From: Diplonema papillatum
Lineage: Eukaryota; Euglenozoa; Diplonemea; Diplonemida; Diplonemidae
Length of the DNA: 64,000 bases
Assembly: GCA_030068145.1 (NCBI GenBank)
Contig: JAPJBO010000001.1
Span: forward strand, 806,001 to 870,000
Reading direction: 5' to 3'
Positions 1 to 64,000 of the stretch are shown here, piece by piece (positions within the stretch are counted from its first letter, which is position 1; the number at the start of each line of letters is the position of its first letter). A model generated the notes under the pieces. It was not told where the DNA came from. It ran no database searches and saw only the letters and a program-made list of their open reading frames with translations. Both the position numbers and the translations under genes were made by a program.

Positions 1-568
1 GGCTTCTCAACCAAATGACAATCCTCAGCTTAGGAAGGGTCTCGAGATTCCTTCCTGCCATCTCTCATACCACCCTTTGCAAAACCCCATCTCACATCTC
101 GCTTTCGTCCCTCCCTCAAAACACACGGACATTGACTATTTCTCTATTTTCGCCATTTTCTGAGTTGTTTGTTCACTGGCTCAGCGCGCTCGAAGGTGCG
201 ACGACAAGGAACTCGCATGCGGTCGTGCGCGAAGAAAATGTTGTTGGTACGTCAAACTGGGCTGGTTGGACTGGCAGGCGATGCTTCGTTGCCCGTCACG
301 GCCACTAGCGCACCCGACGAGAATCCTGTCTTGTCTAATCTTTTGGCATGACGAAGGGGCGGTTGCCAGACGAAGCGTTTGCAGAGCAGAGGCAGGAGTT
401 TGTTGTTTCGATCCTCCGCAACCCCAGCGTGGTACCGATGACCAAGGTGGGTGATCCTTATCGGAAATTAAATCGCATTGTTTGTTGTGCAACGCAAACG
501 GCCCTACAAAAAGTTAGTTGTGTACTCCTTGTGGGGAATTTGTGGGTGCTGTGGAAAGCTCTATCTCA
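1..568. other. No gene recognised
   Basis: Short open frames occur on both strands but none has recognisable protein character, splice-supported continuation or a domain. The stretch leads into the duplicated block that starts near 569. Confidence 0.5.
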
Positions 569-1330
569 AACAAGCATTTTCCCCCGCGAGGTTGCCCACA
601 AGGTTGATTACAGCGGTTGATCATTAGTACTATCGTCCCTCGGGACTACTGAGAGGCCTTGAACTACCCTGAGCAGCGCACTGTGCACGTGTTGCCATTA
701 GCCGTGCTTGCACACGTGAACGGGGACCACCGCGAGGAGGTTGGCAACTCGATTTAGATCCACAGTTATACGGCTGGCACACACACAGAGAGTCGTGGGT
801 GTGGGGGGGGCGGGGTGGTGTGTCCATCTCGCTGAATTCTCCGATGGCTCGACAACATAGAAGCCGCGATACCGGGGAAGGCGGCGCAGAACAACGTGCT
901 CGAAACCGTCCTGAAGACTTCCGAGGCGCAGAAGCGGGACCGGCAGCAGTTGGGAGAGTAGCGAAGGCGCCGAGCGCCGGCGCGTGATCGACGCGCAATG
1001 CGCCGCCGCCGCCGAAAACCGCGTCCAGTAACTCCGGAGGAGCCGGCCGCCCGCTCGAGGGAAGAAGCCGCCGAAGACGCGGCCCGCAGCCGGCTGCAAG
1101 CGGCGATTGAGCTCGCCGTCGCAGAGGGTGCCGCCCGCGACGTCACAGCGGCCGACGAGCAGACGGACCGGCAGCGCCTGGAAGGCGAGGAAAAAGCGTC
1201 GCCGGCGCACGCCGCGTTCGCCGTGCACCGGCGGTTTCGCGCCGACGCGTGGGCGGCGGCGAGGGAAGAAGCCGCCGAAGAAGCGGCCCGTGGCCGGCTG
1301 ATTGAGCTCGCCATCGCAGAAGTCAACTTC
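569..1330 (+). pseudogene. Broken duplicate of exon 1 of the coiled-coil gene at 3754
   Basis: This block repeats about 3630-4180, including the upstream flank, at high identity. It is not an intact gene. The base run matching the real start ATG (3754) reads GAATTC here. A one-base insertion near 948 shifts the frame into a TAG. A Trp codon of the intact copy is TAA near 1036, and about 30 bp following it is missing. That missing segment (encoding FRADAWAAA in the intact copy) reappears near 1235, after which a second shortened version of the Ala/Glu-rich coiled-coil sequence starts again. The copy therefore carries an internal rearrangement as well as point damage. It also holds an insertion at about 620-760 relative to the other copy. 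It ends at the dispersed repeat that begins near 1365. I infer a duplicated and decayed exon; expression cannot be judged. Confidence 0.75.
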
Positions 1331-1364
1331 AAAATCTCGTCTTGAAGTTTTATATTTTTGTATA

Positions 1365-1585
1365 AGCACCTGCTTTGTAGGAAATACTTGAGGAGGCTGC
1401 CAGCTGCAAAAAGATCAAAGGAGGTAAATGTGCCGTAGCCCACACGAAACACAGGTGAATCTGGGTTCAGTGGCGGGCGTAAGCGTTCAACAAAAAAGAC
1501 CCATTTTGTAGTTGTATTGTTTCCACATTTCTCCCCCTCTAGCCTCCTTCGAAGTAAGCAAGGCAGCCCCTCGAGTATTTCCACT
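1365..1585 (+). repeat. Dispersed repeat family R1, copy 1
   Basis: About 220 bp that recurs at 38632-38845 with close identity, and in more diverged form at 21178-21340, 21655-21858 and 14885-14965. Shared landmarks in order are a GGAAATACTTGAGGAGG core, GCGTTCAACAAAA, a run reading GACCCATTTTGTA, and CGAAGTAAGCA. No coding capacity or terminal repeats are evident. It could be a SINE or a degraded transposon end. Confidence 0.7.
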
Positions 1586-1829
1586 GCGTGTTCTCCACAG
1601 GGCTTACGCTCCGTTTTCGGTCTCAGAGAAAATACGTGTGGTCCACATGTGGGCGCTTAACGTTCGAGGGGGAAAAAACCTTTCCCCTTATGTGCGACGC
1701 AGTGATTTATATATGGGTCTGGGGCTCGGGGCCACCCCGAGCGCGAAAAAAAAAAAATTGCCTTAATTTTGGGCTGGGGGTTGGGGTAGGGCCGGGTCAC
1801 TACCAACCGGGATCAGCGGGGGTGAGGGA

Positions 1830-1886
1830 CGAAGCCATGGCGAAGCCATGGCGAAGTCATGGCGAAAGCCATGGCGAAGCCATGGG
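1830..1886. repeat. Short palindromic tandem repeat
   Basis: Five closely spaced CCATGGCGAAG-type units (CATGGCGAAGC, CATGGCGAAGT) lie in tandem. Each carries the self-complementary CCATGG or a near version. Confidence 0.7.
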
Positions 1887-1971
1887 GGCAGGAAGAGTAA
1901 AACGGAGGCGGGGAAAGAGGAGGCAGGAGGGCCAGGGGCGGAGGGCCAAAGGGGGTGGTGGGAGGCGAGAC

Positions 1972-3036
1972 GTTGACTACCAAGTCTAATTAAATTTGGG
2001 ATCGGAAATTGAACGTTGACTACCAATTCTAATTAAATTTGGGATCGGAAATTGGACGTTGACTACCTATTCTAATTAAATTTGGGATCGGAAATTGGAC
2101 GTTGACTACCAATTCTAATTAAATTTGGATTCAAAATCGAACGTTGACTACCAATTCTAATTAAATTTGGGATCGGAAATTGGACGTTGACTACCTATTC
2201 TAATTAAATTTGGGATCCGAAATTGGACGTTGACTACCAATTCTAGTTAAATTTGGATTCAAAATTGAACGTTGACTACCAATTCTAATTAAATTCAGAA
2301 TCCGAAATTGGATGTTGACTACCAATTCTAATTAAATTTGGGATCGGAAATTGAACGTTGACTACCAATTCTAATTAAATTTGGATCCAATTGAACATTG
2401 ACTACCAATTCTAATTAGATTTGGGATCGGAAATTGGACGTTGACTACCAATTCTAATTAAATCTGGATTCAAAATTGAACGTTGACTACCAATTCTAGT
2501 TAAATTTGGATCCAATTGAACATTGACTACCAATTCTAATTAGATTTGGGATCGGAAATTGGACGTTGACTACCAATTCTAATTAAATTTGGATTTGGCA
2601 TCAGACGTTGACTACCGATTGTAATTAAATTTGGAATCCGAAATTGGAAGTTGACTACCAATTCTAATTAAATTTTGGATTTGGCATCAGACGTTGACTA
2701 CCGATTGTAATTAAATTTGGAATCCGAAACTGGACGTTGACTACCAATTGTAGTTAAATTTGGGATCCGAAACTGGACGTTGCCTATCAATTCTAATTAA
2801 TTTTTGGATTTGGCATCAGACGTTGACTACCAAGTCTAATTGATTTTGGATCCGAACCTAGACGTTGCCTACCAATTTTAATTAAATTTGGAGCCAACCT
2901 TGAACGTTGACTACCAATTCTATTTAAATTTGGAATCGGAAATTGGACGTTGAGTACCGATTCTAATTAGATTTGGGGTTCGGCATCAGACGTTGACTAC
3001 CGGTTCTAACTGAATTTGGATTCAATACTAGAAGTT
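1972..3036. repeat. ~43-bp minisatellite array
   Basis: About 25 head-to-tail units of 40-44 bp, each with GTTGACTACCAATTCTAATT followed by AAATTTGGGATCGGAAATTG or a variant. Sub-variants (for example TTTGGCATCAGACGTTGAC near 2590, 2690 and 2810) recur, so there is higher-order structure. One stray unit lies at 3196-3230. Units differ at several positions, so the array is not freshly amplified. Confidence 0.95.
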
Positions 3037-3753
3037 GACCGGTGCGGAAATTCTTCGCTGTACCGTACCGTGCGCTGGGGGGCGCTGCCCCCCAGACCCC
3101 CCTCTCTTACAAATTAGCTTAACCATTTCGTCTGATTCTTGTTCCAACACTGAGGTTGGGTGGGTTAGCCTGGGCTGGCCTGGTAGTGCTTGCCTCTTGA
3201 CTACCAATTCTAATTAATTTTGGATCCACCACAGGACCCCGAGGGCGACAAGGACTTTTCTGCAGAGGAGGAAAAGCTATATAAATCCCTGGTGCGACGG
3301 CAAAAAAAAAAAAAAACAGCGTCGGTAGGTAGCTACTGGACTTGGCGACACCTGGCTGTGCGGCCTTGACCAAGAGTGGGCCTAGGCTCCCCTGCATGTG
3401 GACCAATAAATCAGAATCCACATGTGGTACCTGTGGATCCACCCGTGGGGGAACAAAATGCAGAAAGAATTAACGTGTGGAAATCCACACGTTCCACACG
3501 TTTTTTTTATGGTAACAAGCTTGCTTGTCTATATCAAAAAGTGTCGGATGGCAGCGTGCTGTGTTAAATCACTCAAAACAGGGTTTACACACGTACGCAC
3601 AAACAAAGCGTACGTGCGTAAGCCCTGGTTCTCCATCACAAAACAAGCATTTCCCCTCCGAGGTTGTCGCCCACAAGGGTTGATTACAGTTATACGACCC
3701 GAATGCAGAGAGTCGTGGGTGTGGGGGGGCGGGGTGGTGTGGCCTCTCGCTGA
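3037..3753. other. Spacer upstream of the coiled-coil gene
   Basis: Contains a GC-rich patch near 3070, one stray minisatellite unit and a 14-base A run at 3302. From about 3630 it matches the flank of the broken copy at 569-840. No gene was recognised and no promoter can be placed with confidence. Confidence 0.5.
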
Positions 3754-6700
3754 ATGCTCCGATGGCTCGACAACATAGAAGCCGCGATACCGGGGAAGGC
3801 GGCGCAGAACAACGTGCTCGAAACCGTCCTGAAGACTTCCGAGGTGCAGAAGCGGGACCGGCAGCAGTGGGAGAGTAGCGAAGGCGCCGAGCGCCGGCGC
3901 GTGATCGACGCGCAATGCGCCGCCGCCGCCGAAATCCGCGTCCAGTGGCTCCGGTTCCGCGCCGACGCGTGGGCGGCGGCGGAGGAGCCGGCCGCCCGCT
4001 CGAGGGAAGAAGCCGCCGAAGACGCGGCCCGCAGCCGGCTGCAAGCGGCGATTGAGCTCGCCATCGCAGAGGGTGCCGCCCGCGACGTCACAGCGGCCGA
4101 CGAGCAGACGGACCGGCAGCGCCTGGAAGGCGAGGAAAAAGCGTCGCCGGCGCATGCCGCGTTCGCCGTGCACCGGCTCGCCGTGCGGGAAGCATCAGAA
4201 CGCGCGGAAGTCGCGGAATCCGAGCAGGCCGACCGCGAGTCCACGGCCCGCAGCCTCGCTGCCGCCGTCGCCGACGCTCACCTGCGCCTCCAGCGCAGCG
4301 AGGAAGAAGTGCGCGGGCTGGTGGCGGCCGAGGCGGCGGGCCGCGCCGACGCCGAGACCGCCGAGCGCGAAGGCAGGGCGTCCATAGCTTCGGACCGGTT
4401 GCACAGCGAGCGGCGACGGCTGGTCGCAGCCGCCGTCAGCGTGTTGGCCGATGAAGCCGAAGCAGCCCGGGCCGCGCTCGAGGAAGAGCTGTGGGGCTTG
4501 CACGCCGGGGTTCACTTCGCGGAGAGAGTCGGCAGGGCCGGTGGTATGGAGGAGGACGGGCGGGCGCTCCTGCGGTCGGTCGAGGAGCAGTCGTTCGCCG
4601 CGTTTCTGAAGGCCGAGGTGTCCGAGCGGAAGCGAGTCCTGCGCGCCGCCAAGGAGCAAGTCGAGCACTTGCAGCAGGCGCTCGCGGCCGCTGCCGACGA
4701 CGAGCACACCGAGAGGGCCCGCATCTGGGGGGAGGAAGACGGCGACACGCACGAGATGCTTTCGCTTTTCCACATCTTCAGGGCAGCAGTCGAAGCTGAG
4801 GCTGAGACCAAGAAGAGCCAGTCGATGAAGGCACTCGGCCGGTACGTCTCTCTCTCTCTCTCACAGACACACGCACACACGTTCCGTGGACACACTCTCG
4901 CAAAGGGGGGCGCCACGTTAAACCGAGTCAGCAACACTCGCACGCGTTCGCTTTTTGTGTCTACCAACACCCACTTTGCCTCGAGTTGTAAAATCTTGAC
5001 GAGGAGAGCTGGAGATCACACGAGATTCAGGTAAATTTGGGTTTAATGGCGTTCAAAAAACGGTCGGCCTCTGTTGGTTGCGTCCGCTTTTGTGTTTGCC
5101 GAGAGGCTTCGTGAAACCCGGCTGGTGAAAGCGAGAAGCGGGGACCACGCTGCTTCAGACGTTTACGCGCTTCTTTATAAGCCCCGAACCTTCCACATGG
5201 GCGGGACCCTCCCCGGCCCCTATCCCTCTCCTGTGTCATCATCCCGAGTGCTCAAGCCGAAGCGAACATCTCAGGGAATCATACGAACGTGGAGAGAGAA
5301 AGAGGCAGGTTTGGTAAGGTGCGGCCAGAGATCAAGGGAGATTCCCCTTGAGATTCGTCTTTCGATTTGCCTTAAATATGATGATTCAACCATTCATTCC
5401 ATTCCATTCAAATTGACCAACATCGAGAGACTCTGGGTGGATTCAGCACTTTTTTCCAAATTCACATCCGGGTTTCTCCTGATCCAACCCCACCCTTTCG
5501 AGTGGAGCCGAACCGGGAGATAACACGCACACACAGCGAGTGCCGGCGGGTGTCCGGTGAGGAAAACGACGGGCGCGTCGCAGTCGTCGCCGCGGAAACG
5601 AGCGAACGGTACAGCCTCGAGGACGCCGAGTACGTGGGCCGGGGCGAAGCGACGGTCATGGAGAGGTCGCGCGCCGCGGAATCAGCCCGCGCGCTCCGCC
5701 TCCTCTGCGACACGGAGGCCGCGGGGCGCCGCCGGTGCGAAGACGACAGCAGCGAAGCGATGGCTTCCGCGCGGGAGGCCTTCATCGCCCACGTCGGCGC
5801 GTACCACCGCTGGCTCCACGATCTCGACGCGCAGTGGACGGCCCTGTTCGACCTGCACAGCACCCAGCGCAGGACCCTCGCCGATGCGGAAACCGTCGCG
5901 AGTCAGCTCATCGTCCTCCAGGTGAGAGAGGTGGAGCGTCGCAGCGTGCTGGAGGCGCTGGAGGCAGACGACGACTTCTACTTCTCTTTTTGCTCGTCGG
6001 TCGAACAGGTGTTTCTCCCCCCCCCCTTCTCTTTTAGTTAGCAGCTGCATGGCTTGCCTCATCGGCGCGGTACCGATTTCCCGTACCAAAAACATGAAGG
6101 CATGGCGCACCTCACGCTGGACACAAACAGCAGCGCGGCTGCTACGACACCGTAGTATCTTCGATTCAAGCCCCACCCGTCCCTCCCAAAGACCCGAAGG
6201 CACCAGGAGGGGAGGATGCTCACTGGAGTCTCTTTGTCAGTTTTTCATTCGAGACTGGAGGTCCTATGAACATGCAATGTGAATAGCCTCTATTCGAGCC
6301 AACCCGGTTTTTCTTCATGAAAAAAGTGTATTGTTTTTGGAAAGAGCCGGGCAAGCTTTTTTTTTTCCTCGCAGAAGGTATGCGGGTGGCAGAGTGACCG
6401 GGCGCCGGCCTTCAGGCCGGTGAGTCCGGGTTCGAACCCCGCCCATGACATTTTTCCGGTCGAAGATTGTTTTCGAGGTTTGTTGCGTTTCGGGGTCAAA
6501 TGTGCCCGAAAATTGCGTTTTTGGCGGAGTTTCTCAGTATCTCGCGGTATTTGGGTCACCCCGGGAAACGGAGTCGGGCGGCCGAGCTTGCCATCACAGG
6601 CCAAACTTGCTACGAGAACCGAACTTTGCTTCACCAGAACTCAGCTTCGTGCGAACTTTGCTTCGTCCGAACTCAGCTGCGCCCGTACCAGAATTTAGCA

Positions 6701-9131
6701 TCGCCCGAACTTTGCTTCGCCAGAACTTAACTTCGCCCGAGCGTTGCTTCGCCCGAACTCAGCTGCGCCCGAACTTTGCTTCACCAGAACTTAGCTCCGC
6801 CCGAACTTAGGATCACTCGAACTCATTATCGTCCGAACTGAGCTTCACCAGAACTTAGCTCCGCCCGAACTTTTGCTTCGCCGGGGGGCGGCGGGGGGGG
6901 CGCCCACCCGGGTACCAGCGCCCCCCCCGGGTACGAGCACCGACCTTGGCTTCACCCGGACTTTACACCCCGGCCGAACTTCGCTTCGTGACCGAACTGT
7001 TTTTTAGTACCAGCGCAGCCTGAGCGCTTAGCAACGCCCGAACCAAGCATCACTCGAACTTAGCTTCACCAGCATTGCCCGAACTTAGCTTCGCCCGAAC
7101 TTTACTGTTCCCCGAACGTTAACTGCTGCCTCCAGTCTCGCCACGCGCCGGCCTTAGCCGAGCGCACGTACTTATCTGAAACGTAGTGATCCTTTCGTCC
7201 TCCGAGACTCTAAGGCTTCAGGAGAGGAGGATTGCTGGAGTGATTGGCGTTGTTGCCCTACGAATAGTCGTCTTTGCCAGCCTTTGATTAACTGGAAAGG
7301 TAGTAATCCTTCCATCCTCCCGAGGACCCAAGGCTTCAGGAAAGGAGGATGCTGAGAGTGACCGTTACGCTGGGAGCAAACTTCGTCTTCACTCCAGCGC
7401 CAAGACCCCCAGAGAAGGTGTGAGTAGCAGTAACGGATATGTATCAAGTAGTGGGGCGACCGGATACTCCTCGGAGAGATGGTCCCTGCACTCTAACTCG
7501 TCTCTCTCTCTCTCCCGGAAAAGGTCGCGTTGGCAGAAACGGTGAAGATGATAATTGTCACAGGGTTGGTGAAATGAAAGCGAGAATTTGGGGTAAGCCC
7601 TGATTATTAGATTCACGGTTAAACGAAGCTAGCGCACAAGGTTTGCCTGATCTCGCACCTACTTTCCGATACCAAATAGATGCTCTATTCAACACACACA
7701 CACTCTCTCTCTCTCTCTCCCTGTATTCGACAGGCCAAGAAAAGCGTGCTGGTAAATGAGCCGGGGTTGTGTGCTGGTACCTCACTTCTCTCCAACACAA
7801 CACCATCTCAGGTCGCCAGAGGAGAACTTGTTGCGGAAGAGCAGCTTGCGAAAGGCGTCCTTCAGGTATTCCGTTTTCCGTGTTTGTCTCACGTGTCGTC
7901 AACGCTGTTGTGGAACGCATCCCTTAGTAAGATCACCGGTAAGAGGACGAGCTGTACACTGCTCCCGCGGATTGACAACACAAGTACAGCTCTTATTCGC
8001 GCTGCACACACTGGTCGTTGCCTCGGAGCGAGCTTCTCCTTCGTCTTAAACACCCAAAAGAAACCGAAACCTTGAATTCTTCAAAATGCTGGTCTGCCTT
8101 ACGTCTCTGATGTTTACTTCCGAACACGGCATAATAGCCCGCAAACAATGCAGGCGCCTCCGATGTTTACTTCCGAACACGGCATAATAGCCCGCAAACA
8201 CGCAGGCACCTCCGATGTTTACTTCCCAACACGGCATTATAGCCCGCAAACACGCAGGCGCCTACGATGTTTACTTCCGAACACTTCACAGGACGAACTC
8301 GACCGCATTCGCTCGGCGCGCGTGCGCAGCTCGCTCGCCACCCTGCCGAAAGCAGAGTGCGCCCAGCGCAGCGCCCTCGAAGACGAAGAGGCCATCTTCC
8401 GAGGGTCCCTCCGCTACCGCATCAAGCACGAACCGGCGCCGAAGCCGGCGGAGAAGGCGGCCCGCCAGCGTGCTGGGCGCGAGCAGTCCGTTTCGGCGCC
8501 CGGCGCCCACCACCTCGACGCCGCCGTGGACTCGTCCCTTTTGTCCGAAACGACGCTCGCCGTCAGCCCAAGCCCCGACTCCCGGGCCTTCGATCTCTCG
8601 CCCATCGTCGCGGGGGCCGGCGACGAGGACAGCTCTTTTGTGGAGGTCGGTGAGTTCGACCTGGACAACCTCATGTCCGCCACTCCGGGCAAGAACAGAA
8701 GGCCCACCCGGTACGACGTGGGCCAGCACGCGCAGGTTGAAGCCCACCGCGACTCGGTTGCGCAGAAGTGCCGGTTTTCCAGCAACGGCTGGTTCGACGA
8801 AAAGGCGAACTACCTCGGATCCGTGGGGTACGTCCAGGACGTCAGCTACGACTGCGCGCTCCTCTACTTCGCGGACGAGCGGCAGTACTGGTTCCCGTTC
8901 AACTGCCTCGTGGTCCCTTCTCAATCGGCGATGGAGAACGCCCCGCAGTGTGCGCCGGAGATGCAAGCCATTCGAGTCACCCGCTCTCTCTGGCGGAACT
9001 ACCTCAACACTGTTCTCCCAGGCGGGGACAACGCCGGGCCGGGCACCATGTTTGTGTATGTAGGCCTGCCCATCGTGTTCTTCATGTCCATTGTGTGGGT
9101 CCTGTATTACCGCCTATTATCGACGGTTTGA
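3754..9131 (+). CDS. Coiled-coil, tail-anchored protein with Mind-bomb-like SH3 segment (four exons)
   Basis: Predicted exons are 3754-4841, 5537-6008, 7812-7865 and 8292-9131. All junctions have GT and AG, and phases 2, 0 and 0 agree, giving 817 residues. Exon 1 starts at ATG 3754 and encodes an Ala/Glu/Arg-rich segment with the heptad character of a long coiled coil (about residues 1-363). Exon 2 continues this (to 520). Exon 3 is only 54 bp. Exon 4 has an acidic linker, then a region from R678 to about 746 with the spacing of a Mind-bomb/HERC2-type SH3 fold: VGQHAQV, NGWF, LGSVGYV, then a closing WFPFNCLVV. The last 26 residues hold a hydrophobic helix (about 792-811) and almost no lumenal tail, typical of a C-tail anchor. 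The role is unknown; a membrane-tethered scaffold is an inference. A broken copy of exon 1 lies at 569-1330. Exon 3 is the weakest call because it is so short, and further exons in intron 2 are possible. Confidence 0.7.
6382..6452 (+). other. tRNA-like sequence (Pol III box A and box B)
   Basis: TGGCAGAGTGACCGG at 6387 fits box A, and GGGTTCGAACCCC at 6428 is a near-perfect box B. A CCGGCC/GGCCGG stem around TTCA fills the anticodon-arm position, and a T5 run follows at 6450. The acceptor ends do not pair and the anticodon loop would not have seven bases, so this is not an intact tRNA. It is better read as a tRNA-derived SINE head or a tRNA pseudogene inside intron 2 of the coiled-coil gene. 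Confidence 0.5.
6610..7110. repeat. Degenerate short tandem repeat in intron 2
   Basis: Many irregular units of about 18-22 bp built on CCGAACTTNGCTTCGCC with variants such as CCAGAACTTAGCTCCGCC. A GC-rich, C-run interruption lies at 6880-6945. Confidence 0.85.
7454..7507 (+). repeat. Dispersed repeat shared with 25367-25420
   Basis: GCGACCGGATACTCCTCGG and the bases after it, including AGATGGTCCCTGCACTC, match 25367-25420 with about two differences over some 50 bp. The flanks differ, so this is a short dispersed unit. Confidence 0.7.
8109..8291 (+). repeat. 52-bp tandem repeat ending in the exon 4 splice acceptor
   Basis: Units start with GATGTTTACTTCC near 8109, 8162, 8214 and 8265. The fourth is cut short and its end, CACTTCACAG, is the acceptor for exon 4 of the coiled-coil gene. 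The three full units lack that acceptor. Confidence 0.85.
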
Positions 9132-10473
9132 TGACTTGGAGACACACTCGACACGCTACAAGCACGTGTCACGGGACTATCTGCATTCGTCATGCCATCG
9201 TTTGGGCCTTGTGGCACGCTAGCTACTCCTAAAAACCCACAACCAATCCGCGAGTCACTAGGTCAGCGACCATCTATGACCGGCATGTCCATCGTCAGGA
9301 TTCTGAACTACGGGATAGACATGAGTACAGCTTCCTATTCGCTACTTCGTCTGAAAGTCGTTGGCACCTGCAGTATAAATAGCTGCAACCATTCGGTAGA
9401 CATCATAGCTGACAAAACACACTACCATATCGTAGTAACGGGGTCGACCCACGTGGGCTTAGTGGACTCGGGTTGCTTGTTGCACCTTTCACCGACCTTC
9501 TGACTTTGCCTCCTCCCGAGCGAAGTCACAAATTTTGTCAAAAGGAGAAAACGCTCGTAGCTTCGGCAAGACCTGCATTGGGCACGCTGGTTTGTTCAGC
9601 TCATGGCAACGCCCAGACACCATCCCCCACCGTTCGCAGAGCGCAGGTCCCGATGCGAGGACTTTACCCCAGCCTCATAGGCCCAACTTTAGCAGTCTGC
9701 TGATACTGAGAAAACCCGGGTCGCCCTACAACCTGAGGTTTTGCATCCAACTACCAGGACCACACTGCGCAGAGACCTGATTTATAGTCCAAAACTCTAG
9801 CCCAAGGTTTAGCGAGAAGTGAAACAATAAAACTATACAAATAGGGGTCGCGGGCTTGTACGTGCAAGACAGCTGGATTGCTTTCGCTCCGTGCAGGCCC
9901 TCGAGTTGACCTGTGGAGCAAGACCTCGACGGAGAGAGTCCTCAAACAAACCTCAAGCGAGCCTTGCTCTCGAAACCCTGAGTGAATCCGTTCCTTTTCC
10001 CCTTTCCGCCATATCGATGGCGCAGCGCGCAACGTGGACAACAACTTACATCCAACGGATCCAATGGATGGGTACCCTGGCTCCGTACCCGTTGCGCTAC
10101 GGAGACAATGTCTTGACCAGCGATCCACGAGTAACGGCTTCAATTCCAAAAAAAGGGCTGCTCGTGTCTTTCACCAGCAGTTCACCAGTTAATTCGAGGG
10201 GGGGAGTTGCTGGTTGCTCGTGCGGTCTTTGCGTGTTTCGCACTAGTCCGCCCTTCCCATGTACGTTCATCCAGAACTCCTCTCACTTTGTTCTCACGAA
10301 GTTGCAGACCCAAACGGCCTGACGTCGTCATCACTCTGCGGTCAGTTGAGAGCGCCCGGAACGAAGGGCAGGCGGTAGCAAACGCGAATAGCCGTTTTGC
10401 GCAACACAAGCCATCTTTCCATTGCAACAACCCGAAGGTTGATCTCTAAAAGGAAGGCTTCGCCGGCCATGCG
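9132..10473. other. Intergenic, no gene recognised
   Basis: Mixed-composition spacer. Open frames here are short and show no domain or splice support. The 3' UTR of the upstream gene and the 5' UTR of the next should lie here, but no poly(A) signal or promoter can be assigned. Confidence 0.5.
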
Positions 10474-12201
10474 ATGACAAGCGACACACCACCGGCCAAG
10501 AAACGTCGGCCCGACGACACCGACGCCGAGTCCGATGACAGCGAAGCCGGCGAGGAAACCGGCAGCGACGACGACGACGCGCCGATGAGCACCGTGTTCC
10601 TCGCGCAAGAAAGCACCGCGAAGGAGGCGGCGCGGGCTGGCGGCCGCGTCCCGGCCGGCCTGCCGGCGGCGGCGGCCGTGATCGCGTGCGGCTACCGGCG
10701 GTGCCCCGAGCACGGCGCCGGCGGCGGCGGCGGCCGGTGGCGTGCGGTCACCGCGGCCGCGGTCCGGTCCCTCGAGCGGCACGTCGCCGACGCGTTCGAC
10801 TGCCAGCACGCAGCGTGGGAGGCCGCGGGGCGGCTGCCCGCGGACCCCGCCGGAGCCGGCGCGCCGGCGGGCGTGAAGAACTCGTTCGTGGTGTGCTTCC
10901 TCGAGCTCCGCTCGCAAAACAGCCAGACCGGCTGCTTCGTGCGCCCGGCCCTCCGCGGCTGCTGCGGCGCCGGCGCCGTGTGCGTCACGCTTCCCTTCCG
11001 GTCGCGCAAGCAGCTCATGGCCCGGTGCGCCGAGCTGCGGGGGCTCCGGAGGAAGGGGAACACCGTCTGGGTTGCCCTCGTCGCGCACAGCTCCGCCCAG
11101 GGCATGGTCTTCAGCTGCACGCCGAAGGAGGTGCTGGGCGAGACGGGGAGGCGGGGCAACGGTTTGGCTCCGGCGAACGGCATCGAGGAATTTTGCTCGG
11201 TGCACGACTTCGTCGTCGCGGCGCAGAACGCCCTGGGAGAAGACCTCGTCGGCGTCCACATCTCGGTGTGCTGCGGGCTTTACTACACAAAGCGCGTGCA
11301 TGCCGCGTGGCCCGTTCCCATATCCTGGCTGAACACGTCCCTGGAAACGTGCCTCACCGGATACCGGCACTCCCTGCACACCACTGACGGGGCTCTCCTC
11401 CTCCTGCTGGCGGCGCTGCTGCTCGCCCACCGAAAGCCGAAGAACCCCGCGCAGTGCTCGGAAGTCTTCACGCAGCTGTACGCGCTCGCCCCCGGCGTCT
11501 GCGACGGCAGCGGGTTGATCCCCGCGCTGCTGCCGGCGGAGCTGCCGGACGACGAGATACCGCTGATGGAGGGGCGGCTGCCGAAGGCAGCCCTCCCGGA
11601 GAAGCCAAGCGGAAAACCCGCGTCCGCGGCGCAGTCGCCCGGGCTCGCGTGCTTGTACTCCGCCGCGTCCTGCGGAAAGCTGGCGGGAATGATCGAAAGC
11701 GTGTGCTTCCGGTCGGTCGCCGTCCGAGACGACATGGCGTGCGGTCCTTGCGTTTCTCGCATGCTGCGTGCGCACGAGTTCACGGCAGACGCCGTCGAGG
11801 GTGTGCTGCTGGAATCCGGGGGTGCGGAAGGTGGCGGGGACGGCCCGGGGCCGGTGTTGTTTTTCCTCGTCGTCGCGGCTCCGGCCGACGACGCTCGCTT
11901 CGGAGCCCTGCTGCGGGACTTGTCTTCGCGCGACTTCTGCCGCGGCGCCGTCGTCGTTGCGCCGAGCTCGTGGACGGTGCCCCTTGGCGTTTGTACCGTG
12001 TGGCACCTGCCGCACGACTGCAGCCCGTGCTGCACAACGGGTGCCGCGGCTGGGTGCCAGCCCGGCTGCGCGGACGCGTGCATCAAGCTGCTGTGTGCCC
12101 TCTTCTGGGCCGCGCAGCTCGTGGCCGGCGAAGGCTGGGACCTGCAAAAGGTCCGGGCGGAGGTCTGCACGGAGGCTCCGGGGCTGGCAGTCCCCTCGTG
12201 A
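10474..12201 (+). CDS. Hypothetical Cys-rich 575-residue protein, intronless
   Basis: Starts at ATG 10474 and ends at the TGA ending at 12201, in one exon with strong third-position GC. Residues 1-35 are acidic and contain an NLS-like KKRR (MTSDTPPAKKRRPDD), which suggests a nuclear or cytosolic protein; there is no signal peptide. The rest is a compact, Cys-rich Ala/Leu/Val protein with alternating hydrophobic strands and helices. One stretch, VWVALVAHSSAQG (His205) followed about 60 residues later by ISVCCG (Cys266/Cys267), has the rough spacing of the His and Cys dyad of caspase-fold peptidases. The usual SHG and QACRG contexts are missing, so I do not assign that family. I do not recognise the protein otherwise. 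A long antisense frame (10342-12210) is a composition shadow. Confidence 0.7.
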   Translation: MTSDTPPAKKRRPDDTDAESDDSEAGEETGSDDDDAPMSTVFLAQESTAKEAARAGGRVPAGLPAAAAVIACGYRRCPEHGAGGGGGRWRAVTAAAVRSLERHVADAFDCQHAAWEAAGRLPADPAGAGAPAGVKNSFVVCFLELRSQNSQTGCFVRPALRGCCGAGAVCVTLPFRSRKQLMARCAELRGLRRKGNTVWVALVAHSSAQGMVFSCTPKEVLGETGRRGNGLAPANGIEEFCSVHDFVVAAQNALGEDLVGVHISVCCGLYYTKRVHAAWPVPISWLNTSLETCLTGYRHSLHTTDGALLLLLAALLLAHRKPKNPAQCSEVFTQLYALAPGVCDGSGLIPALLPAELPDDEIPLMEGRLPKAALPEKPSGKPASAAQSPGLACLYSAASCGKLAGMIESVCFRSVAVRDDMACGPCVSRMLRAHEFTADAVEGVLLESGGAEGGGDGPGPVLFFLVVAAPADDARFGALLRDLSSRDFCRGAVVVAPSSWTVPLGVCTVWHLPHDCSPCCTTGAAAGCQPGCADACIKLLCALFWAAQLVAGEGWDLQKVRAEVCTEAPGLAVPS

Positions 12202-13663
12202 CGATTGCACGTTGCGTGCCGAAGCGGAATGCCACCTTCAAAGCCTCTCCCGTGCTTTCGTGTTTTCACGGGATTGATCGAAAGCATGTGCTTCCATGTG
12301 TGTGCGTCTCCGTCGGATGAGGCTTGCAGAATTTGTCTTCGAGCTAACCCTGCCACGGTGTCGGCGTAGCGAAGCCAGCTGAGCAGTGGTTGCCACTGCG
12401 CGCACGTCTGGGGTGCGACTGAAGTTGCGTGACCTTTTTATTGGATTGAGGACCTACAACTGGTCCGATCTGGAGCTCCGCGAATAATTGCTGGTTCCTT
12501 CAGGGCATGCTTGCGTGTGTTGTAACTCGGGAATGGCGGGATCCGCATGACGTCTTCGTCAGATGAGGCATGCGGGATTCGTCTCCTGGCGAACGCTGGG
12601 CGAGCCAGGGTGTTTTGGTTGGGCGTGGCTTCGGCCTGTCACTGTCGCCGCACGGGGTTTGCCGCTGGTTGCAGTCCAGCTCCCCGAAACTATGTCACGA
12701 ACGATGACTACCCACAGGTGGCCGCGCACTGGTATCACAATGCCTTGCGTCTGTAAAAATGGGCTCATCCCCACGAAGTCGGTGTGCGACGTGGACAGTC
12801 ACGCCAATGGACGTGGGTCAAGTCCTAAAGCAAGCGAAGTACTCGTGTCACGAGCTTGCTCGGGGCCACCGAACAAAAGAAAAAGTTCGCGTAGCTCACC
12901 AACCTTATGTCGGACCAGACGACACACCTGGGCCGAAGTTGCCTGCGTGCACCGCAGTGGGCTCAAAGGCTCGTGGTCTGATGGGAACGGGTTGGTGGAC
13001 TGGATGGATATCTTCTGTGCCCTCCTCACGTCGTACTAAGCGCCCCTAGCTTGCCGCACTCCGATCAGTATTCAGGAGTTTCGGGTGCGTTCTCCTCAGA
13101 ACGCACGATCGATCTGTTTCGCACATCTGGCCTTTTGCCGAAAAACACGCGGAGTGCAATCGCAGGATTGGAGTTGGTCGAAGTTGAAAGGGCAGAAAGT
13201 GGGGTAGGTTACCGAAAACAAGAACTGCAGCGCCGCTCAAGAGAGCGCATCATCATCATCATCAGGATCTGGTCACCGACTCAGTAAGAGCCACCTCCTG
13301 ACATGAAGGCACGCTCCTCCGCACATACCGTTGCACCATTTTCTATGCTGCGGGGCGTTTTGTCTTGGTGGCGGTCTCGCGTACGCGCTGGTGTAGTCCT
13401 CTCGCCCTCTCTTGCGCCCCGCCTCGGGCATGTTCCTCTCGCGACCCTCCGACTCCGCTCGGTTTCCTACTTGGTTCGGAATTTTAAAAGGGCTGCAAAT
13501 TATTCAGAACCCTTCGTGTCCTCTGTACAGGCTCAGCACAGTCGCATTGGACTCGCCGTCGAGTAGCCCGCCAACATGACAGGCCCCACCCCACCGTGGG
13601 CGGGGGAAGCCGACAGGGGGCTACTTGGCTTCTGGCCGCTTTTTACAAAGTAACCCGAGCAAT
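12202..13663. other. Intergenic, with decayed echoes of the upstream gene
   Basis: At 12271-12295 the bases GATTGATCGAAAGC and TGTGCTTCC echo the coding sequence at about 11690-11712. Other parts (near 12530-12600) repeat the 12300-12350 stretch loosely. This looks like an old partial duplication of the gene's 3' half. No intact gene was seen. Confidence 0.4.
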
Positions 13664-14939
13664 ATGTCGCAATCTCAAGAAGCAACGTTCGACATCGAGC
13701 AGATGGACCGCGTCCTGGCGCAGTTCGATGAGCCCGCATCAGGCGGCGCGGACGATGCGATGCTACTGGAAGAACTGGCTAGGGGAGGGGATAGTCAGAT
13801 GGTTGACGTGGCAGATGCATTGGTTGAGCAGATGGTTACCGAGGTCTGCGGTGGGGCGATCGATGATGGTGAAGGAGCGGACGATGAAGACGACGACGAC
13901 GATGCAGACGCGCCGCCCGTCGCGTTAACGCTGGAACGGCCTGCGGAAGACCGAGTTGCGGACGACGATAAAAGCGACACACTCTCAACCGCGTCGTCGT
14001 CGTCCGAAGACATGCCGTCGGAGCCCCTCATGTTCCCCTCGATGCCTAATTTTGAAAATCGGATCTTTGCTCTGATGAACGCGGTCACCACAGATGGTTC
14101 GGGTGGCGTCCCTGCAACGCGCGAGGCTGCCAAGTGCATGGCCGCCGCAACAGAGCTTTTTCTGAAAGAATTCGGGCAGGTGTGTGTTTGGGGGGCAGCG
14201 GTGCAGAGAGAGCGCTCTATCTTGCCCACTAAGCAGGTGGACTCCATGAACGTCGGGGGGACACTGATGCAACATTGTATCGTGTGCCGGGGAACCTTTA
14301 CCGGCTGGTCTCAGTGCCGGGAACTGCAGTTGGGCATTGCAACCTGCAGTATTCGTACGTGATCTGGTGAACCAGTGAAACTCCGAATTCCAACTTGCGA
14401 TGGAGTATTCTCCAGCGGGGAAAGCAGCAGCAAAGTTTCACGTGTTCAGTGGCTCCAAAGGTTCTGCGGCCCGCAGCTTTTTCCTGAACGAAAGAATAGA
14501 AAGCGTGGGGATAACACTAGATCTGGAGAAGGTTAGCCACAGGGCACAGCCGATACGGCTCGGACACTTGACTGCTAAGCTAGTTGTTGACCGTTCCGCT
14601 TTCGCCCTCATCGTGACAGATTCGTCTGGTTGCAGGCAATACCGTGCTCTCGAGCAAAGCGCAATCTCTGCGATTCGCTCGATTTCGCAACACCCAATTC
14701 CACAGCACGCCATGAAGCACGCGCTGCGTTTCAACAAGAAAGAGATCGACTACGCGCACATTCAGAATCTGACGCGCCGGGAACCTTACGAGTTCTTGCA
14801 ACGTATGCCTTGGGAGTTTGCGGGAATGCTTGAGTTTTGGCTGCTCCCGAGTGCGAAAACGAAGGATTGCTGCACCTGTGTTGTTGGAAATACTCGAGGA
14901 GGCCGCCAGTCTCAAAATCACGCGCCACAGGAAACATAA
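13664..14939 (+). CDS. Histone-fold protein, NF-YC / POLE4 / CHRAC-like (two exons)
   Basis: Exon 1 runs from ATG 13664 to 14179, where FGQ is followed by GTGTGT. Exon 2 starts at 14706 after CCACAG, also in phase 0. Exon 1 encodes about 120 acidic, disordered residues, then NFENRIFALMNAV and TREAAKCMAAATELFLKEFG. This is the alpha1-alpha2 pattern of the NF-YC/Dpb3 branch of H2A-like histone folds (Arg-Ile start, then AAT-ELF). Exon 2 supplies the missing alpha3 region: FNKKEIDYAHIQNL followed by EPYEFL, matching the family's 'LQxxDIxxAI...FDFL' pattern. Rejoining the two halves of one fold across the intron is the main support for the model. Such proteins pair with a second histone-fold subunit in NF-Y, Pol epsilon or chromatin-remodelling complexes; which one cannot be told. 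The 3' end is uncertain: the frame runs to TAA 14937-14939, but its last 25 codons fall in an R1 repeat, and a GTATGC at 14802 is a possible donor. Confidence 0.65.
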
Positions 14940-14965
14940 CCTGATGCGCATTCGTTCAACAACGT
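14885..14965 (+). repeat. R1 repeat fragment
   Basis: GGAAATACTCGAGGAGGCC and CATTCGTTCAAC match landmarks of the R1 copies at 1365 and 38632. It overlaps the end of the histone-fold reading frame, so that end may be intronic or recently acquired. Confidence 0.55.
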
Positions 14966-15964
14966 TGCCCTACTATTGAGAGCCATGAAACACGCTGCCT
15001 GCTCGGAAGATGTGGCAGGCAGCGGTTCATGGCTGATCATAATTGCTCATCAGAAGAAGAAAGGGTACACGCAAGGGGAAAAAGCGATCAAGCGGCACGC
15101 ACAAATGGAGCAGTTGAAAAGTCTAGTCCGAGATAGCCGTGCTATTCTCGAAGTGTGCTCTGAGAAACAACAAACATCCGCAGCCGTGTTCCCACCGGAC
15201 AACCAGATGACGCTGATTTGATGGCAACTCCGGGTTTTGCTGCTGACGCGTACCGGGATTTTGCACTTCAGGGGAATCATTGCACGAGTCGGAGAGCCTT
15301 CCGGCTACCTGTTTTGAGCATGCATGCATCATGATCGGTACGTGCAGTCTGTATTCCGAATACACAGCGTCTGTGTCGCGTCTCAACCTTTTTGGGGGTT
15401 CGCTCAGCCAATACCCGCGACCCCGTGCAAAAAGTGATTTCGAGCGTCAGAATGCCAGGCACACCTTGGCTGTCGAACTCCGCCTGATCTTCAACGGCAT
15501 CGGCCAACGACTTGTCGGTGCAATTTATCATTTTTCGGGGCCTGACGATATCACCGGAGACGATGGGCCCCGCAACCGTATTTTCGGTGCCGATCCTCGG
15601 TGTGAAAGCATGGCGTCTCGAACGCTGTGTTGTACGGCAAGCACGCTTCAGAAGATTTCGTCTGTTGCGTCTTTTAGGTACGACCGCGGTAGCTTGTCGC
15701 CCCCTTCTGGTAATTGGTTGATTCACAGCTGTCGCCGTGAATCACCCATTTTTAAGGGCAGGTGACGAGCGTTTGTGCGGTTCCGCTTCGACAGATGCCC
15801 GTTCTTCTAGCCCTGCTCTCTCGTGTCGAGAGGCGACCTCCGACACCGATCATCTTGCTTCGAATAGAGCTGTTTGTGTTTGTTCCAAGAGCCCCCCTCA
15901 CGACAAATTCCGCTGTTCGCAAGTACAGGTCGTCGGTGCTCCCGCGTGAAACAACCATCGGCGT

Positions 15965-16132
15965 CTACACCGTGGAATCCAGCCTCAGAAGCTGGAGCTA
16001 AAGCTGGGGTTGAAAAAGCGGGTGTCACACCCGTGTGGATTTCCACGCGTTTTGGTTGTAGCACACCCGCTTTTCGGGGTTGTCTCGGGGTGTCCCTAAA
16101 TCCAGCTTTTGAGGCTGGACCTCGCCGTGTAG
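15965..16132. mobile_element. MITE-like foldback element, copy 1
   Basis: Terminal inverted repeats of about 34 bp: CTACACCGTGGAATCCAGCC at the left and, in inverse complement, CTACACGGCGAGGTCCAGCC at the right. Each is followed by TCARAAGCTGGA. The interior is rich in CACACCCG and GCGGGTGT motifs. Related copies lie at 24551-24691 and, decayed, at 42540-42690; a lone end is at 29075-29100. No coding capacity, so a non-autonomous DNA element is inferred. A clear target duplication was not seen. Confidence 0.65.
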
Positions 16133-16463
16133 TCGGTGCGTATTTTTTTCTGCAAGAGCGAAAGAGCGGGAGCAGCAGCAGGACACAAAAGTCAGAAGCC
16201 ACAAGCGAACAACACATGCGCTTGTGATTCCTGACTTTCCGTCCTAGAAAAGAATCGCGCGTGCGTTTTCCAAAAACGCCCGACCGTCGCCCACGACCGC
16301 AAACACCCCGCGACAGACCCGAAACACCGACCTATCCAGGAGAGTGCAGCTGCAGCTGCCACATTGGTAATTCCGGTGGAGCCTCGTGACATAGCAAAAT
16401 AAATGCCGCTTCCACTTCGAAGCCGAAATCGACCCCAGACAGTGCAGTCAGGCCTTTCAGCAT

Positions 16464-16540
16464 GCTGAACGTACTGATTTCAGCACGTTAATTTTCTTAC
16501 TTTCTTTTTGTACACATGCTGAAATCAGTACGTTTCAGCA
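16464..16540. repeat. Inverted repeat (~22-bp arms)
   Basis: GCTGAACGTACTGATTTCAG at 16464 is repeated in inverse complement at 16518-16540 with one extra base, separated by about 33 bases rich in T. A related ACGTACTGATTTTCAG occurs at 16720. Confidence 0.75.
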
Positions 16541-16968
16541 CGTACTATCTTTCCTGCAGATTCGTCTGGGGAATCAACCGCAGTACCTTCCGGTCGGCAG
16601 ATCCTGCTGTTGCTTACCACCGCGACACTCGAGGGTTGAGGCCGGAGAGGAGGCAGAAACAAGGCCATGCAACACTGGAAGGTGAGCCCCCTATGCTCTA
16701 TTTCTTTTTTGCCTGACCCTACGTACTGATTTTCAGTAGGTATTTCGCTCCAAGACAAAAGAGCTGCGTAAGCCCTGAGTGCAGCAGCAGCTGCCAAATT
16801 GGTGCATTCGGTCGCGTACGAGGAGCTTCTCAACAAGACTCGGAAGTCCGACTGCATGGATTCGCCGCTCAAAATTTCTGGAAGTACAGCTGCTGCTGTA
16901 CTTGGGGTCCAGAGAAAAGCTTACCCCCTAACCCCACCCCCAGGATCTTATTTACACCCCTGCCCCCC

Positions 16969-17131
16969 GCGCAGAAGAAACGCTTGCCAGTGCGGTGTTG
17001 AGCGCACACTCATTCCACGCACGTTCTTGCAAACCCCCCCTGCCCAGAAGAAACGCTGGCCAGTGCGGTGCTGAGCACACACCCCTTCCAAGCACGGTCT
17101 CGCATACCCCACCCGCCCGGAAGAAACGCTT
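16969..17131 (+). repeat. 73-bp direct repeats abutting a start codon
   Basis: The motif GAAGAAACGCT recurs at about 16974, 17047 and 17120, with the intervening AGTGCGGTGYTGAGC and TTCCANGCACG also repeated. The third unit runs directly into the ATG at 17132. A related single copy is at 44901-44982. Confidence 0.8.
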
Positions 17132-20100
17132 ATGCATGCCGGGGTCTGCGCAAGAGCGGTATTCCTAGCGGCGAGCGTCGCCGTCAGCGCGGCGGGCCAG
17201 CAGCTCTGGAACTGCAGCTGGAAGACGGCCGGGAACGAGTCGGTTTCCCCGGTCGTTTCGGTCCGGGCCGACGGCGTTCCGGCGGCCAGCGACGCGGCGG
17301 ACGAATGGCTGGCCTGGTATAAGAAGCGGGAAGCCGGAGCCCCGGCTGCGTTCGTGCGCGTCGGGCTGGAGTGCGTGGCAGGGGAGCTCCTGCAGGACGT
17401 GTGCGCCGACGGCGAGTGCGGCACGAGGGACCGGTGCCTGCAGACGTGCCGGGCGCGGGATGGCTGCTTCTTGTCGCAGCCGGTGGACGCCGGCGCGCCG
17501 GAGGCCGACTGCTACCTGTTTTCGACCTGCCGGCACTGGCGCGCGGCGCCCGCCGGCGTCGACGTGAAGCGCCCGAACCTGGCCCGCGCCGGCTTCGTCT
17601 TCGAAGGCCTCGTCGACGGCGCGTGGGCCTTCGGCGCCCCGCGCGGCTGTCCGCTGCCCGAGGACACCCCTGAGGATACCCCTGAGGACACTCCCGAGGA
17701 CACTCCCGAGGACATCCCCGAAGATTGGGCCGTCAATGCTGACGGGGGAGACCCCCCCGTCGACGGCGACGCGTCTCCGGCGGACCGGGATTCCCCTCCG
17801 ATGGACGACGCGAGCCTTCCTCGCGCACCAGGGGATACCCCCGGCGCAACCACCGAACCTGCGCCGCGGGTGGCGGGTCGCCGGCTGCTGGTCGTGGCTG
17901 AGGCCGCGGCGGAGTCCTGCGCCGAGTGCGCCGCCTCCTGCGGAAAGTCGCGGGGCTGCCGGCTGTTCGCGTGCGGCGCGGTCGACGCGGCGCACGCTCA
18001 GTACTGCTACCGCTTTTCGAGCGCCTGCGGCGTCTCGCAGGCGCTGGCCGACCGGCTGTTCGACGCGCCCGGGCCTGGGCAGGCCTTCCCGCTCCTCTAC
18101 CGCAAGCCGGCGCCGGTTGCAACCGGGCGGATGGTCCTGCCGGTGCGCGTGGTCTCCGCTGCTGCGTCGGAATGGGAGGCCGCGAATTCGACTGACCCAG
18201 CCCTGCTGACCCGCACGGTGACGGTCACCGCGAACGTCGCCGCCGAGGCGTGGGCGGCCGCCGCGCAGGAGTGCCTCACGGCGGACCGGAACACGAGGCT
18301 GTGCACGGCCGCGGAGGTGTCGCGGCACTGGTCGGACTCAGGTACCGCACCTTCGGCGCCGCTGCACCCCGTCGGCGACGCGCCCGGCGCGTGGGTGTTC
18401 ACCGCCGCCGCAGACCCCGCCGCGGCGACCCTCAGCTTCATCCCGGCAGCTGGCGTGCTCTCGACGCAAGTCTTCCACCAAGAAGCCGCAGCCGGAAATG
18501 CGACGACGGCCCCCGTCCCCACCCGGACGCTTCGGATCTCCGACGAGCCGGGGGCGCCGGTGCCTGAAGGGTACTCGCGCCCTCCGGCGTTCGACCTGTA
18601 TCCGGAACCCGCGAGCACGTTCGTCTCCGTGCACTGCTGCAGCTCGCCCGTGTGCCACGTCGAAGGGCGGGTCGCGGAACCTGAGCGGTCGCACGTCCTG
18701 CGTGGGATTTCGACGCCCGAGGACTGCCGGGCGGAGTGCCAGGCGGCGGGGCTCCGGCAGTGCCTGCACTACACCCACGACGCGGCCGAGCGTGCGTGCT
18801 ACTTTGTCCCGGGGGCCGCCGCCGCCGCCGGCGGCGGGGAGGAAGCCGCGCCGACGCTTTTCCGCGGGTACTCCTTCGACTTCTACAACCCAACATCCTC
18901 CGACGTCGTCTCCGGCCCCGCCTCCTGCGAGCCCGAGGCCGCGTGGCTGTGCAACCCCACAGGCTTCGACCCGACGGCCGCCCCCGCAACCCTTGCGCCG
19001 ACGGTTGCGCCCACGCAGCCGCCTCCTACCACGGCTCACCCGGACCCGCCCGTCGCGCCGCCGGAGCTGCCGGAAGTCACCGACCTGGAACGGGACATTT
19101 GGGTGTTCTTCTTGAAGGTCGCGACCGCAGAGTTCGGCGTCGACGAGTTCGTGGCGACCTTGCAGACGCTGATCGGCGGCATGCTTGCGGAGCTCACGGC
19201 CACCTCCCGCCGGCGCAGGCTGCTGGCGGAAAGACGGAGCGCTAAGAACGTCGTCGTAACAGTACTAGACAGTGACGTGGACACTACCGTCCGGCTGTCC
19301 TTTGTAGGTGTGCTGTCTCTGTGTATGTGTGAGTTCAAGTTCATGGCTTTAAGAGGGTAATGTCTGAAGTGAAGTCACGGTCGGCAATCGCCACCTGTTG
19401 CTGTCCGAGACTGGCTTGCACGGGGAAGTGGCGTGAATCACTTCACGATGAGTGTGTGTGTGTGGGGTGTACAATAATTTCGCAAAATGAGTTGGGTAGG
19501 TGGTCTATGGTAGTGCGAATACTTTGAAGCCTCCACCCCACGGGGAAACCTGCAGCGCATTCGGAGCGAGAATGTTTTAGGACTAAACGCCCAGCCTGAA
19601 CCTTGAGTTCTCTTTGCGAGAAAAGCAAGCACAACACGCAGATGTTCCGGAAGAAGTCAAGCGCGACCTTGCTGCGATGATTAAGCTGAAAATGGAACCA
19701 TTCCGCACCGTGCGCGATTTCAAAATATGGTATGTCCAACACCTTCCCGAGCGTCCGGGCCTGACCTTTTTGCGAGGTCCAGGCGACGCTACGATCGTCT
19801 TCTGTGGTATCGGGCGTAGCCTGACACCGACCGTATGTCGACTGTCCCTCAGGCTGCTTCATTGCAGTTCACTTGCTTGGCGATGCTTGATCGTTTGTGG
19901 CCCACCAAAAGGACAAGTTATTGAATACTATCGGCTGTGATACCTTGCCGTGAGGCTTTCCCAACGCACTTGATATGATTTATCCTGGCGGTTTGGCCGA
20001 CCTCGTGAGAGGCCGTTTGTTATGCACCTCCGGCTGTGATACTTCGCTGAATTCAGTTGACCACGTGGGAGTTCGGTTTGTGCACCAATTTCCATTCATG

Positions 20101-20922
20101 ATCCGCAGTTACGCCGACGAGGACTGCGTCGCAACCGAAGCGCCGGCGACGCCGGAGGATGGGTCGGCTTCGTTGCTGCCGTTGATAATCACGCTGCCCG
20201 TGGTCGCGGTGCTGCTGGTGCTGGGCCTCGTCGCGTGGAGGAGCCGGACGAGCATGGCTGGGGTGCTCGCTGGGCGCCAGAGGCGCAGCCTGTCGGACAT
20301 CGTGCAGAAGGAGATGCAGCAGCTGAGCGTCTCTGGCAGCGCGGGCGGCCAGAATGCGGCGAAGCCGGTCAGCGAGAACCCCCTGCAGACCCCCCAGGCG
20401 AGCGCGATGCGTGGCTCGCCAACGTTCCCGAGCGACGGCCGGGACGGTGCCGACTACCCGGAGAAGATGATGCTCAGCTCCCAGGACTCGCAGAGAATGC
20501 AGCCGCCGACGCCCAGCCGCGCCTTCCCCGGCCAAGACGGCGAAAGCAGCAAACAAGACGGGCTCACCATGAGCGACTCCGGCGCCGCGTCCGACTCCGA
20601 CGACCCGGCGAAGGAGCGCCGGCGGAAGAAAAAGCGCAGGTCGGCGCGGAAGATCTCCGAGGTCCTGCGCCGCCTCTCGTCGGCCAACACGTCGTCCACC
20701 CAGCTCAGGCCCTCCTCTGGAGACACCAGCGACACCGGCAGCAACACTGGCACGACGCCCCCCGTCGGCGGCGCGGGCGACGGGCCGCCGAAGAAGAAAA
20801 AGAGCAAGAAAAAGCGGAAGGCCCACAAGAACGCCGTCGTCCACCTTTCGCCGTCGGACGAAGAGAACGCGAAATCGCGCGTGCAGCGCGACAACAAGAA
20901 TCTGACGGACGCCGATGAGTGA
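17132..20922 (+). CDS. Type I membrane protein with PAN-like Cys modules (three exons)
   Basis: Exons 17132-19307, 19642-19729 and 20109-20922 join in phases 1 and 2 with GT...AG at each intron, giving 1025 residues. The N-terminus (MHAGVCARAVFLAASVAVSA) is a clear signal peptide. Three Cys-rich modules follow, at about residues 80-135, 263-303 and 508-558; the last, with GISTPEDCRAEC and CLHYTHDAAERACYF, has PAN/Apple character. Between the first two lies a PEDT repeat (about 176-198) and an acidic Pro-rich linker. A Thr/Pro stalk (about 610-650) precedes a folded membrane-proximal region that crosses exons 1-2. Exon 3 begins in CYADEDC and carries the transmembrane helix (about 777-799), then a ~225-residue cytoplasmic tail that is Ser-rich and ends in Lys-rich runs (PPKKKKSKKKRK). 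An adhesion or lectin-like surface receptor is the likely role, by analogy with PAN proteins; the ligand is unknown. Confidence 0.75.
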
Positions 20923-21859
20923 AAACGCGAGCGGTCCCCGCCACCACATCCTGACCAGACAGGACAACGATGTGAGTCTGATGTCAGATGAGCTCAAGCA
21001 AATCCGTCTCGGGTGGCCACACTGGAAGGCACACGGGAAGCTGCCGCCCATTTCTTCACGCAATCTTGTCGGTTGCCCATGGCTCCCCAAGGGCTACTGC
21101 CGCAGAGAAAGCGTGTTTTCGGTGGACGACCAGCAGTCTCACTCTCCAGGCGCTTGTTTGAATAGTGCCTGCCCATAAGGAAGTACTTGAGGTGCCTGCA
21201 GAGGAAATGGGTTGCATCCCACAGTTAATCCTGGGTGTAGTGCAGGGTGCAAGCATTCAACAAAACGACCCTTGTACTACTTCGGTAGCTTGTTTTATCA
21301 CCGGACAGCCGCCTCTGAGTATCTCTACCCATCTTTATTTCCAACTTTCTCCGTCGGACGAAGAGAACGCAACATCGCGCGCAGCGCGACAACAAGAATC
21401 TGACGGACGATGCGTGAAACGAGGCCCGCCCACCCCATCCTGACCACGCAGGACAACGGTGTGAGCCCGGCGTGAGACGACGCACAAGCAAATCCGTCTC
21501 GGGTGACTACATTGAAAGGAAGCTGCCGCCCATTTCTTCACGCAATCTTGTCGGTTGCTCATGGCTCCCCAAGGGCTACTGACGCAGAGAAAGCGTGTTT
21601 TTGGTGGTGACCAGCAGTCTCACTCCAGGCGCTAGTTTAAATAGTGCCTGCCCATCTGGAAGTCCGTTTTGTCTTGAGGTGCCTCGGGTTGCGAATCGCA
21701 AAGGAGGAAATGGGTTCCCACAGGAAATCTGGGTATAGTGCAGGGTGCAAGCATTCAACAAAACGACCCGTTTTGTACTACCTAGGTAGCTTATTTCCCC
21801 TGCGCGAAGTAAGCACCGGACAGCGCCTCTGAGTATCTCTTCCAATCTTTATTCCCAAC
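20841..21859 (+). repeat. Tandem duplication of ~500 bp covering the gene 3' end
   Basis: 20841-21340 is repeated as 21341-21859. The first copy starts inside the last codons of the membrane-protein gene (TTTCGCCGTCGGACGAAGAG) and includes its stop, the downstream sequence and an R1 repeat. The second copy has the same order, ending again in CTTTATTNCCAAC. Small indels separate the copies, so the second cannot encode the same tail. Confidence 0.85.
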
Positions 21860-23485
21860 TACCTCGTTCACCCTAGCAGAATGTACGAATCGCCTGGGAG
21901 CATTGGGCCATTGGGTGCTATTTTTGAGAAGGGAGAAGCTTCTCCCGTGCAGACAATCAAAATACGAAACGATGTTCATAAAGTCATCACCCCTCTCCTC
22001 CTTTCTGAACCTAGACAGCCAGAATTGTCTGAAGGAAGGGTTAGATTGTTCACCCACTGGCAGAAAACGTGAGCCGGGTTTACTGTCGTCTGGTAGTCTG
22101 GTTGATCCTACTGATTGGCAGGTCATCGGGCGGCAGCAATACGGGTGCGAGAGAACCTGGCGTTTTTAGTTTCTCTTATGTCTGTGGTTGTTTGATCGGG
22201 CACTGCCACGGTCCTTCCACGAGGCTGAACGCCTGTATGCCAGAACGCAGTCTAGAGGAATGCGTGGTAAGTGTTCAGGTACATGTTGAGTCGCGTGCTC
22301 TTGGGACAAAGAGTTGTTTGTTATCCTCGGTACAAACATTTTTTTTGGGCCAACTTTTCCAGCGCTCGTTTTCTGAAAAGTAGCCACTCGCGTGTATTAA
22401 TGAACAGGGAACTCAGAAGGCGCGAGCCGTCTTTTAACTCTCCAGGATTTGCACGCATTCAAAGAATTCGTTCCGCCAGGGTTTGGCTACTCCCCGGCGA
22501 GTAGACAAGCACACATATCCTGGCAAGAGGAGAGGCTGCAGGTGTGGCTACGACGCCGTCACCAACCGTGCGCGGGCTGCCGGAAACGACGTGCGCCTAC
22601 CATGAACGAGAGAGAACCGAGAAGACCGAGACCTCTTCGTGCTCGCATGTGGGTGTTTATTATATGGTAAAAAAATTATTAAAACAAGTAACAACTCCTT
22701 CTAGTCATACGACTGCGGAAAGAACTCACCACCCCTCGCTGTTAAGGAGTACTTTGCTCTTCTTTCGAGAAGAACGACACTGGCCCCTTGGCCACGCGAA
22801 TTCGGTTCTTGCTGTCAACTCACGATTCTTATACAGACCCCTTGTTCAGTTTATCCACTGTCTAATTACAACAACACAACACAACGCATTCGTCTTTACA
22901 ACCACACAACGCAACACACTGCACATACACTTGGGAGTTGGGTTCTGCGACCCTTTACGATTGGCAGAAACGAGAAGTTCGGAAACTGCGTCTCTATGCT
23001 CTTGACTTTGCCTGAGTGATTCCCCGCAAATTTTCTGCACTCCAGAAACGACTCCGTCCGTAGATAGCTATGAAGTGACGAGTGCAAGGCCACGGCTTCA
23101 GCGCATCTTGCCGTCAAATCCCATCGGAATGGATGATGTTTCTCGCGGTAGACCTTGCAACGCAGCAGGTGGGAAGATTGAGCACTGACTGCGGACTTTA
23201 CTGCAACCCTCAGAAGTCACGCAAGCTGACTCGCGGTGTTTCTCTTCCACTGAGGTTATTCGGCAATGTCCGCTTGATCCATCCATGGGTGTCGTATTTA
23301 GTCCCTCGGGGTGTCGACAAGTGCCTTCTTTCTACATGTTGTCGACAACAAACAAGTAAAAAAACCTCTCTACTGTCGACTGGAGACATACGAACACCGG
23401 ATCCTTAATACTCAACACTGTGTAGGATAAAGCAAACTACGCACTTCTTTCTGGACCAACCTATTCTTCAGGAGCTCTTCGTAAG
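21860..23485. other. Spacer, no gene recognised
   Basis: Low coding potential on both strands. Contains CAACACAACG-type short repeats near 22868-22920. Nothing with domain or splice support was found. Confidence 0.5.
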
Positions 23486-23517
23486 GCAGCATCTTCCGTT
23501 CTGTTGGAAGATGCTGC
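23486..23517. other. Perfect 12-bp hairpin
   Basis: GCAGCATCTTCC and its inverse complement GGAAGATGCTGC are separated by eight bases. No flanking gene makes this an obvious terminator. Confidence 0.7.
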
Positions 23518-24441
23518 TGGGACTGGACTCTCACAAAGTGGGAAGCAGCAGTTTAGCAAAGCGGATCTTCAAACGAACATTGTCAGCGACGCTAACATTT
23601 GTTTGAACAGCCATTCACAGTTCTCACGCGACAAGGGGACAGAACAAATGGTAGCCCCATAGTCGATGGTGGCAGTTGTAGAAAAATGGAGTAGAGTGGA
23701 AGTGAACCGTTGTCTTTCCTCACCTTTCAGATATGGTTGTTGCGTGCTCGGTTTTGCCTTGGGCCCTGCCAAGACGTAACCAAAAGAGTTCTATAATTCG
23801 GTGCCTTGCATCAGGTGACAACTTACTCCCCTTCCTGTTCCATTCAGTTCAGTAAAGTCAAGTTCCCGTCAGCTTTGGAAGAGTTGTTTCTTTTCGTCCT
23901 CTTTCTTTGCAGCCCGACAGGGGTTATTGCTACAGGATTCTGAATTTCTGGGTTTGAGGGGTCCGGCACTATTCAATGACCAAGTTTCTTATGGTAACAA
24001 CCGCGGTTGCCATCATCAAAAAGTGACGGTTGGCAGCATACACTGGAACACGGCAGGACGAACGCATATTTTTTGCGTGCAGTCAAACACTTACTACATT
24101 CCTGCAGTGAAGGCGAACCCGACGTGAGCGGATCGCGACGCATCATGAAAATATGCGTCGAGAAACACCAGGGTGCAACAATAAAAAACAGGCTTCCCAA
24201 GGGGAACAAGGGCAACGCGCACTTGGCCAGTTCCAAGCGACGGCGCCCGAGTGTTGCCGCTGCACGTCAAAGAGGAAGAGCTAAAAATCGGAAAATTGTT
24301 GCCGGGATTGAACCCCCCTCGGCCCCCTTTGTAGACCCTCGTTTTTTTTAGTAGGAAAAGAAACTTGTTTCTTTGAAGACTAATAATAATCCGAACGACA
24401 GGTTTGCCGGTCCAATCCGTCCAGAGAAACAAAGTAGCTTG
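23518..24441. other. Spacer, no gene recognised
   Basis: No supported gene. Part of it (TTATGGTAACAA ... ATCAAAAAGTGACGGTTGGC, near 23990) resembles 3508-3555, another dispersed but decayed sequence. Confidence 0.45.
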
Positions 24442-24480
24442 CACCGCTCCTGCTCTGCTTACCGCAGAGCAGGAGCGGTG
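24442..24480. other. Perfect 17-bp hairpin, 5-base loop
   Basis: CACCGCTCCTGCTCTGC, loop TTACC, then the exact inverse complement. The stem is long and GC-rich enough to extrude as a cruciform or fold in RNA. It lies 70 bp before a MITE-like element and may be part of a composite. Confidence 0.85.
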
Positions 24481-24550
24481 GACGAGAGTGACAGACACAA
24501 GCATCGGTGTGAGGATTTTATTATTAGTAGAGGGGTCCGCTGGACCCCGT

Positions 24551-24691
24551 CACGGTGGACTCCAGCCTCAGAAGCTGGAGTTATAAGCCGGTGTCACACC
24601 CGCCCTCCGGGTGTGCATTTACACCCGCTTTTCGGGTGTGACTCGGGCGCACCCTCTGTAACTTCAGCTTCCGAGGCTGGTCCTCACCGTG
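24551..24691. mobile_element. MITE-like foldback element, copy 2
   Basis: Thirty-two-base terminal inverted repeats, starting CACGGTGGACTCCAGCCTCA at the left, differ at only a few positions. The interior repeats the CACACCCG / CGGGTGTG palindromes found in copy 1 (15965-16132). About 141 bp long and non-coding. Confidence 0.7.
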
Positions 24692-25723
24692 TAGACTGAA
24701 CCCTTAAGAGTCGCAGTAAAGACGAACTGTTCTTTGTTTCGTTTTTAGGTGCAAGCTTGTGTGAGCGAGGTTCTTGTTCAAGCAACGGAGACCCGGAAGT
24801 GGCTCTCGGTGGATATTTCCCAAACCAGCCGATGAGACAGCCAGCGAATCTTAGAAGGGTGTCTGAAGAAACGCCCTTCATAACAGGTCTCCCGTGTTGG
24901 GAAACTGTGCATCTGGTCGGTGCCACTGCGATGTCCGTTGCCGCTATATACTGCCCGTTGCTGCATCAATGGTTTGCCAGTCATCATCAGCCCCGTAGAA
25001 ACGGCCGTAGAGCAGTGGGCGGAGTTGTGGAATCCTACAACTTTCGAACCAAACTGCGCATGCGAATGACTTTTCACGCTTACCTTGGAACGAGTCTACT
25101 ATTTTGTCCTTCTCCGGCTTCGTACAGCACAGAGCGAGTCTACCGACTTCGCTTCCGTTTTAGTTACTACACACAACACGCTAACCTTATCAGGTTGGCG
25201 GCCAGAAATTGCCTCAGGTGAGTGCGTGCTACCCCAATTTTTGTGTAGGCAGGAGCCCTGCTAGCCCTAGACGGATACCCGCTTTTCCCATGATGCGCAT
25301 GTTTATGAGCACCCGTTGCGTTGGCTTGCCCGTGGAATCGAGGCAAAGACCAGGGACTGTAGTGAGGCGACCGGAAACTCCTCGGAGAGATGGTCCCTGC
25401 ACTCCAACTCGTCTTTATCTCGAGGCAAAGACCGGGGACTTAAGGCAGCCGGTTTCCTGTTTAGCAAACCCGGTGTTGGGGTAAACCTGGCTGCAGATAC
25501 AGAAAGCGAAGAGAAACAGGGATTGGCCCCAGCCCAGAACCCACCAACACTGCTGCACTACCTACACACACGTACTAGAGTTAGCCCCCGGGAAAAGAGC
25601 TTTGAACAACAAAGAAAGTCCGAGCCCCTGCTAGAAATCATACATGGATGAAGGTCGTTTCGGGGCACGTTCCAGCCTGCATACCTATAGGCTCATTTCG
25701 AGGGGGGGGTGATGTACTCAACA
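24692..25723. other. Spacer, no gene recognised
   Basis: Includes the second copy of a ~50-bp dispersed unit (25367-25420, see 7454) and AGGCAAAGACC(A/G)GGGACT repeated at 25341 and 25424. No gene supported. Confidence 0.45.
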
Positions 25724-27605
25724 CCCCCGACACGTACTTTCCACCCCCCGAAAGTACTTTCCACCCCCCGAAAAGTACTTTCCACCCCCCGAAAAGTACT
25801 TTCCACCCCCCGAAAAGTACTTTCCACCCCCCGAAAAGTACTTTCCACCCCCCGAAAAGTACTTTCCACCCCCCGACAAAAAATTTCCACCCCCCGAAAA
25901 GTACTTTCCACCCCCCGACGAAAAATTTCCACCCCCCGAAAAGTACTTTCCACCCCCGGACAAAAGATTTCCACCCCCCAAAAAGTACTTTCCACCCCCC
26001 GATGGAAATTTTCCACCCCCCAAAAAGTACTTTCCACCCCCGGACAAAAAAATTTCCACCCCCAGAAAAGTACTTTCCACCCCTCGAAAACTACTTTCCA
26101 CCCCCCGACCAGATACGCAAACTCTTTCGAACGCTGCACACGGGTATCCTTCAAGTGACCTCTAACTATCATGTTGCATACGCGTATCCGGATCTGAAAG
26201 CCGAAGACTTTGTAACACTTTACCGCAACCGAAGTCGCGAACCGGGTTCGGCTTGCACTGCAAAAGCAGCATAATTGTGTCTTGCGCACGAGCGCGGAAA
26301 TCCGCCACCCGCCATTCGGCTAGATATTGCAAGAACACAATTGCGAAGCGTACTACAAACGGATAGTGTTACAAAGGCGAACGAATCATGCGAGAACCTA
26401 TGGAGGGGCCCCTCGACAGCTTTCAGAACACGGCATAGTAAGTCAAGAGTCGGATAAGCGTGTACACGTTTTACTCCCGTTTGATCTGCATTTTCCACCT
26501 TTCCCCCCTTTCTTTGATTTGCTGTGTGTATTTGCAAAAACAGTTCCAGCCACAATCTGCAGGTCTGCGGGCTTGCGGGTTTGCGGGTATGCGGGTTTGC
26601 GATTCCGGGTTTGCGGGTATGCGGGTTCGGGTACGCGGGTTGCGGGTTTGGTTACGCGGGTATGCGGGTTTGGGTATGCGGGTTTGGGTTTGCGCGTTTG
26701 CAGGTTCGGGTATGCGGGAACGGGTATGCGGGTTTGCGGGTTTGGGTTTGCGGGTTTGGGTATGCGGGTTTGGGTTTGCGGGTTTGCAGGTTCGGGTATG
26801 CGGGTTTGCGGGAACGGATATGCGGGTTTGCCGGAACGGATATGCGGGTTCGCGGGTTTGCGGGTCGATTCTCGTGTGTGCAAGTACAGTGTCCCGCCGC
26901 GCTCCAGAAAACAATCCACCCCCCGGAAAGTACTTTCCACCCCGAAAATCCCGAAAGTACTTTCCACCCCCCGAAAGTACTTTCCACCCCCCGAAAGTAC
27001 TTTCCACCCCCCGAAAGTACTTTCCACCCCCCGAAAAGTACTTTCCACCCCCCGAAAGTACTTTCCACCCCCCGACGAAACGTTTCCACCCCCCGAAAAG
27101 TACTTTCCACCCCCCGATAAATACTTTCCGCCCCCCGACAAAAATTTCCACCCCCCGACAAGTACTTTCCACCCCCCGAAAAATACTTTCCACCCCCCGA
27201 CAAAAATTTCCACCCCCCGAAAAGTACTTTCCACCCCCCGAAAAGTACTTTCCACCCCCCGAAAAAAAACTTTCCACCCCCCGAAAAGTACTTTCCACCC
27301 CCCGACGAAACGTTTCCACCCCCCGATAAGTACTTTCCACCCCCCGATAAATACTTTCCGCCCCCCGACAAAAATTTCCACCCCCCGACAAGTACTTTCC
27401 ACCCCCCGAAAAATACTTTCCACCCCCCGACAAAAATTTCCACCCCCCGAAAAGTACTTTCCACCCCCCGACAAAAATTTCCACCCCCCGACATCGATTT
27501 ATACCCCCCGATTTATACTCTATACCCCCCGATTTATACTCTGTACCCCCGGATTTATACTCTTTACCCCCCGTTTTTCGGGGGGTGGAAAGTACGTGTC
27601 GGGGG
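25724..27605. repeat. Satellite block with perfect 27-bp terminal inverted repeats
   Basis: The block opens at 25724 with CCCCCGACACGTACTTTCCA followed by CCCCCCG, and closes at 27579-27605 with the exact inverse complement. The left part (to about 26110) and right part (26920-27480) are arrays of ~20-bp units based on GTACTTTCCACCCCCCGAAA, with spacer variants such as GACAAAAATTTCCACC and GATAAATACTTTCC. Between them lie about 450 bp of unrelated sequence and a G-rich array (26557-26872). Just outside each end are a G run and a GTGANNTACT-like stretch in inverted orientation. Three-frame open reading frames over the arrays are artefacts of repeats without stops. Confidence 0.85.
26557..26872 (+). 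repeat. G-rich GCGGGTTTGGGTTTGC array
   Basis: About 40 short units of 5-9 bp alternating TATGCGGG, TTTGCGGG, TTTGGG and TTCGGG. GGG runs recur every few bases for over 300 bp, on the plus strand only, so G-quadruplex formation is likely. The word GGGTTTG is close to telomeric TTTAGGG but never identical to it. Confidence 0.85.
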
Positions 27606-27792
27606 TAAAAAGTAATTCACGGGGGGGGGGGGGGGCAAAGATGGTATAATACATGGGTCAAATAGTCAAATACAAAGTCAATAATAAATTACAATAAAAT
27701 ACAATTAAATACAGAATAAAAAACAGACCCTGTAGGCTACAGTGCAGCTGCCTTGTAGTTGATGTTTTTGACATGTCTTTGACTCTAAATGA

Positions 27793-27951
27793 TCACTGAT
27801 TCTCGAGGTCGACATCGACGACTTTTGCCTTGGCTTCAGCCTGCTGTTCCTCGCGCTTCTTCGTTTCCTCGGCAGCTTTGTTTTCCCGGTCAATTACGGC
27901 AACTAACCCGGTTGAAAGGAGTGTCACACTTCGGAGTCCACGTTCACTTAC
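27793..27951 (-). CDS. C-terminal exon of an unidentified minus-strand gene (partial)
   Basis: On the minus strand, 27902 down to 27793 reads VAVIDRENKAAEETKKREEQ and then QAEAKAKVVDVDLENQ, ending at TGA. This charged, helical end looks like real coding sequence. It is preceded by TTAG after a pyrimidine-rich stretch, and 49 bases upstream lies a strong donor GTAAGT (27951). The upstream side reads in the matching phase as VPVPSVLYNSP, so a very short intron is likely. I could not follow the gene further upstream (28000-29200), and I do not recognise the family. Confidence 0.35.
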   Translation of the reverse strand, partial: VSERGLRSVTLLSTGLVAVIDRENKAAEETKKREEQQAEAKAKVVDVDLENQ

Positions 27952-27999
27952 GTGGGGAGTTGTAGAGTACGGATGGAACCGGAACTCTCCGGAAAACTG

Positions 28000-29216
28000 G
28001 TACCCGGGGGGGGTTTTGCGGGCTTTCTAGGGTACCTAGGTATAGTGTCCTTTTGGTGTTAATCGGGCCGTTTCCGGTGACCATGTTTTTTGGTCACTGT
28101 AGCCTACAGTGTAGGGTCTTTTATCGGAAGGGCGAGACCCCAGGGCTTTCTGCCGCGGGCGGATCCCCTTGGGATCCCACAGTACGGGGAGGTTAAGCGC
28201 AAACCTTCCATTCGGATGGGACCAACTCCCGGGTTAGAGGCCCCTGCTATCCCGATGAAGAGAGGCCCTAGATGATGGGAATCACCGAAAAAGAGTGTGA
28301 AGGCACATTATTTGTTGTCGTGTGTAAGACGCTAGTCATAGAAGGTATTACTCATCCTAACCGACTCGCAACACAAAGTGGTACATGCCGGCTTACCCAC
28401 CCCTCCTTGCTTTCCATGTCTCGAGGCGCCACGATGGAATGTCGGCAAACACACGAAGATCATTGATTCCTTTCTACTTATCCTTTTCCGCAGCGGCATG
28501 AGACCGGAGCCATGTGGAGATCGCTGACACAGGAACCAGCCAGGCGAGGCGGAAAAACTTACGCGGAGAGCTAATCGGCCGCACAAACCGGGTCCCAAAG
28601 GGCCCCTGAGCACGAAAATCCGGCTGCCTGACCCGTTCGAAACTGCTAGGTTGCCTTTCGCTTCGGGAGTGAGCCCATACGAAGTCACGGCATTGGCAAA
28701 AGATGTTGTTTGCGCCACCAAGAAGCCAAACAGGAAGAAGCCTCAAGCAAGCGTGTCCTCATGCAAGTCGAGTCGAAAAAGACCAATCTGGGTACCAGTG
28801 ACCCGCGAGAGCCTCCTTGTCGAAAGGCATCCTTTCACATAGAACCCGCTTCAGCAGGGAAAGCAACGGAATAAGGCAGCAAAGCTTTCTGCCGGAGGCG
28901 AAAGGAGTGACAAAATGGAAGAAAAATATGTCCAGCCGACGACGCCCATCAAGCTGTCGGAGAAGTTCCCAATGGACAAGCGGAGCTCCGTCGGGGGTCT
29001 GATGAGAAGGCCGAACAACGCCGCGTATGCAACTTCCTTGTTACGGTTTCAAAAAGTCGGAGGTCAGGACTAGACCTCTGAGGCTGGACCTCACCGTGTA
29101 GATACACCAATTTATTCTGACCGGGGGGTTCTTCCCGCAAGGGGTTTCTGACGTATCCGGACCCCCAAACCCCATCACGTCTACCCTGTCCTGTATTCGC
29201 CTGTGAGCAGTCCAAG
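28000..29216. other. Possible upstream part of the minus-strand gene; otherwise unassigned
   Basis: Minus-strand frames around 28330-28750 are open but lack convincing protein character. A lone MITE-like end (CTGAGGCTGGACCTCACCGT) is at 29070-29098. Confidence 0.3.
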
Positions 29217-30070
29217 CACCATACTTCGTGGCTCTGCAGCACTCTGACCATGACTTTCCCCAATAGTGGCTCTGCAGCACTCTGACCATGACTTTCCCCA
29301 ATAGTGGCTCTGCAGCACTCTGACCATGACTTTCCCCAATAGTGGCTCTGCAGCACTCTGACCATGACTTTCCTCAATAGTGGCTCTGCAGCACTCTGAC
29401 CATGACTTTCCCCAATAGTGGCTCTGCAGCACTCTGACCATGACTTTCCCCAATAGTGGCTCTGCAGCACTCTGACCATGACTTTCCCCAATAGTGGCTC
29501 TGCAGCACTCTGACCATGACTTTCCCCAATAGTGGCTCTGCAGCACTCTGACCATGACTTTCCCCAATAGTGGCTCTGCAGCACTCTGACCATGACTTTC
29601 CCCAATAGTGGCTCTGCAGCACTCTGACCATGACTTTCCCCAATAGTGGCTCTGCAGCACTCTGACCATGACTTTCCCCAATAGTGGCTCTGCAGCACTC
29701 TGACCATGACTTTCCCCAATAGTGGCTCTGCAGCACTCTGACCATGACTTTCCCCAATAGTGGCTCTGCAGCACTCTGACCATGACTTTCCCCAATAGTG
29801 GCTCTGCAGCACTCTGACCATGACTTTCCCCAATAGTGGCTCTGCAGCACTCTGACCATGACTTTCCCCAATAGTGGCTCTGCAGCACTCTGACCATGAC
29901 TTTCCCCAATAGTGGCTCTGCAGCACTCTGACCATGACTTTCCCCAATAGTGGCTCTGCAGCACTCTGACCATGACTTTCCCCAATAGTGGCTCTGCAGC
30001 ACTCTGACCACATGACTTTCCTCAATAGTGGCTCTGCACATGACTTTCCCAAATAGTGGCTCTGCAGCAC
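29217..30070. repeat. 38-bp minisatellite, ~22 nearly identical units
   Basis: Unit starts TGGCTCTGCAGCACTCTGAC and goes on CATGACTTTCCCCAATAG. Apart from rare C-to-T changes near 29373 and 30020 and a degenerate last three units, the copies are identical. Because 38 is not a multiple of three and the unit has no stop on the minus strand, all three minus frames stay open, giving long but spurious frames (up to 376 codons). Confidence 0.97.
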
Positions 30071-32589
30071 TCTGACCACATAACTTTCCCAGTAGCTCGC
30101 AAAATGGAGGTGACGCAGCTCTGCCAGCTCTGCCTCCTCAAGCGTACCCGGAAAAAAAAGGGGTCAAGCAACAAAAAGCAATAATACAGCTGGTCGAAGG
30201 TCAGCGCACCCATATGGTTCTACGCTCTTGCCAGCACGTACTTCATCGGCTGCGGTCTGTTTTATTACAACTACGAGACCGTCCCCGGTGCGAAGGGAAG
30301 GGTATGCTTTGCTTTTTGGTAGTACGCTCCAGGACATGAAGAACAAAGCTATTCCACCTTTGTGTCAATTACGCCATCCTGTAGTAGTGATTCTACGTGG
30401 AGGTGCTTAGCCGGGAACAGGTGCAGCGGGGAACGAAGCGTCGACAAAGAAAGAAGAGAGGTGCCACCCGCGCCTGACACTGACGGGCTGATTTCAATCG
30501 GACCCACCAGTTGCAAACCCCGTGCTTGTGAAATCTGCGATTCAAGAATTGGTGGACGTTGGAATCTACCGTGATCGGTCCGCCTGGCTATCGCTGACGG
30601 CGTAAACTGGTGAAAATTGGCTTGGGCGGCGATTTGGGTTGACTTCTGAATACTTCAGCCACGCGACCTCGAGCACTCATTTTTTCCTCGGCCGCGCATC
30701 AACATCCCACGATGAATCGCAGGACTGCGCAAAAATCAGGGGTGGCCACCGTTGTGTGCTTCCTCCGGCCACCCAGGTTGTAAAGGGGGGGGGGGGGGGC
30801 CAACACCTGTGTTATTATTCGATTTGTCGAATACTAAAAATTCCGGGTAGCGAACAGTAGCAGGATCAAGTAGTGTGGCCGCCAAACCCAACCAACCACA
30901 GGATACGGTGATCCGACGAACAGCGGGGTTCGTTGGCACCGATGGCTTCATGGAAAATATTCATGTGCCGGGTGCGCAGCCCATCAGACCGAAGCTGGGT
31001 AGCTAGGCAGCACCGGCGATTGCAAGCCGGAGCCGCTTCTCAGCTTGGATTCTCCTGGTTCTAGCCTCATGAATCGCTCGCCAACGGCACTAGCAGCGCT
31101 GTAGCGTTGTCACTTTGCCCACGCAGAAAAGGTGGCGTGTGGGTTGGGCGGCACAATGTCGGGTAAGAAATGGCCCGCCTGACGACAATTGTCGCTCGCT
31201 GTGTGCCGATGGGCGGCCCGTCCCAGCCCTGTTTAGCGTGCGTCTGCACCGCTGTTGGCAACAGCGCTCAGCGTTCTCGGAGTACTCGTCAGTGGAAGTC
31301 ATTGGCATTGCCAATAGTCACAGATGTTTCGTCACGCGATGTCGTGGTGCAACTTCTGACGACATCTTGCTGCCGTTGCGTCGTACGCGCGCATCGCGGC
31401 TCGGGTTATGGACCGACGGAAACACACGTCTCCCCCGCTTGCGCAACACGGACCTCATGCTTTCGCCTGTTCAGCTCGTCTTGACCGTCGCGCTCAGGCG
31501 CTTCGCGCATTTTCAAGCTCAGGTCGTTTTTCAGAGGTGAATTTGCTCAGATAGACCGCCGTGATAGACGGAGAACACCGGGATGCCCAGACCATCGGTT
31601 AGCTCAATGAAGCTTCCGAAGGAGAGGGTGCCCTTGCTGACCGCCGGAAGCCCTCGCCCGACAATGGTCGGGGTTTCTGAAAGTTTGGACACACGCAGAG
31701 AGAGGCTATTCGATTACAACCACGGATTGTTCTTCTTTTTCATACTGTTTTTTTTTTTCGGCTCTCTTTTTTTGCTGATTTGTTTTTTGACGTTTCTGTT
31801 TGTTCGTTTCTTTCGTTGCGTCGTTTCTGTCCTACGTTTTCCGACCGTTCCAGTGTCCCGCGGACTTCCGTGTGACGGTGTCGTTTTGTCACACTCGTCT
31901 GCCGAACCGCTTGTGGGCTTCAATGACCGGCAGCTCGAAGAAAGTCTTCGTTCCCAGCAGAGTCATCACCTGTTCAAGACTGCTGATCTGGCGGTAACGC
32001 CAACTGAACCCGGAGTCCCTGCCGATCCTTACCCCTGGGAACCAGACTCTGCAGACGTCGCCGCCGCCGCGCTGCGAACGCGTGGATGGACTTTGTTTCC
32101 TTCGTCTGCTTGGCTAGTGTATGCGTGGCATCGTGTCTGCGTGGCATAGTGTCATGAATTCTCACACAACGGAGACGTCGAAGAGCCGTTGCGGCACGGG
32201 GCAAGGCGCTCGTTGCCTGCCTCCGCGGTACACGAATACCCTAGTTTGCTTGCGGTTGCGACCTGCGGCTCCAGATCCAGTTGCGGCGTTTCTTCTACCC
32301 TTGTAGAACTTCCAGAAAGTCGTAGCCAAGTACCTAGCTAGGCCCGAGAGTGATGGATATCACCTGCCTTTCATGCAGACAATCCGGGATGGGCACAGCC
32401 TGGCCTCATACGATCTGGTCAAGCCTGGCGTCTCCGCATTTTTGATCCAAGGCAATACATAAAGACCCCCACCACAGGCAAACGAGGGTGTGCGAGGGGC
32501 GGTGTGGTGAAGGGATGCTTGCCTAAAGGAAACGGGTGAAAAAAAAAAGATTGCAGCGCACGGAATAGGAAGCACCACCCCCTCCGCAC
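30071..32589. other. Spacer with no firmly supported gene
   Basis: A plus-strand stretch at about 31870-32110 (reading SAEPLVGFNDRQLEESLRSQ and onward) has some coding character, but is preceded in frame by a poly-Phe low-complexity run, and I could not place splice sites. A 16-base G run is at 30784. No RNA gene recognised. Confidence 0.35.
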
Positions 32590-35500
32590 ATGGACCCGGC
32601 CGGAGGAGACGCATACTACAGCCCGATGGCAGCGCGGTCTGCGAGCCGCGGCGGGACGCCGGGAGCTGGCGTTCACCTGCTCGACGTCGCGACCGACGAG
32701 CGGGAGGCCGAAGCGCGGGTGATCCCGCCGCCCCCGTGCAGCGTCGCGTCCAGCGCCGCCTCGCAGCAGCGAGCGACGCCGCCGCGCAACCGCAAGCGCG
32801 CACTCCCCGCCGGCCGCCCCGCCCGCGACTCGCCAACCCCGTCCCCAACGCACCGCACACCCCCCGGTCCTGGTGCCGGTCTCACGACCCTGCACCTCCC
32901 CGCTCCGTCCGCCAGCCCGCCGTTCACCCTCGGCGACGCCTCGCGCTGGGACGCGGACCAAATGGCACGGTTCAGCCCGAAGGGCGGCCGAGCCGGCACC
33001 GTCTCGCACAGCTGCGGCGCGAGCGGCCTCGCCCGCAACGTGTCGCCCTCCGTTCCGATCCGCCTCCCCGCCGACGCCGCCGCAGCCGCAGCCGCCGCCG
33101 CCGCCGGCGGCGGCGGCGGGTCGTCTTTTTTGAGCGGCGCGCCCCCGCAGCCCCGGAAAGCCGCCCCTTTTTCCCTGCAGCCCGGCTCGGCCGCGCCGTA
33201 CGACAGGCGCGACGCCTTCGGCCGCCGCGTCCTCAGGGGCCCCATGAGGCCGCCTACGCAGCACCCGCCCGCGGAGGACTCGCAGGGGTCGCGTGCATCG
33301 AGGTCGGAGTGCGGGCGGGAGAGAAGCACGTCGCCGCCTCCGGCGGCGGCGGCGGCGGCGGCGCGGCACGAGCGGTTCAGCTCGTTTTTGCAGGGAGCGT
33401 CCGTGTCGACAGCGGTCCTCCCGCGGCCGCTGGCGAGCCCGGCCAGTCGGTCCACGCAGCAGCAGAAGAGCCTGGGGGGTGGTGGCGGCGGCGGGCCGTC
33501 GTCCGGAGCGTCGTCGGACGCGCGGATGGCGGCCGGCCTGCTCCTGCCGCCGGCGCTGCCGGCGGCGACGCCGGAGATGCGCCCGGGCGCGAGCCCCGAA
33601 AAGCGGGTGGTTTCGCGCGGGCGCAGCCCGTCGTTCTTCGGCGCCGTGCAGCAGCAGCAGCAGCTGCAGCGGCGGCGGCAGCCGAACGCGCCGCCCAGCG
33701 AAAGCGCGGGGTCGGCGCGGCCGCCGTCGCGCGGGGCGCTGGACGAGGCGAACGACAGCAACCGGACGGGCAGCGGCGCTGCGCGTGCTCCGCGGCTGTC
33801 GCCGCATGCTACGGGTAGAACGCAGCAGGTGGGCGGCGGGTTCGGGAAGGGAACGTCGTACGGCGCGGCGGCGCTCGTGCCCAGCGGCTGGCAGCGCCGC
33901 CTGGCGCCCGCCGCGTCTGCGGCCCGGACGCCGGACCGGGGCCACCTGCTGAAGCCGTCGGGCTGCTCGACGGCGTCGTCGTTCCTGAACCAGCCAGCAG
34001 CGGCGCCACGCTGCCCGTCGCCCGCCGGCTTCGGCTTGCAAGCCTCGCCGCGACTGTCGCCCCGTCCCGTCGTGGGGGCCGAGCTCCCGAGGATGCCGTG
34101 CAGCGCGCCGCCGTTCACCGGCGCCGCTTCGCCGCCCCCTCCTCCTCCTCCTCCTCCTCCTCCGGGCGGGGCCGCCGGCAGAGACGAGCCGGCAGCCCCC
34201 CGCTTGTCGCCCGCGCTCCCGCCTTGCACGCCCCCGGTCACGGCCGCGGCCGCAGCAGCGGCGGACCAGCAGCAGCACCGCCCGGCGGCCACCCCGCAGG
34301 GCCTCGCCTTCTCCCCGACGGCGGGGGCCGCGGCCGGGAGGGCGCGGGAATCCCGGGAGCCGAGAATCGATCGAAACCCCGCCGGCAGCCACGGCTTCGC
34401 GCCGACGTCCCCGGCTGCGGCGAAGGCGCCGGCGCCCGAGCCGAAAAAGGAAGCGTGCGCAGCGCCCGCCGCCCCTCCTTCCGCCGCAGCCAAAGACGGG
34501 GTCCGGGAGAGCGCGGAGATGGTCATCGCGGCGAAGGACATCCTCTTCGATGCCTTCTCGGCAGGACGGATCTCGAGGCAGACGTACGTGCGCGAAGTCG
34601 CCGAGCTGTCGAAGCGGAGGGAGCGATACGCAGAGCTGGGCGGCGGCGACTGTGCGACCCGCCCAGGGGACAAGGGGCCCAGCAGCGGGTGCCAGCCGAC
34701 GAAGGGAGCCCAGCGGGCGACGCCGTGCGCTCCGTCGCAGCCGGCCCACCTTCCTTCGTCGGCCCACCCAGTGAACACGCGGAGGACCCCGCCGCCGCCG
34801 ACGACACCCGGGTCGCTTTTGGACGTGACCGATTCCGCGTCGGTCGTCGACCATTCCGCTCAGTGTTCGGTCGAAGAGGCGAAGCGGCGCGTGCACCGTC
34901 CGGATCCCGTGAGCGCCACGATCCCCGCGCTAGGCCCTGCAGTCGGTAGAAGCAGCCCCGTCCCTGGCAGCACCAGCGCGCCCGGCAAGCCGACGCCCCA
35001 GGCGCCGCCGCCGGCGGGCGATTTGCCCGACTACTGCACGCTGCGCCACCAGCAGAAGAATCCCGAGCTGTCGTCCGTCCTCCCGCTCTGGACCTCCACC
35101 AAGCCCCGCGCAGCCGATCCCCTTGCGAAGGCGGCGGTCCTTTTCCCGCCCAGCGGCGCTCCGCACACGCCGAACACGAAGCCGGCCGACCCGTCTTGGA
35201 GGAAGGCAGGCTCGCCTCCGACCTTCGAGCATACCCACACCCCTGGCCAGCAGATACCAAGCGCGGCCAGTCCCGCAGCCGTGGAGACCACGGATCTCCG
35301 GCAGTCCAGCCAAAGCGACGGCGTCGGGTACGAACCGGCGGAACCCCCCCTGCCGTGGGACGGAGACCGTGTTGCGGACGGGAGAAACGGGCGGAGAGGG
35401 AATTCGCAGGACTCGGAGGAGATAACTGTGACGATAGAGCCGGCGGCGCCGCCGAGCGACGTTCTGAGCGCGTTCGGGAGGCGGTTCGTGAAGAAGAAGG

Positions 35501-36345
35501 CGTCCGCAAGGACAGCCGAAGGCCCGCCGCCGTCGGTTGGTTCGTCAACTACGTGCAGCGACGAGCGGACGAAAGCGAGGACGATGAACGAGGAGCCGTC
35601 CTGGTGCACTCAGCCGGAGAACGCGAAAACGCCGAACGAAAGGCAGTCAACGACCGACTCCTCCTGCAGCGACAACTGCTGGAGGAAAGCAAGGGCCATG
35701 AACGAGGGACACTCAACGATCGACTCTTCATGCGACGGCTGGATGAAAGTACGGGCAATGCACGAGGTACAGCCAACAGTACACTCATCGTGGTGCAAAC
35801 AGCCGGAGAACGCGAAACCGCTGAACGACGGGTCGACGACAGACTTCTCACGCAGCGATGACTGGAGGAAAGTAAGGGCAATGAACGAGGGACAGACAAC
35901 AGCACACTCATCCTGGTGCCAACAGCAGGAGACGGCGAAAGCGCCGAACGACGGGCAGTTAGCAGTCGACTCCTCATGCAGCGACGACCGGAAGCTGCTG
36001 ACCAGTGCGGTACTGGCGTCGACCAGCTGTCAAATCAGCACGGCGCGCGATGTTGCCATGGGTGGTGCACACGGCCAATGGTCGCCCACCGACCAAGACT
36101 CGGTGCAGGTGGTGGCGGTCGATTCTCCTCAATTCGCGGAAGCTGCCCGTGGGGTGTGTTCGACGCCCGCGGCGGGCGCGTCGTCGCACAATTACGGGTG
36201 GCACGACGCCGCGAAGCGCATCTTCTCCGCGCCTCCGCCGTCGGCTGCGCACTCCGACTGCATCAGCACTGGGCACGTGGCCTCCCCGAACGCCACCCGC
36301 AACCTTTGCAGGTTCAATCCGACCACGCCGCCGTCGCTTCTACAG
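32590..36345 (+). CDS. Very large Ala/Pro/Ser-rich disordered protein (first exon)
   Basis: Starts at ATG 32590; the open frame runs without interruption to a likely donor after SLLQ (CAG|GTGTGG at 36346), giving at least 1252 residues. Composition is dominated by Ala, Pro, Ser, Gly and Arg with poly-Ala, poly-Pro and Gln runs, so most is predicted disordered. The clearest ordered part is about residues 637-683, with SAEMVIAAKDILFDAFSAGR and then ISRQTYVREVAELSKRRERY, likely two charged helices for protein binding. From about residue 1000 to 1135 there are imperfect repeats of 30-40 residues around SSWCXQPENAK and WRKXRAMNEG. No signal peptide, transmembrane helix or known domain. A scaffold or regulatory protein is possible, but not shown. 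Antisense frames of up to 825 codons here are GC-composition shadows. Continuation at 37030 is possible. Confidence 0.6.
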
Positions 36346-37029
36346 GTGTGGTCCTCTTTTAACCTGCTCGAGGCATATCGTCAGTGTTTTCCCCCTTCTG
36401 TCCGGAAGCCTTGTCGAAAGAAAGTTCCTGCACGTGGCTGTCAATGCACAGGATCAATTATCATATTCGTGCACCACGTTCGACGAACGCACAGACTAGA
36501 AAGGTAACGTTCGTTGCTTTGCTCGGGACTTGTCTGCTGCACGAGGATGAGGCATCAAAGGACGTAAATCAGTAGTATAACGTTCGTTGCCTTGCCACAC
36601 ATGACATCGAAATCTCACCCCACAGGACCGCGATAATAGAATGCATTTCGTGACTAACGACGGTCACGCGGGATTCTTTTACAGAGGCAGCGAAACGCTA
36701 CCACGGAATGAGCGCCGGAACGAGTATGCTCCTCTTTCCTCTTTGCTGTTCCGGGGCGGGGGCAAAAGAGAGATTACCCCTCTGTAGTTCGCGGTCGCAA
36801 CCACACCAGATTTGGAATGTGGTCGCCGAGGCTCACACGTGTTTTCATGAGTTGTCGTGAGGTCTCGTGGGGGAGTATTGCTCGAGAAAGGTAGTTTCCC
36901 TTGGTACAAGGAACACCACTCTGTATCCTCTAATTCTCGGACGAGGATTGCGGCGTATTCGAATGACATATGAATGTGAGGATGATCATGATGATTGCTG
37001 AGTTTACTTCAACCCACACACTCCCACAG

Positions 37030-37374
37030 GCCGAGCACGCCATTTCAATCCTGTACGAAGTCCACAGTCTGGGCGTAGGCGAACAGTATCTACGTTGCAT
37101 CTCGCCTCTTCCTGTGCAGTACCCGTGTCGAGAAGCGCAGACGGCTAGTCGTCACTTGAGCTTTAACAAGTTCCACGTATCCTGTTCCGCTGGAAGGAAG
37201 CCGACACAGGCAGGCGAATTGAGCTGCGGCTGCATCATGCGTTTCGGCTTTGGTGTCGGACTCGCGTTCTCACGGGGACTGCAGTCCCAAGGGAAGTCAT
37301 TTCCCTCTTCAATTCCCCCCCCAAAAAAGAAAAAAAGAAGAAAAAAGACTCTGCATTCCGCGAAGAAGACTTGA
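37030..37374 (+). CDS. Possible second exon of the disordered protein gene
   Basis: After CACTCCCACAG the phase-0 frame reads AEHAISILYEVHSLGVGEQY and on, which matches the phase of the donor at 36346. The beginning looks protein-like. The 3' part enters an A/G-rich tract and an R2 repeat, so the stop at 37374 may not be the true end. An unlinked pseudo-exon is an equal possibility. Confidence 0.25.
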   Translation, partial: AEHAISILYEVHSLGVGEQYLRCISPLPVQYPCREAQTASRHLSFNKFHVSCSAGRKPTQAGELSCGCIMRFGFGVGLAFSRGLQSQGKSFPSSIPPPKKKKRRKKTLHSAKKT

Positions 37375-37428
37375 TGCTAGCATCAAACACTTAGAGGCAA
37401 GTAGCGCCTGAACACGAAACTAAGATTT
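37347..37428 (+). repeat. Dispersed repeat family R2, copy 1
   Basis: GACTCTGCATTCCGCGAAGA through GGCAAGTAGCGCCTGAACAC and CTAAGA matches 52611-52700, where there is a small extra insert. Both copies follow a purine tract of AAGAAG and AAAAAG. A shorter piece (purine tract plus ACTCTGCAT) is at 62019-62046. Confidence 0.75.
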
Positions 37429-37810
37429 TCCCCCCCCCCCTATTGTTTAGACAGTCGTGTTGAGACGGGTTGTTACTATCAAAAAGCAGTGTTCGTAGAA
37501 TAAGGCACAAAAAAAGAAGACGGCCGCCAACGAGGGCAGCATCTTCGCATGTATTATGGACGGTCGGCGACTCCTTGCGCAGTCACGGCGAGTCCCTTTC
37601 CTCTCTACATTTCAGCCCGAGGAGCGTGTTTGACCCCACCCAAAAGGGGAAGGCACGGTGCAATGTGCTCAAGCAGGTTCTTGCATCCCCACCTCCCACA
37701 CACTTGTCCCCTCTTTCTCGAAAAGCGGAGCCTGTCCGCGATGTAGTGTTCAGTCCTGTTCACTTTTGCTCTCGTGCGTTTCTCATCAGGTTATTCCAGC
37801 GCCTCAGTTG

Positions 37811-37883
37811 CCATTGGGCAGTTTGCGTGCCTGCTGCCGGAATCGAACCCTGATTCCCCGTTGCCCATTACAGCCATGGTACC
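37811..37883 (-). pseudogene. 18S rRNA fragment with internal deletion
   Basis: On the minus strand, 37883-37839 reads GGTACCATGGCTGTAATGGG and then CAACGGGGAATCAGGGTTCG and ATTCC, a universally conserved part of the 5' domain of eukaryotic 18S rRNA. It passes directly into GGCAGCAGGCACGCAAACTG and CCCAATGG (37838-37811), also conserved 18S sequence. In intact 18S these two parts are separated by roughly 40 bases, which are missing. The fragment is isolated in otherwise unique sequence, so it is an rRNA-derived insertion and not a functional gene. Confidence 0.75.
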
Positions 37884-38631
37884 GTTCGGTTATGACAACG
37901 TCTTCCCACGGCATCTTGCTGACAGAAAAAAAGGCGGGCGTGGAGCAGCGCATGCAGCCCACATGACCAGCCATCACTTTGATGACTTGTGGACACCTTG
38001 CCAACAAGCCGCAAATTTTGCATGCACGGCAACTTCCAGCTCAGAAGATGTGAAAATAAGGGGTTTGTAGGTCGTTCACCGCCACTGCTTCAGCGCACTT
38101 CTCGACAGTAGCACGAAAGAAGCACCTGTGGGCTTGCACCGATTTGAAGTCGTGTGTCATCACTCGGTTGACCTGCTTTATCCACGCACCGCTTGCTATT
38201 GCTGCCGTTGGTTGATATAATATCTCGGTCAATTGTATCCACCTCAAACCTGTTATGGCATTGGGCGTATGGACAGCTATCGGCAGAATGCTCTCTGCGC
38301 GCCAGCGCGTGGAGGGTGCACGAAACCGTCGCCAAGCAGCTCACGGGGCGCCCGCAGTCGCGTCTGCTCAGCACAAGTACAAGCTCTCCTTCTCATTGTT
38401 CTGCGTCTGTTCTGTTGCCGACGCTGGCCTTGGCTAGGAGTAGTGTAGGGTACGGAAACGGATGCGAAGTCAGGAGGCAGGCGCCATGCCAGGAACATTT
38501 TTTTGGCTGACTGAATAACGGGCCCAATCTTCTGGAACGTGAGGTGGAGTGCCCCCCCGTTTATGTGTGTGCGAAGGACCTGTTTTGTTTACATGGCAGG
38601 TCCAACGCTGCCAACTTTCTTTTTTTGTTTA

Positions 38632-38845
38632 GGCACCTGCTTTGTAGGAAATGCTTGAGGAGACTGCCAGTTGCGATAGATCAAAAGAGGCAAATGTGCT
38701 GTAGCCCACGCGAAACGCAGGTAAATCTGGGTTTAGTGGCGGGCGTAAGCGTTCAACAAAAAAGACCCATTTTGTGCTTGTATTGTTTTCTGCCCCTCTA
38801 GCCTCCTTCGAAATGAGCACAAGGCAGTCCCTCGAGTGTTTTGTA
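38632..38845 (+). repeat. Dispersed repeat family R1, copy 2
   Basis: Closely matches 1365-1585, including TTTGTAGGAAATGCTTGAGG, GCGTTCAACAAAAAAGACCC and TCCTTCGAA. Ends in CCCTCGAGT as copy 1 does. Confidence 0.8.
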
Positions 38846-39176
38846 CTGACATGTCCACGGCGTGGTATGTTGTTCATAGCTTTTGTACTTCTTTTTTTTT
38901 TTCCACATGCCACATGCGAGGGAACAGAACCGCCAGAGAGGGGCCCTCTGATCATGATCAGTTTCCACCCGAAGCCACATCCAGGATTTGGGTTCAGGGC
39001 ATCGAGTTCTTGTAGAGGAAATACCCTCCCGGCGGGCTCGTTCGGGGAAGGAAGGCAGGGGAACAATCGAAACAATCGCAAAAAAGCAACAACAAAGACG
39101 TAGCTGCCGCACATCAGAAGGGAGCTGGGGGGGGCGTGCAGCGTCGAAGAAGAGCACACGGAAGCTTTCAAGAATC

Positions 39177-40292
39177 ATGGCAGCCCCGGCGCCGGAGGAG
39201 GACGACGGCGACAACACGCTTGCCTTCCTGCTGATGATCGGCGGTGCCGTGTTGATCCTCTTGATTGCGTGCGCTGTAGGAGGGTGCATCTGCTTTTGGA
39301 AGGACCGCGAGGGTGACAAGCGGCTGAAAGACGCTCAGCAGGACGCGAAGCGGAGCGAGAAGGAAGCCCTGAAAAAGGAGAAAGAAGCAACCGCGGCGGC
39401 CCTGCGGAAGGTGGAAGACGACGCTGAGAGCCTCGTCGAAGAGGAAGTCGACATGAAGATCTCAGCCGTGCCGATTCCCGAGGACGACATGAACGTCGCG
39501 TGGCCGGAGGAAGTCCAGCCGATCATCCTCGACTTGGACGAGCGAATCGGAGAATTGCTGCCGGGCAAAGACAACGGCCCCGCCACGAAGAACCAGCTCG
39601 ACCCCGCGCAAGCCGTCGGCTCGACTCCTTTGAAGCGCCTGCCGCCTCCCCCGCAAGAGCCCGGCCTCGCGCACGAGTCCAAAAACTGGAAATTCGAGCC
39701 GGATCCCAGCTCGACCGAGCTCCGGTCGACCCCTGGCATCCTCCCTACCTACTCGCCGAAGAACCCGTACGAGAACAACCCATCTCCGCATCCCATCACC
39801 GCGATCTTCAACGGGACGCCATCGCCGCTGGCCGAGTCGCCGGCGCTCCTGCCGAAGCCGCCGTCGCCCTTGGTGGGCGGCGTGTGGGCAAACGCGGGGC
39901 CGCAGCCGCCGTACCACCGGCCCGCCTACCACAGCGGTCACCAGCTCCCGTCCCAAATGTACCAGGTCTTCGGCAAAGACGCTTCGGGCCAGCAGCCTCC
40001 GTTCAACCCCATGCGACAACGCCAAGGCTCCCGCTCGCCGTACGCCCGGCCGACCCCGTCTCCGCACGTCGTCCAAGTCTCTCCGTCGCAGCTCCAAACG
40101 CCGGACGTGCCCAGAGACGTCACTGCGACCCCTCCTGCCATTTACGACTTCACTAACCAAAACGCTGATGTGCTGATGCTCAGGAAGGAGTGGCAAGACG
40201 GCGTGAAGATAGCCGAGGGCGACGAGCCCAGGAAGGTCAAAAAGGACAAAAAAGACAGAAAAGAGAAGAAGGAGAAGAAAAGCAGGAAATGA
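39177..40292 (+). CDS. Single-pass membrane protein with Pro-rich cytoplasmic region
   Basis: ATG 39177 opens a 371-residue frame ending at TGA 40292; earlier in-frame starts are non-ATG and lie in sequence that looks non-coding. A short acidic N-terminus (APAPEEDDGDN) leads into one strong transmembrane helix (about residues 15-40) and then a charged Lys/Asp/Glu coiled-coil segment (KDREGDKRLKDAQQDAKRSE). There is no cleavable signal peptide; the short acidic side is probably lumenal or extracellular, with the bulk cytoplasmic. The middle 200 residues are Pro/Ser-rich with PPPPQEPG and PYXRP motifs that could bind SH3 or WW domains. The C-terminus is a Lys-rich tail (KKDKKDRKEKKEKKSRK). Family unknown. 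An upstream exon carrying a longer ectodomain cannot be excluded. Confidence 0.6.
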   Translation: MAAPAPEEDDGDNTLAFLLMIGGAVLILLIACAVGGCICFWKDREGDKRLKDAQQDAKRSEKEALKKEKEATAAALRKVEDDAESLVEEEVDMKISAVPIPEDDMNVAWPEEVQPIILDLDERIGELLPGKDNGPATKNQLDPAQAVGSTPLKRLPPPPQEPGLAHESKNWKFEPDPSSTELRSTPGILPTYSPKNPYENNPSPHPITAIFNGTPSPLAESPALLPKPPSPLVGGVWANAGPQPPYHRPAYHSGHQLPSQMYQVFGKDASGQQPPFNPMRQRQGSRSPYARPTPSPHVVQVSPSQLQTPDVPRDVTATPPAIYDFTNQNADVLMLRKEWQDGVKIAEGDEPRKVKKDKKDRKEKKEKKSRK

Positions 40293-42539
40293 GGAGCCTC
40301 GCCTCTCATTCCTCGGCAGCATCTCACCTACATCTCCTTGCGGGATCCCATTGACTCGACTTGAGAAGTTCATTGCGGAAGTCGTGTGTTTGCGTCTTCG
40401 GTGACGTGTCTACCACCGAGCGATGATCGAACCCTATAGTCGAACCAACGAGGTTCAGGCCACGCGACCAAAGGGACAGACACGACCCAGAAGTCTGGGC
40501 GAAAGAGTTTGGAACACTGAGATGGCTTCTGCTGAGGGGTTCACGCACTCGAAAGTCGAGTTGCACGCATCCTCAGGGTGAAGCCTCTGAAAGAGCGAGC
40601 TCCGCATCTCGCGGCGTCACCCACCTGCCTTCTGGCTACGACACTCCAGTACAGCTGCTCCTGCGGAAGCTGTGCGATCACGTTGGCCGGAGATGGCTTC
40701 AACGCTTCGCTCTCCTTGCCCTTCGTTGTGCGCGCGGGGTCATGTAATTGCTCCGCCAGTTTCTACTGCCGCCTTCCTGTCGCTGTCGTCTGTTGGCTGT
40801 TCGTCGGTTGTTATAACCATTCTGCGGGCGTCTGCAACTCACTTCTGCTGGATGCCAGTTTTTTCCTGCGGAATCCCCTGGGTTCTCTCCGCCTCACACG
40901 AACAGGCAAAACCCCGTTGTGGCTTTTTCTCTTTCTCGATCGCCTGTAGCCGCAGCGCTACCACGTCCGTGTCTCGTCCCCCAATTGGCGCGAACCATGG
41001 CTTCCCCTTGGTGTTCTTCGGCTTCTTCTCGTCCCTGCGGCAAGTCCATGCTGTTCCACCAGCCGCAGCCATTACGGTCTTTGTACGCTGCAGGGTTTTT
41101 TTGCAGCCCTGGGCGCGGGTACTCTAGCCTCGGCTCGTCCCGACACCTTCATGTTCCTTCTCCCGTCTGACCCTTCTCTGTCCTCCTCTCCGAGCTTGAA
41201 CTCTTATCCTCGCGCCCCAACAGGACCATAACCGTCATACAAAGGACCTGGCTGACGCACTCGAACCCTAGATTGTACGTGGCCCACAGCCAAGTGATCC
41301 GCCAGGAACACAGAGGACGAGTCCCTCGCGGGCTCCTTGTTCTTGTTTCGGAGTCTTGCACTCCCTTTTTCGTTTTGCAACATACGTAATGCTAGCACCC
41401 GACGGTGCGAAGCGAAAAAGGAAAAGAAGAAGAAGTGTTCTGCCCAGGCACAACTCCATAACCCTAAATTTCCCTTCCCTCCATCATTAAACTCAGTTTT
41501 TCCTGAAACGAAACAGGCGACAAGCCCGCCCGGGGGGTGGTTGCTTCCTTTATTGGTAGCGTGAGTCCACATCAATAGTTACGTGCTCTGTGGGGAGCTC
41601 AGTAGGTTCTCGAGCGACCGTCTTCAACGAATCCCATGCAAAGAAAGAACCGCCACCTGAAATCAGCTGCAGAGCTTCTGGGCTCAGGATATGGCAGCTT
41701 TTGTATGCTTTCTCTCTAAAAAGGGCAGCCTTCATCGCATTCGTCTTTCGCCTGCTCTTCTGCGGCACCGCCTCCTCATCCGTCTGCTCTGGTGTCACAG
41801 CTTCGCAGAGCCATCGGAGACAGCAGCTCAGCGGGAGAAGTTACTTTCCGCTTTCGCTACTGCGAGTAAATGCGGTCGGTAGTATTGTAGCCAATCCAGG
41901 GGCACATTCTTCCTCAAGCTTCCTTGGAAGGTGCAGCCCCTTGTCCAGCCCAAATATACTGAGCTGGCATTTTTGCGCGTGTCTTGTTCGTTGCCTAAGG
42001 CAGATGTGCTTGGCGGTACAACGAGCGATTGGCAGGACGTCCCGACGAATGGTCCTCGAATGCATCCGACCTGCTGTGAAAACCGGTACTCTCAGCACCT
42101 CAATGCACAGTTTTGGATCACACTTGACCACGCGCGTTTTTTGTTTTGAGTTTAGTGGGGGGGGCAGAATGCGCGTTTCACAGTCATGTCGTTGTTTCTC
42201 TTTTTGTTCTACTCTCGCAAAGCACGGCTTTTTTGAGAATCTCTGCAACGAAGCCGGGTGTCAGTGGCTTCGTTCCGTGTGGTGCACTTTACGACATGCC
42301 AAAACAGGGCATACACGTATTCCTAGTGTACGCACTTTGCAAAGGTAAGGCGGCCGTTTTAACGTGTGCATACGTCGCTGGGAAATTCTGGGGCTGGTGT
42401 GCTCTGTACGTACGAACCCCGGAACACCATGCCGTCAGCAGGACCGGGTAGCACTCATTTCCCGTAAGGCGAGGCCACAGCCACGGCGTCTCGGCAGTAC
42501 GCTTCTTCTCGCCTTCTGCTACCCGCATCACAGGCTCAG

Positions 42540-42690
42540 GATACCACCTGTCCAGAAGCTGTGGTTGAAAAGCGGGTTTCACGCCCCGCTTTTCGGGTGC
42601 ATTTCACGCACGTTCTGTGTGCAGCACACCCCACTTTCCGGCTGTGACTCGGGCGCACCGTCGATAGCTCCAGCTACCGAGCATCCACGG
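42540..42690. mobile_element. Decayed MITE-like copy
   Basis: GTTGAAAAGCGGGT, CCCGCTTTTCGGGTG and GTGACTCGGGCGCACC match the interiors of the elements at 15965 and 24551. The terminal repeats are eroded. Confidence 0.5.
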
Positions 42691-44900
42691 GGAAATGGAG
42701 AAAATGACACGGTTTCGGGTGGACAGACACGAAACAGCACACTGCCACGTAGGGCAACAGCTGGCAAGAACAAGCCGCCCCGGAAAAGGAAGGGCTGCGA
42801 CACCAACTAGAGTGCCGCTGCCCCAACCGCTCTATTTTATGCTGTTCGAGCCTGGTTTCCTGATGAGGGGAACGGGTTTCCCGTTTTCCTGCCGCTAAAA
42901 ACAGCCATTCTCGCTTTCCTTTTCTCGTATCGCAGATTCAGGTTGGCTGGTTAGAACATTATACAAGACCGAATACTGATACCCGTTCTTTCTTCCACAA
43001 TTGCCCCGTACAGTTAAAATGTGTAGCAAACAATCAAGCAACCAACTACTAGCATTGAACGAGTGCAATGTCTCAGGTGACCGGAGTCTTTTTCCACGGG
43101 GCGCCGTCGAAACTCTTGTGTGCAGTGTTTTCTTGGCAACTTGTCGACACTGCTGGGAGCCTCTAGTTGGCGACCCGCACTTCAACTCGACTTGGGGACA
43201 CGGGGATGCATGCCTGCCGCAAAAAGCTTTAGCGGGTTCTTTCACCTGAACCCCTGGTTTCAAGTGTGGTGAAGGAACTTCTGGAATTTGCATTGGCACG
43301 AGGACTGACCGTACTCATGCTCAGGAAAGTAGTTGGCTGACGGTTTCGAGTATGCTGTATCCACCATTTTACAGGAAACCGTGCCCAAAATGGGCAAAAA
43401 GGGAAGTTCAGGCGGAAGTTGCTCTTTGGTTGACCAGGGGTCAGCCATGATTCGTAATCTTTTTCTGTCTTTCGCGGGGCTGATATTTAGACGATTTCAA
43501 ACTCGATCTTCCCATTCCGCATGTCGTATGGATTGTAACGCGGTAGTCATAGAGTCATGCTTGTTTGAAGGAAGCCCAAGCCAGGCAAGTTGAAGGGTAG
43601 ATAGATGGGTTGCTGCATCGGTGGAAAGACCAACTCAATTCAGCATCGTAAACCGCGGATCGAAGTGGATACGATTGAGCGAGTTACTGATCAACGCTAG
43701 CAATAGTAGCGGTGTACAGTTGAAACAAGTCAATCGGGTGATTAACACACGACGCCAAAGTCGGCGCGTGAAGCCCCCGAGCTTTTGCTGAGTGTCGTGG
43801 ACCACTCGTGGCTGCATAACAGGGAGTTGAGGCTCGATTCCATATACGCCGGGTGTGCATGCGCTGCGGCCATGCAACCTTTTCGACAAGGTCTTCAGGA
43901 TTCGTAGAGCAGGAGACGCACTGCATGTGAAGAGTATAGCAGTTAGGTCCAAAGCGAAGGAAAAAGAAAACGGCCAAGACCCCCTCGGCTGCTTCGGCCT
44001 CTGCTGTTTACGAACCCAAGCAGGTACGCACCGAGAGATTCGGTGCATTCGGCCCCAGTTCCACAAACAATCAAAACAATGCGTTATACGTTTTTCTTAT
44101 GTTTTGTGTTCGGCCGTGCTCTCATGCGAAGACTTGACGAGTCGTCTCTATCTTCCCGACGTTCTTCTCGACTCCTCGGAAGAAGCGACGTGCTCGTCAA
44201 GTTGTCGCAATTGCCCGCCCGCCGGTGCAAAATCCGAGCACACAAAACCCGCAAGGCGAGAGAACAGCGGGATGCAGAGGAGACGGGGTCTTTTTCTTTA
44301 AATGTATTGCGGGGCAACATTTCTGAAAACAGCTGCACAGCTAGACGAAGCCAATGGAAAGTGCAGCGCATCCGAGAGCTTTCGACACAAGTTGACAGTC
44401 CACCCCTATTTCTGGAAGTGCATCGAATTGCCGGCTGCTGTCTATCACAGTTTATCAGCGGTCGGTCACAGGCTATCAGAGGCCATATCTCATGCCAACA
44501 GTCTATCAGAAGTCTATCAGCAGGGGTGGCCCGGCTCAAAAGTGAGTAAGCCCTGCCAAACTGCCAGAGCATTCAACTACGATATTCTCCCAATGAAAGA
44601 CAAACCTTTCGTGCATCATCAGTTTCGCCATTATTGAACGTTGATGCTGAAAGATCGTTGCTTTGTCTATCAATGCAAGCCCCAATCCAGAACATGTTCT
44701 CCCTAAGCACGCGGTCATCGAAACCCCGGATTATTTTGCATCCGACAAAGAAATAATCGAAGAATTTGCAGTACGAAGCTCAGAGGAGGCCCCCAGGATG
44801 AAATGGTCCCGGCTGTGAAGACATACGAACAGCCGCCTGGCAAACCAGACTCATACCGCTGTCCTGCTGCTACAGACAGGTTCCGCGCTGCTTACGTGAT

Positions 44901-44982
44901 TGAAACGCGGAGCAGATAGTGCCGTGTTGAACACATCACCATTCCAAACACGTTCTTGCATCCCCTCCCCCGCGCGCTGAAG
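44901..44982 (+). repeat. Distant copy of the 73-bp unit from 16969-17131
   Basis: Shares GTGCCGTGTTGA, CATTCCAAACACGTTCTTGC and the following C-rich stretch with the tandem units upstream of the PAN-like gene. Here it is a single copy with no adjacent start codon. Confidence 0.6.
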
Positions 44983-45697
44983 GTAGCGAGAAAGAAGTGT
45001 CTTTCGAAAATACTGCCTCCTTGTTGTATCGGCCTCGAGCCCTTTCTGCAACTGCTTTGTTTACTGTAGCCACTGTCCGTTAACTTTTCTTTCCCTTTTG
45101 ATTGATAGCAGATGACCTCGCGTACTGTGACCGTCGCCCGAATCAGTCCCGTGCACTTCATCTCCAACACCTGGCCACGAGCGTGCAAAATGAACAGATC
45201 CCCGTCCGAAAGGCGAGCGTCACACGGGTTTGTTCTCGGGTTCTTTGCGTCTCTTTCACTTCCACCCCGTCATGCGGCTGGGTTCACCGTAAATTTGGCG
45301 GTCGTTGCTGATTCATGAAACAGGTTGGAACCTTCCCGAAGAATGTGCGGCCCTGTACTTGTTTAATGCCGTGGAGGGGGGTATTTCACACGCAGGTAAT
45401 CGGCTCGACCCCCACCGCAGCTTTGAAGCAGGAGCTTGGAGTTAGATCGCCGGGTACACAACGTGGGCCGCTTTTACCCGGCCTTCGGCAGCCTGCCTCA
45501 ACGGACAACCGGACTCAGAAATACCGGCTTCTTATCGAAACAGTCTAGATTTGCCGGTCTATATATGTATAGGAAAGCCAACTTCCAGGAAGGGGGAGTA
45601 GGCGGTGGCAGGTGGGTGTGTTGAAGTCCTGTGCTTGTCGGTTCTCGCGCCGCAAGCCGAAGGGGAGGCACTACTGTGATGGGGAGTATATTGTGAG

Positions 45698-52498
<6,801 letters not shown>

Positions 52499-52539
52499 AC
52501 TAGTACTACCCCAATACTAAAGAAAGTAGAAGAAAAAGA

Positions 52540-52705
52540 GGCTGTCGACGACGAAAGAAAGAAAGAAAGAAAGAAGAAGAAAAAGAGGAAAAAGAATGAA
52601 CAGAAAATAAGACTCTGCATTCCGCGAAGAAGACTTGAATTTGAAGCTAGCATCAAACACACATGAGAGGCAAGTAGCGCCTGAACACGAACCTAAGACT
52701 TCCCC
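52540..52705 (+). repeat. R2 repeat copy 2 with purine tract
   Basis: A GAAAGAAAGAAAGAAGAAG tract (52553-52590) is followed by GACTCTGCATTCCGCGAAGA and the rest of the R2 sequence seen at 37347. It lies shortly downstream of the channel frame, as copy 1 lies at the end of another gene, so it may act in or near 3' UTRs. That is inference only. Confidence 0.7.
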
Positions 52706-53109
52706 CGGGTAACCCCTAGCACGCATGCGAGGCTTAGGGTTTCAAACCCGCAAGCCGCACTGAAAGGTGTGCCAAACCTTGAGTGTATCGCAGCCGATCT
52801 TGCGTCACTGGAAAGATACTTGAGGTCAAGTACACTTGTTAGGACCTGAAAGATGATGCAGCTCCCCCTTCCAGAACGAACAAAGAGCTACTCAAACCAT
52901 AAAAGGGGGAAGGGGGGGTATGTCTACTTGTGCTGCACTCACTTTTTTTTCTGTCGAAAAAAGAAATTTGGAGATCGTTTTTTAACAACGAACCCCGTCG
53001 CATGACAGACGACCCGAGGCGCCGCGAAGACGGACCGCTGAAGAGATTCTGTCAACGAGACTCAACAGCCTCTCCAACGCGTTTGCCGAGCTAGCTTCGA
53101 AGTCACACC

Positions 53110-53154
53110 GGCGAAGCGAGGATTCTCAGGCGGGGACGTTCAAACCCCGTCGCC
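53110..53154 (+). other. Compact tRNA-like double stem
   Basis: GGCGA (53110) pairs with TCGCC (53150), and CGGGG (53131) pairs with CCCCG (53145) around a loop of ACGTTCAAA, which is close to a T-loop. It resembles an acceptor stem plus T arm with the other arms missing. Confidence 0.35.
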
Positions 53155-53520
53155 AGCCTTTGGAACTAAGCTAGCTGCCGTGATCGACGAGATCGCCTTA
53201 TGTAGCTAGAACTCATGCTCGAAGGCTAGGTCGCTGAGAACCGTCGCCAGCCTTTGGAATAAACTGAGCTGCTGTGGTCGACGAGATCTTATATAGCTAG
53301 AAGTCGCATGCGGCAAAAGGAAGATTCACCGCATGAAGACTCGAACTCTGGAAATCTCATAATTTTCCGCAACTACACCCGAAAGGGCCTGGAAGCATGG
53401 AAGGTTCTCCGTTCAGTTCCGAGGCGGGATGCAATCCCGACCACAGTTCGCGTGATCGGTCCCCGTGGCCGCTACGTGAAACCTTGAGAGTCTGCTTTTA
53501 TATGAGCAGATTACCAAATT

Positions 53521-53550
53521 CCCCGACGCGGTATTCCCACCGCGTCGGGG
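53521..53550. other. Perfect 12-bp GC-rich hairpin
   Basis: CCCCGACGCGGT and its inverse complement ACCGCGTCGGGG flank a six-base loop. It sits between the two halves of the local duplication. Confidence 0.8.
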
Positions 53551-53858
53551 ATAGCGAGCGACGCCGGCAAGTTGTGGCGTTTCTCAAGAGTCTTGGTCGG
53601 ATCAACCCGGAACTTCGAAGGTTTCCCTTCAGCTCCGAGGTGTGTATGCGACCCTGACCCGTAGTTCGTTTGGGTTCTTCCCAGATGGACTTCTCGCGAT
53701 CGGTTCTTCTGGCCGCTCGGGAGATGTGACAGTCTGCTCAGATCAGATTAATATAGGTTAATCCCCCGTCGCTATCCCGAAGACATCTCATATTCGCCCC
53801 TCGCTTGTCGTACTTCGGGCTCAATCACCCCCGACCCGTGTATGCCAGCCGAACCATA

Positions 53859-54256
53859 GTTGGTGTGATCCAACCACCAGGACAAACTGGGGAAAACTCT
53901 CGGGTGTGTAAGCTTAATTTAGGTGGTCAACGAACGTTCCTAATGAAAGAAAGCCCGCCGGAAGTCTCTCTAAACTGGAGATGCTGTGTTTCACAGTGGC
54001 GCTCCTGCGCACCAACCACCAGACCTTCCATCACAACACGCGTGCGCACCTCCCGTCTTCGCGCGCCATCATCCCATCGGGCGCCGCACCGCCTTCCCTC
54101 ATCTGAGACAGTGCCACTCCCCAGCCACTTGCAATATCGTCGAGTCATCTGATGCAAGCACACACGCCTACTCTTGGGTTCTCGTGAACGATCGTTTTCA
54201 ATCCGGGCAAACTGGAACAAACAATCCAGGGAAACTCTTAGGGGGATCACACCAAC
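53859..54256. mobile_element. ~400-bp element with terminal inverted repeats
   Basis: GTTGGTGTGATCC at 53859 is matched in inverse complement by GGATCACACCAAC ending at 54256. Subterminal CAAACTGG and GGGAAACTCTTAG / GGGGAAAACTCTCGG words follow, some in direct order. The interior has no recognisable transposase, so this is a MITE-like or decayed DNA element. The CAACCACCAG word recurs inside. Confidence 0.5.
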
Positions 54257-54567
54257 GATATTATATGCCCCCCGTGTAATTGAAGCACATATTTTTGTCT
54301 ATCTAAAAGTGTCCCAATATATATTTCGTTAGTGTATGACCTTTATGACATTGTGACACCTGCCCCTTGACAAGGCGGACCCATCCATCCTTCGCTGTGT
54401 CACGTTGAAGACTCGATTTTTGTCAACTGGTCTCGAAACGGCCTGTCAATTTCATGGTCACTGAGAATTTCACGGTCGCCTTCTTGGATCAGCTCCTTGA
54501 TGTACGACATCTTCTGGGTGTTTTCTAGGTGTCACGGCAAGTTTAGGCAGCCGCTGGTTAACAGTGT
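54257..54567. other. Spacer before the retrotransposon
   Basis: AT-richer DNA with no gene recognised. It carries two related TTTCATGGTCACTGAG and TTTCACGGTCGCC words. Confidence 0.5.
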
Positions 54568-54621
54568 AGTGCATGTTAATCCATGTGGTTCATGTACTTA
54601 AAAGAACTCAATGCTTAACAA
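54568..54621 (+). repeat. Left 54-bp direct repeat flanking the retrotransposon
   Basis: Starts AGTGCATGTTAATCCATGTG and ends CTCAATGCTTAACAA. It matches 60761-60814 with one A/G difference. It is either a long target-site duplication or a pre-existing tandem target unit. Confidence 0.9.
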
Positions 54622-54747
54622 CGGGACCCCACAAAGGCCGCAGCCGGCTACACCTGCGGCGTGTGTAGGAAGAAGAAGGCGAAGGGTCAGCTTCGCTTGG
54701 AATGCGAGGGCTGCGACGTCAGCGCGTGCAAGACTTGCACGAGCTGA
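54622..54747 (+). pseudogene. Remnant of ORF1 with a treble Cys-pair zinc finger
   Basis: In the same frame as ORF2, the sequence reads YTCGVCRKKKAKGQ and then LECEGCDVSACKTCTS before TGA 54745-54747. Three C-X2-C pairs in about 30 residues resemble a PHD/RING-like zinc knuckle and are similar in style to the Cys/His array at the C-terminus of ORF2. There is no ATG in this frame: a TAA falls at 54616 in the flanking repeat. The ATG at 54611 is in another frame and opens a 114-codon arginine-rich frame without recognised features. A truncated ORF1, or a segment read through into ORF2, are both possible. Confidence 0.5.
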
Positions 54748-57700
54748 CTACCTCCACAGCCCGCACCCGGCGCCAGTGGCCCCGCCAGCCCATTACGGGT
54801 TGCCCTGCGCGCGAGGCCCTCGTTCGGGCTGCCGAGTCCTAGCACCCCTGCTAGGCAGTTCGATCACGCAGAGACGGAAAAAGAGAATTTCTGCTCCTCT
54901 TCTTTTCCCCTCCCTCTCTCTCACGGCGCGTCTGGCCTCAATCGCCCGGGAGTGATACCCCGAGGGCCCGGTTTTGCGCACAAACAATCCCCCTACAATA
55001 GCCAGTGTGCCCGGCCAACTTGCAACGAGGGCCCCCCCGCCAGGGTGGAGGGACCCATCCCGGGGCTAAGTTTCCAGGCGATCCCTCGGGATCTTCTGGA
55101 TAGACTGAGCCGAGCACCCGAGCTCAACCCGGAAGCCCCATGGGGAAGGCTGGGGGGTGGACACAGCAGGGAAACCCAGCAGTGGGGGCACGCCTATCGA
55201 CTAGGTGAACCCCCGATCAGACTGGAACGGGGTATCCCCGAGGGGCCCCTGAAAGAAGCGGCGGATCTCATACGTGACCGCCTTGGGTGGGAACCGGACC
55301 AGTTGCTGGCCAACTGGTACCGGAGGGGAGTGGGGATCAACCCCCACAAAGACCAGAGAGAACTGGGTCCGAGGGTAGCGACCATATCGCTCTTGAGCGA
55401 CACGGTCATGGAATGGGAGAGGGGGAGCCGGAGAGTGAGAACCCCTCTGCCGGTCGGCACACTGTGCCACATGGAAGGCGAGGCCAGGAACCTGTGGACA
55501 CACGGGATTCGTCCCGATGATGTCGCACGCGACCGGGTCTCGCTGACCTACAGGGCCGTGCGCGAGGCCGCCTCCCAAAGTTTGCAAGGCCGGGACACCC
55601 CGCAAGAAACTCCCATACCCCCCCCGCCCAGCCCTCAGGCATCCACTGCACCCCCCCAACATCAGTCCAGCCCCGCGCCACGGACACTTTTGCTTCATCA
55701 CCAAAGAACTCTACAATCAATCAAAGAATCAGCAAGACAGCGGCTGATAACCGCGGGGGACGTCGAACAAAACCCTGGTCCCGGCCGCGCGGAGATGAGG
55801 TTCGCGACGTTAAACGTAACCAACCTACTACAGTATCTCCCAGCGGCCGACGCGGTGGAAGCGGATCTTCTCTGCTGCCAGGAGGTGACACTCCTTCCGT
55901 GCAAACGGGTGCAGGCGGAGGAATACCTGCGGAAATGGTGCTGCCACTGGGGTCTGCCACCACCCGGAAGACTCTGTAGGAACTCCGGTAGTCGCTCGAC
56001 GATGAACGCCGCGAACGGAGGGCTCTCCACTCTAGTACTGAGACCGATACCGGCGTACGATACGATGACGGCGCTCTCGCACGCAGCAATACGGTCCCCG
56101 GACCGAGTGAGCCATACAGTAGTAGCAACAGGGGCCGGCAACACGTTCGTGCACGTGTTCAATGTCTACTGCCCTTCCGGAAACGGGAGGGCGGAGAGCG
56201 AAGAGCGTGAGGACATGCTGGAGAAGATCCTCTTCGCAGCGGCGGATAGCCTCGGTGACGTCCCCATAATGGTGATGGGTGACCTGAACACAGAAGAAGA
56301 CCGGTCCCCTGTACTGCGGAAGGCACTAAGGAATGGATGGTCCGACGCAGCGGAACTGCACCATGCACGTACCGACACACCACCGCCACCGACCTTTACC
56401 AGCGCCCGGACATCGGGCACGAGGATCGACCGCATACTCCTCAACCGAATAACGACGGGAGCTTTCCGCCAATGCGTCACCACCGCGGTGAACGTGCCGG
56501 GACACCGGCTCGTGACAATGACCCTGGACATTGCGGCGCTGCGCCAAATCGTGTGGCGATTTAAAGTACCGCGGGAAATCTCTACGGAGGGGGGACCCAA
56601 GTGGGGCCTCTCGGACACAGAAGCTTACAGGGAAGCCGTACAGAGACTGGCCAACTCCGATTTCGCGGAACGGCTGGCAGCACAGCGAGCGGAAGAGGCC
56701 TGGCTCGAGTGGTCACGAGTCAGTGAGCAGTACTTGCAGGATGCCTTCGGAATCCCTGCGGAAGAAAGGGGAAGAAGTACGGGACGGGGGATAAAGACGT
56801 CACCTAAAAGAGTCTGTATCACGGCAAGCACTGCGAGCGACGGGTCGGGGGCGGCGAACAGCAGACAGCTACGGCTCCGGAAGGCCATCCACAGGATGGA
56901 ACGCATCTGCAGCTACCTTGCGCAACGGCGCGGGCCGGAGGCAGTTCCGCATGAGGTATCCCGTTGCTGGCAGAACAGCAGGCGGCTGGCACAGGCGTGC
57001 ATGAAAGATGGCCAAGGGACAGAAGGATTCCCGGATCATGAGGAGGCGAAGCAGCTTCTCACGGCATTGCGGGAAGAGACGAGCAGGCTCGGAAAGGAAG
57101 GATCGGCGGCCAGGTTTACGAAATACCGAGACAAGCTGAACGAGAGGGCCGATGCGAGCAGACGATGTCTGACAACCATCTGCGCCGGACGCGCTGAGCC
57201 GTCGGGGGTGTTGCGAAAGGGGGCGGGAGTGACTGCAAATGTTGACGAGATGGACGAGGTGCTGAACACTGCGTGGGACCCTATCCTGCGTAAGTACAAG
57301 GACGGGCCAGAGCCGGAGTACGAGCCGTTTCGGGATCGGTTCCGGGATCACATCGGCCCACATAGGATGGAAGCCGGAACAATCACGGGGGAGGAGTTGC
57401 GAATTCTGCTGAGGAAGAAGCCGAAGAAAAGCGCGTCAGGGGTGGATGGCTGGCGTATGGCTGAACTGCGGGAGTTGCCGCTCCCCCTGCTGAATGCACT
57501 TGCAGACGTCATGAACCTGGTCGAAGCAACTGGAGACTGGCCGGCAAGCATGACAACTGCGCTGGTGTCGATGGTGCCGAAGGATGAGAGTCAAGACCCG
57601 CTGCACACAAGACCGATAACCGTCACATCCGCCGTGTACCGCTTATGGGCCTGCCGCAGGCTGGCGGACATAGTTCTGTGGCAAGAGGAATGGATCGAAG

Positions 57701-60700
57701 AAGGACAGAAAGGCTTTCGACCGGGTCACCGGATCGAGGACGTCTTGATGGAAATTGGGCTCGAGATGGAGGACGCCTTGTTAGACGGGGAGCCGCTCTA
57801 CGGTGTGGCGCTGGACTTCCGGAAATGCTTCGACATGGTCCCGCGAGAGATAGTACTGCGCTTAGCCGAGGACTTAGGATTGCACAATCGGGTTCTCAAG
57901 CCGCTGAGGGCTATCTACAGACTGCTCGCGAGACGCTTCAAGCTACCATTAGGGGTGGGCAGGGAGTTCAGTGTGACCAACGGTATCCTTCAAGGGTGCC
58001 CTGTATCCGTCATACTCATCAATGCCCTGCTGTCGGTAGTGATGAAAGCGGTCAAGAAAGAAGCGGAGGGTGTGAGTCCAAAGTCATACGCGGACGACGC
58101 CACACTGCTGTCCAGGCTGTCGGAGGCCGCCCTGCAAAAGGGAGTGGACGTAGTAGACGAGTTCTGCACACTCACCGGGATGGAGCTAAACCTCCAGAAG
58201 ACGGTCGCGTTCTCGACGAGACGTAGGCATCAGTCGACTCTCAAACTCCGCAGCGTGGATGCGCTGCTGCGGTTTAGCAAATCCGTCAAGTGCCTCGGGG
58301 TCCTAGTCTCGACGGCGAAGAATAGGACGGAAAGGTCCGACTCGGAGAGGGTGGAGAAGGCGGCTGCCCTGGCGGAAGGCCTCCGCCATGCGCCGTTCCG
58401 GTACGAAAAGCGGGTCCGGATTGTGCAGTCGAATGTGCTACCGGCGGCGCTGTCAGGCTGCTCTTTCGCGCCGGTATCGAAGGTGGCGATGAAACGGCTG
58501 ACGACGTCGGTGATGGGACTGATCTGGGGTGGATCCAACCCGAAGCGCGCGAGGGAGATGGTCCTAAACTTTCAGGAGAAGGGCCACCTGACGGATCCCG
58601 GTACATGCCTAGCATATAGGGTGACGACAGCGTTTTACGCGGCGTGCGAGAGGTTGCCACGACTGCTGCCTCTGATGGAGAGCATCCGGGGAAGATACGC
58701 CGAGGGGGACCTACCCCTGGGGCCAGTTGGACTGGCGATGAGGAGCATGGAGGAGTGTGGACACGTATGGGGACCCGGGCCCCTGTCTCGCACGCTGAGG
58801 AATGGTGCAACATATGACCCGTTAACCTCGGCACCTTCGAAGAGGGGACATGAAGTTAGGGCGGACTTGAGGGCGAAGACGTGGTCCCGACTGGTGGCGA
58901 GGCGGCCGGGATTTGAGGGCATACAGAGAGCCGACCTGGAGCGGACGAACTCCTTCTGGAGGATGCGTGAATGTCCCGCGCACACCGCGAGGCTTATACG
59001 TGTAGCGTTGGCGGGGGGGGTGAACACGGCTGAGTACACGTCGCGGATGAGGCAGGCCGGAGCTGAGCCGCAGGCGCCCAGCTGCAAGCACTGTGGAAGC
59101 GGCGACACCGAGGACGAGAAACACGTATTCTGGGACTGCGGAGCGTACTCGCACATACGGCGACGAGAGGCACATGCCGAGCTGATGGCAGCCAACCGGG
59201 CCGACTGGCCCAGATGCACGCTGGAACACGGTGTGGTAGTACCCGAGAATGCCCAATTCTCGAGGCGGCTCCAGGAGATGATGGCTGAAATCCTTGCGGA
59301 ACGGGCTGGGCTCGAAGCACGTGGCTGGGTGGCCAGGAACCCCACGACCCCCTGGTCGAGAGCGAATGCGATGCCTGCCGAGAAATTTGACCACCCCTTC
59401 GCGCGGATTGCCCCGGCATGGACGTGGGAGCGGAACAAGACCTGGGGACTACCGACGTTTTATGCGTTGGTAGCGTGGCTGTCGGACATGCAATGGACCG
59501 AGAACGGGCAGGCGTCAATGCTGGAGCTTGCGATCGACTTTGAACTCTTCTCGGGCCTCAGCATGCCGCTGCACGGGAATGCGCCGAAGGGGGTGAGAGA
59601 ACGGGGAAACGTCCTGCGCTGCATGATGAGCGCGTTGGACAAGCTGGCGGCACAGCAAGGGCTGGGAAGCTGCATGAGAGGAGAGAGGGTGTGCCCGACG
59701 ACGTCGCTGTCGTTCATGGGCATCACGGGGATATCGGGTATACGGCCCAGGCCACGCTTTCGCGAGGCACACACGGGGACGATACTTGAGGAACAAGTGA
59801 AAGGAAGCGATGTAGGGACGCAGTGCCCGACGTACCCTGACTGGACGATCGGGAGAGCGGCGAGGTGGGCCCTGCCTGCCCCACCACAACTGCACCCAGA
59901 CCCCGTGCATATGCCGGGTGTCGGTATAGAGAAGGCACTCGTCACGTGCGCGACCCATCACAAAGGGAAGTGTGAGGCGTGCAGAGCACTCGTCCGAAGG
60001 GACGTTCCCACGGTAGAGATGTGCTGCCGGCACCATCACCACGCGAACGATGGGCAGCCGATCGCGGTGTGCACAGAGCACAGCACGACGAAGTGCGGCG
60101 AGTGCAAGACGGCGGCGGCGTGTTGCCGCAGCGGGCATCATGCCTGCCGCACGCATGGCAGAGGAACCTGCCAAGAGTGCAAAAGGCTCCCTACGCTGAC
60201 GCAGAGGCGACCGGCGGCATGTTGCAGCCGCGGCCACCACCAGTCCAACAAGCCGAACGTCCAGTCAACCCCCGGACGCAACAAGAAGAAGAGGCCCTCC
60301 TCACCCACCCAGGTGGGTGTACAGCGGGAGACGCCATTAGGAAAGCGAGCGGCGCGAGCGCCGCTCGCGGCAACGAAAAAGGAGACGGCGGCAACCGGAC
60401 GGGCGACCAAGAGGCCGCCACCAACGCCAGGAACCAGCGAACGACCAGCGCTGAAGAAGAGGGTGCTTGGCACCCCGAAGGAAGGCCCGATCGCCGGCCG
60501 CAAGCGGAAGAAGACGAAGGCGACCACCCCCGAGTCAGGGGTGCATCGAAGGAAGAAGAAGGTTCCGAGGGCAAGCAGCTCTCAGAAACGACCGGGGACC
60601 ACGGGCACGCCAATGCCCTCGAAACACGTGCCCGCCCTCGTACTCGCCGACTTAGTCTCTGGAATCGCAAGAAAGCCAAACCCCGCTAGCTCCACAAATG

Positions 60701-60711
60701 CTCGACCTTGA
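54748..60711 (+). CDS. Retrotransposon ORF2: AlkB-like oxygenase, 2A, APE endonuclease, reverse transcriptase
   Basis: Residues are numbered from codon 54952 (a GTG, used only as a reference); the frame is open from 54748. AlkB-like 2-oxoglutarate/Fe(II) oxygenase: NWYRRGVGINPHKD supplies the HxD (H132, D134), WTHGI the distal His184, and RVSLTYR the 2OG-binding arginines (R195, R201). A Pro/Gln linker leads to GDVEQNPGP (D270-P277), a 2A ribosome-skipping motif. Directly after it comes the APE endonuclease: MRFATLN (N288), CCQE (E311), GDLN (D444, N446), TRID (D493) and GHRLV (H518). The RT has LDFRKCFD (D955), GILQGCPVS and YADD (1046-1049). CCHC finger: C1378, C1381, H1391, C1396. A Cys/His array with CEAC, CGEC and CQEC pairs spans about 1666-1765, followed by a Lys/Arg/Pro tail. 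The protein should nick DNA and prime reverse transcription. The oxygenase may repair or demethylate alkylated nucleic acid; that is inference. The first in-frame ATG is inside the AlkB domain, so initiation is unclear. Confidence 0.9.
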   Translation, partial: LPPQPAPGASGPASPLRVALRARPSFGLPSPSTPARQFDHAETEKENFCSSSFPLPLSHGASGLNRPGVIPRGPGFAHKQSPYNSQCARPTCNEGPPARVEGPIPGLSFQAIPRDLLDRLSRAPELNPEAPWGRLGGGHSRETQQWGHAYRLGEPPIRLERGIPEGPLKEAADLIRDRLGWEPDQLLANWYRRGVGINPHKDQRELGPRVATISLLSDTVMEWERGSRRVRTPLPVGTLCHMEGEARNLWTHGIRPDDVARDRVSLTYRAVREAASQSLQGRDTPQETPIPPPPSPQASTAPPQHQSSPAPRTLLLHHQRTLQSIKESARQRLITAGDVEQNPGPGRAEMRFATLNVTNLLQYLPAADAVEADLLCCQEVTLLPCKRVQAEEYLRKWCCHWGLPPPGRLCRNSGSRSTMNAANGGLSTLVLRPIPAYDTMTALSHAAIRSPDRVSHTVVATGAGNTFVHVFNVYCPSGNGRAESEEREDMLEKILFAAADSLGDVPIMVMGDLNTEEDRSPVLRKALRNGWSDAAELHHARTDTPPPPTFTSARTSGTRIDRILLNRITTGAFRQCVTTAVNVPGHRLVTMTLDIAALRQIVWRFKVPREISTEGGPKWGLSDTEAYREAVQRLANSDFAERLAAQRAEEAWLEWSRVSEQYLQDAFGIPAEERGRSTGRGIKTSPKRVCITASTASDGSGAANSRQLRLRKAIHRMERICSYLAQRRGPEAVPHEVSRCWQNSRRLAQACMKDGQGTEGFPDHEEAKQLLTALREETSRLGKEGSAARFTKYRDKLNERADASRRCLTTICAGRAEPSGVLRKGAGVTANVDEMDEVLNTAWDPILRKYKDGPEPEYEPFRDRFRDHIGPHRMEAGTITGEELRILLRKKPKKSASGVDGWRMAELRELPLPLLNALADVMNLVEATGDWPASMTTALVSMVPKDESQDPLHTRPITVTSAVYRLWACRRLADIVLWQEEWIEEGQKGFRPGHRIEDVLMEIGLEMEDALLDGEPLYGVALDFRKCFDMVPREIVLRLAEDLGLHNRVLKPLRAIYRLLARRFKLPLGVGREFSVTNGILQGCPVSVILINALLSVVMKAVKKEAEGVSPKSYADDATLLSRLSEAALQKGVDVVDEFCTLTGMELNLQKTVAFSTRRRHQSTLKLRSVDALLRFSKSVKCLGVLVSTAKNRTERSDSERVEKAAALAEGLRHAPFRYEKRVRIVQSNVLPAALSGCSFAPVSKVAMKRLTTSVMGLIWGGSNPKRAREMVLNFQEKGHLTDPGTCLAYRVTTAFYAACERLPRLLPLMESIRGRYAEGDLPLGPVGLAMRSMEECGHVWGPGPLSRTLRNGATYDPLTSAPSKRGHEVRADLRAKTWSRLVARRPGFEGIQRADLERTNSFWRMRECPAHTARLIRVALAGGVNTAEYTSRMRQAGAEPQAPSCKHCGSGDTEDEKHVFWDCGAYSHIRRREAHAELMAANRADWPRCTLEHGVVVPENAQFSRRLQEMMAEILAERAGLEARGWVARNPTTPWSRANAMPAEKFDHPFARIAPAWTWERNKTWGLPTFYALVAWLSDMQWTENGQASMLELAIDFELFSGLSMPLHGNAPKGVRERGNVLRCMMSALDKLAAQQGLGSCMRGERVCPTTSLSFMGITGISGIRPRPRFREAHTGTILEEQVKGSDVGTQCPTYPDWTIGRAARWALPAPPQLHPDPVHMPGVGIEKALVTCATHHKGKCEACRALVRRDVPTVEMCCRHHHHANDGQPIAVCTEHSTTKCGECKTAAACCRSGHHACRTHGRGTCQECKRLPTLTQRRPAACCSRGHHQSNKPNVQSTPGRNKKKRPSSPTQVGVQRETPLGKRAARAPLAATKKETAATGRATKRPPPTPGTSERPALKKRVLGTPKEGPIAGRKRKKTKATTPESGVHRRKKKVPRASSSQKRPGTTGTPMPSKHVPALVLADLVSGIARKPNPASSTNARP

Positions 60712-60760
60712 CGACGCGATGGCAGGTGACGACGTCATCCGATAACCTGACTTTCAAGGC

Positions 60761-60814
60761 AGTGCATGTTAATCCGTGTGGTTCATGTACTTAAAAGAAC
60801 TCAATGCTTAACAA
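60761..60814 (+). repeat. Right 54-bp direct repeat flanking the retrotransposon
   Basis: Identical to 54568-54621 except for G in place of A (CCGTGTGG against CCATGTGG). It follows the ORF2 stop by about 50 bp with no A-rich tail between. Confidence 0.9.
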
Positions 60815-62115
60815 AATTTGACGTGGGTGGCTTCAGATCTACATCTGAATAGTAAGTCCCTGGCCCGTACACGATCCCCGTTCCAAAGCGACAAGGAGAG
60901 CTGGCCGCAGAATTGCCTGTGGCAGTTTCTCGCAGCTCTGGAACGAGTCTGCATCGACACCGTTTCGAGGGTTTTTGAGGCTTGAAAAGGGCTGAATAAG
61001 GATTCCAGTCACTTATGGGGTCATGGGGTACCAACGGTACGCTGAGGTACCACTTTGAAAATGACCCACTGGGACCATTCTGTTGCCCCCTGTGGCTATG
61101 ATGACAATCAACAATCAAAGAATGCATGCTAATCCATCAAGGAAAACTCAATGCTCAACAACAGTGCATGCTAATCCATGCGGACCATGTACTCTATCCA
61201 TCCATGCTGCTTCATATATTGATGTACCTCACTGTGTGGTGTCATCAGCTGGATCTGCATAAGCCCAACTCGACGCCGGGCGCCGGCTGGATGATGTCCA
61301 ACATGCTTTATCGGAAAGATCATTTAGGACTCGCTCTCGGAAGGGGACTGGTCGAATATCTTTTCCTTTCCTCTCTTCTCAAGCATGAATGAACGCTGGC
61401 CGAGTACTAGTGCACCTCTTCCGGGGTTCTTGGTCGGTCAGCAGCGACTCGCACGCCTGTTGCCTTTCCTCTGTCCGTATTGTTCTTGCGGGCGCTCTGG
61501 ACCTTTGTCTCCGTACCGTTCCCTTCTAGCATCTTCTCACAGCGGCCCACACTTCGACTCGAATCTGCTGGACTCATGATTATTGCTATTCCTAACTATC
61601 GGACACCAGCTCTTAAGCACACTAGCCTAATTTGATTGCAACGCATCACACTTTGAACACGAACCCGAAGCATGACACAACAGGAGAAAATAAAATACTC
61701 TAAAGGAAGGCACACACCTAGTCCACAAGAATAACAAGACCACAGACACCTAGAACACCAAGAAAGAACCGGAACCGACCCCCTTCCCCGTTCACCAGAA
61801 GTAGAGGAAGAGAAGAAAACTCCTCGAAGGAGCGCTCTTCAAGGAATACAAAAGCGAAATAGTTTCCTCCCGAACCGGTTCAAACTTCTGCCCCTGTGCA
61901 CTACCTCAAATACAAGGAGTCCGTCGCCCGACCAGTGCACGCTTCCGTGAGGCCGCACTTGACACACTTCGAGCTCCCAAGGGCGTTCTTGTTTTTTTCT
62001 CACAACAACAACAAAGAAAGAAGAAGAAGGAAAGAAGAACTCTGCATACATTCGACCTACCGGTCGAGTTCTAGTCTTCCCTTCCCCTTTTTCCCCGTTG
62101 GAGTCAGCAGCGAAA
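60815..62115. other. Spacer containing more copies of the target unit
   Basis: Besides the tandem units at 61121-61196, no gene was recognised. A purine tract plus ACTCTGCAT at 62010-62046 resembles the R2 family. The 5' UTR of the cyclin must lie at the right end. Confidence 0.5.
61121..61196 (+). repeat. Two degenerate tandem copies of the retrotransposon-flanking unit
   Basis: ATGCATGCTAATCCATC ... AACTCAATGCTCAACAAC is a copy with an internal deletion, followed directly by AGTGCATGCTAATCCATGCG and GACCATGTAC. They show that the 54-bp sequence exists at this locus independently of the insertion. Confidence 0.75.
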
Positions 62116-62805
62116 ATGACCCCGGGCGGATCCCACTCGAGTGAGTGTGAAGTTCGACTGCCGGTGAGCAGAAGGTCGTTTCAAGAGGTGGAAAGCAATG
62201 CGTCCTACAGCGGGATCCTGCCGAGGTTGGCGGAGCGGTTGGAGGAGGCGTGTGCAGGGACCGAGTCCTTGGAGCCGGGGGATTCGGTCTTTGACAGCCA
62301 GTGGCTTCCCGACATGACGATCCACGACTTTTTGGTGCGGATCTGCAAGTACGGCAACTGCGACCCGCAGGTGTTCGGCGTGATGGCCGTCTACATCGAG
62401 CGCTTCTCCGAGCAGATGCCGCTGACCGCGTACAACATCCACCGTGTCGTCCTCACCGCCTTTGCAATCGCTGCCAAATTCCTCGACGATCGGCGCCTCA
62501 ACATGCGGCACTATGCCTGCATCGGCGGACTCCCTTTGGCCCACATTCTCGCCCTTGAAGACGCGTTTTTGCACACGGTTGATTGGAGGCTATTCGTGGG
62601 TTCCAAGCCATCGCTGAACGACCTCACCTTCCACGGTTCACGCCCTGACTCCTTTTGTTCTGCCGTCAGCCAGATCAGCTCCGTCACCAGCCACTGGAAC
62701 GAGCTATCCACCGAACAATCCACCTACTCCCCCTTCAGCACCCCGAGTATTGTTACTCTCACCATACATGCACATACCAGTGCTGCAACTAAGCTCGAAC
62801 TCTGA
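62116..62805 (+). CDS. PHO80-type (P/U-type) cyclin
   Basis: ATG 62116 (AAAATGACC) opens a 229-residue frame; a longer in-frame start upstream is only TTG. From residue 64 it reads LPDMTIHDFLVRICKYGNC, then FGVMAVYIERF, NIHRVVLTAFAIAAKFLDD and YACIGGLP...ALEDAFLHTVDW. This is the single cyclin box of the Pho80/PREG family, with the conserved Lys121 and Glu148 that contact the kinase. Such cyclins partner Pho85/CDK5-like or CDKA kinases in phosphate sensing or cell-cycle control in yeasts, plants and protists. The C-terminus after about residue 175 is Ser/Thr-rich and unconserved, and could partly be read-through past a donor. No introns are needed for the cyclin box. Confidence 0.88.
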   Translation: MTPGGSHSSECEVRLPVSRRSFQEVESNASYSGILPRLAERLEEACAGTESLEPGDSVFDSQWLPDMTIHDFLVRICKYGNCDPQVFGVMAVYIERFSEQMPLTAYNIHRVVLTAFAIAAKFLDDRRLNMRHYACIGGLPLAHILALEDAFLHTVDWRLFVGSKPSLNDLTFHGSRPDSFCSAVSQISSVTSHWNELSTEQSTYSPFSTPSIVTLTIHAHTSAATKLEL

Positions 62806-64000
62806 AAAGTACACAAGAATAATACAGTCACGTTGTCGATTCGACAGCGACGTTGCTCGTCGCTGAAATGTGTTCACACACACACACACTCTTTCTCTCG
62901 TCTCAAGTCTCAACATGAGGCACTACGTGAGGCAGTGCGGCTTTCTTGTCCAACGCCCACGACACGTGCTCGATGGACTTCGGAATCTTCGATTCGAACC
63001 AATACTTGGGGGGGGAGGGGGCGAGTTTGGGTGGGCGCGGCCCCGAGTTCAGGGGCGACACGGAGGACGTTCTTTTTATGATGTGCTGGTTTAGGGGCAA
63101 GAAACTCCATTCATTAACTGGATTAACTCGATGGGGCTCATAGTCGTGACCTCTCGCTGCTTGTCTCAGCTCTTCTGGACCGTATTAGTGCAAAGTTACT
63201 GCCCGTGAGGGAACCTTTCTGATGCTGTCACCGCACGCTGTCCTTTGCCCTCGGTCAAAGAAAAAGCCCTCTGACGGGGGCTCTGGCAATGGCGTCCATT
63301 CTTCCCAGTGTAATGAGGGGTGGCCAAAGTTTTCTGGCCAAGGTTTTCTCTCTTGGACCCATCTTTTTTGGGCGTATTCGCGTACAGAGCTACTATTCCG
63401 TATTCCGCAACTTTGCCACTCACCTCAAGCCTCTGGCGCTCATTTCCACACTTGAAAACGGGCTCTCGGTCGCAGCAAAATTGCTTGACGTGCGGATCAA
63501 TCAGGGGGCGACAGTGAAGCGGTCTGGGTCGAAACGCTTCCCGTCGTCGTAATGCGCGCTGTTTTCATCCAGCTGCATCATGAAAAGGCCGCTTTGTCCT
63601 CTGTGTCGAGCTTGCCACCACTCAATTCTTATACCAGCGGGTAACGATCTCGCCTTCTAAGGTCTCACGCCCACCCGCCTCTGCAGTGCTGTCAGCGCTC
63701 GGCAGCCACGGGAACGAACCCTCTAACTCTAAGTAGCAGTAAGGCTTTTACTTCCGGGATCCTATACTCTGTCAGCACCCCGAGTGAGTATCGTAAACCG
63801 CACCTTACTCTGTACGTCGGTACAATCATGGTTGCTTCAGCTGTCGACGCACAGTGCATGTTGCTGTGCACGTTGCGCCATCTTTCTTCAGGCACAGACA
63901 CCATTCGACAGCAATGGATAACAATCAGACTCTTCTCGCCTCGCCAGGAAGAGCTTTCCTGGACGTGCGGTGAGCCCGTTGAGCCGCACATAGCGAGTTT
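62806..64000. other. Right-end spacer with one short ORF
   Basis: An 87-codon ATG frame at 63289-63552 (MASILPSVMRGGQSFLAKVF and on) has hydrophobic character but no recognised family or context, so it is only noted. The words TCAGCACCCCGAG at 62735 and 63773 repeat. A GTGAGT after the second could be a donor of a gene continuing beyond the window, but no exon was supported. Confidence 0.4.

Follow-up and report, generated by a model that had tools for sequence, protein, structure and literature searches.

We find that a family of LINE-type elements in the diplonemid Diplonema papillatum, a unicellular marine flagellate of the Euglenozoa (Diplonemea), encodes an AlkB dioxygenase in the same frame as its endonuclease and reverse transcriptase (RT), and that this AlkB domain is under purifying selection, with a constraint like that of the endonuclease, while the spacer before it is unconstrained. 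The copy at the centre of our analysis is an open reading frame on the forward strand at positions 54748–60711 of a stretch of 64,000 nucleotides (the window), where the order AlkB dioxygenase, GDVEQNPGP 2A motif, APE endonuclease and RT bears out the single shared frame claimed in a preliminary description of the locus. APE endonuclease and RT lie in a single ORF, as in APE-type non-LTR retrotransposons, and target-site duplication and 5′ truncation, two further traits of that class, are both present. The window copy is 5′-truncated and probably belongs to an APE-type LINE family of this diplonemid that was active recently and inserts site-specifically, in which AlkB would most simply be made by readthrough as an ORF1–AlkB fusion and be separated from APE–RT by 2A.

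The copy is flanked by a 54-bp target repeat, found on the 5′ side at 54568–54621 and, as a direct repeat with 53 of 54 positions identical, on the 3′ side at 60761–60814 (both on the forward strand, as are all features below). The 5′ repeat is followed by the 3′ remainder of ORF1, whose cysteine pattern resembles that of a zinc finger (54622–54744), the remaining ORF1 being absent from this truncated copy, then by the ORF1 stop TGA (54745–54747) and CTA, a proposed type II readthrough site, and by an open spacer that lacks protein-level constraint (54748–55038). The AlkB (2OG-Fe(II)) dioxygenase domain spans 55039–55572, with catalytic residues encoded at 55345 (H), 55351 (D), 55501 (H), 55534 (R) and 55552 (R). 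Downstream of it come a proline-rich linker and then a predicted helix (55573–55755), the 2A motif itself (55756–55782) and, as Pfam matches, the APE-type endonuclease (Exo_endo_phos, 55822–56448) and the RT (RVT_1, 57601–58302), whose closest PDB match is L1 ORF2 (2.8e-21). No RNase H domain was matched by Pfam in the window ORF at E values up to 1, and Rfam searches returned nothing in 53400–62000 at E values up to 0.1 and nothing across the window at gathering scores. A fortuitous open frame was rejected, as 1 in 5,000 mononucleotide shuffles of codons 1–345 kept the frame open and the dN/dS values given below speak against it.

A profile search, which had been proposed as a check on the first domain, matches it to PF13532 at 46.4 bits against a cut-off of 31.2. 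The domain has the double-stranded beta-helix fold of AlkB type, with fold matches to ABH2 and ALKBH8 and also to viral polyproteins. ALKBH8, ALKBH5 and ALKBH6 are alike in fold and catalytic signature, at about 18–28% identity among the structural matches listed, but the AlkB described here is part of a retrotransposon polyprotein.

We searched the assembly (271 Mb, 2,910 contigs) with a DNA query reaching from the 5′ repeat to just beyond 2A, which gave 43 matches: 40 element copies at 98–100% identity, covering at least query positions 55–1232, and three matches to the flanking repeat only. All 40 copies scored among 1,388 candidates, window copy included, contain the AlkB–2A segment, so AlkB is not confined to this copy; such confinement, like degeneration of the AlkB residues elsewhere, is what the preliminary description had held to count against its reading. 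Nor have these residues degenerated: the HxD...H iron site and R(x5)R, the N-Y/H-D/H/R-R signature and GDVEQNPGP are each in frame in 29 of 30 loci, the exception being L026, which is frameshifted before AlkB. The 2A sequence has the D(V/I)ExNPGP form of 2A or StopGo peptides, which are known in LINEs, L1Tc-like elements included (PMC4981915), and, to judge by this motif, it would separate AlkB from APE–RT co-translationally.

Thirteen proteins matched the ORF, 12 of them named as D. papillatum and four 89–98% identical to the window protein over the match, and clusters of RT-part proteins represent 73 (P0003), 23 (P0002) and 10 (P0005) sequences. The gene model of P0002 begins at a methionine just behind 2A and those of P0003 and P0005 further in, leaving AlkB out; with gene models that start downstream of 2A, AlkB may have been overlooked. 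No relatives were encoded in the viral contigs scanned, and phage tblastn returned none.

Shared sequence extends upstream of window position 54622 in 28 of the 30 loci, the exceptions being the window copy itself (L001) and L003, which is truncated at a different point. Four long copies were read (L031–L034, the same as L007, L012, L020 and L025), about 8.2 kb when undeleted, and they run from a spliced leader through a 5′UTR and ORF1 to TGA-CTA and AlkB–2A–APE–RT, with ORF1 and ORF2 in the same frame. Their ORF1 frame comprises 687–782 codons up to the TGA, and the directly following ORF2 has 2,007 codons in L033 and L034, 1,991 in L031 and 1,661 in the internally deleted L032. Over the 30 loci, the ORF1 frame reaches the edge of the sequence examined in 19 and is closed by an earlier stop in the other 11, of which several are truncated copies.

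The long copies start with ACCAACGATTTAAAAGCTACAGTTTCTGTACTTTATTG, exactly in three and with one mismatch in L031. We take AACCAACGATTTAAAAGCTACAGTTTCTGTACTTTATTG to be the spliced leader of Diplonema. As the leader heads the long copies, the retrotransposed RNA is a trans-spliced mRNA that held both ORF1 and ORF2. The sequence AACCAACGATTTAAAAGCTACAGTTTCTGTACTTTATTG is documented as a euglenozoan spliced leader (PMC3795323). At the other end, the 3′ junction GGC/AGTGC (the slash marking the boundary) is identical in the window copy and all four long copies and is not preceded by poly(A). The target repeat lies on both sides of the window copy and of three of the four long copies, at 54 bp or, for L034, about 66 bp, and in L032 it is seen downstream of the element but not upstream. 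Head-to-tail arrays of copies occur in L033, L031 and L003, and insertion is site-specific, into repeated sequence.

A search with protein P0004, in which 42 of 4,231 candidates were scored, returned 45 matches, and three sister families were read from one to four copies each. Family 2 (L043) has ORF1, TGA-CTG, a diverged AlkB and GDVEQNPGP 2A as in the window family; family 3 (L041, L042) has ORF1, TGA-CTA and then 109 AlkB-less codons to the end of GDIEENPGP; and family 4 (L035–L038) has ORF1, TGA-CTC and then 162 AlkB-less codons to the end of GDVETNPGP. L039 has a different 5′ structure, without the ORF1 of these families, and 2A was not found in L040. A single UGA-CUN separates in-frame ORF1 and ORF2 in all four families read, the window family being the first. 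The spliced leader is present with one mismatch in a family 3 copy and as its last 14 nt in a family 4 copy, and it is missing from the start of the family 2 copy. The AlkB-less families 3 and 4 also multiply, so the clade can do without AlkB.

When L034 (window family) is compared with L043 (family 2), AlkB has a dN/dS of 0.196 over 178 codons, below the value of 1 that had been proposed as support for function, and the APE part has 0.16 over 255 codons. The 30 codons ending behind 2A give 0.50, the linker 0.66 and the spacer 0.86, with 0.82 and 0.68 in the two other frames of the spacer; ORF1 is near saturation in this comparison (31% identity, dN/dS 0.64). Within the window family, where L007, L012, L020 and L025 were left out as duplicates of L031–L034, AlkB shows two synonymous and three non-synonymous changes in 30 rows, a diversity too low for a selection estimate, and the last segment compared (codons 581–850) is distorted by the rearranged copy L002.

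How AlkB is made depends on the junction between the two ORFs. TGACTA is present in all 30 loci (L001–L030), and in none of them does a methionine occur in the first 200 codons after it or an in-frame AUG before the AlkB core. In type II readthrough the UGA stop precedes CGG or CUA, and in most cases an extended stem-loop starts about 8 nt downstream; in the alphavirus replicase and others UGA-CUA lies between in-frame ORFs (PMC3542737), as it does here, UGA-CUA being present in 30 of 30 loci ahead of an ORF that continues in frame. Readthrough at UGA-CUAG occurs in mammalian genes (PMC4132726), with G as the base after CUA, whereas the window family has C. Family 3 also has CUA, and families 2 (CUG) and 4 (CUC) depart from it. 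Set against the known type II systems, the present case is a LINE with a candidate readthrough site, and the predicted stem of the window family starts at nucleotide 10 after the stop with a z score of −1.6 over 85 nt, an unexceptional value that 10% of 133 tiles along the element match. Over the same length, families 2, 3 and 4 score −1.7, +0.4 and −3.5, and in 120-nt windows families 1–4 score −2.3, −1.9, +0.8 and −2.1. Dinucleotide shuffles of the spacers stay open at frequencies of 0.118, 0.226, 0.232 and 0.039 in the four families (3,000 shuffles each), which we did not multiply, as the families share ancestry. Behind the UGA, the four families barely align.

Because AlkB lies behind the ORF1 UGA and no AUG precedes it in the window family, its likeliest product is an ORF1–AlkB readthrough fusion and not free AlkB. 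It is unlikely, though worth weighing, that AlkB is instead translated from a separate trans-spliced ORF2 mRNA, with a pyrimidine-rich stretch near 54890–54935 and an AG serving as spliced-leader acceptor and a non-AUG start, for example the GTG at 54952. Such a tract and AG do lie upstream of AlkB, in a spacer without coding constraint, and essentially all D. papillatum mRNAs bear the spliced leader (PMC10161547), but against this reading stand the AlkB core, ahead of which none of the 30 loci has an in-frame AUG, a frame shared by ORF1 and ORF2 in four of four families, and a leader that precedes ORF1 in the long copies, though this last reflects what was reverse transcribed. We regard as improbable the first reading of the locus, in which a self-standing ORF2 would have AlkB at its N terminus and 2A would set it free as a separate protein: the position of 2A between AlkB and APE fits it, and in-frame ATG codons are found in the spacers of family 2 (L043), 3 and 4, in family 4 also just before 2A, but the window family has no start codon before AlkB and has ORF1 in frame upstream. 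The shared frame of that reading stands, and equal amounts of AlkB and RT would still follow from an active 2A; AlkB as the start of a self-standing ORF2, and as a free product, gives way to the probable ORF1–AlkB fusion.

The AlkB domain also occurs in a second context. P0008 and P0013 carry an AlkB that is 77% identical to that of the window over 162 aligned residues (67% over a 214-column alignment), and outside AlkB and the linker P0008 has no significant similarity to the window protein. P0008 has a weak OTU match below the cut-off (21 versus 23.3 bits). The rest of P0008 is read as a putative member of a different class of retroelement, which gene prediction may in part have merged.

On balance we favour a single model in which readthrough fusion, 2A release and delivery of AlkB onto the element RNA act together. 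Ribosomes on the spliced-leader mRNA would mostly stop at the UGA, yielding ORF1p, and a minority would pass UGA-CUA and cross the unconstrained linker, giving AlkB as a C-terminal extension of ORF1p; 2A would free this fusion, and the ribosome would continue into APE–RT. ORF1p, a presumed RNA-binding partner in which no RNA-binding domain exceeds the Pfam cut-off, would bring AlkB onto the element's own RNA, where it would most likely strip base methyls (m1A, m3C/m3U or m6A) that either impede reverse transcription or flag the RNA for silencing. Elements of this kind may edit the methylation of their RNA. Points against this model are the lack of coding constraint in the spacer, the unexceptional stem behind the UGA, the in-frame spacer ATG codons of families 2, 3 and 4, at which translation of those families could start, and the multiplication of families that lack AlkB. 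More tentative is the combined proposal that one spliced-leader mRNA undergoes two recoding events (UGA-CUA readthrough and 2A), that AlkB on ORF1p erases RT-blocking methylation of its own template, and that unrelated elements within one genome share AlkB as a module. The boldest target for AlkB would be the spliced-leader cap with its hypermethylated nucleotides, proposed because the leader is present in the long copies nearly down to its first base. In trypanosomatids, the hypermethylated spliced-leader cap is known as cap 4. Against this target, an AlkB-less family 3 copy also has the leader.

It seems rather doubtful that AlkB acts on host nucleic acid (target DNA or host tRNA) to counter silencing or aid insertion; its superfamily includes DNA- and tRNA-acting enzymes, as the fold matches to ABH2 and ALKBH8 recall, and 5mC methyltransferase homologues are reported in the genome (PMC10161547), but nothing in this analysis points to a substrate. 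That AlkB is a functionless passenger, as sister families lacking it might suggest, is hardly credible given its dN/dS between subfamilies and catalytic residues that are intact in 29 of 30 loci.

No AlkB-bearing LINE was among the literature matches listed (titles and abstract openings on AlkB or readthrough in LINEs, mostly from non-subscription literature). The D. papillatum genome is described as having a dozen AlkB homologues and about 2,500 retroelement gene models, which the portions of that report covered do not link to each other (PMC10161547). The L1Tc/ingi LINEs of trypanosomatids are alike in APE, RT and euglenozoan host, and L1Tc-like elements have 2A (PMC4981915), but ingi elements have RNase H (PMC12278014), for which the window element has no Pfam match, and the window family instead has ORF1, an in-frame UGA, AlkB and a 5′ spliced leader. 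An orchid Ty3/Gypsy retrotransposon has an AlkB-type ORF with RNA binding and m6A demethylase activity in vitro, but there AlkB occupies an extra ORF of an LTR element, in the text covered without 2A or readthrough (PMC9289625). Plant RNA viruses are genetic parasites that, like the LINE here, carry AlkB inside a polyprotein (PMC544882), but they are RNA viruses that use RNA replicases and not retroelements. The yeast LINE Zorro3 was dropped as a readthrough case, the first ORF2 ATG being of importance there (PMC1965478).

If the favoured model is true, this LINE would carry its own nucleic-acid demethylase in a fixed ratio to its RT, and one could test if RNA methylation restrains retrotransposition and if elements respond to it, with sister families that have or lack AlkB within one genome as a natural control. 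The ORF1–UGA–ORF2 layout also suggests a way for ribosomes to reach a second ORF on an mRNA with a spliced leader.

The LINE inserts at a fixed point within a repeated sequence, the 3' side reading GGC|AGTGC..., and its insertions carry duplications of 54 to 66 bp, with copies also forming head-to-tail arrays. At the window copy, the target repeat occupies 54568-54621 on the 5' side and 60761-60814 on the 3' side, and diverged units of it lie near 61123-61196. A search of positions 53400-62000 against Rfam (E up to 0.1) returned no match for the target repeat. Elsewhere in the window, self-comparison marks tandem repeat arrays at 1969-3039, 25724-27573 and 29228-30090 (the last with a period of roughly 76 bp), and a forward-strand ORF of 2266 aa (45698-52498), which contains Ion_trans four times along with a long run of Asn residues, is a voltage-gated cation channel with four domains.

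The AlkB module of the window ORF recurs in two further Diplonema proteins, P0008 and P0013, the remainder of both being unlike that ORF. Besides AlkB, the sole domain listed for it in Pfam, P0013 has a part that we read as putatively tyrosine-recombinase-like and that has no Pfam match.

ORF1 of the LINE (L034:6178-8187, reverse strand, in one long genomic copy) varies in its poly-Q and also contains a tract of 12-bp PPAA repeats whose length differs among copies. A complete or almost complete spliced leader heads all four long copies of the family (L031:1671, L033:1539 and, on the reverse strand, L032 and L034) and L041, a copy of sister family 3, a related LINE without AlkB (L041:796). The template for retrotransposition of these copies is therefore trans-spliced mRNA.
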